Shown: positions 1 through 64,000 of the stretch, piece after piece | Layout: each line of letters starts with the position of its first letter | How positions within the stretch are numbered: position 1 is the first letter of the stretch | DNA from: Ignisphaera sp. | Lineage (GTDB): Archaea > Thermoproteota > Thermoprotei_A > Sulfolobales > Ignisphaeraceae | NCBI GenBank assembly: GCA_038735125.1 | Contig: JAVYNU010000001.1 | Span: forward strand, 62,001-126,000 | Direction: 5' to 3' | DNA: 64,000 bases | The notes under the pieces: model-generated | Seen by the model: the letters and a program-made list of their open reading frames with translations, nothing else | What the model was told of the DNA's origin: nothing | Databases searched by the model: none | Made by a program: the position numbers and the translations under genes

Positions 1-831
1 GTGAAGGTTGCTAGACCCCATCTGAGGAGTGTTCCCATAGAGAAGATTGTTGAGGTGTTCAAGGATGTTTTGAGGAGGGGTGCTATAGAGATAGAGATTA
101 CTGCACAGGATCTCAGCGTCTATGGCTATGACCTTTATGGGAGATACGCTTTGCCAGATCTTCTAGAATCTTTGCTGACCATCGAAGGAGACTACATGAT
201 TAGAATTGGGCAGCTAAACCCAAGGCACTTGATAAACTATTTGGATAGGGTTATAGACATTCTCAAGAGCCCCAATGTATATAAACACCTTCACATACCT
301 GTGCAAAGTGGTGATAACAGAGTCCTAGAACTTATGAATAGAAAGTACAGTGTTGAGGACTTCATAAACATTGTTACAGAGGTTAGGAGAAAGATAGAGG
401 GTGTGCACATAGCAACAGACATTATAGTTGGACACCCAGGAGAAGATGAAAAAGCGTTTATGGAAAGCGTGAAACTTATTGTCGAATACGGCATAGACAG
501 AGTCCACATAGCAAGATACTCCCCAAGACCATTCACAAAATCATCGCTAATGCCCCAAATACCAGATCCTGTTAAGAAGAGTAGGAGTAGCTATATAGAG
601 AAGGTTTACGAGGAAACAGCGCTGAATATAAACATGGATTATATAGGTTCTAGAGCTACTGTTGTAATAACAGAGGTTGATAAGGTAAGGAATAGAGCAA
701 TTGGAAGATTATTCAATTATAGGCCGGTTGTGTTGGATGTTGGTGTGGAGCATCTAGGTAAAAAAGGCATTGTGGAAATAAATGGGGCTACATTCTTTGA
801 CTTAAGGGGGAGGCTTATTCAGGCTATTTAG
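1..831 (+). CDS. tRNA methylthiotransferase (MiaB/CDKAL1 type), C-terminal part
   Basis: Cut by the window edge. The GTG at base 1 is probably an internal Val codon, because the N-terminal UPF0004 domain and the radical SAM CxxxCxxC cluster of this family are absent. What remains is the rest of the radical SAM barrel (HIPVQSGDNRVLELMNRKY at about residues 98–116, then TDIIVGHPGE) and a C-terminal TRAM-like RNA-binding domain (about 215–276). Archaeal and eukaryotic members add a methylthio group to t6A at position 37 of tRNAs reading ANN codons. The gene converges on the GH3 gene, and the two stop codons overlap by a few bases. The family call is firm; the exact substrate is inferred. Confidence 0.88.
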   Translation: MKVARPHLRSVPIEKIVEVFKDVLRRGAIEIEITAQDLSVYGYDLYGRYALPDLLESLLTIEGDYMIRIGQLNPRHLINYLDRVIDILKSPNVYKHLHIPVQSGDNRVLELMNRKYSVEDFINIVTEVRRKIEGVHIATDIIVGHPGEDEKAFMESVKLIVEYGIDRVHIARYSPRPFTKSSLMPQIPDPVKKSRSSYIEKVYEETALNINMDYIGSRATVVITEVDKVRNRAIGRLFNYRPVVLDVGVEHLGKKGIVEINGATFFDLRGRLIQAI

Positions 832-3047
832 CTACACTGTATGGGGCTCCAGTTAGTGGCATAACACAGGTCTTTATCAATCTCTATTGTCTTAACAAGC
901 CTTATATCTCTTGATGATGCGCCTACCCTTATTTCGTATAACCCCCTCTCAACGATCCATTTACCGCCATCAAAACTCGCTAAATATTTTAGTGGTATCT
1001 TTATCATCACATATTCCTCCTCACCAGGGTTGAGAGCTCTCGTTTTATGGAATCCCTTGAGCTCTTGAAATGGCTTCTCAATTCTGCCTCTGGGAGCGCG
1101 TACATATACCTGTACAACCTCCTTACCTGGGCAACCCCCAATATTCTTAACCTTGAAACTAACAGTTATCGTATTGCCATCAAATTCCACATTAATATCT
1201 TCATATTTGAATTTCGTGTAACTCAGCCCATAGCCAAACTCATATGCAGGCTCAACAGCAAATGTATCATAGTATCTGTAACCTACATATATCCCCTCCT
1301 CGTAAACCACTCTCTTCGGATCCTCTCTAGGCTCACCTGGAAAAGCCCTCATAGCAGGGTTTTCATATAGCTCCTTCGGCCACGTCAAAGGTAGCTTGCC
1401 ACTGGGGGAAACTCTGCCTAGTAGTACATCTGCAACGGCTCTCCCAGCCTCTTGACCAGGCATCCATATAACCAGTATTGCGTCTACCAAGTCTCTCCAG
1501 CTGGCAATTTCAATTGGGCTTGGAATATTTAGCACAACAACAACTTTCTTACCACACTTGTGAAATGCCTTTGAAACCCTCTCTATAAGATTGTGTTCAT
1601 CGTCTCTTAGATAGAAGTCTCCCTTCGCAGGATATCTATCAAAGCCTTCGCTAGAGATTCTAGTTATTGTTATTAATGCAATGTCATTGTTCTTTGCAAT
1701 ATCATCTAATGTTGCATCGTCAAAGAAGTTCTCTTGTATGTTCATGGTTCTGAAATATTCTATCATAGTATCTACGAAGTCTGATAGCAACCATTGTATA
1801 GCTCCATGATTGCCTGTTTTCAATGCTGATTCTCTGTATTGTCTAAATAGTGATGTTATTTCACCAAATTCGAAGAAACGGAGCAACAATCCTCTGTAAA
1901 TCTTGTCTAGCTTTTCATCTATTTTCACACCTCTTTCCCTAAGCCCATCAACTATAGTCACTACATAACGTGGATGTGTGAAACCACTTCCTAGACCACC
2001 TCTAATAGTTTGGTACGAGCCCTTACCAAATACCGCAACCCTCTTATCTAGCGATATTGGCAAAGCACCGTTGTTTTTGAGAAGAACAAAGCCTTCTACA
2101 GCTGCCTCATAAGCTATTTTCGCATGTTCATCAAGATTGGGTTTATTGGAGTATTTATAGCCTTTGAACTTCAGACTTTTGAGTACTATCTCGAGAACTT
2201 TGGAGGCTCTTGCATTTATGATTTCTTCGCTTATTTCCCCCCTTCTATAAGCTTCTACAATAGCTTCAACAATCTTGTCTCCCCCTGGCATTATAAGATC
2301 TATGCCTGCCTTTATTTGCTCGACAGGGTTGTCCCCAGCTCCCCAGTCAGTCATGACAAGACCTTTGTATCCCCAATCCACTCTGAGAACCTTTGTCAAG
2401 AGCCATTCATTTTGTGTACAGTACTTTCCATTAAGTTTATTGTAAGCGGCCATTATGGCCCATGGCCTAGATTTCTCAATAGCTATTTCAAAAGCTCTTA
2501 GATATATCTCCCTCAGAGTCCTTTCAGAAGCAATAACATCTATATACATTCTGCCAGTTTCCTGATCATTTCCAACAAAATGCTTCAGAGTTGCGCCGAC
2601 ACCAACTGCTTGAACGCCTCTGACATAGGCTGCAGCCATTTCTCCAGCTAGTAGGGGATCCTCAGAAAAGTACTCAAAGTTTCTGCCACACAACGGAATT
2701 CTATGCATATTTAGGCCAGGCGCAAGCATTACATCGACACCATACTCCTTAGCTTCCTCCCCAATAGCCTTGCCCACCCTTTCAACGACCTCTATATTCC
2801 ATGTGGATGAAAGTAGGATTTCATTTGGAAATGCAGTAGCATAGAAAGTCTCTTCAACCCCAACCCTAACAGGATGAATCCTTACACCGGCAGGGCCATC
2901 GCTTAGGACAATAGATGGTATACCCAAGCGATCAATAGCTCTAGTCTCTCCAGCAGCGCCGAATACAATTCGTGAAAAGCCTGCTCCCACAATTAAAGAA
3001 ATCTTCTCCTCAACGCTTAGCTTCTTCAAATACTCTTCTACACTCAT
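828..3047 (-). CDS. GH3 family beta-glycosidase (beta-glucosidase-like)
   Basis: A 739-residue glycoside hydrolase family 3 protein with the usual architecture: N-terminal barrel with KHF at 155–157 and the catalytic nucleophile Asp234 in VMTDWGA, an alpha/beta sandwich, and a C-terminal fibronectin III-like domain (about 620–720, VVQVYVRAP). Such enzymes release terminal beta-linked sugars from oligosaccharides. No signal peptide is visible, so it is probably cytoplasmic and acts on imported sugars. The ATG start has a TTAAATATA-type promoter about 50 bases upstream. There are no sugar transporters beside it. GH3 is secure, but beta-glucosidase versus beta-xylosidase cannot be decided from sequence alone. 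Confidence 0.93.
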   Translation of the reverse strand: MSVEEYLKKLSVEEKISLIVGAGFSRIVFGAAGETRAIDRLGIPSIVLSDGPAGVRIHPVRVGVEETFYATAFPNEILLSSTWNIEVVERVGKAIGEEAKEYGVDVMLAPGLNMHRIPLCGRNFEYFSEDPLLAGEMAAAYVRGVQAVGVGATLKHFVGNDQETGRMYIDVIASERTLREIYLRAFEIAIEKSRPWAIMAAYNKLNGKYCTQNEWLLTKVLRVDWGYKGLVMTDWGAGDNPVEQIKAGIDLIMPGGDKIVEAIVEAYRRGEISEEIINARASKVLEIVLKSLKFKGYKYSNKPNLDEHAKIAYEAAVEGFVLLKNNGALPISLDKRVAVFGKGSYQTIRGGLGSGFTHPRYVVTIVDGLRERGVKIDEKLDKIYRGLLLRFFEFGEITSLFRQYRESALKTGNHGAIQWLLSDFVDTMIEYFRTMNIQENFFDDATLDDIAKNNDIALITITRISSEGFDRYPAKGDFYLRDDEHNLIERVSKAFHKCGKKVVVVLNIPSPIEIASWRDLVDAILVIWMPGQEAGRAVADVLLGRVSPSGKLPLTWPKELYENPAMRAFPGEPREDPKRVVYEEGIYVGYRYYDTFAVEPAYEFGYGLSYTKFKYEDINVEFDGNTITVSFKVKNIGGCPGKEVVQVYVRAPRGRIEKPFQELKGFHKTRALNPGEEEYVMIKIPLKYLASFDGGKWIVERGLYEIRVGASSRDIRLVKTIEIDKDLCYATNWSPIQCS

Positions 3048-3171
3048 ACAAATCCCCGTTACCCGTGTTATCCTATCCCAATATAATATATTTAAGTTTT
3101 TATGTAACCAAATCTTGTTGAACTAGCGCCAAGATTGCTGAATGCTATGACAAAAATTCGCAGAAATATTA

Positions 3172-3195
3172 AAGAGATGTTGAACAACATCTCTT
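3172..3195 (-). terminator. Perfect 10-bp hairpin just after the cobamide operon
   Basis: AAGAGATGTT and its exact complement flank the loop GAAC, three bases beyond the stop codon of the last gene of the cobamide run. On that strand it is followed by a T-rich stretch (TTTAATATTTC). Position and shape fit a transcript 3' end or an mRNA-stabilising hairpin. Archaeal termination usually needs only a T tract, so the terminator role is inferred. Confidence 0.5.
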
Positions 3196-3197
3196 CT

Positions 3198-3971
3198 TTA
3201 GGTATCGTAAACAGATTTGCAAAAAGCAGTTGTGCCAGCTCCGCTTTCGGCAGGTGTTTTCATTCTTTCCGCGATAAACTGAAGTTTTATCGCGGAAAGA
3301 ACTTCTCTGAGTATTTCTTTGCCCTTCATAGCCTCTGATCTTAGGCATTGCAGAGGTATTTGGAGTGCTATATTTGAAACGGTTTCATCTAGAAAAGGAG
3401 CTACAGCATCTATGCCTATGCATTTAGCTATTTCGATTTCTGGGTATCTCCCATTTGCAAGCTTTCTGATGTATTCTTCGAGTTCGTTGCTTGCCAGATT
3501 CAGGAGGAAGGTGTAGCCAGCGAATATTTCGTCTCCGCCACTTCCAGTGTAAATGCATTTGCAATCATCTTCAAAGGCTTTTCTAAGCACGGAGTAGAAC
3601 ACTAGGTCGTTTCTTATCTCTATGCACCCTCCATCGCCATGTGAATCTATATTCTCTTTGCCAATGCATTTAACAATGTCTTGGACTGCCTCCCCTTCTT
3701 TCTGCTTGTCTATGAAGACATATCTAATCTCTATATTAAAGATCTTTGCCAGGTGCTCAGCATATATAATGTCCCTCGGCAAACCATTTTTGTATATTGC
3801 TATGTAGCCCCTCGGCTTAACACCAACTGAGAGAGCCGCTATAAACACTACTGTTGTGTCTATCCCACCACTTAAAGCAATGCAATCACATTTCTTTTTC
3901 TCGATTGCACCCCTAATCGCATTGAATAGAATTTCGCCGTATATTGTACAGGGCATTGACACCCTCATCAT
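3198..3971 (-). CDS. Asparagine-synthase-like ATP pyrophosphatase without a glutaminase domain
   Basis: A 257-residue protein matching only the synthetase half of asparagine synthase. The PP-loop SGGIDT is at 34–39, GSGGDEIFAGY lies near the middle, and there is a family-like C-terminal segment (FIAERMKTPAESGAG). The N-terminal Cys-type glutaminase domain is missing, so it would need free ammonia or a partner. The family activates a carboxylate with ATP to form an amide. It is the last gene of the cobamide salvage run and overlaps the preceding DUF71 gene by four bases (ATGA), so the two are translationally coupled. A role in corrinoid metabolism is inferred from position only. Confidence 0.8.
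   Translation of the reverse strand: MMRVSMPCTIYGEILFNAIRGAIEKKKCDCIALSGGIDTTVVFIAALSVGVKPRGYIAIYKNGLPRDIIYAEHLAKIFNIEIRYVFIDKQKEGEAVQDIVKCIGKENIDSHGDGGCIEIRNDLVFYSVLRKAFEDDCKCIYTGSGGDEIFAGYTFLLNLASNELEEYIRKLANGRYPEIEIAKCIGIDAVAPFLDETVSNIALQIPLQCLRSEAMKGKEILREVLSAIKLQFIAERMKTPAESGAGTTAFCKSVYDT
3263..3301. repeat. 16-bp perfect inverted repeat inside a coding region
   Basis: TTCTTTCCGCGATAAA (3263–3278) and its exact complement (3286–3301) are separated by seven bases. The repeat lies within the last third of the asparagine-synthase-like gene and keeps its reading frame (around the residues VLSAIKLQFIAERM). Sixteen perfect pairs in coding DNA is unusual. The transcript would form a very stable hairpin about 90 bases before the downstream 10-bp hairpin. 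Confidence 0.85.
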
Positions 3972-4591
3972 ATCAGCCTCAATATCTTGTACCCATTGTG
4001 GTTCTCCATATCAACAATCTTATAGCTTAGGCCTGCCTTGTGCAAAGGACCTGATAAAACTATTGTGTGGTACTCCCCTTTTTCCCCTAGGGGGTCGACA
4101 CCTATACTCTTGGCATTCTCGGCAAATGCATAAACATTGTCTTGATTCAGTACCGTGCCAAGCCATTTGCCCAAGCCTTCTACACATCCTATAACCAAAG
4201 GTTTTAGCCCGGCTTCAATCTCCTTATAGAGAAGATCCTCTGGGTCCACACCCCAAAGAGGCTCAATAAGAGTGGCGCCAACCTCTTTAGCAAGCCTCTC
4301 CATATACTTGAGATGATCATCGATATAAACATCGCCAGCTATGATAGCGTCTGCACCCACACTCCTAAGAAAATCCACAGTCTCTACAAATTCCCTACCC
4401 TTGTCAAGCCTAACAACAGCTGCTGGCACTCCCATCAAAAGAATTGTCTCAACGGTCTTCCCTAAATTGACTAGGTGGGGGCTCGGTCTAGGAAAGTCGT
4501 ACACAAGCACAAGCCCCATGTCAATCCGGATAGCAGAACGGTAAACAGCGTAGTAAGAGTCTTTGCCACCAGAAAGAAAAGCCACATGCAA
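3968..4591 (-). CDS. DUF71/Dph6-family ATP pyrophosphatase (possible B12-associated subgroup)
   Basis: A 207-residue PP-loop protein with SGGKDS at 7–12 and the family's late GEKGEYHT motif. One branch of this family (Dph6) amidates diphthine on elongation factor 2. Comparative genomics has linked another branch to B12 salvage. Here the gene sits in the cobamide operon, 18 bases after the SerK-like gene and overlapping the asparagine-synthase-like gene, which favours the B12-associated branch. Whether the genome has another Dph6 copy cannot be seen. The fold call is strong; the reaction is unresolved. Confidence 0.82.
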   Translation of the reverse strand: MHVAFLSGGKDSYYAVYRSAIRIDMGLVLVYDFPRPSPHLVNLGKTVETILLMGVPAAVVRLDKGREFVETVDFLRSVGADAIIAGDVYIDDHLKYMERLAKEVGATLIEPLWGVDPEDLLYKEIEAGLKPLVIGCVEGLGKWLGTVLNQDNVYAFAENAKSIGVDPLGEKGEYHTIVLSGPLHKAGLSYKIVDMENHNGYKILRLI

Positions 4592-4609
4592 TGCTAGGCA
4601 CCTTGATTT

Positions 4610-5275
4610 CTATAGATTCCTCAATTTGAACTCCATAGCAACATTCTTAAGGGCTGTCTTATGACATGTCGTTCTCGGAGGTAGCAATATGTTCTTGGAG
4701 GCAATCCTGTATATGTCGTCTACCACAAGCTTTGGAGGGGCCAAGCAGATGTCGTGGGTTAAGCAGATCTTGAGGTTGATAGAAGTCTTGGTCAATGAGT
4801 TGAATATGTTGTAAAGCCCTAGCTCTTTAATGGCCAGATAAAAATCTATTCTATCAACCCTTGCCTTAACCACCTCATCACCTATCTTAAAAATTAGTAT
4901 GCCATCCCCTCTCTTAGCAGAGTACTCGGCTTCCCTAATCGCTTTTTCCAAAAGTTTTTGATCTCTATACCCCCTAGATGCTACATACATCCACCCACCA
5001 ACGTCAGATATGTCAGAGCTGTAATCGGCTAGCACCGCAGGTATGTGCTTTGCCCCAAGAATTTTCATGGCATTGACTCTATGATGCCCATCGATAATTA
5101 TGTATCTTTTTGCATCAACTATAACAGGCTTTTTGAGAGTCCTTGTCATCAAAAGTTTTCCCAAAACGTTTAGAAGCCTCTGCTTCTCCGCATCCTCATG
5201 GGGGATGAGCATATCTATGGGGATTAGCTCAATCTTTGGGCTACCCAATGTTTTCACCAATTTGCTACACAACAT
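4610..5275 (-). CDS. ParB/SerK-like protein, candidate L-threonine (or serine) kinase
   Basis: A 221-residue protein with a ParB-like N-terminal domain: an acidic PHEDAE segment at 25–30 and the DGHHR motif at 62–66, followed by an ADYSSD segment. This matches archaeal SerK, an ADP-dependent free-serine kinase, rather than a DNA-partitioning ParB. It lies directly after cbiB, overlapping it by 22 bases, inside the cobamide salvage operon. That operon holds a threonine-phosphate decarboxylase but no PduX-type threonine kinase. The simplest reading is that it phosphorylates L-threonine (or L-serine) to feed that decarboxylase. The kinase role is inferred from family and context. Confidence 0.75.
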   Translation of the reverse strand: MLCSKLVKTLGSPKIELIPIDMLIPHEDAEKQRLLNVLGKLLMTRTLKKPVIVDAKRYIIIDGHHRVNAMKILGAKHIPAVLADYSSDISDVGGWMYVASRGYRDQKLLEKAIREAEYSAKRGDGILIFKIGDEVVKARVDRIDFYLAIKELGLYNIFNSLTKTSINLKICLTHDICLAPPKLVVDDIYRIASKNILLPPRTTCHKTALKNVAMEFKLRNL

Positions 5276-6240
5276 ATGGTCTGCCTAGCCAAATATATAG
5301 TTATCGATAATGCGTTTATAATCAATACATATGTAACCGCATTTAGAATCGCAAACCTGAGAGCTCTCTCAATGTCTCTTCCTGTTGGAAGAGTAAACTC
5401 TCTCCCTATGACATATGCCCCTATCTTCTCAAGCCTAACACCTAAATAGCCTGACACAGCTGACAGAGGGTGACCCGCATTAATGCTTTCGGTAGCTCTT
5501 CTATATCTTCTGTATGTATCCCAGCTTCTTCTCATAGACCCTTTCCCAATTGGAGATAGCAATATTATGAGCAGGGCCTCCAGTCTCGCAGGAACGAAGT
5601 TTATGGCTGTGTCTGTTTTTGCCGAGAACCAGCCCACATCTCTGAATTCCTCGTCTTTGTATCCAAGTGCAGAGTCGAGGGTATTGGCTATTCTCTGTGT
5701 GAGTGCTCCTATAGGTCCGAAGAGGAGGTAGTATAGGAGTGGAGATGCAAAGCCGTCGACGAGGCTCTCGAAAAGCGATTCTATTGCTGCTGACGCTACA
5801 TGTCCTTCGCCAAGGTTTTTAACATCTCTTCTAACAATTTTTGAGACCTCTGTTCTTGCGCATGCCAAATCCCCTTTGTATAAACACATATAGACGTTTC
5901 TGACGTGGTTGTATAGCAGTTTAAACGATGTAGAGACCTTGAGTATATATGCCGAGAGAATAACCCATGCAACTCTGCTAAACAGATTCGCTATGTATAG
6001 TGCCAAAGAGTATAGCGTTATGTGGCTCACAACAACAGCAAACCATATGATAATACCCCACATCCTTGTTCTTGGAGATGATCTATGTAGCTTTAAAGCC
6101 ATTGTGTATGATGTGTGGACGGGGTGTATATAGTACAGAACTCCCTCGTGTCTCGGATATGCAAAGTCTAGGGCTAGGGCTAGAAAAAGTATTGCTATAA
6201 ACTCTTGATAGCTCCGGGGGAGGAGAAAGTCTAGAGCCAT
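5254..6240 (-). CDS. cbiB: Adenosylcobinamide-phosphate synthase CbiB
   Basis: A 328-residue polytopic membrane protein of the CbiB (CobD in Pseudomonas) family. It attaches aminopropanol phosphate to adenosylcobyric acid. The diagnostic stretch is visible: a GEGHVASAAIESLFESL segment, DGFASPLLYYLLFGPIGAL, NTLDSALGY and the INAGHPLSAVSGYLGVRLEK region. Hydrophobic segments occur at both ends and in the middle. Its ATG overlaps the end of cobS by ten bases and its end overlaps the SerK-like gene. The C-terminal extension TICCVANW carries two adjacent Cys residues of unknown meaning. Confidence 0.95.
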   Translation of the reverse strand: MALDFLLPRSYQEFIAILFLALALDFAYPRHEGVLYYIHPVHTSYTMALKLHRSSPRTRMWGIIIWFAVVVSHITLYSLALYIANLFSRVAWVILSAYILKVSTSFKLLYNHVRNVYMCLYKGDLACARTEVSKIVRRDVKNLGEGHVASAAIESLFESLVDGFASPLLYYLLFGPIGALTQRIANTLDSALGYKDEEFRDVGWFSAKTDTAINFVPARLEALLIILLSPIGKGSMRRSWDTYRRYRRATESINAGHPLSAVSGYLGVRLEKIGAYVIGREFTLPTGRDIERALRFAILNAVTYVLIINALSITIYLARQTICCVANW

Positions 6241-7022
6241 AGGGCAACACCAAGAGCAAGTGTTGTTAGTATGGTTGCATAGCTCAACTCGTTTGCAAAT
6301 CCAAGGACATCCCCATTGGCATAGCCAAGGGTTTTCATACCCAAAACACTTGTTGTATATGCAGAGATGGCTAGTGCTAGCAACACTAGAATAGAGGTTG
6401 TGCTACCTGTTTGAATAGATAGGAAGGTTGCATATGTTATCAAAACTGATGCAAGAAAAGCGCCAACTATATCAGATATCCTCAACCCCTTTTTAAAGAG
6501 CTTCCCCAGCCCATCTGGAGGCTCTCTGCATACATATGCCACAACAGCCATTGATGTGGGAGACCATGTCTCGGCAACTAGAACAATCTTTGTTGCTATC
6601 CACAAGTCTGCTGAGAGGTGGATAACTTGTAGCATTGTGGAGTAGAGCCATAATGCAAACAGCACAAACGCTGCTATGGCGTAAGAACCTCTGAACCTAT
6701 CCTTAACAACCTTGCTGGCATCAACACCAAATCTATGGGCTAGGACAGCCTCAGAGAAGTCTATGAACCCATCTGCATGTATAAACCCCTGTATAATGTA
6801 GTGCATTGCCACCACAGAAAACGCCTCTACATAAGGTGCGTTGTTGTGAAGCAAGGCCGAGAGCAACATTGGTGTGACAGCGAAAAGCCCTCTGATAAAG
6901 CCTACTATGGGGAGCATGTAGAGGGATCCGAAGGCCGCTTCTACCCCCAGATATCTTTGTGGAATTGGCAACAGGGTTAGAAAAGCTAGTAGGGATAGGA
7001 AATCCCTTAACCTTTTAGCCAA
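6231..7022 (-). CDS. cobS: Adenosylcobinamide-GDP ribazoletransferase (cobalamin synthase)
   Basis: A 263-residue membrane protein of the CobS family, which joins adenosylcobinamide-GDP to alpha-ribazole (phosphate) in the final assembly step. The metal-binding HADGFIDFSEAV segment (about 81–92) and several hydrophobic helices are visible, and the length is normal. The start is TTG, eight bases inside the end of the cobD-type gene, so translation is probably coupled. It acts at the membrane together with CbiB. Confidence 0.95.
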   Translation of the reverse strand: MAKRLRDFLSLLAFLTLLPIPQRYLGVEAAFGSLYMLPIVGFIRGLFAVTPMLLSALLHNNAPYVEAFSVVAMHYIIQGFIHADGFIDFSEAVLAHRFGVDASKVVKDRFRGSYAIAAFVLFALWLYSTMLQVIHLSADLWIATKIVLVAETWSPTSMAVVAYVCREPPDGLGKLFKKGLRISDIVGAFLASVLITYATFLSIQTGSTTSILVLLALAISAYTTSVLGMKTLGYANGDVLGFANELSYATILTTLALGVALWL

Positions 7023-8073
7023 CTCCCATCACATTCCTTAGTGCTTCGACAAGTTCGTTGTTTTCTCTAGGGCTTCTAACAGCTATTCTAATGAAGTTGG
7101 GGCTCAGGCCCTTGAAGCTACTGCAACTCCTCAGAGCCAGGCCCATCTCCCTAAGCTTCTCAACTATTTGTTCTCCGCTGTCTATCTCAACTAGGAGAAA
7201 GTTTGTGGTGCTTTCAAAAACCTTTGCTCCAAGTGATGCAAGCATCTTTTTGAGTCTCTCCCTCTCACCATCTATATACTCTCTAGACTTGTGGATAAAG
7301 CTCTTCAGCTCCTGTTCATACTCAGAAATGCTTCTGCCCAAGCACTCCGCCAAGCTGTTTACATTCCATGGCTGTCTCAAAGCCTCTACCATCCTCAGAA
7401 AATCCATGTCAGTTATATATAGGAGGCCCAGTCTTAGACCTGGAAGTGAAAGCCATTTCGTTAGCGATCTAACAACAACAACGTTTTGCGGTATTTCATC
7501 CCCTATTTCGATGGGGCATCTACTGCAAAGCTCTGTATAGGCCTCGTCGACAAGGCTCCTAGCACTACAGTTGGATAGGTAGTTGAATAGCTTGTCTCTG
7601 TCGATGTATAGCCCGAGGGGGTTGCTAGGATTCGTTATCACTATCAACCCATCTCTATCGCTACAGGGTTTATGCAAGTCAGAGAAGTCTATGTAGAACC
7701 CATCTAATGTTTTCCTATAGAATATGGGTCTGTACTCTAAGCCAAGAACATTTGAAAGGTCCTCGTATTCGCCGTAAGAAGGCTCCAAAACATATATCCT
7801 CTTCGCCTTCGAGGCAATCACAACAAGGTTTATAGCCTCACCAGCACCCGCAGTTGGAACCACAAACCCTTCTTTGCAACGGTAAAACCTTGCCAAAGAC
7901 CTCTTCAAATCCCTGTATGTGTAGTCGGGGTACTTCTCCAAAACCCTTTGGCTAAGGCATGATGCTAGAACATCTAAAACTATTTTTGGCGGGCCAAGCG
8001 GGTTTAGATTAGAGCTGAAGTCTATTCTAGCTCCTCTGTCTCCTCCGTGGATCCGCATTGGCTTTCCGCCCAC
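7015..8073 (-). CDS. cobD: L-threonine-O-3-phosphate decarboxylase (CobD-type aminotransferase fold)
   Basis: A 352-residue fold-type I PLP enzyme related to histidinol-phosphate aminotransferase. The substrate-loop NLNPLGPP, NPSNPLG in the middle and the PLP lysine in VVRSLTKWLSLPGLRLG are visible. In a cobamide operon such proteins decarboxylate L-threonine phosphate to aminopropanol phosphate, the side-chain block for CbiB. No his genes are nearby, which supports this over histidine synthesis. The start used is GTG; an ATG five codons later is possible. Its 5' end overlaps cobY by about 50 bases. Confidence 0.88.
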   Translation of the reverse strand: MGGKPMRIHGGDRGARIDFSSNLNPLGPPKIVLDVLASCLSQRVLEKYPDYTYRDLKRSLARFYRCKEGFVVPTAGAGEAINLVVIASKAKRIYVLEPSYGEYEDLSNVLGLEYRPIFYRKTLDGFYIDFSDLHKPCSDRDGLIVITNPSNPLGLYIDRDKLFNYLSNCSARSLVDEAYTELCSRCPIEIGDEIPQNVVVVRSLTKWLSLPGLRLGLLYITDMDFLRMVEALRQPWNVNSLAECLGRSISEYEQELKSFIHKSREYIDGERERLKKMLASLGAKVFESTTNFLLVEIDSGEQIVEKLREMGLALRSCSSFKGLSPNFIRIAVRSPRENNELVEALRNVMGVG

Positions 8074-8567
8074 AGTAAATCCTCTACAGTGTCTATATCT
8101 CTAAGCTCTTTCGATTCCTCGAAATATATGTTTTCCCAAGAGCCTTCAGATCTCCTGAAAAGCGATATCCCAGACTCTCTACACACACTATCTTTACAGA
8201 CAGCTAGTGTCACCACATCAGCTCTAGAGTTTGATGCTTTGACCAGAAAGCTCTTGACCACATCAACCGTTAGGAAAGGCATGTCAGCTGGTAAGACAAG
8301 CACTGGAAAACTAGCTTTCCCCAGTATATATGCCAGGTCAGTGACGTAGTCTGCCCCTGGACATGCAACAACATCGACTTTCTTCAGAGATTTGAGTAAG
8401 GGAACATCCTCGCTTCTGGTACACACAATAACCCTTCCATTGACGCCAAGATTTAGAGCTACATCTAATGAGACATCGATTAGCTTTCTATTGCAAATCT
8501 CAAGAAAATATTTTTTGATTCCTCCTAGTCTAGAGCCCCTGCCACCAGCCATGATCACAATATCCAT
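8022..8567 (-). CDS. cobY: Adenosylcobinamide-phosphate guanylyltransferase (archaeal CobY type)
   Basis: A nucleotidyltransferase of about 181 residues that would charge adenosylcobinamide phosphate with GMP from GTP. Archaea use CobY in place of bacterial CobU. The start is placed at 8567 because MDIVIMAGGRGSRLGG is the canonical N-terminus. The open frame extends to 8654, but that extension lies within cbiS and has no family match. The DMPFL motif (LPADMPFL) and the C-terminal EESKELRDIDTVEDL segment fit nucleotidyltransferases such as MobA and CobY. It sits between cbiS and the decarboxylase gene. Confidence 0.9.
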   Translation of the reverse strand: MDIVIMAGGRGSRLGGIKKYFLEICNRKLIDVSLDVALNLGVNGRVIVCTRSEDVPLLKSLKKVDVVACPGADYVTDLAYILGKASFPVLVLPADMPFLTVDVVKSFLVKASNSRADVVTLAVCKDSVCRESGISLFRRSEGSWENIYFEESKELRDIDTVEDLLWAESQCGSTEETEELE

Positions 8568-8592
8568 TGAGATCCCGCAAAACCTGTCTAAG

Positions 8593-9696
8593 TCAATGGC
8601 TATGCAGGTACCTGTCATAGACTCTGCTAAGAATGCCCCCAATAACTGCTGCAACGATATCGTCTGTCATAGGTGGTAGACTCCCTAGCTTCACAAGGAT
8701 TCCCTCCTCTTTCAGCCTTTCTATCCAATAGTATGCTAGAAGCCCTTTGAACCCATTTATGTACTCTGCAATTGCTTTGCCTATAAGCTCATCAGCTATA
8801 ATTTTGGGCGTGTCAGCCCTATACTCCTCCTCGCTAATACCTGGAAAGAGATTTAGCGCCATCAGCATCTCGACCAATCTAGCGCCCCTCACAACCATGC
8901 AGATATTTGGGTCTTTGAAAACATCTTCAAATTCTCTCCTAAGAATCTTCTCCACCTCACTCGAGCTAAGCATTGGTATCGGAGCTTTGCTGTAGGCCTT
9001 TAACGCCATCTCCAGTATCTCGTCGAGCGATTGCAACCCAATGCTATTCACAAAATATTTGATGCAGTTTGTGCCTACCAGGAACTTCGACAAAGCTTTT
9101 AGAGTAGCTATAGCAGCTGAGAGACCGACATCGGTTGCTATACCACTGAATCTTTCATTACCCCAGGCAGCTGCAACCATTGTTGCATCAGATGCTGTTC
9201 CTATCGAGGGGGATGTTAAACACATTGGACCTGCCAAACCCATTACCAACCCCTTTACCTCAGACACCAGCCTGTAGAGATCTAGTAGACCAACTTCATC
9301 AAGAGGCTTATTGACAATGACAGCAATATTTATGGTGCCAACCCCTATTGTTTTGCTCGAGTTGCTCGCCTCTATGCACGATGGCTTGTCGACTCCGAAG
9401 GTCACATAGGCCTCTGCCACAACATCTCTAAACATGTGAGTTGCATGCCCATAACTCCTTACATCAACTGCTGTAAGGAATATTGTAGTCTTTTCATAGT
9501 CTATGCCAATAGATTTTGCAATGTTCTTGCAGTAACCGTCTAGATCAACATATTCAAAATCCTTTGGAACTCTTCTAAACACTATATATCTAACATCCTT
9601 GTATATCTTTGGACATCCAGCAGTCGATAAGACCTTGTATTCATTCTCCAGATCAATGACCAGGGTATCACTGTTCTTCATAAAAGTCTTAGCCAT
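8593..9696 (-). CDS. cbiS: CbiS: adenosylcobinamide amidohydrolase fused to alpha-ribazole-phosphate phosphatase
   Basis: A 367-residue two-domain protein. The N-terminal ~230 residues resemble CbiZ (VLSTAGCP; FLTAVDVRSYGHA; INIAVIVNKPLDEVGLLDLYR; TDVGLSAAIATLK), which cleaves the aminopropanol side chain to give cobyric acid. The C-terminal ~110 residues resemble the PgpA-like phosphatase CobZ (a GISEEEYRADTP region and GSLPPMTDDIVAAVIGGIL). The same fusion was characterised in Methanopyrus kandleri as the bifunctional CbiS. It permits remodelling of imported corrinoids and dephosphorylation of alpha-ribazole phosphate. It starts two bases after cobT ends and overlaps the cobY frame. Confidence 0.93.
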   Translation of the reverse strand: MAKTFMKNSDTLVIDLENEYKVLSTAGCPKIYKDVRYIVFRRVPKDFEYVDLDGYCKNIAKSIGIDYEKTTIFLTAVDVRSYGHATHMFRDVVAEAYVTFGVDKPSCIEASNSSKTIGVGTINIAVIVNKPLDEVGLLDLYRLVSEVKGLVMGLAGPMCLTSPSIGTASDATMVAAAWGNERFSGIATDVGLSAAIATLKALSKFLVGTNCIKYFVNSIGLQSLDEILEMALKAYSKAPIPMLSSSEVEKILRREFEDVFKDPNICMVVRGARLVEMLMALNLFPGISEEEYRADTPKIIADELIGKAIAEYINGFKGLLAYYWIERLKEEGILVKLGSLPPMTDDIVAAVIGGILSRVYDRYLHSH

Positions 9697-9698
9697 GG

Positions 9699-10808
9699 CT
9701 ATCCCATCTTCACAATTCTCTTATACTCTCTATACACACTATGCTTAAGCTCATCGATGTTAACACCTTTTAGAAGAGCTAAAAGCGATGTGCCTCCAGC
9801 CCCAACACCCTCTTTAACAAATCCATCTTCATATGCTTTAAGCCCGCTGAATGGGGCATCGGTGAAGTCTAGCTCAACATAGGCGAAGGTTGTATTTGGC
9901 GCCACCATCTTTATGAACTTAAGCATTTCAATTCCCTTGTCACTGTATATCCATTTTGTGGTGGCTAAAACAAGTCTCTGCTCATCAAATCCAGGCTCTA
10001 CGGCTTTCATCAAAGCGAGTGTTGCGAGCATTTGGGTTCCCCCAGCGAGGATCACAGTTGCTCTGGATTTCAGTGCCCCAAGGGCTAGACCGGCTATGGA
10101 TATGTGGACAGGGTCTCCAACAACATCATTTACTTTGAAGGGGTCTTCAGATTGTCCAAGCCTCTTCAGAGCCTCTTCAACAACAGCTTTTTTAATTGCA
10201 AGCGGATTCTCTTTTGCAGAGCTGCTGACAATGTTGTAGGCGTTGTATCCAAGCCCTTGCAGAATGGATAGAGCGGTTGTTGTTCCACTTGGAATGCTCT
10301 CCCCAATTAGCACCACATTGGCTATAGAGCCTATTGTTCTACCTATCAGCGCCGCCTCATCGAATATTCTTCTCGATGTTCCATGGGGTAGTGCATTCTC
10401 TTTATCTATTCTCCCACCAACACAACCACTCGAAAGGCTTATCAAAGGTATTTTAGGCTTTACATAAGAGCCTGCATCAACAACCATGAAAGGTGTTTGA
10501 GAAAGCTGTAATGCTGTTCTCGTTATTATAGCTGGCGTTGGTATGCCTGTGGGGGTTGTTGGTATAGCTTCTACAGATATGGGCTTCCCGAAATAGAGAT
10601 ACTCCACATCGAGAGCAGGTGTGAACAGCGTAGCGATAATCATGGAGCCTGCTAGCGATATGTTCGGAATTGTCGAGGTCATTGTGGATCCTATAACGTA
10701 TAGCGCAATTGAAGATCCTTGGGAAGCGGAGATGCCTTCCAATGACCCTTGTACAACCTTGGCCCCTCTAACCATATACATCACACAAAGGATCTCGGCT
10801 ATATACAC
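9699..10808 (-). CDS. cobT: Nicotinate-nucleotide:base phosphoribosyltransferase, archaeal UPF0284 type
   Basis: A 369-residue protein of the archaeal CobT-like family UPF0284, which activates the lower-ligand base by transferring phosphoribose from nicotinate mononucleotide. Characteristic stretches include TTTPTGIPTPAIITRTAL, a conserved SGCVGGRI, IGESIPSGTTTALSILQGLGY and ILAGGTQMLATLAL. The start is GTG; internal Met codons at residues 10 and 12 are alternatives that would match the usual family length better. It starts four bases after btuD ends and is followed by cbiS, which fits its pathway place. Confidence 0.92.
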   Translation of the reverse strand: MYIAEILCVMYMVRGAKVVQGSLEGISASQGSSIALYVIGSTMTSTIPNISLAGSMIIATLFTPALDVEYLYFGKPISVEAIPTTPTGIPTPAIITRTALQLSQTPFMVVDAGSYVKPKIPLISLSSGCVGGRIDKENALPHGTSRRIFDEAALIGRTIGSIANVVLIGESIPSGTTTALSILQGLGYNAYNIVSSSAKENPLAIKKAVVEEALKRLGQSEDPFKVNDVVGDPVHISIAGLALGALKSRATVILAGGTQMLATLALMKAVEPGFDEQRLVLATTKWIYSDKGIEMLKFIKMVAPNTTFAYVELDFTDAPFSGLKAYEDGFVKEGVGAGGTSLLALLKGVNIDELKHSVYREYKRIVKMG

Positions 10809-10812
10809 CTCG

Positions 10813-11625
10813 TTAGTTGTCGCCTTTCACCTCATATCTAAACTCTTTTTCGAGAGGCTCTAAGGGAACGACAATCTTCCTACCATCAACATTTACAATA
10901 GCTATTCTAACACCGTAAACCTTCTCAAGAACATCTTTCTTTAGAACCTCCTCAGGAGTTCCACAGACAACCACCGAACCTCCGTTCATTACTATTATTT
11001 TGTCTGCATATAGAGAAGCTAGGTAAATGTCGTGTATGGCTACAATAGCTACAATGCTACTCCTCTTTACAACGGATTTCACATAGTCTAGAACCTCTAG
11101 CCTATACCTCAAGTCCAGGAAAGCTGAGGGCTCGTCTAGGAGCAGAACCTTGGGTTCTTGGACAAGGGCTCTTGCAATTAAAATCCTCTGTAGCTCGCCA
11201 CTGCTAAGCTGGTCTAGTCTCCTATCAAGGAATTGTTTTATGTTCAGCTGCTCCGAAATCTTTTCAACCATCTCAAGATCTTTGGCTGATATTGAAAAGC
11301 TCAGCATGTTTTGATGTGGGTATCTAGCTGTTAGGAGAAACTCTAGAACTGTTGATGGTATGGATCTAGATATGTGTGGGTCTACATAGGAGAGAATTCT
11401 GCTTATATCTTTTGGCGATAGACTTGAAACAGCCTTTCCATCGATATAAACAACACCTTTTTTAGGTTTGACAATAGATGCTATAGTCTTTAGAAGAGTT
11501 GTTTTACCTGCTCCGTTGGGGCCTATAACAAATGCTAACTCGCCAGAGGATATGGATAGAGTTACTCTATCCAAAGCCTTTGCAGAGTTGTACCAAACCT
11601 CAACATCTTCAACAACTATCTTCAT
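10813..11625 (-). CDS. btuD: Corrinoid/metal-chelate ABC transporter ATP-binding protein (BtuD-like)
   Basis: A 270-residue ATPase of the FecE/BtuD class. Walker A GPNGAGKT is at 35–42, the signature LSSGE at 140–144, and Walker B LLLDEP at 161–166, followed by the switch His in VAIHD. It powers the BtuCD importer. Its ATG overlaps the btuC stop codon (ATGA). Location between btuC and cobT makes corrinoids the likely cargo rather than iron siderophores. Confidence 0.93.
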   Translation of the reverse strand: MKIVVEDVEVWYNSAKALDRVTLSISSGELAFVIGPNGAGKTTLLKTIASIVKPKKGVVYIDGKAVSSLSPKDISRILSYVDPHISRSIPSTVLEFLLTARYPHQNMLSFSISAKDLEMVEKISEQLNIKQFLDRRLDQLSSGELQRILIARALVQEPKVLLLDEPSAFLDLRYRLEVLDYVKSVVKRSSIVAIVAIHDIYLASLYADKIIVMNGGSVVVCGTPEEVLKKDVLEKVYGVRIAIVNVDGRKIVVPLEPLEKEFRYEVKGDN

Positions 11626-12653
11626 TGTCTCATCCTCTTAACAATTAGATATGCAAGAAAGGGGGCTCCAATAATCGATGTTATTACACCAAGGGGTAAT
11701 TCACCAACGGCACCACTATACATGGAAACCAGTCTAACAACTATATCAGCAAGCACCGTCATACTACCACCAACAAGTACTGCTATTGGTATGGAGAATT
11801 TGTGATCAGAGCCTACAAAAAACCTTGCAATATGGGGTGCTGCAAGACCCACAAAACCGACTATACCTATAAAGGCTATTATTATAGCTGTTGACAGGGC
11901 TGCTATACCTGTTGCAATAAGCGCTACAAGTCTTGGGTTAAATCCTAGCTGTTTCGCATATTCATCTCCATATAGATATGTATTCAGCGGCTTAAAGAAG
12001 ACTATTGCTACTATTATCAAAGCTATAATTGGGTACGTCATTAGACCCAAATCTCTTTGAGTTACTGTAGCAGCAGATCCCATTAAGAAGTATACATAAG
12101 GCGTTCTAATAATGTTTTGAACCATGTAAAGCAGGACATGGGAAAGGCCAGAAAAAAGAGAGGCTACAGCTATACCGGCCAAAACCAGGGCTAGGCTATC
12201 GCCACCAGCAAGCTTAGCGAGAGTCACTGTCGCTAGATAACCAATTATCGCACCTGCAAAAGCTATTACAACAAGATTGTACTTGTATACAGTAATCGAT
12301 GGAGAGATCAGAGCTGCTATTGCAATTGCTGTTAGGGCTGATGAAGATAATCCAAATATGTATGGATCTGCAAGAGGGTTTCTGGTAATGGTTTGCATTA
12401 GAAGACCTGCTAGGGAGAGCGCAATGCCGCAAACATACGAGGCTACAGTCCTAGAAACTCTTAGCATCGCAATTACACGTATACTCTCATCCGATTTAAT
12501 CCTAAGAAAAACGACTTTGAAAACCTCTCTGGGATCAAGCATTGATGGTCCTATAGACAAAGAAATCAGCGCCACAACTATGGATATGGCTATAAGCATT
12601 GATAGAGATATTAAAAAGTGTTTGGTTTTCTTTTTGTATAGCTCTAAGGCCAT
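11622..12653 (-). CDS. btuC: Corrinoid ABC transporter permease (BtuC/FecCD family)
   Basis: A 343-residue polytopic permease of the FecCD family with about ten hydrophobic segments. Family motifs include RVSRTVASYVCGIALSLAG, TRNPLADPYIFGLSSSA and the ATPase-contacting GIVGFVGLAAPHIAR near residue 280. It forms the membrane channel of the importer. It begins two bases after the btuF stop and overlaps btuD by four, so the three transporter genes are one translational block. Confidence 0.94.
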   Translation of the reverse strand: MALELYKKKTKHFLISLSMLIAISIVVALISLSIGPSMLDPREVFKVVFLRIKSDESIRVIAMLRVSRTVASYVCGIALSLAGLLMQTITRNPLADPYIFGLSSSALTAIAIAALISPSITVYKYNLVVIAFAGAIIGYLATVTLAKLAGGDSLALVLAGIAVASLFSGLSHVLLYMVQNIIRTPYVYFLMGSAATVTQRDLGLMTYPIIALIIVAIVFFKPLNTYLYGDEYAKQLGFNPRLVALIATGIAALSTAIIIAFIGIVGFVGLAAPHIARFFVGSDHKFSIPIAVLVGGSMTVLADIVVRLVSMYSGAVGELPLGVITSIIGAPFLAYLIVKRMRQ

Positions 12654-12655
12654 CT

Positions 12656-13837
12656 CTAAATAGCCTCTACTAGAGCTTGTTGCTGAATCTCAATATTGTA
12701 TTCCACAGCATCAAATTTCATAGTAGCTATATTGATTATGTCCGCTCTTTGGATTTCTCCAAATATTTCTGGATGTATGAGCTTTGCAAGTATCTCCAGA
12801 GCCTCTGCAATTCTTGGCCCAGGTCTACTGAGAGCATCGTTAGCCTCACCAGTCACTAGATACACCCTACCATTCTTCCAAGCCGATGTATTGACAAGAG
12901 GTGTTTTGGCAACGTCTTCGTAAATTGCTTTTGGATCCATTCCCATTGCTGTAATGATTATTATCTGAGGATCTTCAGATAGTATGTACTCGTAACTTAG
13001 TTGTGGCCATCCACTATAACCGGATGCAATATTACTTCCGCCAGCAACATCTATGAGCCAGCCTATGAATGTATTTCCGCCAGCACTCCACAAACCCCAT
13101 GATGGTGGTCCCGCCAACTGCAAAACCCTAGGCTTCGACACATTAACAAGCTTATTTGCTATTGAATCTATCTTCTGTTGTATCTCATTAACGAGTTCCT
13201 CAGCCTCTGATTCAACACCAAATATCTGTCCAAGTATCATCAGATCTGCATAGATATCATATTGACTTCTTGCAGCATCACATATAAGGAAGAATGTCTT
13301 TATCCTAGCCTCCTCAATCTTTGCTCTAAACACCGTTTCCTGAGGTGTATCGCCTCTACACATAAAGACTACATCAGGTTTTAGAGAAACTATCTTCTCT
13401 ACATCTAGTGTCCACGGACCTCCAACAACCGTGATTTTGCTTTGATTAATTAGTTTTAGAACCTCTGGTGGGTAATTAGAGTAGGAGTCCACTCCAACAA
13501 TCCTATCACCAACTCCTATAGCAAATAGCTCTTCTGTTATGCTAGGAATCGTTGAAACAACCCTCTTTGGAGGTTCATTAAATGTTATTTCTCTTCCCAA
13601 TGCATCAACAATTTTTCTAGGCCATGTCAATTGCAGTGTGTTAACAATTGTTATTGGTAGTGTGGCTGAGGTGGTAAATATTAGCGTTGTTGGTTTTATT
13701 ATAGAGGTGTAGATAGGGGATGTTGAGGTTATAGTGATGGTTGTTGCTGTTTTTGGGAATATGATGTTTGGTACATATCCTATTGCAATACCTATTATCA
13801 ATGCTATTGCAATCAAGGCTATGTATTTTGTTTGCAT
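12656..13837 (-). CDS. btuF: Membrane-anchored corrinoid-binding protein (BtuF-like)
   Basis: A 393-residue extracytoplasmic solute-binding protein. The N-terminal hydrophobic segment (about 5–25) probably anchors it, followed by a Thr/Ile/Ser-rich linker to about residue 70. The helical-backbone metal-receptor fold follows, with PKRVVSTIPSITEELFAIG and VVGGPWTLDVEKIVSLKPD. The Thr-rich linker is typical of crenarchaeal surface-binding proteins. A GGGTGA-like ribosome site lies just before the ATG. It is the first gene of the cobamide run and defines its promoter. Cobamide specificity rests on context. Confidence 0.9.
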   Translation of the reverse strand: MQTKYIALIAIALIIGIAIGYVPNIIFPKTATTITITSTSPIYTSIIKPTTLIFTTSATLPITIVNTLQLTWPRKIVDALGREITFNEPPKRVVSTIPSITEELFAIGVGDRIVGVDSYSNYPPEVLKLINQSKITVVGGPWTLDVEKIVSLKPDVVFMCRGDTPQETVFRAKIEEARIKTFFLICDAARSQYDIYADLMILGQIFGVESEAEELVNEIQQKIDSIANKLVNVSKPRVLQLAGPPSWGLWSAGGNTFIGWLIDVAGGSNIASGYSGWPQLSYEYILSEDPQIIIITAMGMDPKAIYEDVAKTPLVNTSAWKNGRVYLVTGEANDALSRPGPRIAEALEILAKLIHPEIFGEIQRADIINIATMKFDAVEYNIEIQQQALVEAI

Positions 13838-13854
13838 ATGGTCACCCTAGCCAT

Positions 13855-13972
13855 ATAGAGCTCATGCATACAGTTAAAAAGCTTTGTTGGAAACCTGCAA
13901 AGATCACTATACTAAGCTTCATTTTAGCTAAAAACAAAAGACTTATAAAGTTATGTGGCTAGCCTAACCATT
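13855..13972. promoter_or_regulatory. Divergent promoters for the cobamide operon and a second BtuF-like gene
   Basis: On the minus strand a CTTTTTAAC box (complement of 13873–13881) lies about 40 bases before btuF. On the plus strand a CTTATAAAG box (13942–13950) lies about 26 bases before the TTG/GTG start of the next gene, a spacing that fits leaderless transcription. No B12 riboswitch is seen. Both boxes were read by eye. Confidence 0.55.
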
Positions 13973-14775
13973 TGGTGTTGCAACTGAGAATCGTTAGTTT
14001 GTCTCCAGCTGTTACCGAAACCCTTGTGCTCTTGGGGCTTGAGGATGAGATAGTTGGTGTAACACCTTGGTGCAGAATGTACTTGAATAATCCAGTGAGA
14101 AAGGAGATTGCAGGAACGTATCTCCATGTGCCTATCAAGAAGCTTAGGGATCTCAACCCCGATATAGTCTTCCTTCAGTCTAGGGTACACGACAGGATCT
14201 TCAACGATGTTAAGTCTGCTGGGTTCAATGCATATTTAATGCCTTTGCCAACCAATGTCAGTGCTATAATATCGCATATAGTTCTTGATGTGGGTTCAAT
14301 TGTTGGTAGATACTACAAGTCTAGGAGGTTGGTGGAGGAGCTTCTAGCCAAGGTTGTGGAGATATATAGTAGATTTGTTGGGGGAAGGAGGCCAAGGGTA
14401 TATGTCGAGTATCTGTGGCCCGACAAAACATATTCGACAGGAGGTGCACTGACATTCATAGACGACGGTATTTGGATAGCCGGTGGAGAGAACATATTCC
14501 ACAACACGCCAAAGGAGTTCTTCAACCCTAGAGACGAGGATATCGTGGCGAAGAACCCAGACTTGATACTCGTGAATATAGAGCCACCATGGGAATCCCT
14601 AACAGTTGATAAATACAAAGAGATTAGATTGCCGCTATCAGGATCAGATGCGTTCAAGTACAACAGGATTCTACTAGTTAAAGAGACTAGAGATGTTAAT
14701 CTAGCACACTTTGGGCCCTCATTTATATCGACAATAGATTGGTTATCAAAGACGTTAAGACAATACTTGCGCTAG
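13972..14775 (+). CDS. BtuF-like binding protein without signal peptide
   Basis: A 267-residue helical-backbone metal-receptor protein. The very N-terminus is already the domain: RIVSLSPAVTETLVLLGLED, later LRDLNPDIVFLQSRVH and STGGALTFIDDGIWIAGG. There is no signal or membrane segment, and an in-frame stop (TAG at 13960–13962) lies just upstream, so the gene cannot be extended. With the TATA box about 26 bases upstream, the start is TTG 13972 or GTG 13975. It therefore looks cytoplasmic, unlike the divergent btuF. It may bind a corrinoid or metal complex inside the cell; this is inference. The radical SAM gene follows 37 bases later. Confidence 0.85.
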   Translation: MVLQLRIVSLSPAVTETLVLLGLEDEIVGVTPWCRMYLNNPVRKEIAGTYLHVPIKKLRDLNPDIVFLQSRVHDRIFNDVKSAGFNAYLMPLPTNVSAIISHIVLDVGSIVGRYYKSRRLVEELLAKVVEIYSRFVGGRRPRVYVEYLWPDKTYSTGGALTFIDDGIWIAGGENIFHNTPKEFFNPRDEDIVAKNPDLILVNIEPPWESLTVDKYKEIRLPLSGSDAFKYNRILLVKETRDVNLAHFGPSFISTIDWLSKTLRQYLR

Positions 14776-14812
14776 AAGTGGAAGGTAATGAAGTGGATGA
14801 TGTAACTGGGCT

Positions 14813-15634
14813 ATGGATATGGATTCGACAAGCAGTAGCAAGAATATCATGACAAGGGTCTACCACATAACATTCTACGACCATGACAAGTCCGCGTACA
14901 TACAATTCCTTGGATGCAACCTCAACTGCCTAGGCTGTATTAGAAAGAGGTATCTTTGGGATCATCACGTCGAGAACATAGATCAGTTGATGGATGCTAA
15001 GGCAACCGTCAAAACCTTGAGTCTTGGTCAGCTAGAGGATATTTTGAAGAGGGCTGTGGATGTGCTTGGTCTTAGAAGGGTTGTTTTTGGAGGGGGAGAG
15101 CCAACTGCAGATCCGAGCTTCTGCCACATTATCAATATTGCCAATGGGCTGGGGCTCGACATCTCGATTCTCACAAATGGCTACGAATTAGACAAGGTGT
15201 TGAACTGCATACCTCCAAAGACCCTGGTAGAGCTAAGCATAAAAAGCATAGACAAAACAAAATACAGGTTCTATACAGGTGGCGGAGACCTAGACAAGGT
15301 ATTGAGAAACTTTGAGGTGTTGCTCAACAAACAATTCAATGTCGTTGTAGAGACCATACTCATTCCACAATTCAACGATGTTGACGACATCGAGAGACTG
15401 GCTATGTACATAGCTAGTAAAGACCCCGGGATACCCCTCATAATAGATGAATACATACCCGTGCCCCAAACACCGTGGAGCAGACCCAGCAAAGAAAGCT
15501 TGTTAGAGGCATATGGAAAAGCTAGGAAATATCTGCACATAGTTGTAGTCAGGTCATCGTATCCAGAGTTCCACACATCTAGAAAGCTAGGAAATACCCT
15601 GGTCCTCTATCCCTCTCCCAATCAAACCCGCTAG
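14813..15634 (+). CDS. Radical SAM protein, pyruvate-formate-lyase-activase-like
   Basis: A 273-residue radical SAM protein. The cluster motif CNLNCLGC supplies Cys35, Cys39 and Cys42, and the SAM-binding VVFGGGEPTAD follows at about 92–102. It resembles the activating-enzyme branch (PflA-like) in size and in the FLGCNLNC context. The likely start may be the internal Met at residue 13 (MTRVYHITFYDHD). It is co-directional with the signal-less BtuF-like gene. No glycyl-radical enzyme is visible in the window, so the substrate is unknown. Confidence 0.82.
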   Translation: MDMDSTSSSKNIMTRVYHITFYDHDKSAYIQFLGCNLNCLGCIRKRYLWDHHVENIDQLMDAKATVKTLSLGQLEDILKRAVDVLGLRRVVFGGGEPTADPSFCHIINIANGLGLDISILTNGYELDKVLNCIPPKTLVELSIKSIDKTKYRFYTGGGDLDKVLRNFEVLLNKQFNVVVETILIPQFNDVDDIERLAMYIASKDPGIPLIIDEYIPVPQTPWSRPSKESLLEAYGKARKYLHIVVVRSSYPEFHTSRKLGNTLVLYPSPNQTR

Positions 15635-16076
15635 AAACCCATCTCACAAAGCCTTGATATACCCAGCAAACCGTTCCACTAATGAGCAGCACAGCTCTAA
15701 TCATCTAAAACCAATAGGTGAGAAAGACCGTGACTATTTTGGCTGTTAGACTATATAGACGTGCATTACAGATATTGTCCACTACTTTGGAAAAAGAATT
15801 ATATGCGTAATCTTAGCGATGCCTCTCGGTATATGGGGTCTAGGAACTGGTAGTTGTGGATTATGCTCATGTCCTCAAGGTTTTTCAATATATTGTGGAG
15901 TATGCTCGATGATATCACTGTCCCTTCCTTTTCTTCAACATATCTCTTCAAGCCACCCCATGTTTTGATTCCCTCGGCTATTCCTCTGAGGACATATGCA
16001 TATCTCTTCCCCCTTTCTCTCACACTGTTTTGCAACTCTTCTAGAAACACTATATCTTTGTGAAAGTGTTGAGATT

Positions 16077-17176
16077 TTATGTTGGAGGTCTTGTTGTATA
16101 TGTCTGTTCTTTTAGTTTCTTAAGCCCTCTGTACGCTATTATGAATGCGCTTGCTGTGTGTTTGTCCAATCCCTTTTCCTTCATTATCTGTCTATGTGTT
16201 GCACTGCTGCTTGTTCCAGCAGGGTTCACTAGTACGATTGTGAGCCCTAGTTTCAGAGCCTTGAGAACGCCATGCATAATCAACTTTCTCTTCGCAAAGC
16301 TAGCAATTTTGCGGTTGGCATAAGAGCTCTCTGTAAACCTCCTAAACTTTATCTTTGTTAAGTCCTCGAAGACCGCATAGTCTACACCTATTCTTCTACA
16401 CCACTTCAAGGCTTTGCTTAGTGCATTCAACCTTAGCCACCCAGCCTTCTCTCTGGGAAAACCGTGGGAATTAACCTCGCTGTACCAGAAGGTCTTCATA
16501 GCGACTATGCTGGCATTAGCATCTATAACAACGACGTTGACTCTGTCGCTGTTGAAGTCAAGACCAGCTACAAGACCATAGCCAGGGGGTTTAGGTATCC
16601 CAAAGTGTTTGAGGTATAGCCATAGAGGTGCCTCTAGGTGGATATATACCTTTCCATTTCTAAAAGATATTGTTGCCCCATAGCTCTCCTTCCTAGCGTT
16701 AGCTAGCTGAATAAGTTCCTCGACTAGTGGTAGGTACCTCTTCCCAAACCTCGCTCTAAACTCTAGCCACTCTCCATTGTAGTATCTAACTAGTGCCTTA
16801 TCTGTTGAGACAAGCTTTATGTTTAGGTTTCCCCTCCAGCTTACTCCCCCTCTAGATGCTATCCAAATCTTTCTCAATTCTACCTTGCTTTCTTTTGTTC
16901 CCTCAGTTAACAGCGTGGCATACTTGTATGCTGTCTCTCCTAGATACTGCTTGGTAGAATCTTTGCAAGCTCTTTGTATGCCTCTCTCATCGGCACCTCT
17001 CTAAGCACTAGGTTTATTCCATGCTTAACAGCTTGTCTAAAGCGGTATCCAAGTAGACACAGCTTCATGAAGTCCTCTGCCCTCTCGGGAACAAGCCTGC
17101 CGTTTATCGTGACGTATTTGAACTGCTCGACAGCTTCGTCGTCTGTTAGTATCCTAGGAGTCGGGCTTGATGACAA
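16077..17176 (-). pseudogene. TnpB-like RNA-guided nuclease / IS605 OrfB family, frameshifted
   Basis: Two frames together make about 365 residues. The 5' part (17176–16940, TTG start) encodes PERAEDFMKLCLLGYRFRQ and ends ELAKILPSSI. The 3' part, open from about 16945 to 16077, continues KQYLGETAYKYATLL and contains the RuvC-like acidic residues: Asp in GLDFNSDRVNVV, Glu in YAVFEDLTK and Asp in GLDKHTASAF. The usual zinc-finger Cys pairs before the last Asp are missing. The frames differ by one base near 16945, without an obvious slippery heptamer, so inactivation is more likely than programmed frameshifting. Confidence 0.8.
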
Positions 17177-17297
17177 CCACTATCACCTCATGCCCATGCA
17201 GGTGGAGCACCTTATCCTCAACACCCTTGGGTATGTATATACACAACTTCCTCTCACTACACCTACTAACCCTAGCATGAAAAACATATTGCTCCAC
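17154..17297 (-). CDS. Small AbrB-like protein upstream of tnpB
   Basis: A 47-residue ORF with a GTG start, shorter than routine ORF cut-offs. It contains SERKLCIYIPKGVEDKVLHL and ends GHEVIVVVIKPDS, a pattern like the swapped-hairpin AbrB/MazE fold. Its end overlaps the TTG start of tnpB by 23 bases, and the CTTATAAG box lies about 37 bases upstream. It may regulate the element, or may simply be a conserved leader ORF. The fold assignment is tentative. Confidence 0.45.
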   Translation of the reverse strand: MEQYVFHARVSRCSERKLCIYIPKGVEDKVLHLHGHEVIVVVIKPDS

Positions 17298-17360
17298 AGC
17301 AGTACACCACAAAAACAATTTACTCAAAAACTTATAAGCTTATCAGTACCAATTAGTATA

Positions 17361-17545
17361 TGGGATGTGGGGAAGCCGACGAGCGATGAGCAGTTGAGAG
17401 ATAAGGATGAAGCACCCCAAACCCCTCTACATTCGCCGATGGGAGCCTGGCAGAGGAGTGAGGGAGGCTAACTGATGAGACCAGGCTTCCGCAAGCGGGG
17501 GCAGAGGAAGCAATGAGGGATGAAGACCCACATAAAAAGTCAGAC
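17361..17545 (+). ncRNA. Structured RNA-like segment in the TnpB element (copy A)
   Basis: About 185 bases, roughly 80% identical to the segment at 61640–61824 on the opposite strand. A TATA-like CTTATAAG ends about 23 bases before the first GGGATGTGGGGAAGC. GAGCCTGG (17443–17450) pairs with CCAGGCTT (17481–17488). In the other copy the same stem is kept with different wobble pairs. It also has a CCGCAAGCGG hairpin and several GATGA boxes. It is divergent from tnpB, so it is not an obvious TnpB guide RNA, which normally overlaps the tnpB 3' end. Transcription is inferred. Confidence 0.5.
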
Positions 17546-18170
17546 CTCTAGAGCTATGTCTATGGCCAGCATCTTTATCCTGTCTATATCTCTATTTCCT
17601 CTGGCATACTCGTTGCCGAAAAATGTTAGCTAGCCTGGTATGCCATCGAATTCCTCGACGGCCTTCTCCAGAACCCCTGCCTCAATATCTATTCCCAGCT
17701 CTTTGAAGCCGGCCTTTAGGAACTCTTTTGAGCGAGGCCCTCTAAGCTTTTGAGCCTCATCAAAAGCTAAGCTATTATGATTCTCCTCCTGTTGAGAGCG
17801 TCGAAAAGCGATGAAAGTGTGAGGGAGCCCCTGCCCCTCCACTTGATCTCTACCTCAACACCCCTAATACTTATACCCGATATCGACTTGAGGACATCGT
17901 AGAGTCTGTCAAGTCTCGATGAAAATGCTTTCGAAAGCAGATTATACAAATCACGCAAGCCATAGTTGACACGCAAATCCCTCAAATCAATTACAACACT
18001 AGGAATGCTAACCTCATTGAGAAAAACATTCAGGAGGGAAGTCTTGCCAACCTCCTAATACCAGAAATAATTATAATAGGTACGTCTACATTAGCATGAA
18101 GCAACTCGAGCTCGCGATCCCTCCCAAAAAGCTCACTTCTACTAGTCTTGGGCCTAGGATCAAACAGCAC

Positions 18171-18206
18171 AGTTCTGCCCCAGAAACTATGTTCTGGGGC
18201 AGAACT
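18171..18206. promoter_or_regulatory. 15-bp perfect palindrome between TATA box and start of the ATPase pseudogene
   Basis: AGTTCTGCCCCAGAA (18171–18185) and its exact complement (18192–18206) flank ACTATG. The right arm overlaps a minus-strand TTTATAAG box (18205–18212), and the left arm ends at the GTG start of the ATPase remnant. It could be an operator or a 5' transcript hairpin. Both arms remain perfect although the gene is dead. Confidence 0.6.
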
Positions 18207-18239
18207 TATAAACCTTAAATAAAATCATAGTAGTGCTAT

Positions 18240-18881
18240 CTAAAGGCTAGCTACAGTCTAATCGATGTAGCTGTCGAGAGAGGGGCAGAAACTATTGTGA
18301 TAGGCTTTGAACGCGATAGAAAGTTCATGTCTCTAAGAGAGTCTCCGTGATACCAGTAAAATAAACGACAAGACGCCTAGCACCTATATTGCCAGCTCTA
18401 CTGCTATATCTAATGGTATACAAACGTGGAGTACTTCTAAACAGGCCATTAAGCATCCTAGGCACCTAACAGCTTAATAGACATGTAAACCAGCTCCTCC
18501 AATATCCTGTAACAAGCTTGCGCTATGTAGCTGCCTCTTATATCTAGCATGGGTAGCCAGATGAGCTTATGCAACTATTATCTCAACAAAACGCTGGAAG
18601 ACCGAAGAAGCTTTTGGATAGATATGGTATTAGACCTAGTTACATTATTATCAGAGGGGCTCTTGAGGAAGAGACTGAGAACATGCGACATACTTATTGG
18701 TTTGGAGGGCTTAGACGCTTTACAATGATTTTATTTTCTGGAATAGGAGGTGGTAGAGATTGAAGCTATATACGCCGAACTCTCTCAAAATACTTTGATC
18801 TCATTAGAATAGCCTGACAATGATGCACAGCTATTTAGGGGCAAAACACTTCAGAAGATGAAGTGGGGAAAACGGTTTGTG
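18240..18881. other. Gene-poor stretch with unrecognised remnants
   Basis: No intact gene is supported. On the minus strand 18466–18546 reads RGSYIAQACYRILEELVYM and then a stop, reminiscent of a helical PaREP1-like fragment but too short to be sure. A 64-codon plus-strand frame at 18569–18763 (GRPKKLLDRYGIRPSYII) resembles coding sequence but has no recognised family, convincing start or promoter. The stretch fits decayed accessory DNA. Confidence 0.4.
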
Positions 18882-19091
18882 TTATGGTGTGGAAAAAACT
18901 TTCTTCTTCCTAAAGATAGACCACGCAATAACCACACCTATCGCCCAGCCACCTATAAAGACCAAGAGCCTCTGCACAGATTCTTGGAGAATAGTGTTAA
19001 CGACAATGCCGCCCACTATCCCTCCCAACAGCATGATGATGAACATTGTGGCATCTCTGTACTTTCTGTGGTACACTCTTCTACCACCCAC
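18882..19091 (-). CDS. Small two-helix membrane protein
   Basis: A 69-residue protein with two hydrophobic segments (about 15–35 and 41–60: LLGGIVGGIVVNTIL, LLVFIGGWAIGVVIAWSIF) and a basic FRKKK tail. The GTG start has a TTTTATAG box about 26 bases upstream, consistent with leaderless transcription. It lies in the decayed island downstream of the ABC-2 genes, on the same strand. There is no family match that I recognise. It is the only small ORF in this stretch with both a promoter and a sensible protein. Confidence 0.5.
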   Translation of the reverse strand: MGGRRVYHRKYRDATMFIIMLLGGIVGGIVVNTILQESVQRLLVFIGGWAIGVVIAWSIFRKKKVFSTP

Positions 19092-19114
19092 ACCACTAAA
19101 TTAATGGTGACAGA

Positions 19115-19556
19115 CTATAAAACTTCTTGCAAGTTAGCGAAGACCGTGTTGCAACGGATTTTTCTAGACTCTTCTGCGAGCCTCGGATCATCTGCACCGA
19201 GTATAGATTGTCTCTTGACATTGGGCCTCAAGGTCTCCATCATCTCTGGGACGTGCTTGAGCCTGGCACTAGATTCCAGCGTAGTCCTGTAGACAACGTA
19301 GTATACTCTATGCCTCCCTCTGAGGAGGTTCAAGGTCTTATATTCTCCCGTACCACCAATGCTTTCCCGGGCGTGACAGTCATGAAGTCAAACATTAACA
19401 TCGCACTTAGCGTACACCCTAGCCAGTATCCTAGAGAATATTATGTACTCCACATAGGAAGCTGCTAGAGAAACTGCCAAGGCTACCACCACATACAAGT
19501 GGCTTACCTGACTTGAGACAGTCATGAAGGAGCAGATTGCTAGGCTTAGGTAAGTT
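19115..19556 (-). pseudogene. Degenerate ORF remnants after the ABC-2 permease
   Basis: Immediately after the permease stop, a shifted frame (about 19580–19388) encodes two hydrophobic helices (VITYLSLAICSFM, YVVVALAVSLAASYVEY) and ends CDVNV-stop. It looks like the lost C-terminus of the permease. A further short ORF beginning MFDFMTVTPGKALVVRENI breaks after about 21 residues and appears to continue in another frame as YVVYRTTLESSARLKHVPE to 19115. I do not recognise the second protein. The frames suggest decay rather than intact genes. Confidence 0.5.
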
Positions 19557-19557
19557 A

Positions 19558-20994
19558 TTACTGCTGAGAGATAGGGTCTATGAGAGGTAAGCCGCCACGC
19601 ATGTAAATCTCTGAAGCAGGCTCGTGGTGCTTAGCCCTCTTAAGTAGGGTCGCAGCGATTAATAAGGTTATGAATATTGAGAAAATACACACAGGCAACA
19701 CTATGAGGGGGGCAACGAACGCAATGAAATTAGCACTAAGCGAAGCTATTAAGCCGGTCAAGATGAACATCGGTAAGAGAGATGCAATAGCGTACTTCAC
19801 TATTAAGATCTTGCTTAAGGGGCTTAAGTCTATCAGGTATACTCTATAAACCCACAAGTGCTTTAAGTCGTTAGCTAGCAACTCCCTAACAAAGCCCACG
19901 TAACCCATAATTCCCGCACTAGCAGTGAAGGAAATCAAGTAGAACTGCGTATTTAAGTCAGGGTTGTGCAAAAAGCTCCTAACAGCGAAGCCTACAATAA
20001 GCACCAATACAAATACGGGAGTATACTTCCTAAGAAGTAGTCGGGGATTATAGACGGTAAACTCTAGCACGACACGCCTCAAAGCTTCTGCAGGGGAAAC
20101 CCAGCTAACTAAGCCTTCTCTCTTCAAAACTTTTTTAAGTTCTCTCGAAAGCCTTAACTCGTAAACGTCTCTGAAGCTCGCTAAGTCGGTCACCTCAATC
20201 ATTCTACCAAGCGATGAAGTGACAAGCAAGCATATGGAGAACGCCACAACAAAGTAGATAAAGAAGCTTAAGTAACCAACAAACTCGTAGAGCCTCAGGA
20301 CAACTAAGTATAAGCCCTTAACAGGGTAACTTAAGAAAGGCGAGATGCTTGGCTGGCCAAGCGAGTATGAAATAAAGAGTGAGTGTGCTACACCAAACGC
20401 TAAGTAAGCCTGGATAAGCGCAGACGCTGTGCCGAGGTGACCTAACCTACGTAAGATTCTCGAAGAGATAAAGAATAGAGGGTCTAGTACCAGTAGCATA
20501 TGAGCGAATAAGTAGATTAGCAGAAATCCAAACCATGAAATACGATACACTGCCAAGGGAGGAATAAGAAGCAGCAACAACATTGGAAGTAGCGAAATCA
20601 GGCTGAACGCGAACACCCCGAGAACTAATCCAGCATAGATATCTCCGGGACGCAACGGCTGGTATAGGAGAAACTCGAAGTCCGGCGGTATAGTCGCTAT
20701 GTTCTTGCGCATAAAATACGCATAGAGAGAAAACAAGAGAATGATGGCCGACACGATATCAGTGATGAGGTTGGGTAGCCAACCCTCGGGCAAGCGGGGA
20801 TTAAGTAATTCAATCGGAGACTCCTGTAGATTCCTCTGGATTATGTAAATCAAGTTGAGGAGTAACGCACCGTAAATGATTGCCACTAAGATAGGCCCAG
20901 GTTTCTTATAGAGTTTTCCTGGTCTATACTGCCTCCATAAAGACGTGAACTGGTTGAGGAAGACTACCTTAGCTATTTTAAGTACCTCTCTCAA
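19558..20994 (-). CDS. ABC-2 type export permease, probably C-terminally truncated
   Basis: A 478-residue polytopic protein with an N-terminal FLNQFTSLWRQYRPGKLY and many membrane segments, encoded directly after its ATPase and overlapping it by 17 bases. It forms the membrane part of an ABC exporter of unknown cargo. The last residues (LPLIDPISQQ) appear out of frame. Shifting the frame near 19580 restores two further helices, so the original protein was probably about 60 residues longer. It may therefore be non-functional. Confidence 0.75.
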   Translation of the reverse strand: MREVLKIAKVVFLNQFTSLWRQYRPGKLYKKPGPILVAIIYGALLLNLIYIIQRNLQESPIELLNPRLPEGWLPNLITDIVSAIILLFSLYAYFMRKNIATIPPDFEFLLYQPLRPGDIYAGLVLGVFAFSLISLLPMLLLLLIPPLAVYRISWFGFLLIYLFAHMLLVLDPLFFISSRILRRLGHLGTASALIQAYLAFGVAHSLFISYSLGQPSISPFLSYPVKGLYLVVLRLYEFVGYLSFFIYFVVAFSICLLVTSSLGRMIEVTDLASFRDVYELRLSRELKKVLKREGLVSWVSPAEALRRVVLEFTVYNPRLLLRKYTPVFVLVLIVGFAVRSFLHNPDLNTQFYLISFTASAGIMGYVGFVRELLANDLKHLWVYRVYLIDLSPLSKILIVKYAIASLLPMFILTGLIASLSANFIAFVAPLIVLPVCIFSIFITLLIAATLLKRAKHHEPASEIYMRGGLPLIDPISQQ

Positions 20995-21736
20995 TGTCCC
21001 TCCCCAAAATCTTCATGTAGACCTCCTCGAAGCTGGCTCTCTCCCCAGCTAACTTCATGATAGACTCCATACTACCCTCAGCCACCATCTTACCCCTATC
21101 GATTACGCCGACATCTGTGCAGACGCCCTCAATCAGTGAGAGCATGTGACTGGAAATGAGGAAGGAAACGCCGTCACGCATCAGCTTCTTCACAACGTTC
21201 TTAAAGATTATCTGCGTATCGATCTCTATGTTTGTTAAGGGCTCGTCCATGACCAGAACTCTAGGCTTAACTATTAGTGCAGCAATAATAGCGGTCTTCT
21301 GCAGACCTCCACGAGACAAAGCCCTTATAGGTTTCTTAGCATCCTCTGCCATATTAAACAAGTCGATATAGTACTTGACATCATCTTCAACATCTTCTCT
21401 CTTAAAGCCGCGTAAAGCCGCAACATAATAAATGAACTCGAGAGGAGTCAAGTAGCTCGGGAGGTTAGGATAGTCAGGTACGTAACCAACTCTCCTCAGA
21501 GCCTCAACCCTATTAGAATGAACATCGAAGCCCTCAATGAAAACCCACCCAGCATCAGGCTTAAGCAAACCAACAACAAGCCTTAGAGTAGTAGTCTTTC
21601 CAGCACCGTTAGGACCCACTAAACAGTAAACACTTCCGCGGCGAACAGAAAAAGACAACCCATTCACTGCAACCATATCACCAAACTTCTTCACTAAACC
21701 CTTAGCAACAATCACCGATGAATCTTTGTACACCAA
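20978..21736 (-). CDS. ABC exporter ATP-binding protein
   Basis: A 252-residue ATPase of the multidrug/ABC-2 (CcmA-like) class. Walker A GPNGAGKTT is near 38–46, LSRGGLQK is the signature, and VLVMDEPLTNIE is Walker B with its Glu. FLISSHML carries the switch His. The signature has RG where most have SGG, which is common in archaeal members. Cargo is unknown. It is first in a two-gene operon within the accessory island. Confidence 0.88.
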   Translation of the reverse strand: MVYKDSSVIVAKGLVKKFGDMVAVNGLSFSVRRGSVYCLVGPNGAGKTTTLRLVVGLLKPDAGWVFIEGFDVHSNRVEALRRVGYVPDYPNLPSYLTPLEFIYYVAALRGFKREDVEDDVKYYIDLFNMAEDAKKPIRALSRGGLQKTAIIAALIVKPRVLVMDEPLTNIEIDTQIIFKNVVKKLMRDGVSFLISSHMLSLIEGVCTDVGVIDRGKMVAEGSMESIMKLAGERASFEEVYMKILGRDIERGT

Positions 21737-22319
21737 GACACCTAGACCATCTATAAGGAGTAAGCTAAAAATCTTTTCTCTCTAATCAATTTGTATACGA
21801 AGATTCCCCATCCACGAGTTTCTAGTGCCTAGAATGACACATACATATACGAAATCCTCATACTCGAGACCAGCTGAATAACTCTTGAGTTAACTACTCT
21901 TTGTGACACCGGCAGAACAGATTGTTGTAAAGATTTCTCTTATATCTATAACTTAGCTGTACGTGGTTCTGGTAGCTCTACTGATTTTACACATATGGTT
22001 TTCTACTCTTACGCTATCCAAACTTATATACCTGTAAATAACTATCCTTAATGACTTCATATACTTCATTACTGATACGTTTTTAACTCTTATAGAAATT
22101 CATTTATATACAAAATGTTTCATAAGAAGCTTTAGACTCCTCTCAACAGCTATAATTTCCTAGTCCGCCAAAATAGAGGTGAAGTCATGCAATCCAGTTA
22201 AATTGTTTTTGTGGAGAAGAATTCAATTGTTTGGCGTGACGACCGGGATTTGGAGTCTGGTTAGAACTGCTATACAATCAAAGTTCCTAAGACGTACAAT
22301 AAGTTGCTTTCGCAGCTGT
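21737..22319. other. Intergenic stretch without supported genes
   Basis: About 580 bases lacking any convincing reading frame, RNA gene or repeat. The plus-strand frame starting at 22179 is Cys- and Arg-rich low-quality sequence antisense to a better frame and is not accepted. Short AT-rich patches resemble TATA boxes without downstream genes. Confidence 0.5.
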
Positions 22320-22516
22320 TTAGTCTATTTCCTGCTTCCTCTCAGATGGTTTTGCTATGGTCATTGTAAGCAGCGCTATGCCTATAGCAAATATTGTAAC
22401 AGGTACAGCCACGTCGAAAGCCTCTATACCAAAAAGCTTTACCGCAAATTCGAGAGCTGAAAACACCCCGAAAACAGCAATAACAATAATTTCACTACCT
22501 CAATAGCCCTGCCCAT
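22320..22516 (-). pseudogene. Small membrane protein with one frameshift
   Basis: ATG at 22516 follows GGTGGAG and a TTTTATATAG box, and begins MGRAIEVV. One extra base then shifts the frame. The continuation (IIVIAVFGVFSALEFAVKL, then VPVTIFAIGIALLTMTIAK, ending KQEID) is a clean two-helix membrane protein. Joined, it is about 65 residues. The single-base difference could also be a sequencing error. Function unknown. Confidence 0.5.
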
Positions 22517-22654
22517 AACAAAATTTCTCCACCCCCCATAATACAGTTAAACACACTTGATACTATATAAAAAGAACACCGCCAGCAAAGCTGATAACAT
22601 TAACAACGCTAGGCAACCTTCACACCCAAAACCCTTGGCTCTCACCAACACCTA

Positions 22655-22999
22655 CTAAGCTAAACTCCTCCTAGTATAAGCTTTACGTTTAATCAGTACA
22701 CTATAATTGAGTAAAATATTGTGGTTTCCAGAGCTAAGCTGTAGTCTACTTTGCCACCCCTCTATGAGTATGCCCAGCGATTTAGACCTCTCAAATTCCT
22801 CCTGGGTCAGGAGCTTCACGGGCTTGACGTACTCAGGTCTGACGGGCAACTTCCTCTCGACGGGCCTCCATAAGGTGATCCTGCTCAGCCCGGTCTCCTC
22901 AAGAACCTAGAACCTTCTTACCCTTGTACCTCTCAACAACATACCTCAAAATCTTGTACCTAGCGTCCTCGCCAAGCTTTTAATGTGGAGGCATTGAAA
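22655..22999 (-). pseudogene. N-terminal fragment of an archaeal integrase-like protein beside tRNA-Arg
   Basis: Beginning about 16 bases beyond the tRNA 3' end, the frames read KLGEDARYKILRYVVERYKG, then after a one-base shift LEETGLSRITLWRPVERK and PEYVKPVKLLTQEEFERS. This resembles the N-terminal helix-turn-helix region of crenarchaeal tyrosine integrases. The catalytic domain is missing; the frame runs into unrelated sequence and stops at 22655. Integrase-type genes next to tRNAs typically mark integrated plasmids or viruses. The family call is by recollection of the pattern and is moderate. Confidence 0.5.
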
Positions 23000-23014
23000 G
23001 AGGTGGCTATTCTG

Positions 23015-23092
23015 TGGCGGGCCCGCGGGGATTTGAACCCCGGACCACCGGCTTAGAAGGCCGGCGCTCTCTCCTGGCTGAGCTACGGGCCC
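23015..23092 (-). tRNA. tRNA-Arg (anticodon UCU)
   Basis: A full cloverleaf: acceptor GGGCCCG/CGGGCCC, D arm TAGCTCAGCCAGG, anticodon stem CCGGC/GCCGG with loop CTTCTAA, and T arm with GGTTCAAATCC. The 3' CCA is encoded (TGG at 23015–23017 on the plus strand). No intron is seen. It starts one base after the stop codon of the upstream amidohydrolase gene. Its acceptor, D and T arms are nearly identical to the tRNA at 46.5 kb. Confidence 0.96.
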
Positions 23093-23093
23093 T

Positions 23094-24272
23094 TTATGTT
23101 TTTGTGGTGGCTGTTGATACCTCTTTTGTTTTTGGAGGGTTTTTTAGTTTTGCTTCTCCAATTCTGTTATTCGCTGTGTTGCACGCTATTTTTCCGTTAA
23201 CTATTGTGTATTTTGCTATGTGTATAGAGTTCAGTATGGTGCTTACCATGTCTCTTTGGACCTCATGTCTGTTTATCTCGAATATTGCTATGTCTGCCTG
23301 TTTACCAATTTCTATGATGCCTGCATCGATGTTTAGTGCTTGGGCTCCACCTCTTGTGGAGTAGTGTAGCACATCTTCTGTCTGTGGGTAGAGCCCCCAT
23401 GTCTTTGCTGAGTAGACTGTTTGCAGCGCTATAATGTCGTATAATATCGATGTTCCTATTCTTTTCCAGATGTCGTCTATCCCTATGCTAATCCGCTTTA
23501 ACTTGAATAGCTGTGGATGCACAGAGCCTAGGATGCCAGCCATAGAGTCTGTATATGGCACTATAGAGATGTTTGCCTCGCTTTGCATAAGCTCTTCTAT
23601 CTCCCATGTTGTGGCCCATGAGAAGTGAGCTAAACATGTCCGCTTTGTTAAAAGCCCTGTTTTGGCTAGGTGTTTGACTATCCACTCACCTTTCTTCTTG
23701 TAATATGCCAGCACATCCGATATTTTCTGCGGCATCACAACCTGTATGTTTATGTTGTTTCTAGAGGCAAAATCGTTGACGAGGCTCAGAACATTGTTGT
23801 TTGTGTTCTCTGTTAACCTTATGTTTATTGCTGGTATGCACAATCCTCTCCTCAGGTTCTTGGCCATATAAAGTTTTTTCAGATCGTCTTCAGAGCTGAT
23901 TAAAGGTCCTATAGAAATCCTCAAACCCATTTCATTTGCTTTATCACAAAGCAGATCAGCATGTTGCTCATCGGCTATGTGAATTGCTGTAAAGCCGTGT
24001 TTGAGTAACGTGGCTAAAGCCTCTCTAACCACATCGTCGACATTGCCATCAACATTGCTTGGCAGTACATGTGTGTGGCTGCTCACAAAACCTGGCATTG
24101 CTATGGAGTCTCCACACTCTAGAATTTCATAGCCGTGGATATCCTTGCATTCGCCCACACAAGAAATGGTCTCTCCATCGATAACTATACTGCTGTTCTC
24201 AACGATATGGAGAGGCTTAAAAGATTTTACAACATATCTACATCTCTTTACAACTATGTCCATATCCACCAA
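23094..24272 (-). CDS. Amidohydrolase of the deaminase/chlorohydrolase type
   Basis: A 392-residue metal-dependent hydrolase. It has the HTH metal pair in FVSSHTHVLP (about 65), a His in CLAHFSW, an Asp in SIGIDDIW, and the C-terminal strand KQADIAIFEIN found in cytosine, guanine and S-adenosylhomocysteine deaminases. The substrate cannot be told. It ends one base before tRNA-Arg on the same strand, so the two may share a transcript or the tRNA promoter lies inside this gene. It diverges from the PUA gene with about 60 bases between. Confidence 0.85.
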   Translation of the reverse strand: MVDMDIVVKRCRYVVKSFKPLHIVENSSIVIDGETISCVGECKDIHGYEILECGDSIAMPGFVSSHTHVLPSNVDGNVDDVVREALATLLKHGFTAIHIADEQHADLLCDKANEMGLRISIGPLISSEDDLKKLYMAKNLRRGLCIPAINIRLTENTNNNVLSLVNDFASRNNINIQVVMPQKISDVLAYYKKKGEWIVKHLAKTGLLTKRTCLAHFSWATTWEIEELMQSEANISIVPYTDSMAGILGSVHPQLFKLKRISIGIDDIWKRIGTSILYDIIALQTVYSAKTWGLYPQTEDVLHYSTRGGAQALNIDAGIIEIGKQADIAIFEINRHEVQRDMVSTILNSIHIAKYTIVNGKIACNTANNRIGEAKLKNPPKTKEVSTATTKT

Positions 24273-24332
24273 CTACAACAATTTATAAATCACATACAGC
24301 AATTTGCAAAAGAGGTAAAAAGGTGCTGATAG

Positions 24333-24875
24333 ATGCTGAGAGCACAGTTCATATCAAAGAAAGAGATTAGAAGCATTTTAGAGGAGCTTCAAAAAAGAGC
24401 TGAGATAGACCCCCAGTTCATAGCCTATCTAAAAGAGTTTGAAAATGATGTTAAGAAGGTTGTGGAAGAGAAGTTCGAGATCGTTGTGTTTGGAGCCACA
24501 CCAGCTTTGTTCAAGACACAAAAAATATCATTCTACATGCCAACACTGTATGCAATCAACGTAATGTACAATACGAAAAAAATTGCTATAGTCCCCGCAG
24601 TCGTTGTCGACGAAGGGGCTGTGAATCACCTTAAGAATGGGGCCGATGTTATGATACCAGGCATTAGAAAGATTCTGAAGGACTTCACCCAAAACTCTAT
24701 TGTAGGCGTCTTAGATCCTTCAGAAAAGTACTTCTTGGTTGTTGGTTATGCATTGATGGACTCTACACAGATTGTGCCAGGAGCCAAAGGCAAGGCAATC
24801 AAGAATGTGAGCCACATAGACGATGATATATGGAGAGCCTCTCTACAGATAGCAAAGACCTTGTCTAGTAGTTGA
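24333..24875 (+). CDS. PUA-domain RNA-binding protein (MCT-1/Tma20-like)
   Basis: A 180-residue protein with an N-terminal pre-PUA region and a C-terminal PUA domain. The segments VVVDEGAVNHLKNGADVMIPGI and SEKYFLVVGYALMDSTQIVPG are typical of the archaeal homologues of MCT-1/Tma20. Eukaryotic relatives act in translation re-initiation and ribosome recycling. It is probably a cytoplasmic translation-associated RNA-binding protein. The normal length suggests it is complete. Confidence 0.9.
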   Translation: MLRAQFISKKEIRSILEELQKRAEIDPQFIAYLKEFENDVKKVVEEKFEIVVFGATPALFKTQKISFYMPTLYAINVMYNTKKIAIVPAVVVDEGAVNHLKNGADVMIPGIRKILKDFTQNSIVGVLDPSEKYFLVVGYALMDSTQIVPGAKGKAIKNVSHIDDDIWRASLQIAKTLSSS

Positions 24876-24988
24876 CCCATTGCCAGCCTCTTCAAAATAA
24901 AACATTTAATTAGTCTTCAATCTCATTAACCAAGCTCCAATGTCCACCGGCCCTAGCTTCCCAATACCATGCCGTAGAAACCTTCTTT

Positions 24989-25531
24989 CTATATAGCCTG
25001 CCTAGCAACTCTGAATTCTTTTTCAGACTCGATGCTGTAAAAGCTTATCCCTGTTAACTCACCCAATATCTCAAGGCGCACAACATACTCTGGCTTCTTG
25101 AATTCGATTTCGGCTATATCCAATGCCTCGATTATCTGCCCCAAATACCTTAATAGTTTTGAGCATGAGTCTATAGACCACCCCCTCTTTCTACATTTAA
25201 AAATAAGCTTGATAGGCTTGGGGATGTTAGAGAGTAGCAGAAACTCCAGTACGCATTTCGTTATATCCTCATATGAGGTTTTGCACGTGGTGTATATGGG
25301 GATGGCCCAATAACATCTAATATTGCTTCTAACCAAATTTCTGACAATCTGAAGAGGATCATAGTCTTTCTCAGCATAGACCAGAACAATTCCACTTCTT
25401 TCAATAGGTTCACATCTGACACCAGTAAAGAAGAATGCCAGCGCATTTTCAATGTCTTCACATGCTTCATGTTCTATATCGATATCTGTTGTCGCAATAG
25501 CCTTTAGATCAGCACTCTTGACACCAATCAC
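24989..25531 (-). CDS. THUMP-domain protein
   Basis: A 180-residue protein whose middle and C-terminus form a THUMP domain: PIKLIFKCRKRGWSIDSCSK followed by EFKKPEYVVRLEILGELTG. THUMP domains bind the acceptor end of tRNA. Here no methyltransferase or thiolase domain is attached, so it resembles the stand-alone Tan1-like proteins that assist tRNA acetylation. The start is GTG. It lies just before tRNA-Leu on the opposite strand. Confidence 0.82.
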   Translation of the reverse strand: MIGVKSADLKAIATTDIDIEHEACEDIENALAFFFTGVRCEPIERSGIVLVYAEKDYDPLQIVRNLVRSNIRCYWAIPIYTTCKTSYEDITKCVLEFLLLSNIPKPIKLIFKCRKRGWSIDSCSKLLRYLGQIIEALDIAEIEFKKPEYVVRLEILGELTGISFYSIESEKEFRVARQAI

Positions 25532-25647
25532 AGATTATCATCACGCTCGTGTATCATCATCATTAGAGTTTGTGTTGCTTAGCAACTATAAAAGTTAATA
25601 ACCTAAACACTAAATAAAGATAATATAGTTGAAATAGGGCTTTGTGT

Positions 25648-25732
25648 GCGGGGGTGCCCGAGCTAGGTCAAAGGGGGCGGGCTTAAGACCCGCTGGCGTA
25701 GGCCTGCGTGGGTTCGAATCCCACCCCCCGCA
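25648..25732 (+). tRNA. tRNA-Leu (anticodon UAA)
   Basis: A class II tRNA with a long variable arm. Acceptor GCGGGGG/CCCCCGC, anticodon stem GCGGG/CCCGC with loop CTTAAGA, variable arm near TGGCGTAGGCCTGC, and T arm GTGGGTTCGAATCCCAC. CCA is not encoded. A GATAATATA box lies about 25 bases upstream. Confidence 0.96.
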
Positions 25733-25763
25733 CTAAATCCTCTTCAATTTTTGGTGATGTTAA

Positions 25764-26696
25764 ATGTCGTTGCGTGAAATTTCAGCTAGGCTGAGAGAGG
25801 GCTATAGAGTCATTAGAGTTGTCTTAATATTATCGCTTGTTGGTATGATAGTGGAATTTCTATTTGCTTATTCCACTGGTTCTATGATACTCTATACAGA
25901 TTTTGTCCACTGGGCTATAGATGCATCACTCGAGTTTATGACAATGATTGCTCTGTATCTTGCTAGCAAAACTTTGAAAAGGTTTTCATGGGGGATTCTA
26001 TACCTAGAGTCTTTCCTTATCCTAATAACATCTATATCCATTATCTCTGTATACATAATGAGCTTTGTAGACTATGTCAATAATGTTATTTTAAATAGTA
26101 GCAATACAAGGGTTACAACATTAAATCCTCTTCTATCCCTTGTGACTTTAGCAGGGGGATTCCTAACATTGTATGCTTTTCTAGTCCTTAAGAAAGAGTA
26201 TGTGAAGTCGAGGCTAGAGATTCTCAAGTCTGAGTATATCCATGCACTAATAGATATAGTTGCATCTGCTATATCATCTGCTGGTGTTGTTGCTACAGCT
26301 CTGACTAGGAGCCCATCAGTAGAGTTGTTAACAATTGTTGCAGGTCTTTTCTTTGCTTTGCACAGCATAGTCAATGTGATTGAAGACTCTGTAAAGTCTA
26401 TTATTGGTGTGGAAGGAGATAAGGAACTTAAATACGATATAATGTCTGAGATATCCGGTTTGGAGAATGTAAGGATAAAAAACATTGATGTTAGAAAAAT
26501 AGGCTCGTTCTACATAGTTACAGTAGATCTCTATGTAGATCCTAGTACAACACTAATAGAGCTTAACAGGCTTAGAACAAGGATAATAAGGCTTTGCAGA
26601 GGTGTTAGCGAAATGATATACCACGTCGATGTGATATTCCGTCCAGATACAGAAAAATACAAAAGCATTAAAAAGATTAAATCTAGAAAAAGGTAG
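25764..26696 (+). CDS. Cation diffusion facilitator (CDF) family metal transporter
   Basis: A 310-residue protein with about six membrane helices and a soluble C-terminal domain. It has the metal-site pairs DFVHWAIDA in helix 2 and HALIDIVAS in helix 5, where CDF exporters coordinate Zn, Mn, Fe or Ni. The C-terminal ferredoxin-like domain (about 215–295, VRIKNIDVRKIGSFYIVTVD) is present. The NikR-like regulator follows 37 bases downstream on the same strand, which hints at nickel or cobalt, but this is inference. Confidence 0.88.
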   Translation: MSLREISARLREGYRVIRVVLILSLVGMIVEFLFAYSTGSMILYTDFVHWAIDASLEFMTMIALYLASKTLKRFSWGILYLESFLILITSISIISVYIMSFVDYVNNVILNSSNTRVTTLNPLLSLVTLAGGFLTLYAFLVLKKEYVKSRLEILKSEYIHALIDIVASAISSAGVVATALTRSPSVELLTIVAGLFFALHSIVNVIEDSVKSIIGVEGDKELKYDIMSEISGLENVRIKNIDVRKIGSFYIVTVDLYVDPSTTLIELNRLRTRIIRLCRGVSEMIYHVDVIFRPDTEKYKSIKKIKSRKR

Positions 26697-26733
26697 AAAG
26701 AAAGAGCAGTTAAGCTAGTAAAAGTGTACTTTT

Positions 26734-27159
26734 ATGGAGCATGCTATGGAGTCTAAGGGTAAGAAGACAAAGTTTGGTGTATATGTACCGCCAGAGCTTG
26801 TTCAAGAGCTAGAAGAGCTGATGAATGTTCTTAACATAGATAACAGGTCTAAGCTTCTCCAAGAAGCTCTAAGACTCTTCATATTAGAAAATAGGTGGAG
26901 CACAGCCAAAGAAGTTGTTGGATCAATTAACATCCTCTACAACCATGAAATAGGAGATAGCGATAAGGAACTTACTGAAATTCAGCATAGGTTCCTAGAT
27001 ATAATAGTTTCAACTATGCATGTTCACTTAGACAAGAACAGATGCTTGCTCATAATAGCTATAAGAGGCTCTAACGAGAGAGTAAAAGAGTTGCTAGGCA
27101 GTATACATAGTATAAAAGGCGTTATGCTGGTTAGACCAGTACTCATGTCAATGCAATAA
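26734..27159 (+). CDS. nikR: NikR-type nickel-responsive transcription regulator
   Basis: A 141-residue ribbon-helix-helix regulator (FGVYVPPELVQELEEL near 14–29) with an ACT-like metal-sensing C-terminal domain. The metal ligands are all present with the canonical spacing: His85, His96, His98 and Cys104 (within QHRFLDI and TMHVHLDKNRC). Family members tetramerise, bind nickel and repress uptake genes. It follows the CDF gene and ends on the opposite-strand radical SAM gene, overlapping it by 17 bases. Confidence 0.93.
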   Translation: MEHAMESKGKKTKFGVYVPPELVQELEELMNVLNIDNRSKLLQEALRLFILENRWSTAKEVVGSINILYNHEIGDSDKELTEIQHRFLDIIVSTMHVHLDKNRCLLIIAIRGSNERVKELLGSIHSIKGVMLVRPVLMSMQ

Positions 27160-28105
27160 CATCTCTATATGCAAATGCTGATCCATCGCATGTAAAGCCA
27201 GGGGTGTGAAGTGCACCAAAACCCTCTCTACATGTTGCAAAAACTAGTCCATTGTTATAGGAAATCTCTTTCACGATTTTCATATATGAAAGTCTTAACC
27301 TCTCATCCAAATATCTATAGCCTTGTACAACATTTGCAGTAGCACCGAAATACATATACTTAAATTCATTTGCAATCCTATCACCATATAGCATTCTGAC
27401 AACATTTAAAATCTTCTTAAAATCTATTGGCTTGGCCTTATATGTGGAGGAGGTTATCTGAACAGCCCCCGCAGATGCTACAGCATCAACAACACTTTTT
27501 ATATTCTCGTAAGAGTCGTTTATAAACGGTATTATAGGGTCTAGTCTAACAATAACACTAATACCATTGGCGGCTAGAATCCTTACAGCCTCTAGCCTTT
27601 CAGAAGATGTGGGGGCTCCAGGTTCTATGATCCTCGCTATTCGGTCATCCAATGTAGTTATAGTTATAGCTACAGCAACCCTATCCCTATAACGTTGCAG
27701 AAGATCAATGTCGCGAACAACAAGGTTGCTTTTAGTTGTTATTAGAACCCTCATACCAGCATCCAAAAGCTTTTGTAAAGCTATGCGTGTAAGACCTCGC
27801 TCCCTCTCAGGCCAGGTATATGGATCGCTACTAGTCGATAGCTCCACTAGACTATCTTTTGGCATTTTACTCAAATCTCTTTCTAGGAAAACTAAAAGAT
27901 CTTTTTTAGGTCTTGGATTTAAATGTCTGGGTATATAATTTGCTGCATAACAATATAAACAAGCATGGGAACACCCTGTATACGGATGAAAAACCCACTT
28001 CATCGGGCATGTGCATAGTGGTGATCTCCAGGGGTCAAAAGGCTTTAGCACTTTAAGCATTGATTGTCTTGGGAAAATCCTTGGCATATCTAGAGCCAAG
28101 GTCAA
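27143..28105 (-). CDS. Radical SAM protein of the spore-photoproduct-lyase-related family
   Basis: A 320-residue radical SAM protein. The cluster is Cys45, Cys49, Cys52 in HPYTGCSHACLYCYAANY, followed by VELSTSSDPYTWPERER, typical of SPL-like proteins (COG1533). Some relatives act on DNA, but most, including archaeal ones, have unknown substrates. The listed start is TTG; Met7 (ATG 28087) is a good alternative. Confidence 0.85.
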   Translation of the reverse strand: MTLALDMPRIFPRQSMLKVLKPFDPWRSPLCTCPMKWVFHPYTGCSHACLYCYAANYIPRHLNPRPKKDLLVFLERDLSKMPKDSLVELSTSSDPYTWPERERGLTRIALQKLLDAGMRVLITTKSNLVVRDIDLLQRYRDRVAVAITITTLDDRIARIIEPGAPTSSERLEAVRILAANGISVIVRLDPIIPFINDSYENIKSVVDAVASAGAVQITSSTYKAKPIDFKKILNVVRMLYGDRIANEFKYMYFGATANVVQGYRYLDERLRLSYMKIVKEISYNNGLVFATCREGFGALHTPGFTCDGSAFAYRDVIALT

Positions 28106-28202
28106 GCCCCATAAAATCCCTATAATCTATAGCCTCTCTTCCTTTAGTCTATGAATGTTTTTATACCTTACCCATTATACAGCTATTACTATGTGATTAA
28201 TC

Positions 28203-28619
28203 ATGAAGGAAAAGATGCTGCTAATATTGGTGCTAACAATCATAATAGTTCTTGCATCGGCAATCCAAGATAAAATGTATGCTGAAACAATAGAACAAGT
28301 AACAACAACTACAACACGGGCGACGACAAACACCACTACAATTACACAAAACATAAATGTGACAACGATAACCATTACAGAAACGAGTCCAACAACAATA
28401 TTTGCAACAACCACAATTCCAGTTTTCTTTTCCTATACCACTACAAGCCTTGTGACAGTGGTTATGGGGTTGGAGCCACACTTAGCAATAGCACTATCAA
28501 TGATATTCATAATCATAGCAATTTTAGTGGGCTACGTGATAGGTCTAAAGACACGTAGAGAAAGAGAGGTTACACCACCTCCGACACAACCCAAAACAGC
28601 TAAAAGAGCAAGAAGATAA
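28203..28619 (+). CDS. Thr-rich membrane protein, function unknown
   Basis: A 138-residue protein with an N-terminal hydrophobic segment (about 4–22), an extracellular Thr-rich stretch (about 30–85, many TTT and TTI repeats), a second hydrophobic helix (about 95–117) and a basic Pro-rich tail ending KRARR. The layout resembles short surface-exposed, probably glycosylated crenarchaeal proteins. No family is recognised. The opposite-strand frames over this region are low-complexity shadows. Confidence 0.6.
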   Translation: MKEKMLLILVLTIIIVLASAIQDKMYAETIEQVTTTTTRATTNTTTITQNINVTTITITETSPTTIFATTTIPVFFSYTTTSLVTVVMGLEPHLAIALSMIFIIIAILVGYVIGLKTRREREVTPPPTQPKTAKRARR

Positions 28620-28772
28620 AAGTTTTTATAAAACTTTGTTATGTGGTATACAGAAACCGCTTGAAGAAATAAATGTTTTTAGGTTTTAAGTAGATACAGA
28701 GGTCGAGCACATTATTAATGCTTTTCATATTCTAAGAATAAGAATGTTGTTATTTAGTATAATTCAAAACTA

Positions 28773-29378
28773 CTAGAATTGTTTATGGTTGCGAAGATAT
28801 TGTAGTAGTTCTTGTGGTGTTGGTGTCCTCCCATATTTATTTTTAAAATTGTGTATGGCAGATTCTATGTAGTACCACGCCTTTTTCCCAGCCACACAGA
28901 AATCTGGTATAAATGGTTTTAGTGGATTGGGTGGAAACCAAGAAGCTATAATATCCTTCTGAATATCTTCTACAGCAAAGGGATAGGATAGACATGAATA
29001 TGGTTTACTTTTATGTATGGCGCATTTCCAGCCATCTTGAAAAGGACAAGGCCTTGGAATATAGTATTTTCTGTTCAATTTCACTAACTTAGCTATATCC
29101 GCTCCGCTTTCAATTAACTCATTTATATCGAAATCCATTAATTCTATTGCCGATCCTGTTTTACAGCATGTACCACCACACTTTTTGCATTCCTCCCCCA
29201 AATCTAAAAATACATTCATGGCAATTTGATATACTATTAGATAAGCTGTTGCAATAGCCTCTTTAATTTCCAAATCAGATAGAAATTCTATTATAATTTC
29301 AGCTGCCTCCATGTCATCCTTTAAAGCCTTTTTCGTAATGAAATGAATTTGTTTTGCATCAAAATTCATTTGGATCAC
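28773..29378 (-). CDS. YkgJ/UPF0153-type Cys-cluster protein
   Basis: A 201-residue protein with the YkgJ metal-cluster signature: CKKCGGTCCKTG (about 65–76), then PRPCPFQDGWKCAIHKSKPYSC, which together make a zinc or iron-sulfur site. Proteins of this family are widespread but poorly understood. It is encoded three bases after the gene at 29382–29969 on the same strand, so the two probably form an operon. Confidence 0.82.
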   Translation of the reverse strand: MIQMNFDAKQIHFITKKALKDDMEAAEIIIEFLSDLEIKEAIATAYLIVYQIAMNVFLDLGEECKKCGGTCCKTGSAIELMDFDINELIESGADIAKLVKLNRKYYIPRPCPFQDGWKCAIHKSKPYSCLSYPFAVEDIQKDIIASWFPPNPLKPFIPDFCVAGKKAWYYIESAIHNFKNKYGRTPTPQELLQYLRNHKQF

Positions 29379-29381
29379 CCA

Positions 29382-29969
29382 TCACAAATACAAGCACTCA
29401 TCTATGGCCTGTGCCACCTGCCGATCCATATCTAAAAGCGTTGCCAAAATGCTTGATGCCATAGCTGCTGAAAATGGTCCTATAAGCTCTTTGCTCCACT
29501 TAATCTTCGTTGAAAGAGAAAGAAATACTATAACAAGCTTTATAGCTATGGAGTTAACATTGCTAAGCAGATTTGACAGCTCAGTTAGTATTTTTCCATC
29601 GTTGCCAACATTTTTGACATGGTCTATCAGTACACTTAACCTGTTTCTCAATTCAACAAATCTATTAAGAATATTTGTTGCTGTATGAATAAGCAATTCT
29701 TTATTGGAGTCATCAACAGCTATTCTATGAATGTTCTTTGTAAATGAATCCAAAGAGCTACGAATATTTAGTGCTACATTCCTTATAGTTTTCATCTCCT
29801 GAAATATCCAATCATCTCCTAGTCTAGGCGATTTAATTATGTAAACAATTCTTGTAATTGTATCGACAATTCTCGAAACATCATCTAACGTAACACAACA
29901 TGAGCCCTGTCTTAAGCATAGAACATCAGATTGAGCATATGGGCTCTTCATCCCATTCACACAAGTCAT
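29382..29969 (-). CDS. Hypothetical helical protein with N-terminal Cys motif
   Basis: A 195-residue, largely helical protein. It begins with a CLRQGSCC segment (about 18–25) and then shows amphipathic helices, without clear membrane spans or known motifs. It is co-transcribed with the YkgJ-type gene. The Cys motif beside a metal-cluster protein suggests a shared metal or redox role, which is inference. No family recognised. Confidence 0.6.
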   Translation of the reverse strand: MTCVNGMKSPYAQSDVLCLRQGSCCVTLDDVSRIVDTITRIVYIIKSPRLGDDWIFQEMKTIRNVALNIRSSLDSFTKNIHRIAVDDSNKELLIHTATNILNRFVELRNRLSVLIDHVKNVGNDGKILTELSNLLSNVNSIAIKLVIVFLSLSTKIKWSKELIGPFSAAMASSILATLLDMDRQVAQAIDECLYL

Positions 29970-30033
29970 TGGCTGCCCACGTCATCATCGAATAACAATA
30001 TTGTTTTGAAACTTTATTTGCTTTTAAGTCGAT

Positions 30034-31650
30034 ATGGTAATATACGTGGAATCTATGCATACAATGATTGTCGTGTTCATACTGTTTTTACTAATGACAT
30101 CATCTAATTCTCAGTACTTTAATACCGTTAATGAGAATAAAACACGATGCATATACATGTATTTTCTTGGAATTTCTGAGAGGACAAATACTGGGGAGGC
30201 CATACCTGTAAAGATATGTTTAATACCCTCAAAATCATTTAGGGTATCCATAGTTGGTACAGAATATGATGAGAGTCTATTCAATTCATTTATAGTTGCT
30301 GGCTATGTACTAAACAAAATCTGCGAAGCTGATTTAGGTGAGGTTGAAGTGTATATGCAGAATGTTGGAAGCGCCAAAGGTTCTAGCGCCTCTCTAGCAT
30401 TTGCAATAGCTCTTTACAGTATTCTCAACAACTATGGGAATACATCTTTGAGTGCAACTGGGGTGGTGTCAATAGATGGCTTTATCGATGCTGTAGCAGG
30501 TTTAAACAAGAAAATAGGAGCTGCAATTAGTGCAGGGATAAAGAAGATTTATGTACCGCTAATAAATGATGTTAACGCTACTAATACCGTAATACCAATT
30601 GCAACAATTCTTGATATATGCAACAGAAATGTTAGAAATGCTGAATTCTATGTCAATAAAACTCTTCTTGATATTGTAAATAGCTATTTCGAGAACGTTA
30701 CAAGTTACTTCATTAACGAAGCTATCAGAATTGCCAACAACCTGGGCGACACGTCTGTATATGAATATGTAAAAAACAAGGAGAATAACATATTAAAAGC
30801 TATTAATAGGGGCCATTGGTATGCTGCTGCAAGCATTGCATACTCGACTTTCACAACAGTACTAGAAGAGTATCTAGCTAGAGAAAAAGGAGAAGCTCTA
30901 AATAGATATGTCTTACTATGTGAAAATGGTCTACACAATATTTCTAAAACATTGAATGAAGTGAGAAGCGTTAAGGCTGAAACCGTCCCATTTCTTATAA
31001 TAGCAATCAATAGAGCTACTCTAGCCAGATACTATCTCAACACAGCTAATGAGAGCTCATTCTCAGATCCAGCTACCATTGCAAGCGCCTATGGAAGGGT
31101 TGTAACCGCTTTGCACTGGCTGGCATTGACAAAACTGGTTAACTCATCATCATCTGGAAGTCTCTACAGTTTTAACAACATTGAAAACGCATTGACAAGG
31201 GTTTTAAATACTATGAGCAGTATTGTAGAATTTGACAAAAATTACACAATTCTGTCACTTGATGGCATAGCGAACATGAGATCATCTCAATACTCTAGGC
31301 TCTCAAACACCTCGAAACAGTATATCAAAAACTCTCTGGAGAATTTGCTTAAGGTATACCAGAATGTCCTTGGCGAAAATCTTATTCTTGTGCCATATCT
31401 ATATTACCAATATTCTATGGATGTAGATGACGTTAGTAGCATATATTTGCTATCCATTGCCACGCTAGAAGCAGGTGTCACAAGCATGGTTTTAGATGTA
31501 GCAAGCAACATATTTAATCTGGTCACTTCAAGTGGGGTCTCTTCGAATACGTTTCCAGGGAATCTTCTTGGCGTTGTTCTCTACGAGAGCATATTCTTAT
31601 GTATAATATTAATTGTAGCCATTAAAAAACTATTTGAGGTAGTCAAGTAG
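30034..31650 (+). CDS. Extracytoplasmic Lon-like (S16) peptidase domain protein
   Basis: A 538-residue protein with an N-terminal signal-like hydrophobic segment (about 9–24) and a C-terminal membrane helix (about 510–532). Residues about 40–210 match the Lon proteolytic domain: the nucleophile in GSSAS (Ser118) and the catalytic lysine in AGLNKKIGAAISAGIKK (Lys160). No AAA ATPase is attached. The remaining ~300 residues are helical and unrecognised. The orientation implies a protease active outside the membrane. It overlaps the convergent UDG gene by 21 bases. Confidence 0.8.
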   Translation: MVIYVESMHTMIVVFILFLLMTSSNSQYFNTVNENKTRCIYMYFLGISERTNTGEAIPVKICLIPSKSFRVSIVGTEYDESLFNSFIVAGYVLNKICEADLGEVEVYMQNVGSAKGSSASLAFAIALYSILNNYGNTSLSATGVVSIDGFIDAVAGLNKKIGAAISAGIKKIYVPLINDVNATNTVIPIATILDICNRNVRNAEFYVNKTLLDIVNSYFENVTSYFINEAIRIANNLGDTSVYEYVKNKENNILKAINRGHWYAAASIAYSTFTTVLEEYLAREKGEALNRYVLLCENGLHNISKTLNEVRSVKAETVPFLIIAINRATLARYYLNTANESSFSDPATIASAYGRVVTALHWLALTKLVNSSSSGSLYSFNNIENALTRVLNTMSSIVEFDKNYTILSLDGIANMRSSQYSRLSNTSKQYIKNSLENLLKVYQNVLGENLILVPYLYYQYSMDVDDVSSIYLLSIATLEAGVTSMVLDVASNIFNLVTSSGVSSNTFPGNLLGVVLYESIFLCIILIVAIKKLFEVVK

Positions 31651-32301
31651 AGTCTTCGGCTTTGGTTTCTCTGCCTTAGCTTCCCTTGTCTCACCACTAA
31701 TAATCTCATCAACGACACTCTTTATGAATTTCATATCGTTTTCGAATAAAGATCTCAATTGTGGGTTGTATAATGCAGCTGCTGGATGTATCGTGGGTAT
31801 TGCACATATCTTCATACCCAGGATTTGCAGTTCGTACCTCTTCCCTCTCATCTTCATTATTCCACCCCATTCACGATTGGCCATAGAAAAAATCGTCTTC
31901 CCAGCTATATTACCTAGTGTAACAATTATCCTTGGTTTCAATAGAAGTATTTGAGACTTTAGGAATATGTTACAAGCATTTATTTCATCCTCTCTAGGCT
32001 CTCTATTTCCAGGGGGTCTACATTTCACAACGTTAGTTATATACACATCCTCTCTCCTCATGCCATGGCTCTCCATAACCATCGTTAAAAGCTTTCCTGC
32101 CGCTCCAACAAATGGTCTTCCCATCTCATCTTCTGTTGCACCAGGTGCCTCACCAACAAACATTACACTAGAATTCTTACTTCCCTCTCCTGGAACTGGA
32201 TTGCGTCTACTCCTATGCAGAGGACATCTAGCACAATTCTTAATTTCCTCTTCCAGCGATTCCCAAGTTAAATACAGTTGATTACTATTCGTTATTTGCA
32301 C
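31630..32301 (-). CDS. Uracil-DNA glycosylase, family 4 (Fe-S type)
   Basis: A 223-residue glycosylase that removes uracil from DNA, important at high temperature where cytosine deaminates. The first Cys pair is CARCPLHRSRR. The active-site GEAPGATEDEMGRPFVGAAG is canonical, and the other Fe-S cysteines are in NVVKCRPP and EINACNIF. The late HPAA motif is in TIHPAAALYNP. The tail is Lys/Glu-rich (KAEKPKPKTL) and could bind the sliding clamp. Confidence 0.95.
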   Translation of the reverse strand: MQITNSNQLYLTWESLEEEIKNCARCPLHRSRRNPVPGEGSKNSSVMFVGEAPGATEDEMGRPFVGAAGKLLTMVMESHGMRREDVYITNVVKCRPPGNREPREDEINACNIFLKSQILLLKPRIIVTLGNIAGKTIFSMANREWGGIMKMRGKRYELQILGMKICAIPTIHPAAALYNPQLRSLFENDMKFIKSVVDEIISGETREAKAEKPKPKTLLDYLK

Positions 32302-32418
32302 CCCCCAAGTGCTTGTGCAGTACTTAGCAACAGCTTATTATTTCTCCCATCTCATACCTAATTAAAGCTAATAAAGCTTTGCAACGATAAACCATGTCTT
32401 TAGATGCGGTGATGCAGT

Positions 32419-32622
32419 ATGGGATTAAAACACAAAAAATATGTGTATGTAGAGAGAAGTGATGGTATCTATGTAAAGGTGAGGGTGCTGAAGAGTAGAC
32501 AAGAGGATGAAACAAAATATATTATTGTGGGTCCCAAAGTTAATAAACCGCCAAGCACTGCAACCATTATTAGTGAGAGTCAGCTACCAGATGCTTTAAA
32601 GACAAAACTATATGAAGTTTAG
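32419..32622 (+). CDS. Conserved small protein of unknown function
   Basis: A 67-residue basic protein (KHKKYVYVERSDGIYVKVRV; KYIIVGPKVNKPPS) with alternating beta-type hydrophobicity. No domain is recognised. The ATG start is supported by its spacing from the upstream divergent UDG gene, and a box C/D sRNA candidate begins about 12 bases after its stop codon. It is probably cytoplasmic. Confidence 0.6.
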   Translation: MGLKHKKYVYVERSDGIYVKVRVLKSRQEDETKYIIVGPKVNKPPSTATIISESQLPDALKTKLYEV

Positions 32623-32629
32623 ATAATAA

Positions 32630-32688
32630 AGTTGATGATGAGGTCGACGTTGTCGGAGTAGTGACGAAGGGTCGATAAACTGAACATG
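32630..32688 (+). ncRNA. Box C/D sRNA candidate
   Basis: The elements appear in order: C box ATGATGA (32635–32641), a 12-base guide GGTCGACGTTGT, D' box CGGA (32654–32657), a 3-base spacer, C' box GTGACGA (32661–32667), a 12-base guide AGGGTCGATAAA and D box CTGA (32680–32683). Both guides have the exact 12-base spacing of archaeal C/D RNAs that direct 2'-O-methylation. The rRNA or tRNA targets were not identified. Boxes D' and C' deviate slightly from consensus. Confidence 0.72.
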
Positions 32689-32707
32689 TTTTGAAAACTT
32701 GGAATAG

Positions 32708-33280
32708 TTACAATAAGAATAGCTTTCTTCGGCAGGCACAGTAATTGGATAAATCCGCTAAACTAACCTCAAATTCTGTGAGTAGCCTTGCTTTTGGATT
32801 CGAAAACCCATTAACATAGATCCACACAGTTCTATTGTGGTCATACTCATCGATTATATGCTTAACGAATACTGGGCTCCAGCCCCTTACGGGAAAATCA
32901 AGTGTTGCTATAATGGTGCAAGGATCTAACCCATCTTCCAACTTAGTTGAAAGAGCTTCTAAAGTTGATGGATATAGGTATGCATACACTATTGTTGGTT
33001 TTGGCTTTATATTAGCTAGGTCTACTGTGAAAAAATCTTTGCATATAACATCTATTTTGTTCTCCATTCCATGAACCTTAAATATTAGTTGTGCTACGTT
33101 GCATAGAATTCTATTAACCTCAATACATATTGTGTGGGCACCTGCCTTGGCAAACTCTAGAAGCACTCTCCCATCTCCACACCCAAGATCTAAAACAGTA
33201 TCACTACTATTTACACCCAGTCCATACTTCAAATACTCTATTGGAGCTCTGGGAGATGGAATCCATGGCACTATAGACAT
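32708..33280 (-). CDS. Class I SAM-dependent methyltransferase
   Basis: A 190-residue Rossmann-fold methyltransferase. Motif I is VLDLGCGDGRVLLEFAKAG (about 30–48), with an acidic ICIEVN after the second strand. It lacks an obvious NPPY or DPPY motif, so nucleic acid N-methylation is not indicated; the IVYAYLYPST stretch after strand 4 is family-like. Substrate unknown. The ncRNA candidate R1 lies upstream on the same strand. Confidence 0.82.
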   Translation of the reverse strand: MSIVPWIPSPRAPIEYLKYGLGVNSSDTVLDLGCGDGRVLLEFAKAGAHTICIEVNRILCNVAQLIFKVHGMENKIDVICKDFFTVDLANIKPKPTIVYAYLYPSTLEALSTKLEDGLDPCTIIATLDFPVRGWSPVFVKHIIDEYDHNRTVWIYVNGFSNPKARLLTEFEVSLADLSNYCACRRKLFLL

Positions 33281-33439
33281 ATTAGTCTTTCCTTTGATTT
33301 ATTGATTAGATCTTATATGCTGAAAGCGCTCTTCGCTGAGCTATGATGAAGAGCAATCCAGCTGAGTTTTTAACTTCTACACCTAATTCTGAGGGTTCTG
33401 GTCTGAACGATGTTTTTAATTGCTTTTGAATATTTTTGA

Positions 33440-33625
33440 TTTCTTCGCTTCATCCCCTCATCTCTCGTTCTCCCCCTTCCTCTGGTTTCATTGTTCATTG
33501 GGGGAGCTCTTTGGGGAGACCCACGCTCCCCCGCATACGCTTGGAGTGCTCTCAGCCATAGCATGCGCCCTCAGGCATCCACCTGCAAATCTGGTGGATA
33601 AATACCTTCATAGGACATCGCCAAG
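33440..33625 (-). ncRNA. Structured RNA candidate R1 (shared hairpins with 61465–61620)
   Basis: A ~190-base intergenic segment with GC-rich hairpins in AT-rich DNA. In RNA sense: a 7-bp hairpin (33577–33599), the segment CTCCAAGCGTATGC, hairpin 1 GGGGAG/CTCCCC with loop CGTGGGT (33513–33531), hairpin 2 CTCCCCC/GGGGGAG with a 23-base loop containing AATGAAACCAGA (33470–33506), and a tail GAGATGAGGGGATGA. The two last hairpins and their loops recur at 61.5 kb with different but paired stem bases. A CTTATAAG box (33646–33653) lies upstream. Confidence 0.6.
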
Positions 33626-33748
33626 ACAATTTATTAGAACACAAACTTATAAGCTTTGTGTTTAAAAGTAACTAGACATAATTAAAAATCAACAAAAACC
33701 AGCTACGGCTATGCAGAAGCTGCTAGAAGTTGGTTTGAGGCGTTGTCA

Positions 33749-35299
33749 ATGTCTACTATGCACAGGTTTTGGCGATTTGTTGAAGCTGGGGTAGATCCGT
33801 ATCTTACAGAATATCGATATGATGTTACAACAACGCTTAGTGATATAAGAACCAAATATAGCTATCTAGAGAAAGGTGGAGAGGCAAAGGATAGATTTTC
33901 GGTTGCTGGAAGAATTATGGGGATTAGGAGACATGGCAAGATAGTTTTTGCTGTACTAGATGATGGTACAGCGCGACTGCAAATAGTTTTTAGACAAGAT
34001 GTTCTAGGCGATGCAATGTGGAAATTGGTTGAATTGCTTAACGTTGGTGACATAGTGGGTGTTAGAGGAAGGCCTATTAAAACTCTTCGAGGAGAACTAT
34101 CACTGCTCGTTGAAGAATTCAAAATTTTGGCTATTACATGGAGGGACTTTCCTGAGAAATGGCATGGTTTAGCAGATTCTGAGAAACGATATAGAATGAG
34201 ATATCTAGATATGATGCTAAATGATGATGTTAGGAAAGCTATAATCTCCATGTATAGAATAGAGAAAGCATTCAGAGACTTCCTTGATGCAAGAGGCTTT
34301 GTAGAGATTCATACACCAAAGCTACAAGCAGTATATGGAGGAGCACTGGCAAGACCATTTATAACAAGGATGTATGCCCTTGATAGGGATGTTTATCTAA
34401 GTATAGCGCCAGAGACATATTTGAAGAGAGCTGTTGTAGCCAACTTCTTCAAGGTATACGAAATTGCGGTTTGCTTTAGAAATGAGGATATAGATGCCCA
34501 GCACTACCCAGAATTCGTGCAGATAGAGATATACCAAGCCTTCTCAGATTGGCTAGATATGATGAAGCTTGTAGAGGAAATGATTTCCAATGCTGTAAGG
34601 ACTGTTTATGGTGATTATAAAGTTGAGGTAAGCAGGGGAGAAGAAAAAATTGCCCTTGACTTTAACCCGCCATGGACTAGAATAACAATAGAAGATGCCA
34701 TAGAAAAATTTGGTGGCATAAAGATAAAGGGAAAGGACTACAGCGAATTGATAGAGATTGCTAAGAGCTTAGATATAAAAATTGATGATCCGAGAAGGGG
34801 AAAGATTATAGAAAAGATCTTCGAGAAGGTTGCAGAGCCAAAGATAGTGCAACCAACATTTATAACAATGTTTCCTAGAGATGTATCCCCCCTTGCTAGG
34901 CCTTCAAGAGAGAATCCGGAATATGCTGAAAGATTTGAGATTTTTATAAATGGTCTTGAAGTTGGAAACGGTTATAGCGAGCTCAATAATCCTATAGTAC
35001 AGTACTACTTCTTCAAAAAAGAAGAGGAGCTGAGGATAAAGAGCAGAGAAAAGTTTGGAGAGATAGAGCATCACCCAATGGACAAAGACTATGTTAGAGC
35101 TCTAGAACATGGTATGCCTCCTACCGCAGGGGTTGGAATAGGCATATATAGACTTGTTATGATTCTTCACGGCCTTCCATCGATAAAGGATGTTATACCC
35201 TTCACCATAGTTGAACAAGACGATTTCAAGACAATTGCAGAGCAATACAACGATGTTTTGAATTACTACATAGATAAGCTCAAACTCGATAAAATCTAG
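33749..35299 (+). CDS. lysS: Lysyl-tRNA synthetase, class II
   Basis: About 516 residues. It has an OB-fold anticodon-binding domain (FSVAGRIMGIRRHGKIVFAVLDDG region) followed by the class II catalytic core. Motif 2 is AVCFRNEDIDAQHYPEF and motif 3 is GVGIGIYRLVMIL near the C-terminus. It charges tRNA-Lys. Many archaea use the class I enzyme instead; class II occurs in part of the crenarchaea. The frame opens with TTG at 33743; ATG 33749 or 33758 is a more likely start. Confidence 0.95.
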   Translation: MSTMHRFWRFVEAGVDPYLTEYRYDVTTTLSDIRTKYSYLEKGGEAKDRFSVAGRIMGIRRHGKIVFAVLDDGTARLQIVFRQDVLGDAMWKLVELLNVGDIVGVRGRPIKTLRGELSLLVEEFKILAITWRDFPEKWHGLADSEKRYRMRYLDMMLNDDVRKAIISMYRIEKAFRDFLDARGFVEIHTPKLQAVYGGALARPFITRMYALDRDVYLSIAPETYLKRAVVANFFKVYEIAVCFRNEDIDAQHYPEFVQIEIYQAFSDWLDMMKLVEEMISNAVRTVYGDYKVEVSRGEEKIALDFNPPWTRITIEDAIEKFGGIKIKGKDYSELIEIAKSLDIKIDDPRRGKIIEKIFEKVAEPKIVQPTFITMFPRDVSPLARPSRENPEYAERFEIFINGLEVGNGYSELNNPIVQYYFFKKEEELRIKSREKFGEIEHHPMDKDYVRALEHGMPPTAGVGIGIYRLVMILHGLPSIKDVIPFTIVEQDDFKTIAEQYNDVLNYYIDKLKLDKI

Positions 35300-35362
35300 T
35301 TGTAGCATTGAGGTTAATATACTGGAAAAATAATTAACTCTAGACATAAGGAGGTGACTAGA

Positions 35363-36172
35363 ATGCCCATAGGACCTGCTGAAATCTTTGGAATATTCCT
35401 TCTAATCATGATAATAGCAATAATACTCTCAAAATCCATTAGGATTGTGAGAGAATGGGAGAGAATGATTGTTCTCAGACTGGGAAAATATATTGGGATC
35501 AGGGGACCTGGCCTAGTTTTCTTAGTGCCATTCATAGATAGAGGGTTAATCGTTGATACAAGGATAAACACAGTCGACGTTCCTAAACAGGATGTTATCA
35601 CAAGAGATAATGTAACCGTTAGAATAGATGCCGTAGTATATTACAGAGTTCTAGACCCTGAAAGAGCTGTTATGAAAGTAAGGGACTATAACTATGCTAT
35701 CGCAATGCTTGCACAAACAACAATAAGAGATGTTGTGGGACAGCTAGAACTAGATGATATACTGGCCCACCGTGAAGAGATTAACAAGAGGGTTCAGAGC
35801 ATAATTGATGAGATTACCGAGCCATGGGGAGTCAAAGTTTCTATGGTTACTCTGAAAGCTGTCGAATTGCCAGAGGGTATGATAAGAGCTATGGCCTACC
35901 AAGCAGAGGCCGAGAGGATTAGAAGAGCAAGAATTATTGAAGCAGAGGCTGAAAGGGCAGCAGCAAAAATATTGCTTGAAGCGGCCTTAACCTATGAGCA
36001 GCATCCTGTAGCTCTTAGACTTAGGGAGCTTCAGACATATGTTGATATTGCAAAAGAGAAGAACGTTATAATCATTACTGAGAGTGGTGTCTCTAGAACC
36101 GTTGCGGAAGCTATTGCATCATCGCTAGCCATAGGAAGAGTGAAACCTAGTGAAACAACTGGTAAAGAGTAG
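35363..36172 (+). CDS. Stomatin-like SPFH/band 7 membrane protein
   Basis: About 269 residues: an N-terminal membrane hairpin or helix (IFGIFLLIMIIAIILSKSI), an SPFH domain (ERMIVLRLGKYIGIRGPG; VDVPKQDVITRDNVTV), and a coiled-coil C-terminus rich in Glu, Arg and Ala. The start is set at ATG 35363 because GGAGGTGA (35349–35356) sits at ideal spacing. An in-frame GTG at 35354 lies inside that ribosome site. It pairs with the NfeD protease gene six bases downstream, the stomatin/NfeD operon seen in Pyrococcus. It scaffolds membrane microdomains. Confidence 0.93.
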   Translation: MPIGPAEIFGIFLLIMIIAIILSKSIRIVREWERMIVLRLGKYIGIRGPGLVFLVPFIDRGLIVDTRINTVDVPKQDVITRDNVTVRIDAVVYYRVLDPERAVMKVRDYNYAIAMLAQTTIRDVVGQLELDDILAHREEINKRVQSIIDEITEPWGVKVSMVTLKAVELPEGMIRAMAYQAEAERIRRARIIEAEAERAAAKILLEAALTYEQHPVALRLRELQTYVDIAKEKNVIIITESGVSRTVAEAIASSLAIGRVKPSETTGKE

Positions 36173-36178
36173 GAAACC

Positions 36179-37513
36179 ATGAAACTCGTAGACATTCCTA
36201 AAACAATCATTTTTACTCTCTTGATATTCTCATTCACCATAACGCTCATACAAAGTAGCGTGGTATACTCTCAAATGCGATCAAATGCCATTCTAATAAG
36301 AATACAAGGATCAATGGAAACAATAGATATTCCAACAGAGCTTTATGTCAAAGAGGCTTTGTCGCTTGCTGAACAGCGAAACGTGCCACTAGTAGTTGTG
36401 GTTGATAGTTATGGCGGTTACATGGACTCGATGATCAACATCGCTAATGTTTTTTTAAATGCTAAAACCCCTGTTTTGGGATACATAGCCGACAAGGCAA
36501 TGAGTGCCGCAAGCATAATTGTGCAACCCATGCATGTGGTGGGCATATCGCCATATGGTGTTATAGGTGCTGCACAACCAATAACAATAAACCCTGTTAC
36601 AGGTCAGTATGAGTTTATCAATGAGAGCAAGATAATAAACAGTATTGTAGCCATGGCCACGAGGTATGCTGATGCTAGGGGCAGGAACTCAACAGCTGTT
36701 GTAATGTTTATTACAAAGAACCTGGTTTTAAAGGGTGAAGAGGCTGTTAAAGAAAAGGTTGTTGATATTGTTGCAAATGATTTAAACGATTTCATAGCGA
36801 AGGTTAATGGTAGGGTAGTAACAGTAGAGTATGATGGAACCAAAATTAATTACACGATAAATATAGCGGGATTAGACGAGTTTTCTCCACCCCTATACAT
36901 ACAAATATATGGCTATCTGAGAGATTCTACAGTAAATTCAATTCTGTGGTTTCTAGGATTCTTCGGAACATTCATAGCACTTCTTTCTGGTAGAATAGAT
37001 ATTTTGCCAATCACAATAGTGTTTCTATTACTTGCATTGCTTGGAGGCTCAATAAACATAAACATTGTTTCAGTAATGCTTATAGCTCTTGGCTCTCTGC
37101 TCATCGCACTAGAGTTTATGTTCCCAACACATGGCCTACTAGGGGTTGGGGGAATAATATCTCTACTATTTGGTGTCTTGCTGATGCCAATTTCCCCAGC
37201 TACACAAATAGCGCCTAGTTTTATAGAGAGTATCAGAACATTTGCAATAATACTCAGCGGTGGCTTAGCAGGCTTCTTCTCATTCATATTATACAAAGCA
37301 GTGGAGTCAAACAGAAGAAGAAAAAAAGCTGTAATTAAGATTTTGAATAATGTGGCTAAGGTTATTGAGCGTATAGAGCCAGGTAAGAGAGGTAGGGTTA
37401 TATTTGAGGGCGAGTACTGGTTTGCTGAAAGTGATGAGGTCATAGAACCAGGCGAAGAGGTTATTGTAGTTGATAGAAAAGGTTTTGTTTTAATAGTTAA
37501 GAAAAAGAAGTAG
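36179..37513 (+). CDS. NfeD-family membrane serine protease (ClpP-class)
   Basis: A 444-residue protein with a signal or anchor helix (about 9–27) and a ClpP-like protease domain (VVDSYGGYMDS; ADKAMSAASIIVQPMH; SPYGVIGAAQPI). The middle carries four to five membrane helices (about 250–380), and the protein ends in a small OB-fold NfeD domain (GEYWFAESDEVIEPGEEVIVV). Pyrococcus homologues cleave the C-terminus of stomatin. The catalytic Ser is probably in MSAAS; the partner Lys lies later and was not assigned. Confidence 0.9.
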   Translation: MKLVDIPKTIIFTLLIFSFTITLIQSSVVYSQMRSNAILIRIQGSMETIDIPTELYVKEALSLAEQRNVPLVVVVDSYGGYMDSMINIANVFLNAKTPVLGYIADKAMSAASIIVQPMHVVGISPYGVIGAAQPITINPVTGQYEFINESKIINSIVAMATRYADARGRNSTAVVMFITKNLVLKGEEAVKEKVVDIVANDLNDFIAKVNGRVVTVEYDGTKINYTINIAGLDEFSPPLYIQIYGYLRDSTVNSILWFLGFFGTFIALLSGRIDILPITIVFLLLALLGGSININIVSVMLIALGSLLIALEFMFPTHGLLGVGGIISLLFGVLLMPISPATQIAPSFIESIRTFAIILSGGLAGFFSFILYKAVESNRRRKKAVIKILNNVAKVIERIEPGKRGRVIFEGEYWFAESDEVIEPGEEVIVVDRKGFVLIVKKKK

Positions 37514-37537
37514 GTGTAGTTGAGGAATTTGAGCTTT

Positions 37538-38266
37538 TTACTCCTCCTCTTCTTCCTCAACCTTAGGCACTGGTGCAACAGCAATTCTTTCTCTAATTGC
37601 ATTCATTATTTTTAATGCTTCATCGTAGCTTACATGCCTAGCCGTCTGCATAACCGTTGACAATGTTGTCTTTAGGGATTCCTCAATTGTTTTCCCAGGC
37701 TGTATATCAAGCCTTACTTTCTCAAATATCGCCGGGGTTGGCTCTATCACTGCTCCCCTCTTCAAAACTGCAAGAGAATCATTAACAGGTGTTAAAATTG
37801 CTGCTCCTACATCCCTTTCAGCAAGTTTTATTGCGAAAACTACATCACCATCGAATGTCTCGCCAAGTTTTACCACATCGTAGGCCACAGCTGCTAAAGC
37901 TACTTCAGATGCCTTCGACACTAACTGCTTTACAATAGAATCTACTTGCTCCTGGGAAATTCTTCTGAAAACCTCTACAGATAGTGTATCCCACTTCCAT
38001 ACAATATTTTTATTTGACTCATCTATTTCATATTCGACTCTAACCCTAACAACATCACCTTTATCAATCTTGAGCTGCTCAACAAATACTGAATATAGCA
38101 ATCTATTTAATTGGGCTACTGCAAACGCTATCTTCTGCCCCCACTCCTTATCCCTTCTTATATAGTCCCTGAGCTGAGCAAACATTGTCCTCCTAATCTT
38201 ATCAGCATATGCACCAGCTATTACAAACCCAGAGCTTAACCTAGCCACAGTCTCACCCAGTAACAT
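37538..38266 (-). CDS. Conserved crenarchaeal protein (DUF2258-like)
   Basis: A 242-residue soluble protein: ETVARLSSGFVIAGAYADK at the N-terminus, a helical region (LRDYIRRDKEWGQKIAFAV), a VRVEYEID strand block, a central GETFDGDVVFAIKLAE segment and an acidic tail of seven Glu residues. It matches, from memory, the crenarchaeal DUF2258 family. The function is unknown. The gene converges on nfeD and diverges from the aminotransferase. Confidence 0.6.
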   Translation of the reverse strand: MLLGETVARLSSGFVIAGAYADKIRRTMFAQLRDYIRRDKEWGQKIAFAVAQLNRLLYSVFVEQLKIDKGDVVRVRVEYEIDESNKNIVWKWDTLSVEVFRRISQEQVDSIVKQLVSKASEVALAAVAYDVVKLGETFDGDVVFAIKLAERDVGAAILTPVNDSLAVLKRGAVIEPTPAIFEKVRLDIQPGKTIEESLKTTLSTVMQTARHVSYDEALKIMNAIRERIAVAPVPKVEEEEEE

Positions 38267-38326
38267 TTTTTAGTAAAAAACTCAAAAACTTATCTGATTT
38301 ATGTGCATAGAGAGTAGCCCATATAA

Positions 38327-39688
<1,362 letters not shown>

Positions 39689-39692
39689 TTTT

Positions 39693-39905
39693 ATGAAGAT
39701 AGAGGTTGAACTAGTTGAAACATATAGATATGAAGGTATTCCTGGAACAAGATTCAGATTCAGAATCAAGGGAACAAAGATATACTTTAATGTCACAGCA
39801 AACAATTTAGAAGAGGCTGCTACAAAGGTTGAGCAAATGATCAAAAATCTAGAGCTGGACAGATATCTAGAGAAGGTGATGCAAGATGACGACAAAAAAA
39901 CTTAG
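39693..39905 (+). CDS. Small conserved hypothetical protein
   Basis: About 70 residues: KIEVELVETYRYEGIPGTR, RIKGTKIYFNVTANN, then a helix EEAATKVEQMIKNLEL. The beta-beta-alpha pattern suggests a compact fold. Met at 39693 is preferred; the upstream Met at 39675 lies inside the aminotransferase. Its end overlaps the next gene by 20 bases, so the two are probably co-translated. No known function. Confidence 0.6.
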   Translation: MKIEVELVETYRYEGIPGTRFRFRIKGTKIYFNVTANNLEEAATKVEQMIKNLELDRYLEKVMQDDDKKT

Positions 39906-40140
39906 ATGTATGGTATGTGGAAGGGTATTTCATGATGGACAAGGAGTGAGAATTGTTGTAGGTGGGAAAGAGCTCTATTTTCATTCAAAAACATGTGCTC
40001 TGAAATTCTTCAAAAGCATGATTCTATATCTAGATCAAAAAGATCTTGAGAAAGCTGTTTCAGCAACAGTGAAAGAGTTTGAGAATCGACTTAAAGAAGT
40101 CGAAGAGAGAAGCAGAAAAAGAATAGAGGATATGCTATAA
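39886..40140 (+). CDS. Small Cys-motif protein with coiled-coil tail
   Basis: An 84-residue protein with CMVCGRVF and, further on, HSKTCALKFF, a CxxC...HxxxC arrangement like TRASH or MYM-type zinc ribbons. A charged helical C-terminus follows (KEFENRLKEVEERSRKRIED). It overlaps the preceding small gene. A metal- or nucleic-acid-binding role is plausible. The domain call is tentative. Confidence 0.6.
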   Translation: MTTKKLRCMVCGRVFHDGQGVRIVVGGKELYFHSKTCALKFFKSMILYLDQKDLEKAVSATVKEFENRLKEVEERSRKRIEDML

Positions 40141-40143
40141 AAT

Positions 40144-40521
40144 CTATGTCCTCGGCGAATAAATAGGGCACAATGCACAGACATAAAGTGCTGAACTAAC
40201 ATTGAATCTCGATACGCCATCTCTCTCAACTATAACACCCTCACCAAGATTCTTCTTAACTTCATCAGCAACTTCTTTCGGCATTCTCCAACCCATGCAA
40301 ACACCATTTGTATTCATCTTACATGTCAACATCTTCCAACGTCCAATCAAGTTACCAACATACGCAAAATTCTTTACCTGTTGTGCTACGATATTTAGAC
40401 CATCCATGTTACGCCTTAATTCCTCTACCTTCTGCCTAATCTCAGCAACATTTTGGTATGGCACAAACTCGGCCAAGAGATTTACATCTGAAACATTTTG
40501 TGACATATAATACACCATCAT
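40144..40521 (-). CDS. Hypothetical crenarchaeal protein
   Basis: A 125-residue protein with a helical N-terminal half (VAEIRQKVEELRRNMDGLN) and a C-terminal half bearing four Cys (LTCKMN, VCMGW, LYVCALCP). The spacing might hold a metal. The start could be Met6 (MSQNVSDVN). It converges with the zinc-motif gene three bases away. No family recognised. Confidence 0.5.
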   Translation of the reverse strand: MMVYYMSQNVSDVNLLAEFVPYQNVAEIRQKVEELRRNMDGLNIVAQQVKNFAYVGNLIGRWKMLTCKMNTNGVCMGWRMPKEVADEVKKNLGEGVIVERDGVSRFNVSSALYVCALCPIYSPRT

Positions 40522-40831
40522 AAAAATTGTCTAATAAATAGATTAAAAATCGAGAGACTCATTACAATAAACAAAACCATGACAAATGAATTAATCATTG
40601 ATATGCTATATCGATATCACAAAATCTAGGGTAGTCTATGAGCCAAGGTGTGGAGGTAGAGCTACATTGATTATATCAAACTGCTACATAATGAAGACCA
40701 TTGTAGAAACATTAAAAAGCTTTGACAAATAATGACAACTTCAAAACATTCCAAAGTCTGCCTAAAATCCACATACAAAAATAGGTATTGTCACCATAGT
40801 GGAGGGTATAAAAATAAAGATGTTTTCTACA
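40522..40831. other. Intergenic region, nothing assigned
   Basis: About 310 AT-rich bases with short dyads (for example around GATATGCTATATCGATATC, 40601–40619) but no frame, RNA gene or clear repeat. It lies upstream of a hypothetical gene and downstream of ferritin, both on the minus strand, so it may only hold a promoter and a terminator. Confidence 0.5.
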
Positions 40832-41320
40832 TTACTTTCTTTGAGCAAGCATGTTGTCTAGTGCAAGTAGTACTGCAGGAGAATCTTTAACTAGCTTTAC
40901 CTTTGCTAGTAGATCGGCTGCATTTTTCTCTTCCTCAACTTGTTCATCTATAAACCACTTCAGAAATGACTCTGTTGCTTTATCCCCTTTATTCCTCGCT
41001 AGTTCTGCCAAATTCCATATCCTCTTGGTATTTTCTGTTTCCGCTCTATAGAACTCCTCAATAGCTTCTAAAATGCTACCCCAGCCAGATTTTGGCTTTG
41101 GCACATCAAATAGCTCCACCCTACCACCTCTATCAATGATATGGCTATAGATCTTCATTGCATGCTCAAGCTCTTCTCGAGCCTGGATCTTGAAGTAGTG
41201 AGCAAAGCCGCTGAGGCTCATCTCATCGAAATAACTAGCTATAGAGAGATAGAGATATGCGTTCTGAAGCTCCTGATTAAGTTGCCTGTTAAGTACTTCT
41301 AAAATCTCTCTGTCAAGCAC
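40832..41320 (-). CDS. Ferritin (iron storage)
   Basis: A 162-residue non-haem ferritin of the FtnA type. Four-helix bundle with ferroxidase ligands in NQELQNAYLYLSI, REELEHAMKIYSH and EQVEEEKNAADLL. Ferritins oxidise Fe(II) and store it in a 24-mer shell, limiting oxidative damage. It is complete, with ATG start, and stands alone between two intergenic regions. Confidence 0.95.
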   Translation of the reverse strand: MLDREILEVLNRQLNQELQNAYLYLSIASYFDEMSLSGFAHYFKIQAREELEHAMKIYSHIIDRGGRVELFDVPKPKSGWGSILEAIEEFYRAETENTKRIWNLAELARNKGDKATESFLKWFIDEQVEEEKNAADLLAKVKLVKDSPAVLLALDNMLAQRK

Positions 41321-41489
41321 ATTGCTTCACCAACTATAACCATTATATCACAGAATATATTTAAATATGACTCTCTTGACTAAGCCACGGTCATAGAGAC
41401 CATGACCAGACAACCAAAACCTGCTAAAGCGTTTTTCCCTTTCACGACACCTTCAATTACTTTTCAACAGTTTTAATTCCGTGAGAGAA

Positions 41490-41625
41490 GTTGACCCTTG
41501 GTGCAGGTTCATTAGCTTAACCTGCACCTCATGGAGCTTTGTGATTTTGTGAGTTCTCCGAATGCTCTCAAGCTCAATGAGAACCCAAGTGGGATGCAGG
41601 GAAAAAGAGATGAGGGGATGACAAC
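41490..41625 (+). ncRNA. Hairpin-rich intergenic segment R2 (possible RNA)
   Basis: A perfect 10-bp hairpin GGTGCAGGTT/AACCTGCACC with a 9-base loop (41500–41528), then GTTCTC/GAGAAC (41553–41584), then AGAGATGAGGGGATGA, a 16-base string identical to the tail of R1 at 33.4 kb. A TTTTAATT box lies about 25 bases before the first hairpin. The hairpins of R1 and R3 are not recognisable here, so membership in the same family is weak. Confidence 0.35.
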
Positions 41626-41662
41626 AACCAATATGAACTCATATGAGACTTGAACCCCACAC

Positions 41663-43030
41663 TCATCTATGCTGTTCTATCACTCTCTTTATCTCTTCGA
41701 GATTCAATGTCTCGTTGAATATATCCCTTAGGATGGCGACTTTTTCTTTTAGCTCTCTCCTTACATATAATCTGATTAGTACTGCGAATCTTGGTATGTT
41801 GAACCATGTGAAGTCGAATATGCTTTTCCTTGTTATTTGTCCTCCTTCGAGCATAATCATTATGTCTTCTGATCCAAGCATTGGATTTAGAGATAGCTTA
41901 GGTGTGTCTATAAAGAAGTGTTTGTTCTTCTCTATTTCTATGCCCCTGTCCCTCGCTTTCTCCTCTAATATTGTCTCTATGACACTCTTGCTCTTGTCTA
42001 TGTTTTCCACAAGCCCCACAGTGTTTTTAGTGTTTGACAAGGGTATTCTATGCTCTGTTACTACTTTGTATGGGATTTTCCTCGATAGGAAATCCCTCAC
42101 CTCTTCTAGACCGAATACAGCTGGGTTATATAGAATGCTCTCGTCGTTTAGTTTTATGTATTCATTAATGTCTTTTATGGCATTGTCAAAGTCTATTATC
42201 TTTCTATCCTGGATTATGGACATGATATCCCCTAGAAATCTGTTTGCAGCTCTAACAGTTTTGTGATAGTAGACAGTGGAAAACATGTACACTCTTGCAA
42301 GCATTAGAAGCTCAACGGCATCGAGTGCTCTATAGTCAATTATCATATCATCTCCTAGAATGCCTAGATAATAGGATATTCTCTGCCAATCAATATTCCC
42401 ACCATACCTAGCACCAGTATAGTAAGAATCTCTAAGGAGATAGTCTATGATATCTGCGCTATACGCACCCTTCAACATGTAGAACAAAGCCTTTTCAGAA
42501 CCAGCATCATAGATCACCCCTTTAAAAGGCCAGCAATCCCTATTCTCACATTTCAACGCTGTTGCAACATCGCTTAACCTGTATCCATACTCAGAAACAA
42601 TTTTCTCTATGGCCGACACTATTTGGGGTTCTTGCAAAACTATTTTAGCTCCCATATCCTCATGTGTCACCCCCCTTGAAAACAAGACGAATTCTTCGAA
42701 AGAATGACTGTAGGGACCGTGTCCAATGTCGTGCAATATTGCCAAAAGCCTCATCACAACAACGTACCTCTCCAAATCACCCCGACCAACTCTATACTTC
42801 CTCATAACATCTCTAACAAGAGTTTCAATAACATGCGCCACCCCAAGACTGTGACTAAACCTTGTGTGTGTTGCGCCAGGGTAGACAAAATCGGCAACTG
42901 AAAGCTGTTTTATTTTTCTAAGTCTTTGATATACAAACACATCGATGATGCTAAGCTCATGCTCGTAGATCTTTATATATCCGTGTACAGGATCTTTAAC
43001 TATCTTATATTTTCCAAGATCCATGTACAC
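41663..43030 (-). CDS. HD-domain phosphohydrolase (SAMHD1/dGTPase-like)
   Basis: A 455-residue metal-dependent phosphohydrolase. It shows DPVHGYIKIYEHE at the N-terminus, then HTRFSHSLGVAHV, AILHDIGHGPYSHSFE and the later Asp in YSADIIDYLLRDSY, the COG1078 pattern. Family members hydrolyse dNTPs or related nucleotides. The C-terminal ~150 residues are less typical. It stands alone on the minus strand. Confidence 0.9.
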   Translation of the reverse strand: MYMDLGKYKIVKDPVHGYIKIYEHELSIIDVFVYQRLRKIKQLSVADFVYPGATHTRFSHSLGVAHVIETLVRDVMRKYRVGRGDLERYVVVMRLLAILHDIGHGPYSHSFEEFVLFSRGVTHEDMGAKIVLQEPQIVSAIEKIVSEYGYRLSDVATALKCENRDCWPFKGVIYDAGSEKALFYMLKGAYSADIIDYLLRDSYYTGARYGGNIDWQRISYYLGILGDDMIIDYRALDAVELLMLARVYMFSTVYYHKTVRAANRFLGDIMSIIQDRKIIDFDNAIKDINEYIKLNDESILYNPAVFGLEEVRDFLSRKIPYKVVTEHRIPLSNTKNTVGLVENIDKSKSVIETILEEKARDRGIEIEKNKHFFIDTPKLSLNPMLGSEDIMIMLEGGQITRKSIFDFTWFNIPRFAVLIRLYVRRELKEKVAILRDIFNETLNLEEIKRVIEQHR

Positions 43031-43186
43031 ATACCTTCAACGTCAATATCACGCTAGATTTAGCGTTAAAGCAATTAATACACTTATATGAAGAACCCTA
43101 AAAATAATACAATATTGCATCGTTAAATGCTTTGGGTTGTTGCATATGTCTGAAAACATTTGGCAGTTTTTGTGGGTTGCTACAAA

Positions 43187-43879
43187 CTATTCTATGCTAT
43201 AGACCTTGTTCGCGAGATCTATATTCACATGAATCGAGATAGCTGAATTGCTAAGCTGTTTTCTGTAATATTTAATCAGTTCTTCAACTTCTTCTACTGT
43301 TGGAAAAGGCAAAAATGTAATTGTGTTTCTATCTCCTGCTACAACAAATCGAGAGATGCTTAGTATCATCTTCTCTACCTCTTTATAATCCTCTAGCACA
43401 TTATTCCAGCCATTCAACGGCTTTAAACACGTTAAGATTGCTCTATCACTCGAAATTTTGCTAATTACACATTCTACTTCATAACCTATTTGATGTGCTG
43501 AAACAATATCTTCTGGGGATGGTATTGGGATTGGCACTGGATGTGTGTGTAAGAATATTCTACCTCTGCACACATCTTTGAATTGCCTGTATAGCTTATT
43601 GCTTGGTATCATCCCCTCTGCAAATCTTCCAATGTACATTAACAGCCCATTATTGCAAAGTGCATAGGCGTCCTCAGCTAGGACTTCATATGATATGGGC
43701 TTCAGTTTAATATCGTCATATACAAACTTTATTGCTTCATCCATATACATGTCAATGGCCTTTCTAACTACAAAGCTGTTCACAAAAGGTATTTCACTGA
43801 AGTTGACTATGGAGGGAGCTTCATAGGCTGTTGAGGCCATTACTCCGATGAGCTCGTGGTCTATGATTTCATGTTTCAT
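43187..43879 (-). CDS. JAMM/MPN-like putative metalloprotease
   Basis: About 230 residues. The motif HTHPVPIPIPSPED has the exact JAMM spacing H-x-H-x7-S-x2-D (His111, His113, Ser121, Asp124 from this start). JAMM enzymes use zinc to cleave isopeptide bonds of ubiquitin-like proteins, and archaeal members act on SAMPs. The required upstream Glu was not clearly assigned. The frame is open to 43984, but a CTATAAAAA box lies inside that extension and MKHEIIDHEL at 43879 is a better start. No SAMP gene is visible nearby. Confidence 0.65.
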   Translation of the reverse strand: MKHEIIDHELIGVMASTAYEAPSIVNFSEIPFVNSFVVRKAIDMYMDEAIKFVYDDIKLKPISYEVLAEDAYALCNNGLLMYIGRFAEGMIPSNKLYRQFKDVCRGRIFLHTHPVPIPIPSPEDIVSAHQIGYEVECVISKISSDRAILTCLKPLNGWNNVLEDYKEVEKMILSISRFVVAGDRNTITFLPFPTVEEVEELIKYYRKQLSNSAISIHVNIDLANKVYSIE

Positions 43880-44011
43880 TTTAAATAAACCTGTAGTATT
43901 TACACATAACCTTTCCGTTTGAAGAGTTAAAAAGTTTTTATAGCACTTAACTTGAGCAGCATCAAAAGAATTTGTTAGAAACATCTAAATACTATTCAAT
44001 GATAGCTAGTC

Positions 44012-44078
44012 GAGAATCAGAAGCGCCAGCCATCATCACAATGGTGTTCAGATGGGGTTTAAGATACATCACTATCCA
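44012..44078 (-). ncRNA. Box C/D sRNA candidate
   Basis: On the minus strand in order: C box GTGATGT (44066–44072), a 14-base interval ending CTTAAACCCCAT, D' box CTGA (44048–44051), an 8-base spacer, C' box GTGATGA (44033–44039), a 12-base guide TGGCTGGCGCTT and D box CTGA (44017–44020). Three of four boxes are perfect and the D guide has the canonical length. Targets were not identified. It lies between the JAMM-like gene and L38e in otherwise empty DNA. Confidence 0.72.
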
Positions 44079-44158
44079 AATATCTAGACTCTTAGCCTCT
44101 GTTCCAGTACCAATTTACACGGTTTATAAAAAACGAGTTGAATTATTATACCAGTGTT

Positions 44159-44368
44159 TTAAATCTCGACAATGTTTTTGCATACGCTCTTCAGTTTTTC
44201 TAATAGTGCATCTACGTTCTGAAGTTCCAATTTATATGTGTATAGATATTTTTTGGTTCTTGCCTTAATCTTGGCGATATTCTTTTTGGGTATTCTCTTA
44301 ACTCTGCATTCCTCGGCTCTTTTCGCTATTTCCAAAAACTCTTGTTCATTTGCTACGAATATAGGCAT
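44159..44368 (-). CDS. rpl38e: Ribosomal protein L38e homologue
   Basis: A 69-residue protein matching eukaryotic and crenarchaeal L38e: FLEIAKRAEECRVKRI, KIKARTKKYLYTYKLE and a Lys-rich terminal helix (LLEKLKSVCKN). It is a small component of the large ribosomal subunit. It is present only in some archaea, supporting a crenarchaeal origin of the window. Monocistronic, with the C/D sRNA candidate downstream. Confidence 0.88.
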   Translation of the reverse strand: MPIFVANEQEFLEIAKRAEECRVKRIPKKNIAKIKARTKKYLYTYKLELQNVDALLEKLKSVCKNIVEI

Positions 44369-44607
44369 CTCTATCTCACCAATTCTCTTTAAAACAGCTA
44401 CTATAGCTGAGGACTGTTTCTTTTAGGCGAGGATAATGGTTTATAAGTTTATTACCCTCTATTGTTGGTTGAGAATAGATAAACTGTGATTATCTCGGTT
44501 TGTGAACAGTTTTTAATCATAATATCATATTAGTTGTCCTGTCAAATTTGTTGGCTTGAAAAGCTTTTTATGTCTAGGCATTCCTTTGCATGTTGTGCGG
44601 TGATCTT

Positions 44608-45606
44608 ATGCTTAACCAATATCTTGACTGGTATAAAATGGTTGAAGAGGTTTTGAAGAGCAATGTTATCAACGCTAAAGAGTTTAGGGATGTGAAGAGA
44701 ATTGTTGTTGTGGGCATGGGTGGAAGTGGCATAGTGGGAGACTTTCTTAGTGTTATAGCACAAAACTATTCAACCATTCCGCTACTTACATTTAAGGATT
44801 TCTATGTGCCAAAAGGTTTCGTTGATAACAATACATTTGTGTTGTCAATAAGCTACTCGGGCAATACCCTAGAAACTGTTGCTGCAACATTACAATTGTT
44901 GAAGAGAGGGATTCCAGTAGGTGTTGTTGCATCAGGTGGCGAACTTGTGGATATTGCGAGAAGGTTTAGCTTGCCCCACATTGTTGTGAGATCTGGGCTT
45001 GCGCCACGGTCGGCTATGCCTCTCATGCTGGTGGCCTCTATCAAGCTTCTTAGCTCTTGTGGGATAGAGATTGTGACACAAGATACTTTAAAATCTTCTA
45101 TAAGCATTTTGAGAAATACTGATCATGCAAAGAAGATTGGAGATGAACTTGCAGACTTTTTGGAGAATTCCAAAATACCTTTGATTGTAGCTACAAACAA
45201 ATATTCTTCACTCGCTATAAGGTTTAAGAATGAGCTTAATGAAAATGCGAAGATGCCTGTAAAAATCGAGATAATACCTGAGCTGTTTCACAATGATATA
45301 GTTGGCTGGGAGAGGTTCCATGCAGATGATAAAGCAATAGTTATAGACTCTGATGTGGGGTACGAGAAAATGTTGCTTAATTTCTATGCCGACTACTTGA
45401 AGGATATTGGATTCACTATATACTATCTCCGACTCAGTGGAAACATTATTGAGAGACTCCTCTTCGGCTCTCTTGTAGCAGGTATAGCAAGTATTAGAAT
45501 TGCAGAAAAGCTAGGCTTTGACCCTCTACAGACAAGAAGTATAGTCAAATATAAGGAGTTTCTCAAAAAGTATCGAGAAGATATATTGAAAAATATTCTA
45601 GGATAG
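44608..45606 (+). CDS. Bifunctional phosphoglucose/phosphomannose isomerase
   Basis: About 332 residues with two SIS (sugar isomerase) domains: VVVGMGGSGIVGDFL and SISYSGNTLETVAATLQ in the first, FHNDIVGWERF and the C-terminal region in the second. The crenarchaeal enzyme interconverts glucose-6-phosphate or mannose-6-phosphate with fructose-6-phosphate. ATG 44608 is chosen because GCGGTGATC provides a ribosome site. An earlier ATG at 44590 lies upstream of that site. Confidence 0.93.
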   Translation: MLNQYLDWYKMVEEVLKSNVINAKEFRDVKRIVVVGMGGSGIVGDFLSVIAQNYSTIPLLTFKDFYVPKGFVDNNTFVLSISYSGNTLETVAATLQLLKRGIPVGVVASGGELVDIARRFSLPHIVVRSGLAPRSAMPLMLVASIKLLSSCGIEIVTQDTLKSSISILRNTDHAKKIGDELADFLENSKIPLIVATNKYSSLAIRFKNELNENAKMPVKIEIIPELFHNDIVGWERFHADDKAIVIDSDVGYEKMLLNFYADYLKDIGFTIYYLRLSGNIIERLLFGSLVAGIASIRIAEKLGFDPLQTRSIVKYKEFLKKYREDILKNILG

Positions 45607-45619
45607 AGTTATAGCAAAC

Positions 45620-46393
45620 TTAGGTTATGTAATAATAAGGCCTTTTCTCCCCTTCTTTCATGCTCTCTTCTTTTTGTTGGGCAAAGCTTTTTAGCACAAG
45701 CTCCACCTCCTTCTCCACACCCCTGCCTTTTGCATCAAGATCTCTTGTGTCTACCCCAAGGCCCCATACGCCATTTAGCAAATCTATAATTAGCTTGGCA
45801 GCTGTGTAATCTATGTAGTTTAGCTCAACAATGCTTCTCCAAGTCTCTCCAAGCACACAAACACCATCAATTCCAAACACCTTTGACCATCCCACAATTA
45901 TTCCATTCAATCCACTTATAACCCCCTCATTAAGCGCCACAGCACCCTTCTCAATATACTTCTTTGCAACCTTCTCATTGCTTCCTACAATAAACACCCT
46001 CCTATCGGTGACAACAACATCAGATACAAAAGCAGCTGCTGCTATAACCTCTACAACATTGTATTTCTTAAGCTTACTAAGAATGTAGTAGCTTAGCATA
46101 TGCTGTTCAGAATCATTAATGGGCTGAGAATCCCCAGTCACAATGAAAATCCCGAGATCGCCCACCCTAGAGGTATATATTAGAACCTTGTTAATATCAC
46201 CAACACCACCAGAATCAACAATTAGTTGAGCGGGGAAGCTAGTTCCATAGATAGATGCAAAGAGCTTGGCATCTAAAGAATCTATTAACTGCGTTGCAAC
46301 AGTTTTTCCAACGAGACCCATACCAGGAAAACCAACAACCACTATACTCTTCTTAAAATCAATATCATTATGATGTTTAACAAATTTCCACAT
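45620..46393 (-). CDS. PAC2-family protein (proteasome assembly chaperone-like)
   Basis: A 257-residue protein of the PAC2 family (COG2047): IVVVGFPGMGLVGKTVATQL at the N-terminus, GDSQPINDSEQHMLSYYIL, and ALNEGVISGLNGIIVGW. Eukaryotic PAC2 helps assemble the proteasome. Archaeal relatives are thought to be chaperones, and some bind proteasome subunits. The charged C-terminal tail (EESMKEGEKRPYYYIT) ends Tyr-rich with a penultimate Tyr-Ile-Thr, not the HbYX motif. Confidence 0.88.
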   Translation of the reverse strand: MWKFVKHHNDIDFKKSIVVVGFPGMGLVGKTVATQLIDSLDAKLFASIYGTSFPAQLIVDSGGVGDINKVLIYTSRVGDLGIFIVTGDSQPINDSEQHMLSYYILSKLKKYNVVEVIAAAAFVSDVVVTDRRVFIVGSNEKVAKKYIEKGAVALNEGVISGLNGIIVGWSKVFGIDGVCVLGETWRSIVELNYIDYTAAKLIIDLLNGVWGLGVDTRDLDAKGRGVEKEVELVLKSFAQQKEESMKEGEKRPYYYIT

Positions 46394-46523
46394 AAATCAA
46401 CCCCAACACAATATAGATTGTATCGCCAAAGGCTATAGCAGTTCTCAGTTAATTAATTTTTAGGAGGTTATGAAAATAAGCGAAGAAAAACATATAAACC
46501 TAGAGCAATAATGAAAAGCTATG

Positions 46524-46597
<74 letters not shown>

Positions 46598-46649
46598 TCT
46601 ACAAAAATAGTTCCAGAACTTACACCACAGTATTTGCAGTGCAATAGCA

Positions 46650-47135
46650 ATGAAGTTCATTATAAAAAATATCAGGTATATTGTTGCTACAATATTGTCG
46701 ATACCACTTATAACAATATACTTTCTATCTATGATTATCCCAATAAAATTTGAGAACAGTTTTGTTGAAAATCCAAGGGTAGTTGCAGTTGCAAGCTTTT
46801 ACACAACATTAGTAATGCTAATTGTAAGGGAATTTGTGACTAGCATAAGAATAAGAGACGCGTTAACTGTTTTGATAATTTTTGTTGTGAGTTTCTACTC
46901 TTATGTAGCTGGGCTATATTTTGAATTAAATTATCTAGCATTGCAAAAACACATCATTATACCACCATCCTTTATATACATACCATGTTCTGATGCCAGC
47001 CGATGTGACAACTTTGCAGCGTTAAGCATAAGCATACCACTAACCATAGGATTTATATTACTAATATATGGAGCATTGGGTTTCTCCAAGAATCGAACTT
47101 CATCACAATCTACAGATATTTCCAAAAATCTATAG
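46650..47135 (+). CDS. Four-helix membrane protein, function unknown
   Basis: A 161-residue protein with hydrophobic segments at about 10–30, 44–60, 71–90 and 128–148, and a hydrophilic C-terminal tail (NRTSSQSTDISK). Two Cys in CSDASRCD lie in the loop before the last helix, probably outside the membrane. No family is recognised. It starts about 50 bases after the CAU tRNA. Confidence 0.6.
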   Translation: MKFIIKNIRYIVATILSIPLITIYFLSMIIPIKFENSFVENPRVVAVASFYTTLVMLIVREFVTSIRIRDALTVLIIFVVSFYSYVAGLYFELNYLALQKHIIIPPSFIYIPCSDASRCDNFAALSISIPLTIGFILLIYGALGFSKNRTSSQSTDISKNL

Positions 47136-47249
47136 CTACATATCTTCATGCCTCCTCCAACCTTGCGATATGTTAGCCTTACTAGCTTTAATACTTGAGC
47201 TTGCAACCTTCGTTCTTTAATGAGAAATGATATTAGAAATCGGTATTGC

Positions 47250-48074
47250 TTATAATGCGCTATTACAATAATGGCATGTATAGCCAAATATGTTTGGAAA
47301 GTCTATTGCTGGTTTTAGCCCTATATTCTGAAGCGCTAAAGTGGTTAATGGGAGTATTCTACATGAATTCTCTATTATTACTGAATCCGTCGATGCGATA
47401 ACACTGCTTGTAGCCATTGATACTGTTTTTGAGTCAGGTGTAGGAGATAAAATAAAGGTTACCCTAGCCTCTTTAAAGGTATTGTGTAAAGTATTTGAAA
47501 ATTCTCTTACATCATCTAGGCTGTGACTAACATTTTTATCTGCAACGATAACTATTTCTGCAAAAACACCCCTGTAATTTGTCAGTATATCAGCAATTAT
47601 ATTGAATACCCTATTCAATAATACTCTTTCGCTATCCCTTATTTTGGATCCTCTCAAGTCTCTAACAAGACAGTCGTCACATAGGTATATATCCTCTGAT
47701 TTAATCATTGTTAAAATGGTTAGTATTATATTGTAGAAGTCGATCACGAGGGTGCTATTGCCTAAATTCTCTTTAACTGAGCAGACAAGCTTTCTAGTAG
47801 TTTCATGAATATATTTAAAGCTATGAACACATCTGAAGAGCAATAACTTCTCATACTCATTTAGCAGATAGTGTTGAGAAACAATATTCAAAGCCTGCGA
47901 TAGGGAGTATCCTCTAGAAAGCAGGAATCTATAATCATGGGCCGCATCGAAAATTATACTTAGTCTTACCCTTTTTCTATTACCTTCAATTCCACTATTA
48001 TCTACAACCATGTTGCGTTTCCTCGATAAAAATATAGTATGATTTCTAATGATGCGCAACCTTAATAATTTCAA
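47250..48074 (-). CDS. DUF434/DUF5616-type conserved archaeal protein
   Basis: A 274-residue protein with two blocks: an N-terminal helical block (FDAAHDYRFLLSRGYSLSQ; NIVSQHYLLNEYEKLLLFR) and a PIN/Toprim-like block (LVIDFYNIILTILTM; YLCDDCLVRDLRGSK). This matches, from memory, the uncharacterised family COG2454. The acidic DFYN and CDDC sites hint at metal binding. The start may be Met22 (MVVDNSGIEG). It diverges from the KaiC-like gene by 29 bases. Confidence 0.65.
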   Translation of the reverse strand: MKLLRLRIIRNHTIFLSRKRNMVVDNSGIEGNRKRVRLSIIFDAAHDYRFLLSRGYSLSQALNIVSQHYLLNEYEKLLLFRCVHSFKYIHETTRKLVCSVKENLGNSTLVIDFYNIILTILTMIKSEDIYLCDDCLVRDLRGSKIRDSERVLLNRVFNIIADILTNYRGVFAEIVIVADKNVSHSLDDVREFSNTLHNTFKEARVTFILSPTPDSKTVSMATSSVIASTDSVIIENSCRILPLTTLALQNIGLKPAIDFPNIFGYTCHYCNSAL

Positions 48075-48103
48075 TAAACTACAAATACTTTTGTGCTTAT
48101 GTT

Positions 48104-49066
48104 ATGCCACATGAAAAGGAAAGTGATGTAAGTATAAGCGAAGATGAACTCCTAGAAATAGAGAAAGAGTTAGAGGAGTTAGAAAAAGGTAAAATCAGTA
48201 GAAAAGAGGTTGGGGCAGAAGCAAGAAGAGAGACCAGGATTGCGGGCGTGACAAGGATTTCAACAGGTATTTCCGAGCTTGACAGGGCTTTAGAAGGCGG
48301 CATTCCGAAAGGATCTTGGGTTGCTATAACTGGTGAGCCTGGAACTGGAAAATCTATTCTCTGTATGCATTTTGCTTGGGCGGGTATATTGGCTGGCGAC
48401 CCAGTTGTCTATGTGACTACAGAGGCTGAATTCAGGGATGTTATTAGACAGGCTAAGATGTTTGGCATGGACTTTGAGAGCTATAGAATATACGATATCT
48501 CCAGCCCTAGAGAACCCTCCGAAACACCAAATATAGTTGTTGTTGACATATTTGGCTTGCTCAAAATAGCTAGGCAGATGAGCGAGACCATTCCAACAGA
48601 TGCTGAAAGTGCTAGAAAGAGGAGGTTTGCTGCCCTAGACATACAGACACTTGTAGCGGCTATTCAAGAGGCCTACAAAATACTTGGTGTTTTGAAAGAG
48701 GGTGGTGGAAAAACACCTGCTAGACATGTTAGACTAGTTATAGACTCTATGAGTGCCTTCTGGGCAGACAAACCAGCTATGGCTAGGAGATATAGTTACG
48801 ACCTTAAGATATCTACTCACAGAGAGAATGTAACAGCTTATCTAGTAAGCCAATATGCAATGACAACAAAGTCTACATTTGGTTTTGGCTTAGAACACAT
48901 AGCAGACGGAGTTTTCCATCTATGGATGGATGATGTGGAAAGCTCAAAAGAGGTTAGAAGATATATGATAATAAAGAAAATGAGAATGACAAACCATGCA
49001 AAAAATGCATTCAAAGTAGATATAGTACCGGGGAAGGGGTTCTCGATAACGCCTTTCACTAAATAA
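48104..49066 (+). CDS. KaiC-like RecA-fold ATPase
   Basis: A 320-residue single KaiC domain preceded by an acidic coiled-coil region (SEDELLEIEKELEELEKGK). Walker A is GEPGTGKS (about 78–85), preceded by STGISELDRALEGGIPKGS. It has an insertion (KIARQMSETIPTDAESARK) and ends with MIIKKMRMTNHAKNAF. Crenarchaea have several such ATPases, some phosphorylated and linked to signalling. It sits upstream of the CdvABC region but is not in its operon. Confidence 0.85.
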   Translation: MPHEKESDVSISEDELLEIEKELEELEKGKISRKEVGAEARRETRIAGVTRISTGISELDRALEGGIPKGSWVAITGEPGTGKSILCMHFAWAGILAGDPVVYVTTEAEFRDVIRQAKMFGMDFESYRIYDISSPREPSETPNIVVVDIFGLLKIARQMSETIPTDAESARKRRFAALDIQTLVAAIQEAYKILGVLKEGGGKTPARHVRLVIDSMSAFWADKPAMARRYSYDLKISTHRENVTAYLVSQYAMTTKSTFGFGLEHIADGVFHLWMDDVESSKEVRRYMIIKKMRMTNHAKNAFKVDIVPGKGFSITPFTK

Positions 49067-49100
49067 AATACAAAATATATTTAGTTATTAGCTGGCGATT

Positions 49101-49418
49101 TCACAGCTTCAAAACCCTATTTATCTTCATAAGTATCTTGTCCACAAGTTCTTCAATACCATTTGAAAATGCGTATAGTCCATAGGGTATGTAATCTAAG
49201 TAATCGCATTTCCAATACGGCTCTAAAACGTGCTGTATATTCACAATTTTTGCATATATTGTTTTAGATCCTCGATATATTCCAATTATTACATGTGATC
49301 CCTTGATTTCTCCGAGAAAGAGAAGACAGTTATGCTCTTTTTCAATTAAATAAACTTTCTCAAACCCTTTTTGCACAAGTAGATTTCTCACATGATTTAT
49401 ATCCAGCAATTGCATCAC
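49101..49418 (-). CDS. Small hypothetical protein
   Basis: A 105-residue protein of alternating beta-strand character (HNCLLFLGEIKGSHVIIGIYR; TIYAKIVNIQHVL) ending in a basic helix (ELVDKILMKINRVLKL). Start at Met1 or Met2, close to the divergent DUF2070 promoter. No family recognised. The ORF is long enough and compositionally normal for a real gene. Confidence 0.55.
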   Translation of the reverse strand: MMQLLDINHVRNLLVQKGFEKVYLIEKEHNCLLFLGEIKGSHVIIGIYRGSKTIYAKIVNIQHVLEPYWKCDYLDYIPYGLYAFSNGIEELVDKILMKINRVLKL

Positions 49419-49490
49419 TCTTCACATTATTGAGTTGGTGGGTAGCTTTTTATATCCTTATCTTTATTTTTGTCAAGATGTGAAACATTG

Positions 49491-51200
49491 ATGTTTGATG
49501 GGTTGACGTTAAAGTATTATAGGTTTTTAAGAGTCCCAACGTCTATTGCAAGAAAATATTATATAGCTTACATAATCTTCTTTGCATTACTTGTAATAGC
49601 TGATGTATATCCCTCCATAATTAACCGCTCAATTAATTTGATATTTATCTCTATGATAATGCTTCTTCACATTATCTCAACGGTTCTATTATCTATCTCA
49701 ATGAAGGTTATAGTTAGATACATGAAGATGAGGCAAATAATAAATGCTATGGTTATAACAACTAGTCTTGGTATACCCCTCGAATTCGCCTCTTCATACA
49801 TCAGACTCTATGGAATATCATATGCTGTTATACCATTAATTGGCTCAATTGTTTTTGTACACTTAGCTGGATTGTTTAACGGCATAGCATATACAACAGC
49901 TATGCCTCTAGCTATAGAGACCATGTTTTCTTATGTAAATAATGAGGGTCTAAAATTCTTGTCGGTGAGGTATTCCTTAGTTGTTTTGCTACAACTTGCT
50001 TCACTCACAATTATAAGATCGTTGAAAAGGCATAAAGGCTATAACGTGCTTAGAATAGCGAATGCATGGTTAAAATTTATGCTTTCTGGAGATGGAGGTG
50101 ACTTGGAAGAGGCTCTTGACAACATTGGTGTGGAATTCGATGCACAAACAAAGGTGCTATTGTTCGACAGAGGATCTGATGCTATAGCTCTAATTACGCC
50201 AACAATTCATTTTGGTCCCTATAGAACTATTGGAAGTACTCTTTTACCCTATGATATAGAATCCTCGCTAGAGAGTAAGGGATTCAAGGTTTTTGTATTC
50301 CATGGTGCGGGCTCCCATGAGCTCGACTTAACTAAGAGATCTTATGGAACATTGCTAGCTTCCGAGCTTTCTCTAAGGTTATCAAAGGAGAGAAGGGATA
50401 TGCCAACAGAGCTCGTATATGAGCCGTTTCGCGTTTTCAACGGTTTTCGCGAGGCAATGGTTTTGCAAACCGACACAACATCAATGTTGATAATAACACC
50501 TGTTGCGATAGGAGGTGATGACATGCCTTACGAGCTTCAGCCAATTGCTGAAGACATAGCTAAATTATATGGTTTTAGAGATGCCATTGTTGTTGACGCC
50601 CATAATGTGGAGGGTAAGAGAGATACCAATGTTTCATCCTTTGATTCCTTGATCAAAGCCGGCATCTCTAGGAGAAGCAGAGTTTGCGAAGAACTTTTAG
50701 TCGGCTATGGAGAGTCACGTATAAGGGATTATGTTAAGGGTGTGTGTAGAAACAAGGTAAAGGTGCTGACAATTAAATGCAATGAAAATTTATACTCTAT
50801 TATATATCTATACGGAAACAACGCCAAAATAGGTGTTAGAGAGAACCTAAGAAAAGTGGCCTTGGAAAATGGGTATAAAGATGCTGAGATCGTGACTCTT
50901 GACGATCATAGTTGTGCTGGTATCACATTTGATGCACCTTACCATAGCATTGATGTTAACAATTCTCTCATAGAGTCTATAAAAAGAGCTTTAGAGTCTT
51001 CTCTACACGATTTAAAGCCTGCTTCATGCAAATACACAAGGTATGTATTTAGAGTTAAGGTTGCTGGCAATAAAATTTTTGAGTTGCTAAACATAGCAAC
51101 GGATATTGGCTCATTACTTCTAAAGTATCTAAAAACATCACTACCTGTACTCTACTCAGCATGGCTTGCAATAACAATTTTAATACTTTTCTACGTTTAG
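49491..51200 (+). CDS. DUF2070 membrane protein
   Basis: About 569 residues: six or seven membrane helices in the first ~190 residues, a large soluble domain (LLFDRGSDAIALITPTIHFG; HGAGSHELDLTKRSYG; VVDAHNVEGKRDTN), and a final membrane helix. This matches the archaeal DUF2070 family (COG3356), of unknown function. HFGP, HGAGSHE and DAHN suggest a metal-dependent hydrolase. ATG 49491 is preferred because a TTTTTATAT box at 49447–49455 places the transcript start after the earlier TTG. Confidence 0.8.
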   Translation: MFDGLTLKYYRFLRVPTSIARKYYIAYIIFFALLVIADVYPSIINRSINLIFISMIMLLHIISTVLLSISMKVIVRYMKMRQIINAMVITTSLGIPLEFASSYIRLYGISYAVIPLIGSIVFVHLAGLFNGIAYTTAMPLAIETMFSYVNNEGLKFLSVRYSLVVLLQLASLTIIRSLKRHKGYNVLRIANAWLKFMLSGDGGDLEEALDNIGVEFDAQTKVLLFDRGSDAIALITPTIHFGPYRTIGSTLLPYDIESSLESKGFKVFVFHGAGSHELDLTKRSYGTLLASELSLRLSKERRDMPTELVYEPFRVFNGFREAMVLQTDTTSMLIITPVAIGGDDMPYELQPIAEDIAKLYGFRDAIVVDAHNVEGKRDTNVSSFDSLIKAGISRRSRVCEELLVGYGESRIRDYVKGVCRNKVKVLTIKCNENLYSIIYLYGNNAKIGVRENLRKVALENGYKDAEIVTLDDHSCAGITFDAPYHSIDVNNSLIESIKRALESSLHDLKPASCKYTRYVFRVKVAGNKIFELLNIATDIGSLLLKYLKTSLPVLYSAWLAITILILFYV

Positions 51201-51247
51201 CAGTAATCGTTACTATTATAGAAATAATTGAGTGTTTACGTATGTGA

Positions 51248-51297
51248 GACCTTATATAAATTTACTTTGTTAAGTCATATTACCGAGGTTAGAATTA
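51248..51297 (+). promoter_or_regulatory. Promoter and ribosome site of the cdvABC cluster
   Basis: CTTATATAA (51251–51259) is a strong TATA box about 40 bases before the ATG of cdvA, and GAGGTTAG (51285–51292) supplies a ribosome site. These decide the start at 51297; the open frame upstream of it to 51228 contains the TATA box. Cell-cycle control is known for cdv genes in Sulfolobus, but no specific operator is recognised here. Confidence 0.65.
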
Positions 51298-52007
51298 TGA
51301 GTATAACAATAGAGAATGTTGCTTCAAATATTGGTCAAACCATAACGGATGTATATGGAAGAAAAATTGGTGTTTTGGTTAGTGTTTACAGTGATTTTGA
51401 TGGTAAGGTAACAGCTGTTGAGATAATGACAAATGACATGATATATGAGACCTTGCCTGCTGATAGGCTAGAACATGGAATAGACGGATTAAAGGTGCTT
51501 CCAGAGTGGCTCATCGAAGCAAAAAAAGTTGAACGAAAACTTGATGTGATTAAGAAGAGATTCAAGGCTATGGAGGAGCTGTATAAAAAGAACCAGATTG
51601 CTGTACATGCCTATAAAGAGCTTAGAGAAAAGTTCACTAAAGAGATTGAACGTGTCAAGATAGAGGCTAAGAATGTTAAGGAGATGCTACGTAAAAGAAT
51701 AAGTGATTTGGAGAACTTCGTGATTCATATAGAAAAGGCTATGACGCATCTAATGGTTAGCTATACGGCTGGAGAGATACCTGAAAATGGCTTTAAAGTT
51801 TCAGCAGATTTCATGAGATTTGCAAGACAGGCTGCCATAGATGAAAGAAAAGACTTGGACAAACACATTGGCTTAATTGAGAAGTTAGAGCAAGATCTCA
51901 CTTCTATTGTATCTGGATTCGAAGAACAACAAACAATTGTAACACCCGCCCAAAGTACTCCAACACAAGCCTCTGCAACCCCAATAGCGGTAAAAGTTGT
52001 GAGCTAA
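51297..52007 (+). CDS. cdvA: CdvA, archaeal cell-division protein
   Basis: About 236 residues. An N-terminal PRC-barrel-like domain (GQTITDVYGRKIGVLVSVYSDFDG), a long central coiled coil (about 75–140), and a tail with a Thr/Pro/Ala/Gln-rich linker (QSTPTQASATPIAVKVVS). CdvA marks the division site, polymerises on membrane and DNA, and recruits the ESCRT-III protein CdvB through its C-terminus. It is followed directly by cdvB and cdvC in the canonical order. Confidence 0.95.
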   Translation: MSITIENVASNIGQTITDVYGRKIGVLVSVYSDFDGKVTAVEIMTNDMIYETLPADRLEHGIDGLKVLPEWLIEAKKVERKLDVIKKRFKAMEELYKKNQIAVHAYKELREKFTKEIERVKIEAKNVKEMLRKRISDLENFVIHIEKAMTHLMVSYTAGEIPENGFKVSADFMRFARQAAIDERKDLDKHIGLIEKLEQDLTSIVSGFEEQQTIVTPAQSTPTQASATPIAVKVVS

Positions 52008-52016
52008 TTATAGTCA

Positions 52017-52904
52017 GTGATTTTCATGGCTATGCCCGCTGGAATACTAGATCACTTCACCAAGCTCCTCAGCATCTCATCGCGACGCGACCCCCAAAAA
52101 GGGGCTCTGGTATACATAGTCTCATCACTAAATGATTTGAAAATAAAGTTAGAAGAGATTAAGAAAAGACTTAAGGATAGAGATGATGAGCTGCTAACAA
52201 ATGCTGTCAAAGCATTGAACATAAATGACAGAGATAGAGCATCAATATATGCTGCTGAGATAGCTGAAGTTAGAAGACTTATGAAATTTGTTCAAATAGC
52301 CTTGCTGGCCATAGAGAGACTATTAGAGCGCATGAAAACTATGAACATAGTTAACGATGTCAGAGTACTATCGACAACTTTAGGTGTTTTAAACGAGCTT
52401 AAATCTATGTTCTCTAATACAATGCCGGAACTAGCTTCAACGCTTGACACTATCGTGACCAATGTAAATGCCATCGTTGCCCAGACCCAAACACCAGAAT
52501 TTAATGTTAGTGTAGTCACGAAAACCAAGGAGGTTGAGGAGATATTTAAAGAGATAGAGAGACAAGCTGAAGAGAAAATGAAAAACACGCTAGCTCCTAT
52601 ACCAGTACAGCTAGAGAATGTTATTAATCAGATGGCGAACCAGGACATCATAAAGCAGTCAGAACTAATAGAGAGAGGATCCATGGCCGTTGCAACAGTG
52701 CCAACATCGTTTGTTTATCAAAAGCAGGTGATATCACATGGTATTGATAGTGGGATAGAATATCAAATATACAATTACATTATTTCTCATAGAGGCATGA
52801 TAAGAGTAGATGAATGCGCACGCATTTTTGGTATTTCAAAAGATGATGTTATAGCCATTTTGAAGCGCCTTGAACAAAAAGGTTTAATAAGAATAGTTAT
52901 GTAA
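52017..52904 (+). CDS. cdvB: CdvB, ESCRT-III homologue
   Basis: About 290 residues with an ESCRT-III helical core (VSSLNDLKIKLEEIKKRLKD; FVQIALLAIERLLERMKTM), a linker with a MIM2-like Pro segment (APIPVQLE) that should bind the MIT domain of CdvC, and a C-terminal winged-helix domain (IISHRGMIRVDECARIFGI; AILKRLEQKGLIRIV) that binds CdvA. It polymerises to constrict the membrane. The GTG at 52017 or ATGs at 52026/52032 are possible starts; MPAGILDHF is most natural. Confidence 0.95.
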   Translation: MIFMAMPAGILDHFTKLLSISSRRDPQKGALVYIVSSLNDLKIKLEEIKKRLKDRDDELLTNAVKALNINDRDRASIYAAEIAEVRRLMKFVQIALLAIERLLERMKTMNIVNDVRVLSTTLGVLNELKSMFSNTMPELASTLDTIVTNVNAIVAQTQTPEFNVSVVTKTKEVEEIFKEIERQAEEKMKNTLAPIPVQLENVINQMANQDIIKQSELIERGSMAVATVPTSFVYQKQVISHGIDSGIEYQIYNYIISHRGMIRVDECARIFGISKDDVIAILKRLEQKGLIRIVM

Positions 52905-52945
52905 TGTCAAAGTTTTTCCTCATTATCGATTTAGGCTGATGAAAT

Positions 52946-54082
52946 ATGAGTGGAGGGCGTGAATATTTAGAAGCATTAGCTAGAAAATATGTCCATGAAG
53001 CTATGTTAAATGAGAGAGTTGGAAATAGAATAGATGCTTCAAAAAACTATAAGAAGGCAGCTGAAATAATAATGATGATAGTGAACAACTATAAAAATGA
53101 TCCAATGATTCATATATATAAAAGCCTTGCCGAAAGCTATATTAATAAAGCAAAGGAGCTAGAAGAAGAGTCTAAGATTTCTGTATCTATAGGTGGCGAT
53201 AAAGAGGAGTCGGAAGAGGATGTTGTGAAAGACTATGTGCTGATAGAAAAACCCTCTGTCAAGTTCGAGGATGTTATAGGGCTAGACTTGGCTAAGCAAG
53301 CTATAATAGATTCTATTGTTTATCCATCAAAAAGACCAGATCTATTCCCTCTTGGCTGGCCTCGAAACATACTCTTATATGGGCCACCAGGCTGTGGAAA
53401 AACGTTGTTGGCTGCTGCTGTAGCCAATGAAATAGATGGAGTGTTTATGCAAATTGATGCAGCTGGCTTAATGTCAAAGTGGTTAGGTGAGGCTGAGAAA
53501 AGGGTTGCTGCAATATTCAAATACGCTAGAAAGGTTGGAACATCAAAGCCTGTTATAATATTCATAGATGAGGCTGATAGCCTTCTTGGAGTCTATGAAA
53601 ATGAAATTGGTGGTGAGGCTAGGGTTAGGAATCAGTTTCTAAAGGAATTGGATGGACTAGGAGATAAGGGTAAGAAGTACTTCATATACGTGATTGCAGC
53701 ATCCAACAAACCATGGAAGCTTGACATAGGTTTTTTAAGAAGATTCCAGAAGAGGATATATATACCACCACCAAATAAAGAGGCTAGAAAAAGCTTGTTC
53801 GAGTATTACACCAAATTCTTTAAGCTTGCCCCAGATGTAAACCTCGACCAGTTAGCAGAAAAAACAGAGGGATACTCGGCCAGCGATATAAGAGACATTG
53901 TTTTAGAAGCTTATCTCAGGACTGTAAGAGAGTTGTTTAGATCCAATAACATGAACGACAATCCAAGGCCGATAACCATGCAAGATTTTGTAGAGGTTCT
54001 TCAACGCAGAAAACCCAGCATCTCTCCAGAGTTACTAAAGCTTTATGAAGAATGGGGCAAGAATTTCGGCGCTGTAGCCTAG
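52946..54082 (+). CDS. cdvC: CdvC, Vps4-type AAA ATPase
   Basis: A 378-residue ATPase. The N-terminal MIT domain (about 1–75) is followed by an acidic linker and the AAA domain with Walker A GPPGCGKT (146–153) and Walker B IIFIDEAD (204–211). Arg finger residues lie in GFLRRFQKR. It disassembles CdvB polymers during division. Third gene of the cdv cluster, 41 bases after cdvB. Confidence 0.96.
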   Translation: MSGGREYLEALARKYVHEAMLNERVGNRIDASKNYKKAAEIIMMIVNNYKNDPMIHIYKSLAESYINKAKELEEESKISVSIGGDKEESEEDVVKDYVLIEKPSVKFEDVIGLDLAKQAIIDSIVYPSKRPDLFPLGWPRNILLYGPPGCGKTLLAAAVANEIDGVFMQIDAAGLMSKWLGEAEKRVAAIFKYARKVGTSKPVIIFIDEADSLLGVYENEIGGEARVRNQFLKELDGLGDKGKKYFIYVIAASNKPWKLDIGFLRRFQKRIYIPPPNKEARKSLFEYYTKFFKLAPDVNLDQLAEKTEGYSASDIRDIVLEAYLRTVRELFRSNNMNDNPRPITMQDFVEVLQRRKPSISPELLKLYEEWGKNFGAVA

Positions 54083-54146
54083 ATGCAAAACTGTTTACCA
54101 TCAATAAATAATAGCATGTCAGAAATTCTTATATTGAGCATACCAA

Positions 54147-54554
54147 CTAACCCTTTATCTCTATGTACTCAAGCAACTCTGGAACATATTTAAGTACATC
54201 ATCGATCGTGACTATTCCCATGACCTTTCCGGCATTGTTGACAACTGGTATATGACCGTGTCCCGTGCCAATCATGAGATTTATGACATCTTTAAGAGGT
54301 GTATTAGGTTCTACAATTGTGACTGGCCGGGAAAGTATTTGAGTAATTTTAGTTGATTTAGGGTCTAATCCCTTGGCAAAAACCTTTATTACAATATCCT
54401 TTGCTGTTACAACACCAAAAACAACGTCATTCTCGTCAACAACTATTAGCGAAGCAATGTTATATCTTTCCATCATCTTTATCGCATCATGTACTGTTGC
54501 ATCTACCTTCACACAAATTGGGTTAGGTACCATTATGTCAGATGCTCTAAGCAT
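54147..54554 (-). CDS. CBS-domain pair protein
   Basis: A 135-residue protein consisting of two CBS motifs (MVPNPICVKVDATVHDAIKMM; LSRPVTIVEPNTPLKDVINLM) with closing DVVFGVVTAKDIV and GKVMGIVTIDDVL. Such pairs bind adenosyl ligands and act as energy sensors. Its 5' end overlaps the NFACT gene by 22 bases, so the two may be co-expressed. The target is unknown. Confidence 0.9.
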   Translation of the reverse strand: MLRASDIMVPNPICVKVDATVHDAIKMMERYNIASLIVVDENDVVFGVVTAKDIVIKVFAKGLDPKSTKITQILSRPVTIVEPNTPLKDVINLMIGTGHGHIPVVNNAGKVMGIVTIDDVLKYVPELLEYIEIKG

Positions 54555-56602
54555 TTTTTCAGCACCTCTCTAGCATTTTCATTTATAGCCATTTTAACTA
54601 TTTTGCTCCTACCAGGTATTTTTGATCTCAGCTCATTTAGATCAATAGCTTTTGCGACCACATCTAAACCACTCCTTTTCAATTCAGATCTAAACTTCTC
54701 AACAACCTCCTCGATTCTTAGATCGCCTGGTTGTAAAACCATGTACCAAATACCTTTCTTTGAAACTGTAGCCTCTGAGCCAACAATTATCCTAGCTATA
54801 CATCGACCTTCATCAGTTTCTAAGATTTCTATTCCAATGGCTATTCTAAGCTCCACATTATCTATAAAATTCTTTTTGCCATACACCATGAATCCTCCAC
54901 GTGGAAGATATTCACCAGATGGTGGTGATAAAGACACTTGAGAACCTAGAACCCAAAAAACATTAATTGTATGAAGGCCTAGCTTCCATGCTTTACTATA
55001 GGATGCTGCCAAAACAGCAGCTTCTCTTAGCGTCTCCTCATCGACTTGCCTATTATCAGTTTTAATTATTACTGCGCTACCCCCGTGTATATCCGCATGC
55101 ATTACAATGTCACTATCCTTCAGAAGCTTTTTAATGAGATATATATTCTGACTTGCATCTCTTCCACCCAGAATTAAAAAACCGGATGGTGTTATAGTCC
55201 AATGGAATTTTTCAAACCATTCCATCTTTCTAGAAATCGAAAACTTTATGCTCTTCTCTTCAGCAACGGTTTCTTCACTCAGCCTCTTGATTTCTCCTTC
55301 TATTCTCTGCATTTCTGTGATCGTCCTTTCTATGCTTTCAGACACGTCACTTAGAGCCTTTCTATACTCATTGTATAACGACACCAATGGTTTTCTCACA
55401 TTCAACTCAATGCGAATTCCGCCAATATCTATATAGTATAGCCCCTTGCTCTGATCATATCCAACAATTCTATTACTACACTTACTTATTTGCTTCCAGC
55501 CATATTGTTTGACGACTGTCTGAACACATTGATGCAAACTCTCTATTTCTGGATAATTCTCCTCAATAATAGACACAATCTTGCTAATAAAGTCTTTTTT
55601 ATCTTCGTATGTCTTCAATATCGAATTCATCTCTTGTAATGTATGTCTTAACTTTTCAATTCTATCCATGATCGGCTTTATTTTAGTATCTTTAATAAGA
55701 TTTTCAATATTATATATGAAGAATCTATTTATTGTATCATTAAAACTTTGACTCACCTCAACCTTATAGATATTGCTGGTGGTAAACTGGGGTGGAACGA
55801 AGGGGTAGAACCCTAATGGAATATTATTTACATATACTATACAAGGGGTTGGTTTTTTTATAGCTTGATCGATAATACTTTTTGTGTTATCGATAATGCA
55901 TTTTATAATACCTTCAATGGATTCATCTTTATTATCCACACTTTTTTCACATAAAAATGCACCTGCCTCAACGACTTCTGGAGGAAATCCAAATGTTTTT
56001 ACAATATAGGAAATTACGTTTCGTTTTTTCTCATCAGATTCTCTTAATCCCTCCAGAATTTTTGTAATTTCTATGTTGTCTTGCCATTGTTTGGGTGGAA
56101 ATACGTATTTTGATTTTGGCACTATGATTCTGTCCTTCATTCTCTTATATTCCAACGCTATAACCACACTATAATCAGAATCTGTAAGAACAACTGTGCC
56201 TCGCGGTAGTAGTTCTATAATAAGTCTTCTCTCTTCCTCCCCACAGGCAATTTTCATAACAATTATTCTTTCTCTATCATGCTGATCCACTGAAATAATT
56301 TTACAGTCTCTTATATGTGTTCTCCACACGCTAGTCAAATTCTTTGAATGGTCTACATCTACCTTTGAATCAGATAAAGATATCCTCTTGCCAGGTTCAA
56401 TAATGAGATACCATGGCTTTATTTCTCCTCCTCTTCTAAGCTTTAAAATGGCTAGATTCTTTGAATATATGTATATGTTATCGATATAAGCATTTTCAAT
56501 ACGGCTTTTCTGCTCATTAATCCATACACTTATATCTAGCCAGCTCATAGAATTTTTCTGGTGTTTTTGTATTGATGCAGCATCCTGTTGAGGCATTGCC
56601 AC
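54533..56602 (-). CDS. NFACT-family protein (archaeal Rqc2/RqcH homologue)
   Basis: A 689-residue protein with the NFACT-N/HhH region, a long central coiled coil (about 310–440) and the NFACT-R domain (GFLILGGRDASQNIYLIKK; HADIHGGSAVIIKT; PSGEYLPRGGFMVYGKKNF). Relatives bind stalled 60S or 50S ribosomes and recruit tRNA-Ala to extend nascent chains in ribosome quality control. The usual start may be MSWLDISVWINEQ at residue 19. It shares overlaps with the CBS gene and the divergent 102-residue gene. Confidence 0.92.
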   Translation of the reverse strand: MAMPQQDAASIQKHQKNSMSWLDISVWINEQKSRIENAYIDNIYIYSKNLAILKLRRGGEIKPWYLIIEPGKRISLSDSKVDVDHSKNLTSVWRTHIRDCKIISVDQHDRERIIVMKIACGEEERRLIIELLPRGTVVLTDSDYSVVIALEYKRMKDRIIVPKSKYVFPPKQWQDNIEITKILEGLRESDEKKRNVISYIVKTFGFPPEVVEAGAFLCEKSVDNKDESIEGIIKCIIDNTKSIIDQAIKKPTPCIVYVNNIPLGFYPFVPPQFTTSNIYKVEVSQSFNDTINRFFIYNIENLIKDTKIKPIMDRIEKLRHTLQEMNSILKTYEDKKDFISKIVSIIEENYPEIESLHQCVQTVVKQYGWKQISKCSNRIVGYDQSKGLYYIDIGGIRIELNVRKPLVSLYNEYRKALSDVSESIERTITEMQRIEGEIKRLSEETVAEEKSIKFSISRKMEWFEKFHWTITPSGFLILGGRDASQNIYLIKKLLKDSDIVMHADIHGGSAVIIKTDNRQVDEETLREAAVLAASYSKAWKLGLHTINVFWVLGSQVSLSPPSGEYLPRGGFMVYGKKNFIDNVELRIAIGIEILETDEGRCIARIIVGSEATVSKKGIWYMVLQPGDLRIEEVVEKFRSELKRSGLDVVAKAIDLNELRSKIPGRSKIVKMAINENAREVLKKCLEHLT

Positions 56603-56880
56603 TCCACCTGAAGATATTGCTTATTAGGGGTCTTTATGGCTTGATAGCATCCACTATTGTAACTATATTCTCATTACATATATATTATGAGATTGCCTTA
56701 ACAGGTTTATTAGGTTCCATTGCTCCATATTTTACATGGACCTTAGTAATACTCCTATACCTACCAACCATAGCCATAATTAAAGGGCTTGGAGTAAACA
56801 AAAGATTTGAACTCTATTTAAGGGGTTTTTCAATATACTTTGTCATCTTCATACTTACAAATATTGTCATCGCCAGCTAA
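56572..56880 (+). CDS. Small three-helix membrane protein
   Basis: A 102-residue protein with hydrophobic segments at about 18–36, 42–68 and 82–100. No family recognised. The first codons overlap the 5' end of the NFACT gene on the other strand, so the start is uncertain, and its 3' end overlaps the SFM1-like gene by about 50 bases. The hydrophobic pattern supports a real gene. Confidence 0.55.
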   Translation: MMQHPVEALPLHLKILLIRGLYGLIASTIVTIFSLHIYYEIALTGLLGSIAPYFTWTLVILLYLPTIAIIKGLGVNKRFELYLRGFSIYFVIFILTNIVIAS

Positions 56881-57489
56881 AATCCTGGCTTCGTATACAG
56901 GGGAAAACTCTGCTACAATAGCTATGTAGTCTTGTGGCAAGACTATATTACCAACATCGTCAATAGGAAAAGCATAAGGCAACTCTATCTCTAGCTCTAT
57001 GTCATGCCCAAGTTTCTTGTTTATTTTCAAGCCAAACACATATTTTATCTCCTCAAGCTTTTTCCCATTCTCTATAAGCTTAACAATATAAGCTGCCCCA
57101 CCAATAGTATATTGATGTTTTCCGATGTTTCTAACCTTGGCTAGCGGAAGTTTCGATGTAATTAGCTTTCTTGTTCTTCCAGATGGTGGGTGAGACCCCA
57201 TTATACCTCCTATAATAACGTATTTGCTGTCTCGTAAATCATTAGTTGTAAGAGCTTCTTTTGCAACAGGATCTAGAACAATAACATTTGTATTATTGCT
57301 AAATAGCGTCGTTGCTGATTCTCTATATACTTTTCCAAGTGGTTTTAGTAATTGCGCATCTTTATCATTTTTTATGTTTGTGAAAATAACTCTACCTCCA
57401 AAGAGATTTGACACAAATTCGTATTCCTTAAAAAGCCATTTACTTATACAGGGTTCGAGATGCTCTATCACAATCTGCATTGCCCACAT
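56830..57489 (-). CDS. SFM1-like SPOUT methyltransferase (DUF431)
   Basis: A 219-residue protein of the DUF431/COG2428 family: VIEHLEPCISKWLFKEYEFVS at the N-terminus, VIIGGIMGSHPPSGRTRKLIT with the SPOUT knot residues, and LPLAKVRNIGKHQYTIGGAAY. The yeast member Sfm1 methylates an arginine of ribosomal protein S3. An archaeal role in ribosome modification is likely but not proven. It diverges from the Sm-like gene. Confidence 0.85.
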   Translation of the reverse strand: MWAMQIVIEHLEPCISKWLFKEYEFVSNLFGGRVIFTNIKNDKDAQLLKPLGKVYRESATTLFSNNTNVIVLDPVAKEALTTNDLRDSKYVIIGGIMGSHPPSGRTRKLITSKLPLAKVRNIGKHQYTIGGAAYIVKLIENGKKLEEIKYVFGLKINKKLGHDIELEIELPYAFPIDDVGNIVLPQDYIAIVAEFSPVYEARILAGDDNICKYEDDKVY

Positions 57490-57570
57490 ACCAACATTCT
57501 TATAAAGCTTAAAACAAAAATTTTTAAATTGTGATTAAAGCGAAATAGAGTTAGAGCGGGATGAATCTGA

Positions 57571-57855
57571 ATGGCAACAGCACAGCAAAAACCTTCGATA
57601 ACTCCTATGAAGCTACTAAGAGGATCTATGAACAAAACAGTGCTTGTGAAAGTTAAGGAAAATACGGAGTTTGTTGGAAAGCTTGTTATGACAGATCCGA
57701 CAATGAATGTTGTATTAGAGGATGCAACAGAGTATAGAGATGGGGGAGAAGAGGTTATAGCAAAATATGGTAGAATATTGATTAGGGGAAGCCAAATCCT
57801 ATACATATGCGTTGACTATACCGAAGCAAAGCTTAGGCAAGCAATATCATCGTGA
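57571..57855 (+). CDS. Sm-like archaeal protein (LSm/SmAP)
   Basis: A 94-residue protein with both Sm motifs: Sm1 VLVKVKENTEFVGKLVMTD with MNVVLEDA, and Sm2 ILIRGSQILYICV. SmAPs form heptameric rings that bind U-rich RNA and take part in RNA turnover. The N-terminal MATAQQKPSITPMKLL precedes the fold. The small Cys-containing gene follows seven bases downstream. Confidence 0.95.
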   Translation: MATAQQKPSITPMKLLRGSMNKTVLVKVKENTEFVGKLVMTDPTMNVVLEDATEYRDGGEEVIAKYGRILIRGSQILYICVDYTEAKLRQAISS

Positions 57856-57862
57856 GAATACC

Positions 57863-58027
57863 ATGAAAAGCTATAGAAAAACAGGAAAAAATGTGAAGCT
57901 ACCTAATTCATGTCCAATAAACTTTGAATTTTCATTGGACAACATTGATTGTAAGCTATGCAGATATTTTGACCAATGCCTCAAGGTATTCACTAAGGCT
58001 GAAAAACTTAGCAAGACCATTAGGTAG
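57863..58027 (+). CDS. Small Cys-containing protein after the Sm gene
   Basis: About 54 residues from ATG 57863, seven bases after the Sm-like stop. Cys are placed as CPINF...IDCKLCRYFDQC, which could bind zinc or an Fe-S cluster. The longer frame starting within the Sm gene is not favoured. Function unknown; co-transcription with the Sm-like gene is likely. Confidence 0.6.
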   Translation: MKSYRKTGKNVKLPNSCPINFEFSLDNIDCKLCRYFDQCLKVFTKAEKLSKTIR

Positions 58028-58111
58028 ACAGCATCGAATAAAAGTTTAGATAATACATAAGATACATAAAAGATATAAGGTTCAGGATATTTAAAAGCTG
58101 TGGGAAGGGCA

Positions 58112-59326
58112 ATGATAAATGTAGAGGTATCAGAACATAGATGGATAGGTATAGAGAATCTAAATGTTGAAATTGTGGAGAGAAAGGGTGTAGGTCACCC
58201 AGACTATGTAGCAGATAGTGTAGGAGAAGCTGTAAGTAGAGAGCTTAGCAAATACTATTTAAAAAGGTTTGGCCTGGTTTTGCACCATAATGTAGATAAA
58301 GTTCTTGTGGTAGGAGGTCAAGCGCATCCTGTTTTTGGGGGAGGTGAAGTCTTACAACCAATATATATAATTGTGTCGGGAAGAGCAACAACATATGTGA
58401 AAACAAAGGATGGATTAGAATTTATACCAGTTGGAACAATCGTAATGAGAGCTGCCAGAAATTGGATTAAAGAAAACTTCAGATTTCTGGATCCAGAAGA
58501 CCATGTTATTGTAGATTATAAAATTGGTCAGGGAAGTGCTGATCTAGTAGGACTTTTTGAATATGGGCTGAAGAAGGTCCCCCTAGCTAATGACACGAGC
58601 TTCGGTGTGGGATATGCACCATTATCAACACTTGAAAGGATTGTATATGATGTTGAGAGGTTCTTGAATTCACAGAACCTCAAAAATGTATTGCCAGTTG
58701 TAGGTGAAGATGTTAAGGTAATGGGGCTCAGAATAAATAAAAAGATAACGCTAACAATAGCTGTCGCCATGATCTCCAGGTTTGTAAGAGATAAGGAAGA
58801 GTACTTAGCATTAAAAGAGGAGATAAAAGAGAAAGTACTTGACTATCTAGCAAAGAAGGTGCATGGTTACGATATTGAGGTATTCATAAATGCAGCTGAC
58901 AAACCGGAGGAAGGAATACTTTATTTGACAGTTACAGGAACGTCTGCTGAACACGGTGATGATGGTGCAACCGGAAGAGGCAACAGAGTAAATGGATTAA
59001 TAACTCCAATGAGACCTATGAGCCTAGAGGCAACTGCTGGCAAGAATCCTATTAGCCATGTTGGCAAGATCTATAATGTTGCATCGACAATCATAGCAAA
59101 TAAAATTTATGAAGAAGTAAAGGGTGTTAGAGAAGTTTATGTCAGTATGTTAAGCCAGATTGGAAGACCAATAAACGATCCATTAATAGTTGATATAAAG
59201 ATCTTTCCAGAAGATAAACTAACGGTGAATATGACCAGTGAGGTAAAGGGCATTGTTAATGAGGTTCTTGAAAACATTGAGAAGATATCGAATTATATAA
59301 TAGAGAATAAGATTGGTCTATTTTGA
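58112..59326 (+). CDS. Archaeal S-adenosylmethionine synthetase
   Basis: About 404 residues of the archaeal MAT family (COG1812), which makes SAM from methionine and ATP. Signature segments are [49 protein letters not shown], and [20 protein letters not shown] with [15 protein letters not shown]. The ATG at 58112 is preferred over the GTG at 58100. It serves the many radical SAM enzymes and methyltransferases in the window. Confidence 0.96.
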
Positions 59327-59334
59327 ATAGATAA

Positions 59335-61320
59335 TCAACTCTTTAATAAGCCCAGCCTATACTCTTTAATGATATCAACAAGCTTTTTAGGATCTAGATA
59401 TTCCTTCTCCCGTTTTTTATTTAAATAGTCTTCCAACTTGTTATAAGCATTTCTTACAGCTTCCTGCAGAAGCTTTTTGTCGAAAACCACCACATTATCT
59501 GTGGCTAAAACTGGTGCTATATTTTCACAGACAATTCCGAGCTCCAGATCCAAAATGTCTGTTGAAAATGATTGTGGACATGTCTTCATTATTAATATCG
59601 CTGGTCTTTTAATGCTTTTTAGCTTAGACAAGTCTATAATATCTCTATCCATGTACATTACATAGATCCCGTCCACAGTTATCTGATATTCTTCGCTGAA
59701 GCTCTTAGCAATGGGAATAATGATAAGCCTATTATTTGCAATACCCATTAAGATTTCTTCAAACGCTTTCCTAGACTCATTTAACTTCTCACGCTCTTTT
59801 TCAAGAGACTCTATATATGCTTGCATCTGTTTTAGTTTCTCTTTGAACTCATTAACCATTCTATCCCTTACAATCTCCGGCTCTAGCTTCTCACTTGTCT
59901 TGAACCTGTTCTCAAATTCTATTTCACTTAATCTATTTTCCAACTCTATTACACGCCTTCTGAGAATCTCTTTCTCCTTTTGAAGTTCATTTAACTTCTC
60001 TTCAACTATCTTAACCCTATCAACACAGTTGCTATATGCATTTTGAGATGGTATTACAGCATCCTGGTTAAGGGTTGCATAGTAAGCATTTTTAAGGTGT
60101 TCCTCAATGGCGTACTCAATAGCTTCATTGATTGTCTTGCCCCGCAGCAACTGTAGCTTAATGTCATCTATTTCTACATCCAGCCCCAACTCAATAATCT
60201 TTCTCTCAACCTCTATAAACTTTTTCTCAAAAGATTTATACGCCTTCAGTGCAGCAGCAAGTGCATCCCTCTCATGCGAAGTTCTAATCTCTACATTTAG
60301 ACCACGTTTCATAGCCCAGCTAATCAGATACTCCTTTTCCTCAACACTCAGAGATTTATTGGGTATGTAAAGGGGTAGCCCAAGAATCGAAGAAATTTTT
60401 TTGACAGTGTCTGGAGGCGGATTCTTGTCTGTTGCTATGAGAACCGGCGTACCGATTGAGTATACCTTGCTTACCACAGCCACCTTGTCAAGTTCTCTAG
60501 ATGAATAGGTATAGCAGGTTTTAAGCGACAGGTCTATCATAGCTATACCAGTTTCAATCCCAGGGTCAACACCTACTATTACATACCTTTTGCTATAGCC
60601 TTCGTTTTCAAACTCTATTGTTGTATACTCAGGTTTTATAACAATCCTTATATCATTTCCATGGAAGGGCTTTACAAACCTACGTACAGTTGAAGCATCT
60701 GCATAGACTATAATTATAGCGTTGTCTAACCCCCCTTTTCCTCTTCTCAAGACTATATCATATACTATCTGAGCTTCGTCAAGCTTCTTCCTAACCTCCT
60801 TCATCGCAGTGAAAATAGCGGTCCTCACTGCTCGTGCAAAAATGTTTGCTCTACTACCACCTGATCCAGGTGATCTAGTTCTCGAAATGACTATCTTTGT
60901 TCGTGTGCCAACACCTCTAATTACCGTGCCAATGCCATTTAATGCTAGAAGAGCACAGAGGTAGGCGGTTTGAAGAGGTTTTGGCTTTGTTGATAAATTT
61001 AGACCAAGTTTTAGCACTTGCTTAGACAAATCAATGAATTTGCTCTCCTCCAAGGTAACCTGATATATTGTTGTAGTTGGTGGAAAGAGTTCGAGAATTC
61101 TAGCTAGTTCTTTCCTCATTGGAGCTATTTCAAAAATATTGTCAATACCGATTCTATCTACTTTATAGTCCCACGCAATTCTAATCAAACCTTTTAATGG
61201 CGTTTCAACAGATTCATAAACTATATTGTTGTCTTCATCAATTACCACTACTGCATATATGGGTGGATTTGTTCTTGATAATGGGCTTCCCTTGACGATA
61301 TCTATGCCCATTACCTTCAT
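59335..61320 (-). CDS. DUF460 protein (RNase H/RuvC-like fold, COG2433)
   Basis: A 661-residue protein conserved in archaea. Two RNase H-like modules (MKVMGIDIVKGSPLS and RYVIVGVDPGIETGIAMIDL, each with the first-strand Asp), followed by a long coiled coil (about 430–540) and a C-terminal domain with KEYRLGLLKS. The middle ISRTRSPGSGGSRANIFARA is family-specific. A DNA or RNA resolving nuclease has been proposed for the family, without proof. Start ATG at 61320. Confidence 0.85.
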   Translation of the reverse strand: MKVMGIDIVKGSPLSRTNPPIYAVVVIDEDNNIVYESVETPLKGLIRIAWDYKVDRIGIDNIFEIAPMRKELARILELFPPTTTIYQVTLEESKFIDLSKQVLKLGLNLSTKPKPLQTAYLCALLALNGIGTVIRGVGTRTKIVISRTRSPGSGGSRANIFARAVRTAIFTAMKEVRKKLDEAQIVYDIVLRRGKGGLDNAIIIVYADASTVRRFVKPFHGNDIRIVIKPEYTTIEFENEGYSKRYVIVGVDPGIETGIAMIDLSLKTCYTYSSRELDKVAVVSKVYSIGTPVLIATDKNPPPDTVKKISSILGLPLYIPNKSLSVEEKEYLISWAMKRGLNVEIRTSHERDALAAALKAYKSFEKKFIEVERKIIELGLDVEIDDIKLQLLRGKTINEAIEYAIEEHLKNAYYATLNQDAVIPSQNAYSNCVDRVKIVEEKLNELQKEKEILRRRVIELENRLSEIEFENRFKTSEKLEPEIVRDRMVNEFKEKLKQMQAYIESLEKEREKLNESRKAFEEILMGIANNRLIIIPIAKSFSEEYQITVDGIYVMYMDRDIIDLSKLKSIKRPAILIMKTCPQSFSTDILDLELGIVCENIAPVLATDNVVVFDKKLLQEAVRNAYNKLEDYLNKKREKEYLDPKKLVDIIKEYRLGLLKS

Positions 61321-61464
61321 AATAACACTTCGATTAGCTTATTATTTTTCTCTATGCTACAAGGATCCTAACCATCTATACACAATATTTTCATTAAGAG
61401 TTTAAAAACTTGAATAATACTAGGCAAGATAAAACTGGGTTCACCTCTTTATGTATTTGTATAT

Positions 61465-61620
61465 GTTTTTATATGGTGTGTCATCGGCTCATTCTTTGAA
61501 AACCCACCCTTCGATCTGGTTTCATCCATCATTGGGTGGGTGCCCCACGACCCATGACGTGGGGCGTGCGCTTTGAGGGTACGTAGATAGATGTTCATTG
61601 CCCAATAGCGTCTCTGTCGG
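61465..61620 (-). ncRNA. Structured RNA candidate R3 (partner of R1)
   Basis: In RNA sense: CTCAAAGCGCACGC, hairpin 1 GCCCCACG/CGTGGGGC with loop TCATGGGT (61542–61565), directly followed by hairpin 2 ACCCACCC/GGGTGGGT with a 24-base loop containing GGATGAAACCAGA (61502–61541), then a GAATGAGCCGATGACAC tail. Segment order, loops and tail match R1 at 33.4 kb, while stem bases differ but still pair. It begins right after the element copy B and lies upstream of the DUF460 gene. Confidence 0.6.
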
Positions 61621-61633
61621 CTATAACCCTTTC

Positions 61634-61936
61634 TCTAGAGGTCTGACCTTTATGTGGGTCTTCATCCCTCACGGTTTCCTCTACCCCCGCTTGCGGGAGC
61701 CTGGTCTCATCAGTTAGCCTCCCTCACCCCTCCGCCAGACTCCCATCAACGAAGGCAGAGGGGTTCGGAGAGCCTCATCCCTATCTCGCAACCGCTCATC
61801 GCTCATCAGCTTCCCCACATCCCATACCAGATTATTACTGATAAGCTTATAATCTTTTGCAAAAACCCGGAGACAGAAATCTCCCAACAACACCCACGAC
61901 AAACCCAATCACATAATAAACTCTTGACACTTTCAC
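61634..61936. mobile_element. Short, ORF-less derivative of the TnpB-type element
   Basis: Its ends match those of the element at 16058–17553: GTGAAAGTGTCAAGAG (ending at 61936 on the plus strand) against GTGAAAGTGTTGAGA, and GTCAGACCTCTAGAG at the other side. Only about 85 bases separate the first end from the TATA-like box, where the full copy has tnpB. It starts immediately after the RIO2 stop codon. This is the structure expected of a non-autonomous copy. Confidence 0.5.
61640..61824 (-). ncRNA. RNA-like segment, copy B
   Basis: About 80% identical to 17361–17545 in reverse orientation. The stem GAGTCTGG/CCAGGCTC (61735–61742 with 61697–61704) is kept with different wobble pairs. The 5' part has GCTGATGA and CCGAACCCC, which could form a C/D-like kink between GGGG and CCCC; these are degenerate in copy A. 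A TATA-like ATTATAAG (61846–61853) lies upstream. Confidence 0.5.
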
Positions 61937-61940
61937 GAAC

Positions 61941-62840
61941 TTACCAGGTCTCTAGAACATATTTGAGTACTTCATCTAGTTCAATGGTTAATCTAAACTT
62001 TTTCTTGAAGAAAGATATTATGTGTTGCAAGTCTCTCCTCAAGACTTCTAGAGATCTGGGATCCACTGTTGCGACATACTGTGGCCAATCTATTATATAG
62101 CTTTTCCCACTCTCTATATCAACAATTACGTTATATTCACTTAAATCACCGTGAACGAGGCCTGCTTTCCAGTAAGCGTTTTTTACTATATCAACTATTT
62201 GATAAAATATCTCAGCAGGATCTTCAAGATCTTTTACCTCAAACAGATTTACACCATTTATATACTCTATTACGACACTGTGAAGAGCGTTGCCATAGAA
62301 CTTAGGGATTCCTTGAATATTGAATTTATTTAGTATGCCCAACGCCTCAGCCTCTCTACGGCCAGACACAATGCTTTTCACCATCCAAGTAGAGCCGCCG
62401 AAATTTTCGCCATACGACCTTACTTTAGACACGTTCCTAAACTCTTTTCCAATTTTATGAAATTTTACTGCAACAAGAGAATTGCTGGTTGATATTGCTT
62501 GGTAAAGCTCGCTCTCCTTACCCTCGCCAATTTTATCGCCAAATGCGCTAAGAACATTCTTTAGAACGAGCCTGTGTATTGCAAGACAGTCCAAGCCTAG
62601 GAATCTAAGTCTATAGGCTTCAAGTGTTGGGTGACGCTCGATAAGCTTCATTTTGCTGAGTTTCTGGATCCTAGCCACTATCTCTTTTTGTGTAAATTTT
62701 CTATCGAACTTGTTTACAATTAATTCCATGGGTATAAACTCAAATTTCTTTATGTAGCGAACAAAAATATCTAACAAGATGTAATCTTCTTCAACGAGAC
62801 TTTTACATATTACACCCAGCTTCGTCCAACAACACCCCAA
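61941..62840 (-). CDS. rio2: RIO2-type serine/threonine protein kinase
   Basis: About 299 residues. N-terminal winged helix (FDRKFTQKEIVARIQKLSK), then the RIO kinase fold: ATP lysine in LVAVKFHKIGK, catalytic VHGDLSEYNVIVD and metal-binding YIIDWPQYV. Rio2 acts in maturation of the small ribosomal subunit. The frame starts with TTG (62840) and includes an odd Cys-rich start (GCCW); a start near KLGV would fit the family better. Confidence 0.92.
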   Translation of the reverse strand: MGCCWTKLGVICKSLVEEDYILLDIFVRYIKKFEFIPMELIVNKFDRKFTQKEIVARIQKLSKMKLIERHPTLEAYRLRFLGLDCLAIHRLVLKNVLSAFGDKIGEGKESELYQAISTSNSLVAVKFHKIGKEFRNVSKVRSYGENFGGSTWMVKSIVSGRREAEALGILNKFNIQGIPKFYGNALHSVVIEYINGVNLFEVKDLEDPAEIFYQIVDIVKNAYWKAGLVHGDLSEYNVIVDIESGKSYIIDWPQYVATVDPRSLEVLRRDLQHIISFFKKKFRLTIELDEVLKYVLETW

Positions 62841-62976
62841 GAGTATGCTGATCCGTGGCGGCCGCGATTCTCTTCATCCAATTATGTCGAGAGCGCGGGA
62901 CTCTTCATCACTATTAGATTAGTCTAACGTACTTTTAAGTTTGTTAGACAAAATCTCCGTTTGGGACCCCAGATAT

Positions 62977-63447
62977 ATGCCTAGCAAGCTCAAGCTTCCC
63001 CCAAGAATAAAGATTTTGGAGGCCTTGGGTTGTTTAGCAGATAGAAGGATTAGAGAAATTGACGATAACAAAGCTGTTGTATCATCATCTGATGGTAGTA
63101 GGGAATACCACATTTATGTGGATGTAAAGAAGGGGCTTGTCTATAGCGATGATAATGGTACAAAATTTAGGGGGTATATAGGCTATCCCATAATAGCTTT
63201 TCTTATGCTAAAAGGTTATCTACCATATGATGAGAAAATAGCCAAGGCATTAGCTGGGATACCGTGGAAAAAACTCAATGAGTCTTATAAGAACTATCAG
63301 GTTGTCGAAAACATAGTAAAAGATTTTGCAAGACAAAACGGAGTCTCACTAGAATCTATAGATGCTTTCATAAACAATACACTAAGGCAATTATCCAAGC
63401 TTTCATTAATATACGATGAAAATCTTAAAAATGCTTTTAACACATGA
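62977..63447 (+). CDS. Conserved crenarchaeal hypothetical protein
   Basis: About 156 residues: KLKLPPRIKILEALGCLAD, a SSSDGSREYHIYVDVKKGLVY strand region, and YDEKIAKALAGIPWKKLNE, a pattern I associate with uncharacterised crenarchaeal proteins. ATG 62977 is chosen because an ACTTTTAAG box (62931–62939) places the transcript start after the earlier TTG at 62941. The divergent RIO2 gene lies upstream. No function known. Confidence 0.6.
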   Translation: MPSKLKLPPRIKILEALGCLADRRIREIDDNKAVVSSSDGSREYHIYVDVKKGLVYSDDNGTKFRGYIGYPIIAFLMLKGYLPYDEKIAKALAGIPWKKLNESYKNYQVVENIVKDFARQNGVSLESIDAFINNTLRQLSKLSLIYDENLKNAFNT

Positions 63448-63664
63448 ACTATTTTTCATCATCATTGAACAATTTCAGCTTAATCTATACAATTTTAACA
63501 TATAAATGTTTAACTTTCTACCAAATACCTTCATGCTATTCACATAGTTAATTTGAGAGCATTAAAGAGCATAATGCGTGAGATGCCGATGCTAACTGTC
63601 ATCTGTAGTATTTCATAAATTTTTAATAATGTGGAAAATAATTGACTATATTGTGAGGATTAGA
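63448..63664. other. Intergenic region before the last gene
   Basis: AT-rich spacer with TTTAATAAT near 63621–63630 as the likely promoter of the next gene. No RNA gene or repeat could be supported; short GATGC/GCATC-type words near 63580 were examined without finding a C/D arrangement. Confidence 0.4.
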
Positions 63665-64000
63665 ATGAGTGTAAAAAGTATCTTCTATGATGTTGCCTCT
63701 GGTCGGAGAGGTGTTAAACCCCTTTTCGAGCCTGCTCATGTACTAAAAGCCTTGCTCTTACTTTATGAAAAAGAGCCTATGGGTAGAAATCTACTATCTA
63801 AGATGTTAGGTATAGGTATTGCTTCTACTCGAACTTTGATTAAGAGGCTTAAAGAATATGATTTAATAAATATTGATAATGTTGGTGGCTGTCTTCTTAC
63901 AGAGAAAGGCAAAAACATTGTTACAAAAGTAAGAAAGGTTATTCGCAAAATAGAAAATGTTTCGTCGATTATAGCAAAAGACTTGAAGCTAGGTTCTTAT
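63665..64000 (+). CDS. Winged-helix regulator, DUF4443-like (cut by window end)
   Basis: An open frame of 112 codons running off the window. GAGG precedes ATG 63665. The protein begins SVKSIFYDVASGRRGVKPLF, then a winged helix: ALLLLYEKEPMGRNLLSKML, GIASTRTLIKRLKEYDL and a GGCLLTEKGKNIV wing. This resembles archaeal DUF4443 transcription regulators. The ligand-binding part would lie beyond the edge, so the assignment is provisional. Confidence 0.65.
   Translation, partial: MSVKSIFYDVASGRRGVKPLFEPAHVLKALLLLYEKEPMGRNLLSKMLGIGIASTRTLIKRLKEYDLINIDNVGGCLLTEKGKNIVTKVRKVIRKIENVSSIIAKDLKLGSY

Follow-up and report, generated by a model that had tools for sequence, protein, structure and literature searches.

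Two covarying hairpin RNAs on an Ignisphaera contig as very probable omega-RNA ends of IS607-type, TnpB-encoding transposons

The question raised by this locus is what kind of RNA is specified by two similar hairpin regions, R1 and R3, found in the window, i.e., the whole stretch of 64,000 nucleotides that was analysed. A sequence-only reading had assigned them to an uncharacterised family of functional, structured RNA, mainly because unlike stems were combined with alike loops. The order of motifs, the loops and the tails are present as it described, on the minus strand at both places, and so are the stems: GGGGAG/CTCCCC (stem 1; 33531-33526/33518-33513) and CTCCCCC/GGGGGAG (stem 2; 33506-33500/33476-33470) in R1, and GCCCCACG/CGTGGGGC (61565-61558/61549-61542) and CCCACCC/GGGTGGG (61540-61534/61509-61503) in R3. 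The motifs do lie in the intervals first assigned to them (33440-33625 and 61465-61620), but the functional unit is larger, the R1 element covering 33393-33706 and R3 ending at 61437. We conclude that R1 and R3 are very probably the omega-RNA (reRNA) ends of IS607-type, TnpB-encoding transposons of a Thermoproteota archaeon.

A covariance model was constructed from 18 relatives with R3 left out, so that R1 is a training sequence and R3, which was recovered in the window, a held-out one (scores in Table 1). In a 49-copy alignment, which was fitted to this model and therefore leans towards it, standard pairs occupy 97.8% of pair cells, each of the 13 pairs in the two stems has both-sided changes, and the score for covariation reaches 0.546 versus 0.206 +/- 0.015 for shuffled data (0/500). 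For the 18 aligned copies without R3, both-sided changes were detected in 10 of the 17 tested pairs, and in stem 2 CCCC/GGGG is flipped to GGGG/CCCC between copies. The view that unlike stems with alike loops denote a real structured RNA has thus held, covariation being far over that of shuffled data and R3 being found when held out. Since R1 folds unremarkably when taken alone (minimum-energy fold, z = -0.74 in single-sequence folding; R3 folds somewhat better, z = -2.33), the case for structure rests on comparison. Loops 1 and 2 may pair (GGGU with ACCC): 89% of cells are able to form this pairing, no two-sided change is seen, and it is given here as a suggestion.

Search of all 4227 Rfam families gave no match at gathering score for the R1 or R3 region, and permissive thresholds gave for both regions chance matches only, below the cut-off and mostly to C/D-box families; this homologous RNA is therefore outside Rfam. 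A possible C/D-box sRNA (sR2-like, 19.5 bits, under the Rfam cut-off) lies at window 33313-33367 on the plus strand. Searching with the covariance model, as the sequence-only reading had proposed, revealed further homologues in 56 of the 197 genomes of the order. As a dispersed repeat, R1 has relatives in its own genome (G000) at C1:581, C2:196 and C8:94, as well as several in G001, G002 and G004 and a single one in G015.

In G000 and in related genomes, relatives of R1 and R3 lie immediately after tnpB, the gene for the Cas12-like nuclease TnpB, or overlap its 3' end, and the DNA 5' of many copies translates as a TnpB C-terminus (...DPRNTSSTCPRCG...CRKCGFKRDRDFVGAINIYL...) leading straight into the RNA. 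The copy G000:C8:41 has an intact 411-residue TnpB frame (NCBIfam guided_TnpB, 116 bits; Pfam PF07282; RuvC D/E/D motifs visible). A full element is found at G001:C85, where a serine recombinase with an N-terminal HTH, as expected of an autonomous IS607 element, is followed by a TnpB 48% identical to that of G000:C8:41 (E 1.6e-128), by an omega-RNA with hairpins much like those of R3 (GCCCCATG/CATGGGGC and CCCACTC/GAGTGGG), and by the right end GCGAACCC; this order places the family with IS607. An origin from IS200/IS605 (Y1) elements was rejected: PF01797 is missing from G000, and G004 and G007 are the only genomes with Y1 elements, whose TnpB is but distantly related. As is characteristic of TnpB omega-RNAs, the RNA lies at or just after the tnpB 3' end on the same strand, R3 having a tnpB remnant directly 5', and the covarying scaffold runs up to the right end (...GAACCC), after which a unique guide sequence begins. 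Since the homologues sit at the tnpB 3' end in IS607-type elements, the RNA of R1 and R3 is a TnpB omega-RNA (reRNA) of IS607 type, a kind already known, of which this family is not yet in Rfam. What was claimed of structure, covariation, homologues and position outside Rfam stands, but the word uncharacterised has to be given up. What looked like an orphan RNA is in this way explained by a widespread archaeal TnpB family, absent from Rfam, whose guide RNA it provides.

The reading frame of tnpB-bearing copies continues through the omega-RNA, in G000:C8:41 to residue 411, and one may ask whether the conserved hairpins are a by-product of protein coding, the omega-RNA being read in frame as a C-terminal tail of TnpB. 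This is hardly credible, since the frame is gone from tnpB-less copies (with an early stop in R1), which still keep 96.6% of pair cells (310/321; shuffled mean 288, maximum 295) versus 99.0% in tnpB-linked copies, and since covariation includes the flips within stem 2.

The features belonging to these omega-RNA ends are listed in Table 1.

Table 1. Positions of transposon-derived features in the window
Feature	Position	Strand	Description and basis
R1 element	33393..33706	minus	314-bp tnpB-less (MITE-like) derivative; left end GTAGCTGG..., right end ...CAGACCAGAACCC
Host AGCC, candidate TAM	33707..33710	minus	directly 5' of R1 left end
TATA-like motif AAAGCTTATAAG in R1 left end, candidate promoter	33646..33657	minus	position conserved in solo and tnpB-bearing copies, by inspection
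tnpB start remnant in R1	33577..33611	minus	ATG AAG GTA TTT ATC CAC C... encoding MKVFIHQICRWM; hairpin ATCCACC...GGTGGAT
R1 omega-RNA (reRNA) core	33450..33544	minus	stems 1 and 2, GATGAG..GATGA tail; covariance model 107.6 bits, and covariation
Presumed 20-nt guide of R1, TCAGAATTAGGTGTAGAAGT	33373..33392	minus	host DNA 3' of right end; unique flank beyond ...GAACCC
Frameshifted tnpB C-terminus remnant of R3 (IADRDAIG / AMNIYLRTL)	61575..61624	minus	matches TnpB C-terminal motif DRDFVGAINIYL
R3 omega-RNA core	61481..61575	minus	recovered by model built without R3; 37.7 bits, E 9.4e-9
R3 right end ...AAAGAGGTGAACCC	61437..61480	minus	near-identical to right ends of tnpB-bearing G000:C8:41, C2:62 and G001:C85
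Presumed guide of R3, AGTTTTATCTTGCCTAGTAT	61417..61436	minus	flank beyond GAACCC
Third, degenerate omega-RNA relic, another TnpB subfamily	41529..41657	plus	ends ...GAGACTTGAACCC; model 21.9 bits, E 3.8e-4

The junctions of R1 were set by the empty site of the relative G009, together with alignment to solo and tnpB-linked copies: the filled form is GCATAGCC, the 314-bp element and TCAGAATTAGG, and the empty form in G009 is GCACAGCC joined to CAGAATTAGG. R1 is absent also from the same site in G003, giving two close relatives with an empty site, and its presumed guide matches the empty-site sequence of G009. About 17 first codons of tnpB are left in R1; they match the start of intact tnpB (MKAFIRLGCRWMSEG), are kept in those solo copies that align over this part, and are joined to the tnpB 3' end, i.e., the parent was internally deleted. 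Eight further solo copies align with R1 over the left end, the tnpB start and the right end. R1 has the properties of a MITE, being short, non-coding and multicopy, with the two ends of an internally deleted parent kept, and solo copies of this type are present in G000, G002 and G004, with 15 more in G092. Inverted repeats between the two ends of R1 itself are no higher than in shuffled sequence; they are clear in the family members G1_C72 and G4_C36.

These empty sites also bear on whether R1 and R3 could be host small-RNA genes or mRNA leaders, e.g., for the downstream methyltransferase or the 661-aa protein, with a fortuitous likeness to transposons. Each region precedes genes of its own (minus) strand, as such a reading would have it, but we regard it as very improbable, because G009 and G003 lack the insertions at these loci, copies occur in unrelated contexts, some of them inside genes, and conservation includes the left and right ends, beyond the hairpins alone. 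On the evidence of the empty sites, a host leader or riboswitch was rejected.

R3 groups with the tnpB-bearing elements G000:C8:41 and C2:62, their right ends being almost the same (...CATATACAA.CATATAAAGAGGTGAACCC), and is read as a decayed element that keeps a remnant of the tnpB 3' end; the R3 block is missing from G009 and from G003. The third relic is 79% identical over 99 bp to L139, a copy whose core comes after a TnpB-like zinc-finger motif. A G+C-rich dispersed repeat of about 230 bp, unrelated to omega-RNA, is located at window 61633-61859 (minus) and 17325-17553 (plus), with 86% identity between the two; it has a TATA-like CTTATAAGCTTATCAGTA in front and repeated GATGAG/GATGAAG boxes, its 17.3-kb copy is without Rfam match at E up to 1, and in G092 an omega-RNA MITE (L167) is followed directly on its 3' side by a third copy (72%).

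Two tnpB elements of G000 interrupt genes: that at C8:41059-42291 an M24 (Xaa-Pro) peptidase gene (junction AAGAGAGCC and AATAGAGAT), and that at C2:62940-64200 a GH29 fucosidase gene (junction TTCACAGCC and GAGAACTGG). On removal of the elements in silico, both frames rejoin exactly with no duplication. Absence of target duplication and GG (here CC) at termini and target are as in IS607, and the junctions, AGCC at the left and ...ACCC at the right, have CC at both, fitting the IS607 exchange site GG (PMC6188088). Comparison of sequences thus demonstrates the anatomy, past mobility, TnpB association and RNA-level conservation of these elements. Among 30 insertion sites, AGCC stands before the left end at 24 and GCC at 26, the fourth base out being A in 28 and the third G in 30, with farther positions unconstrained; over the window, 0.4% of positions carry AGCC. 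For IS607 transposases, which exchange at GG, there is no other clear preference (PMC6188088). The extra A-G may therefore reflect TnpB selecting its target-adjacent motif, and AGCC, a left-flank motif that could serve as TAM, is predicted to be the TAM of these TnpBs.

Several known systems are close to the present one. The reRNA of IS607 TnpBs with RAGATH-18, for which a location outside the coding sequence and a TAM of AGGAG/GAGGG have been reported (PMC11061315), is likewise found at the tnpB 3' end, with a guide from the flank and a TAM adjoining the target; the present RNA differs in that it matches no Rfam family, RAGATH-18 included, that tnpB reads through it, and that its site motif is AGCC. 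The sotRNA/omega-RNA families RF02656 and RF02657 (PMC12558985) are also archaeal and overlap the tnpB 3' end, but they come from IS200/IS605 elements of Halobacteria, and no Rfam match was obtained here. SisTnpB1 of Sulfolobus islandicus (PMC10640517) resembles our case as a thermophilic archaeal TnpB with a 3' omega-RNA and a TAM deduced from the left-end flank, whereas it belongs to IS200/IS605 with TAM TTTAA or TTTAT, in place of IS607 type with AGCC. Like the serine-transposase elements ISC1926/IS607 (PMC6188088), the present elements are inserted without duplication, have GG (CC in our case) at the target and both termini and, in some members, carry short end repeats; unlike them, the copies in the window are without tnpA, and the site motif AGCC goes beyond the (G)GG that IS607 TnpA prefers.

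By sequence, the autonomous order is left end, serine tnpA, tnpB, omega-RNA and right end, and in derivatives tnpA is lost first and tnpB after it. DNA that matches the omega-RNA guide beside a TAM is cut by TnpB (PMC8612924, PMC10640517), and such cutting at empty sites is believed to be its way of retaining the transposon (PMC10278001). Applied to the present family, transcription of the omega-RNA would run on into host DNA, so that every insertion would yield an RNA having its own flank as 3' guide. TnpB bound to this RNA would cut an empty copy of the site, recognised by AGCC beside the guide match, and the filled copy would be spared because the right end puts ACCC, not AGCC, before the guide sequence. 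Repair of the cut from the element-bearing copy would then keep the element in place. Copies without tnpB, R1 among them, would depend on TnpB supplied in trans. Neither a Y1 nor a serine TnpA was detectable in G000, and mobility there must therefore be past or lost. No R1-subfamily TnpB of G000 is intact (the pieces measure 174 + 71 aa and 126 aa), and the sole intact TnpB of the family there (411 aa) is of the R3 subfamily; R1 may thus already be inert in this genome.

The 17 R1-type copies of G092 bear on whether tnpB-less copies function at all. One of them is accompanied by an intact TnpB of 421 residues and another by a TnpB fragment; the remaining 15 are tnpB-less MITEs, each with a different guide. 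The hairpins and right end are retained in these 15, and most of them also show the same left end, the TATA-like motif and an AGCC/AGTC site. The presence of the 15 MITEs in a genome with one intact cognate TnpB suggests, and does not prove, that they are trans-acting omega-RNA loci. We tentatively propose, as a possibility that falls short of an even chance, that tnpB-less MITEs in these archaea are standalone, individually transcribed omega-RNA genes, by which one TnpB would be served in trans with many guides (15 in G092), and that the MITE family as a whole, acting as a dispersed guide array, parasitises this nuclease in order to be retained. It is nearly an even matter that tnpB-less copies are instead dead remnants, whose omega-RNA is never made and which persist only because their ends are needed in cis for mobilisation. 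The absence of TnpA and the broken R1-type TnpBs in G000, the slightly lower pairing in solos mentioned above, and the plainly degraded state of G004:C87 and of the 41.5-kb relic are consistent with dead remnants, while the retained parts of the 15 solos in G092 and the intact TnpB of the same subfamily argue against them. Non-autonomous elements bearing omega-RNA are known from a bacterium, and this would lessen the novelty of the trans-guide idea. In the open-licence literature, no description of tnpB-less elements bearing omega-RNA was found, and the multi-guide arrays of tnpB-less MITEs, in which a single RNA-guided nuclease may be shared by many elements that lack one of their own, are the part that could be new. 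For thermophilic TnpBs, the present analysis provides natural pairs of guide and empty site, AGCC as a predicted TAM, and a calibrated model.

Other genomes have 11-21 copies of divergent omega-RNA subfamilies, several of them tnpB-linked. One divergent subfamily has an extra terminal helix (CCCCGAGGC...GCCTCGGGGAAACCC) and is represented by L134, L136, L137, L138, L140 and L141 and by the genomes G097, G100 and G072; genomes with 11-21 model matches occur in this set.
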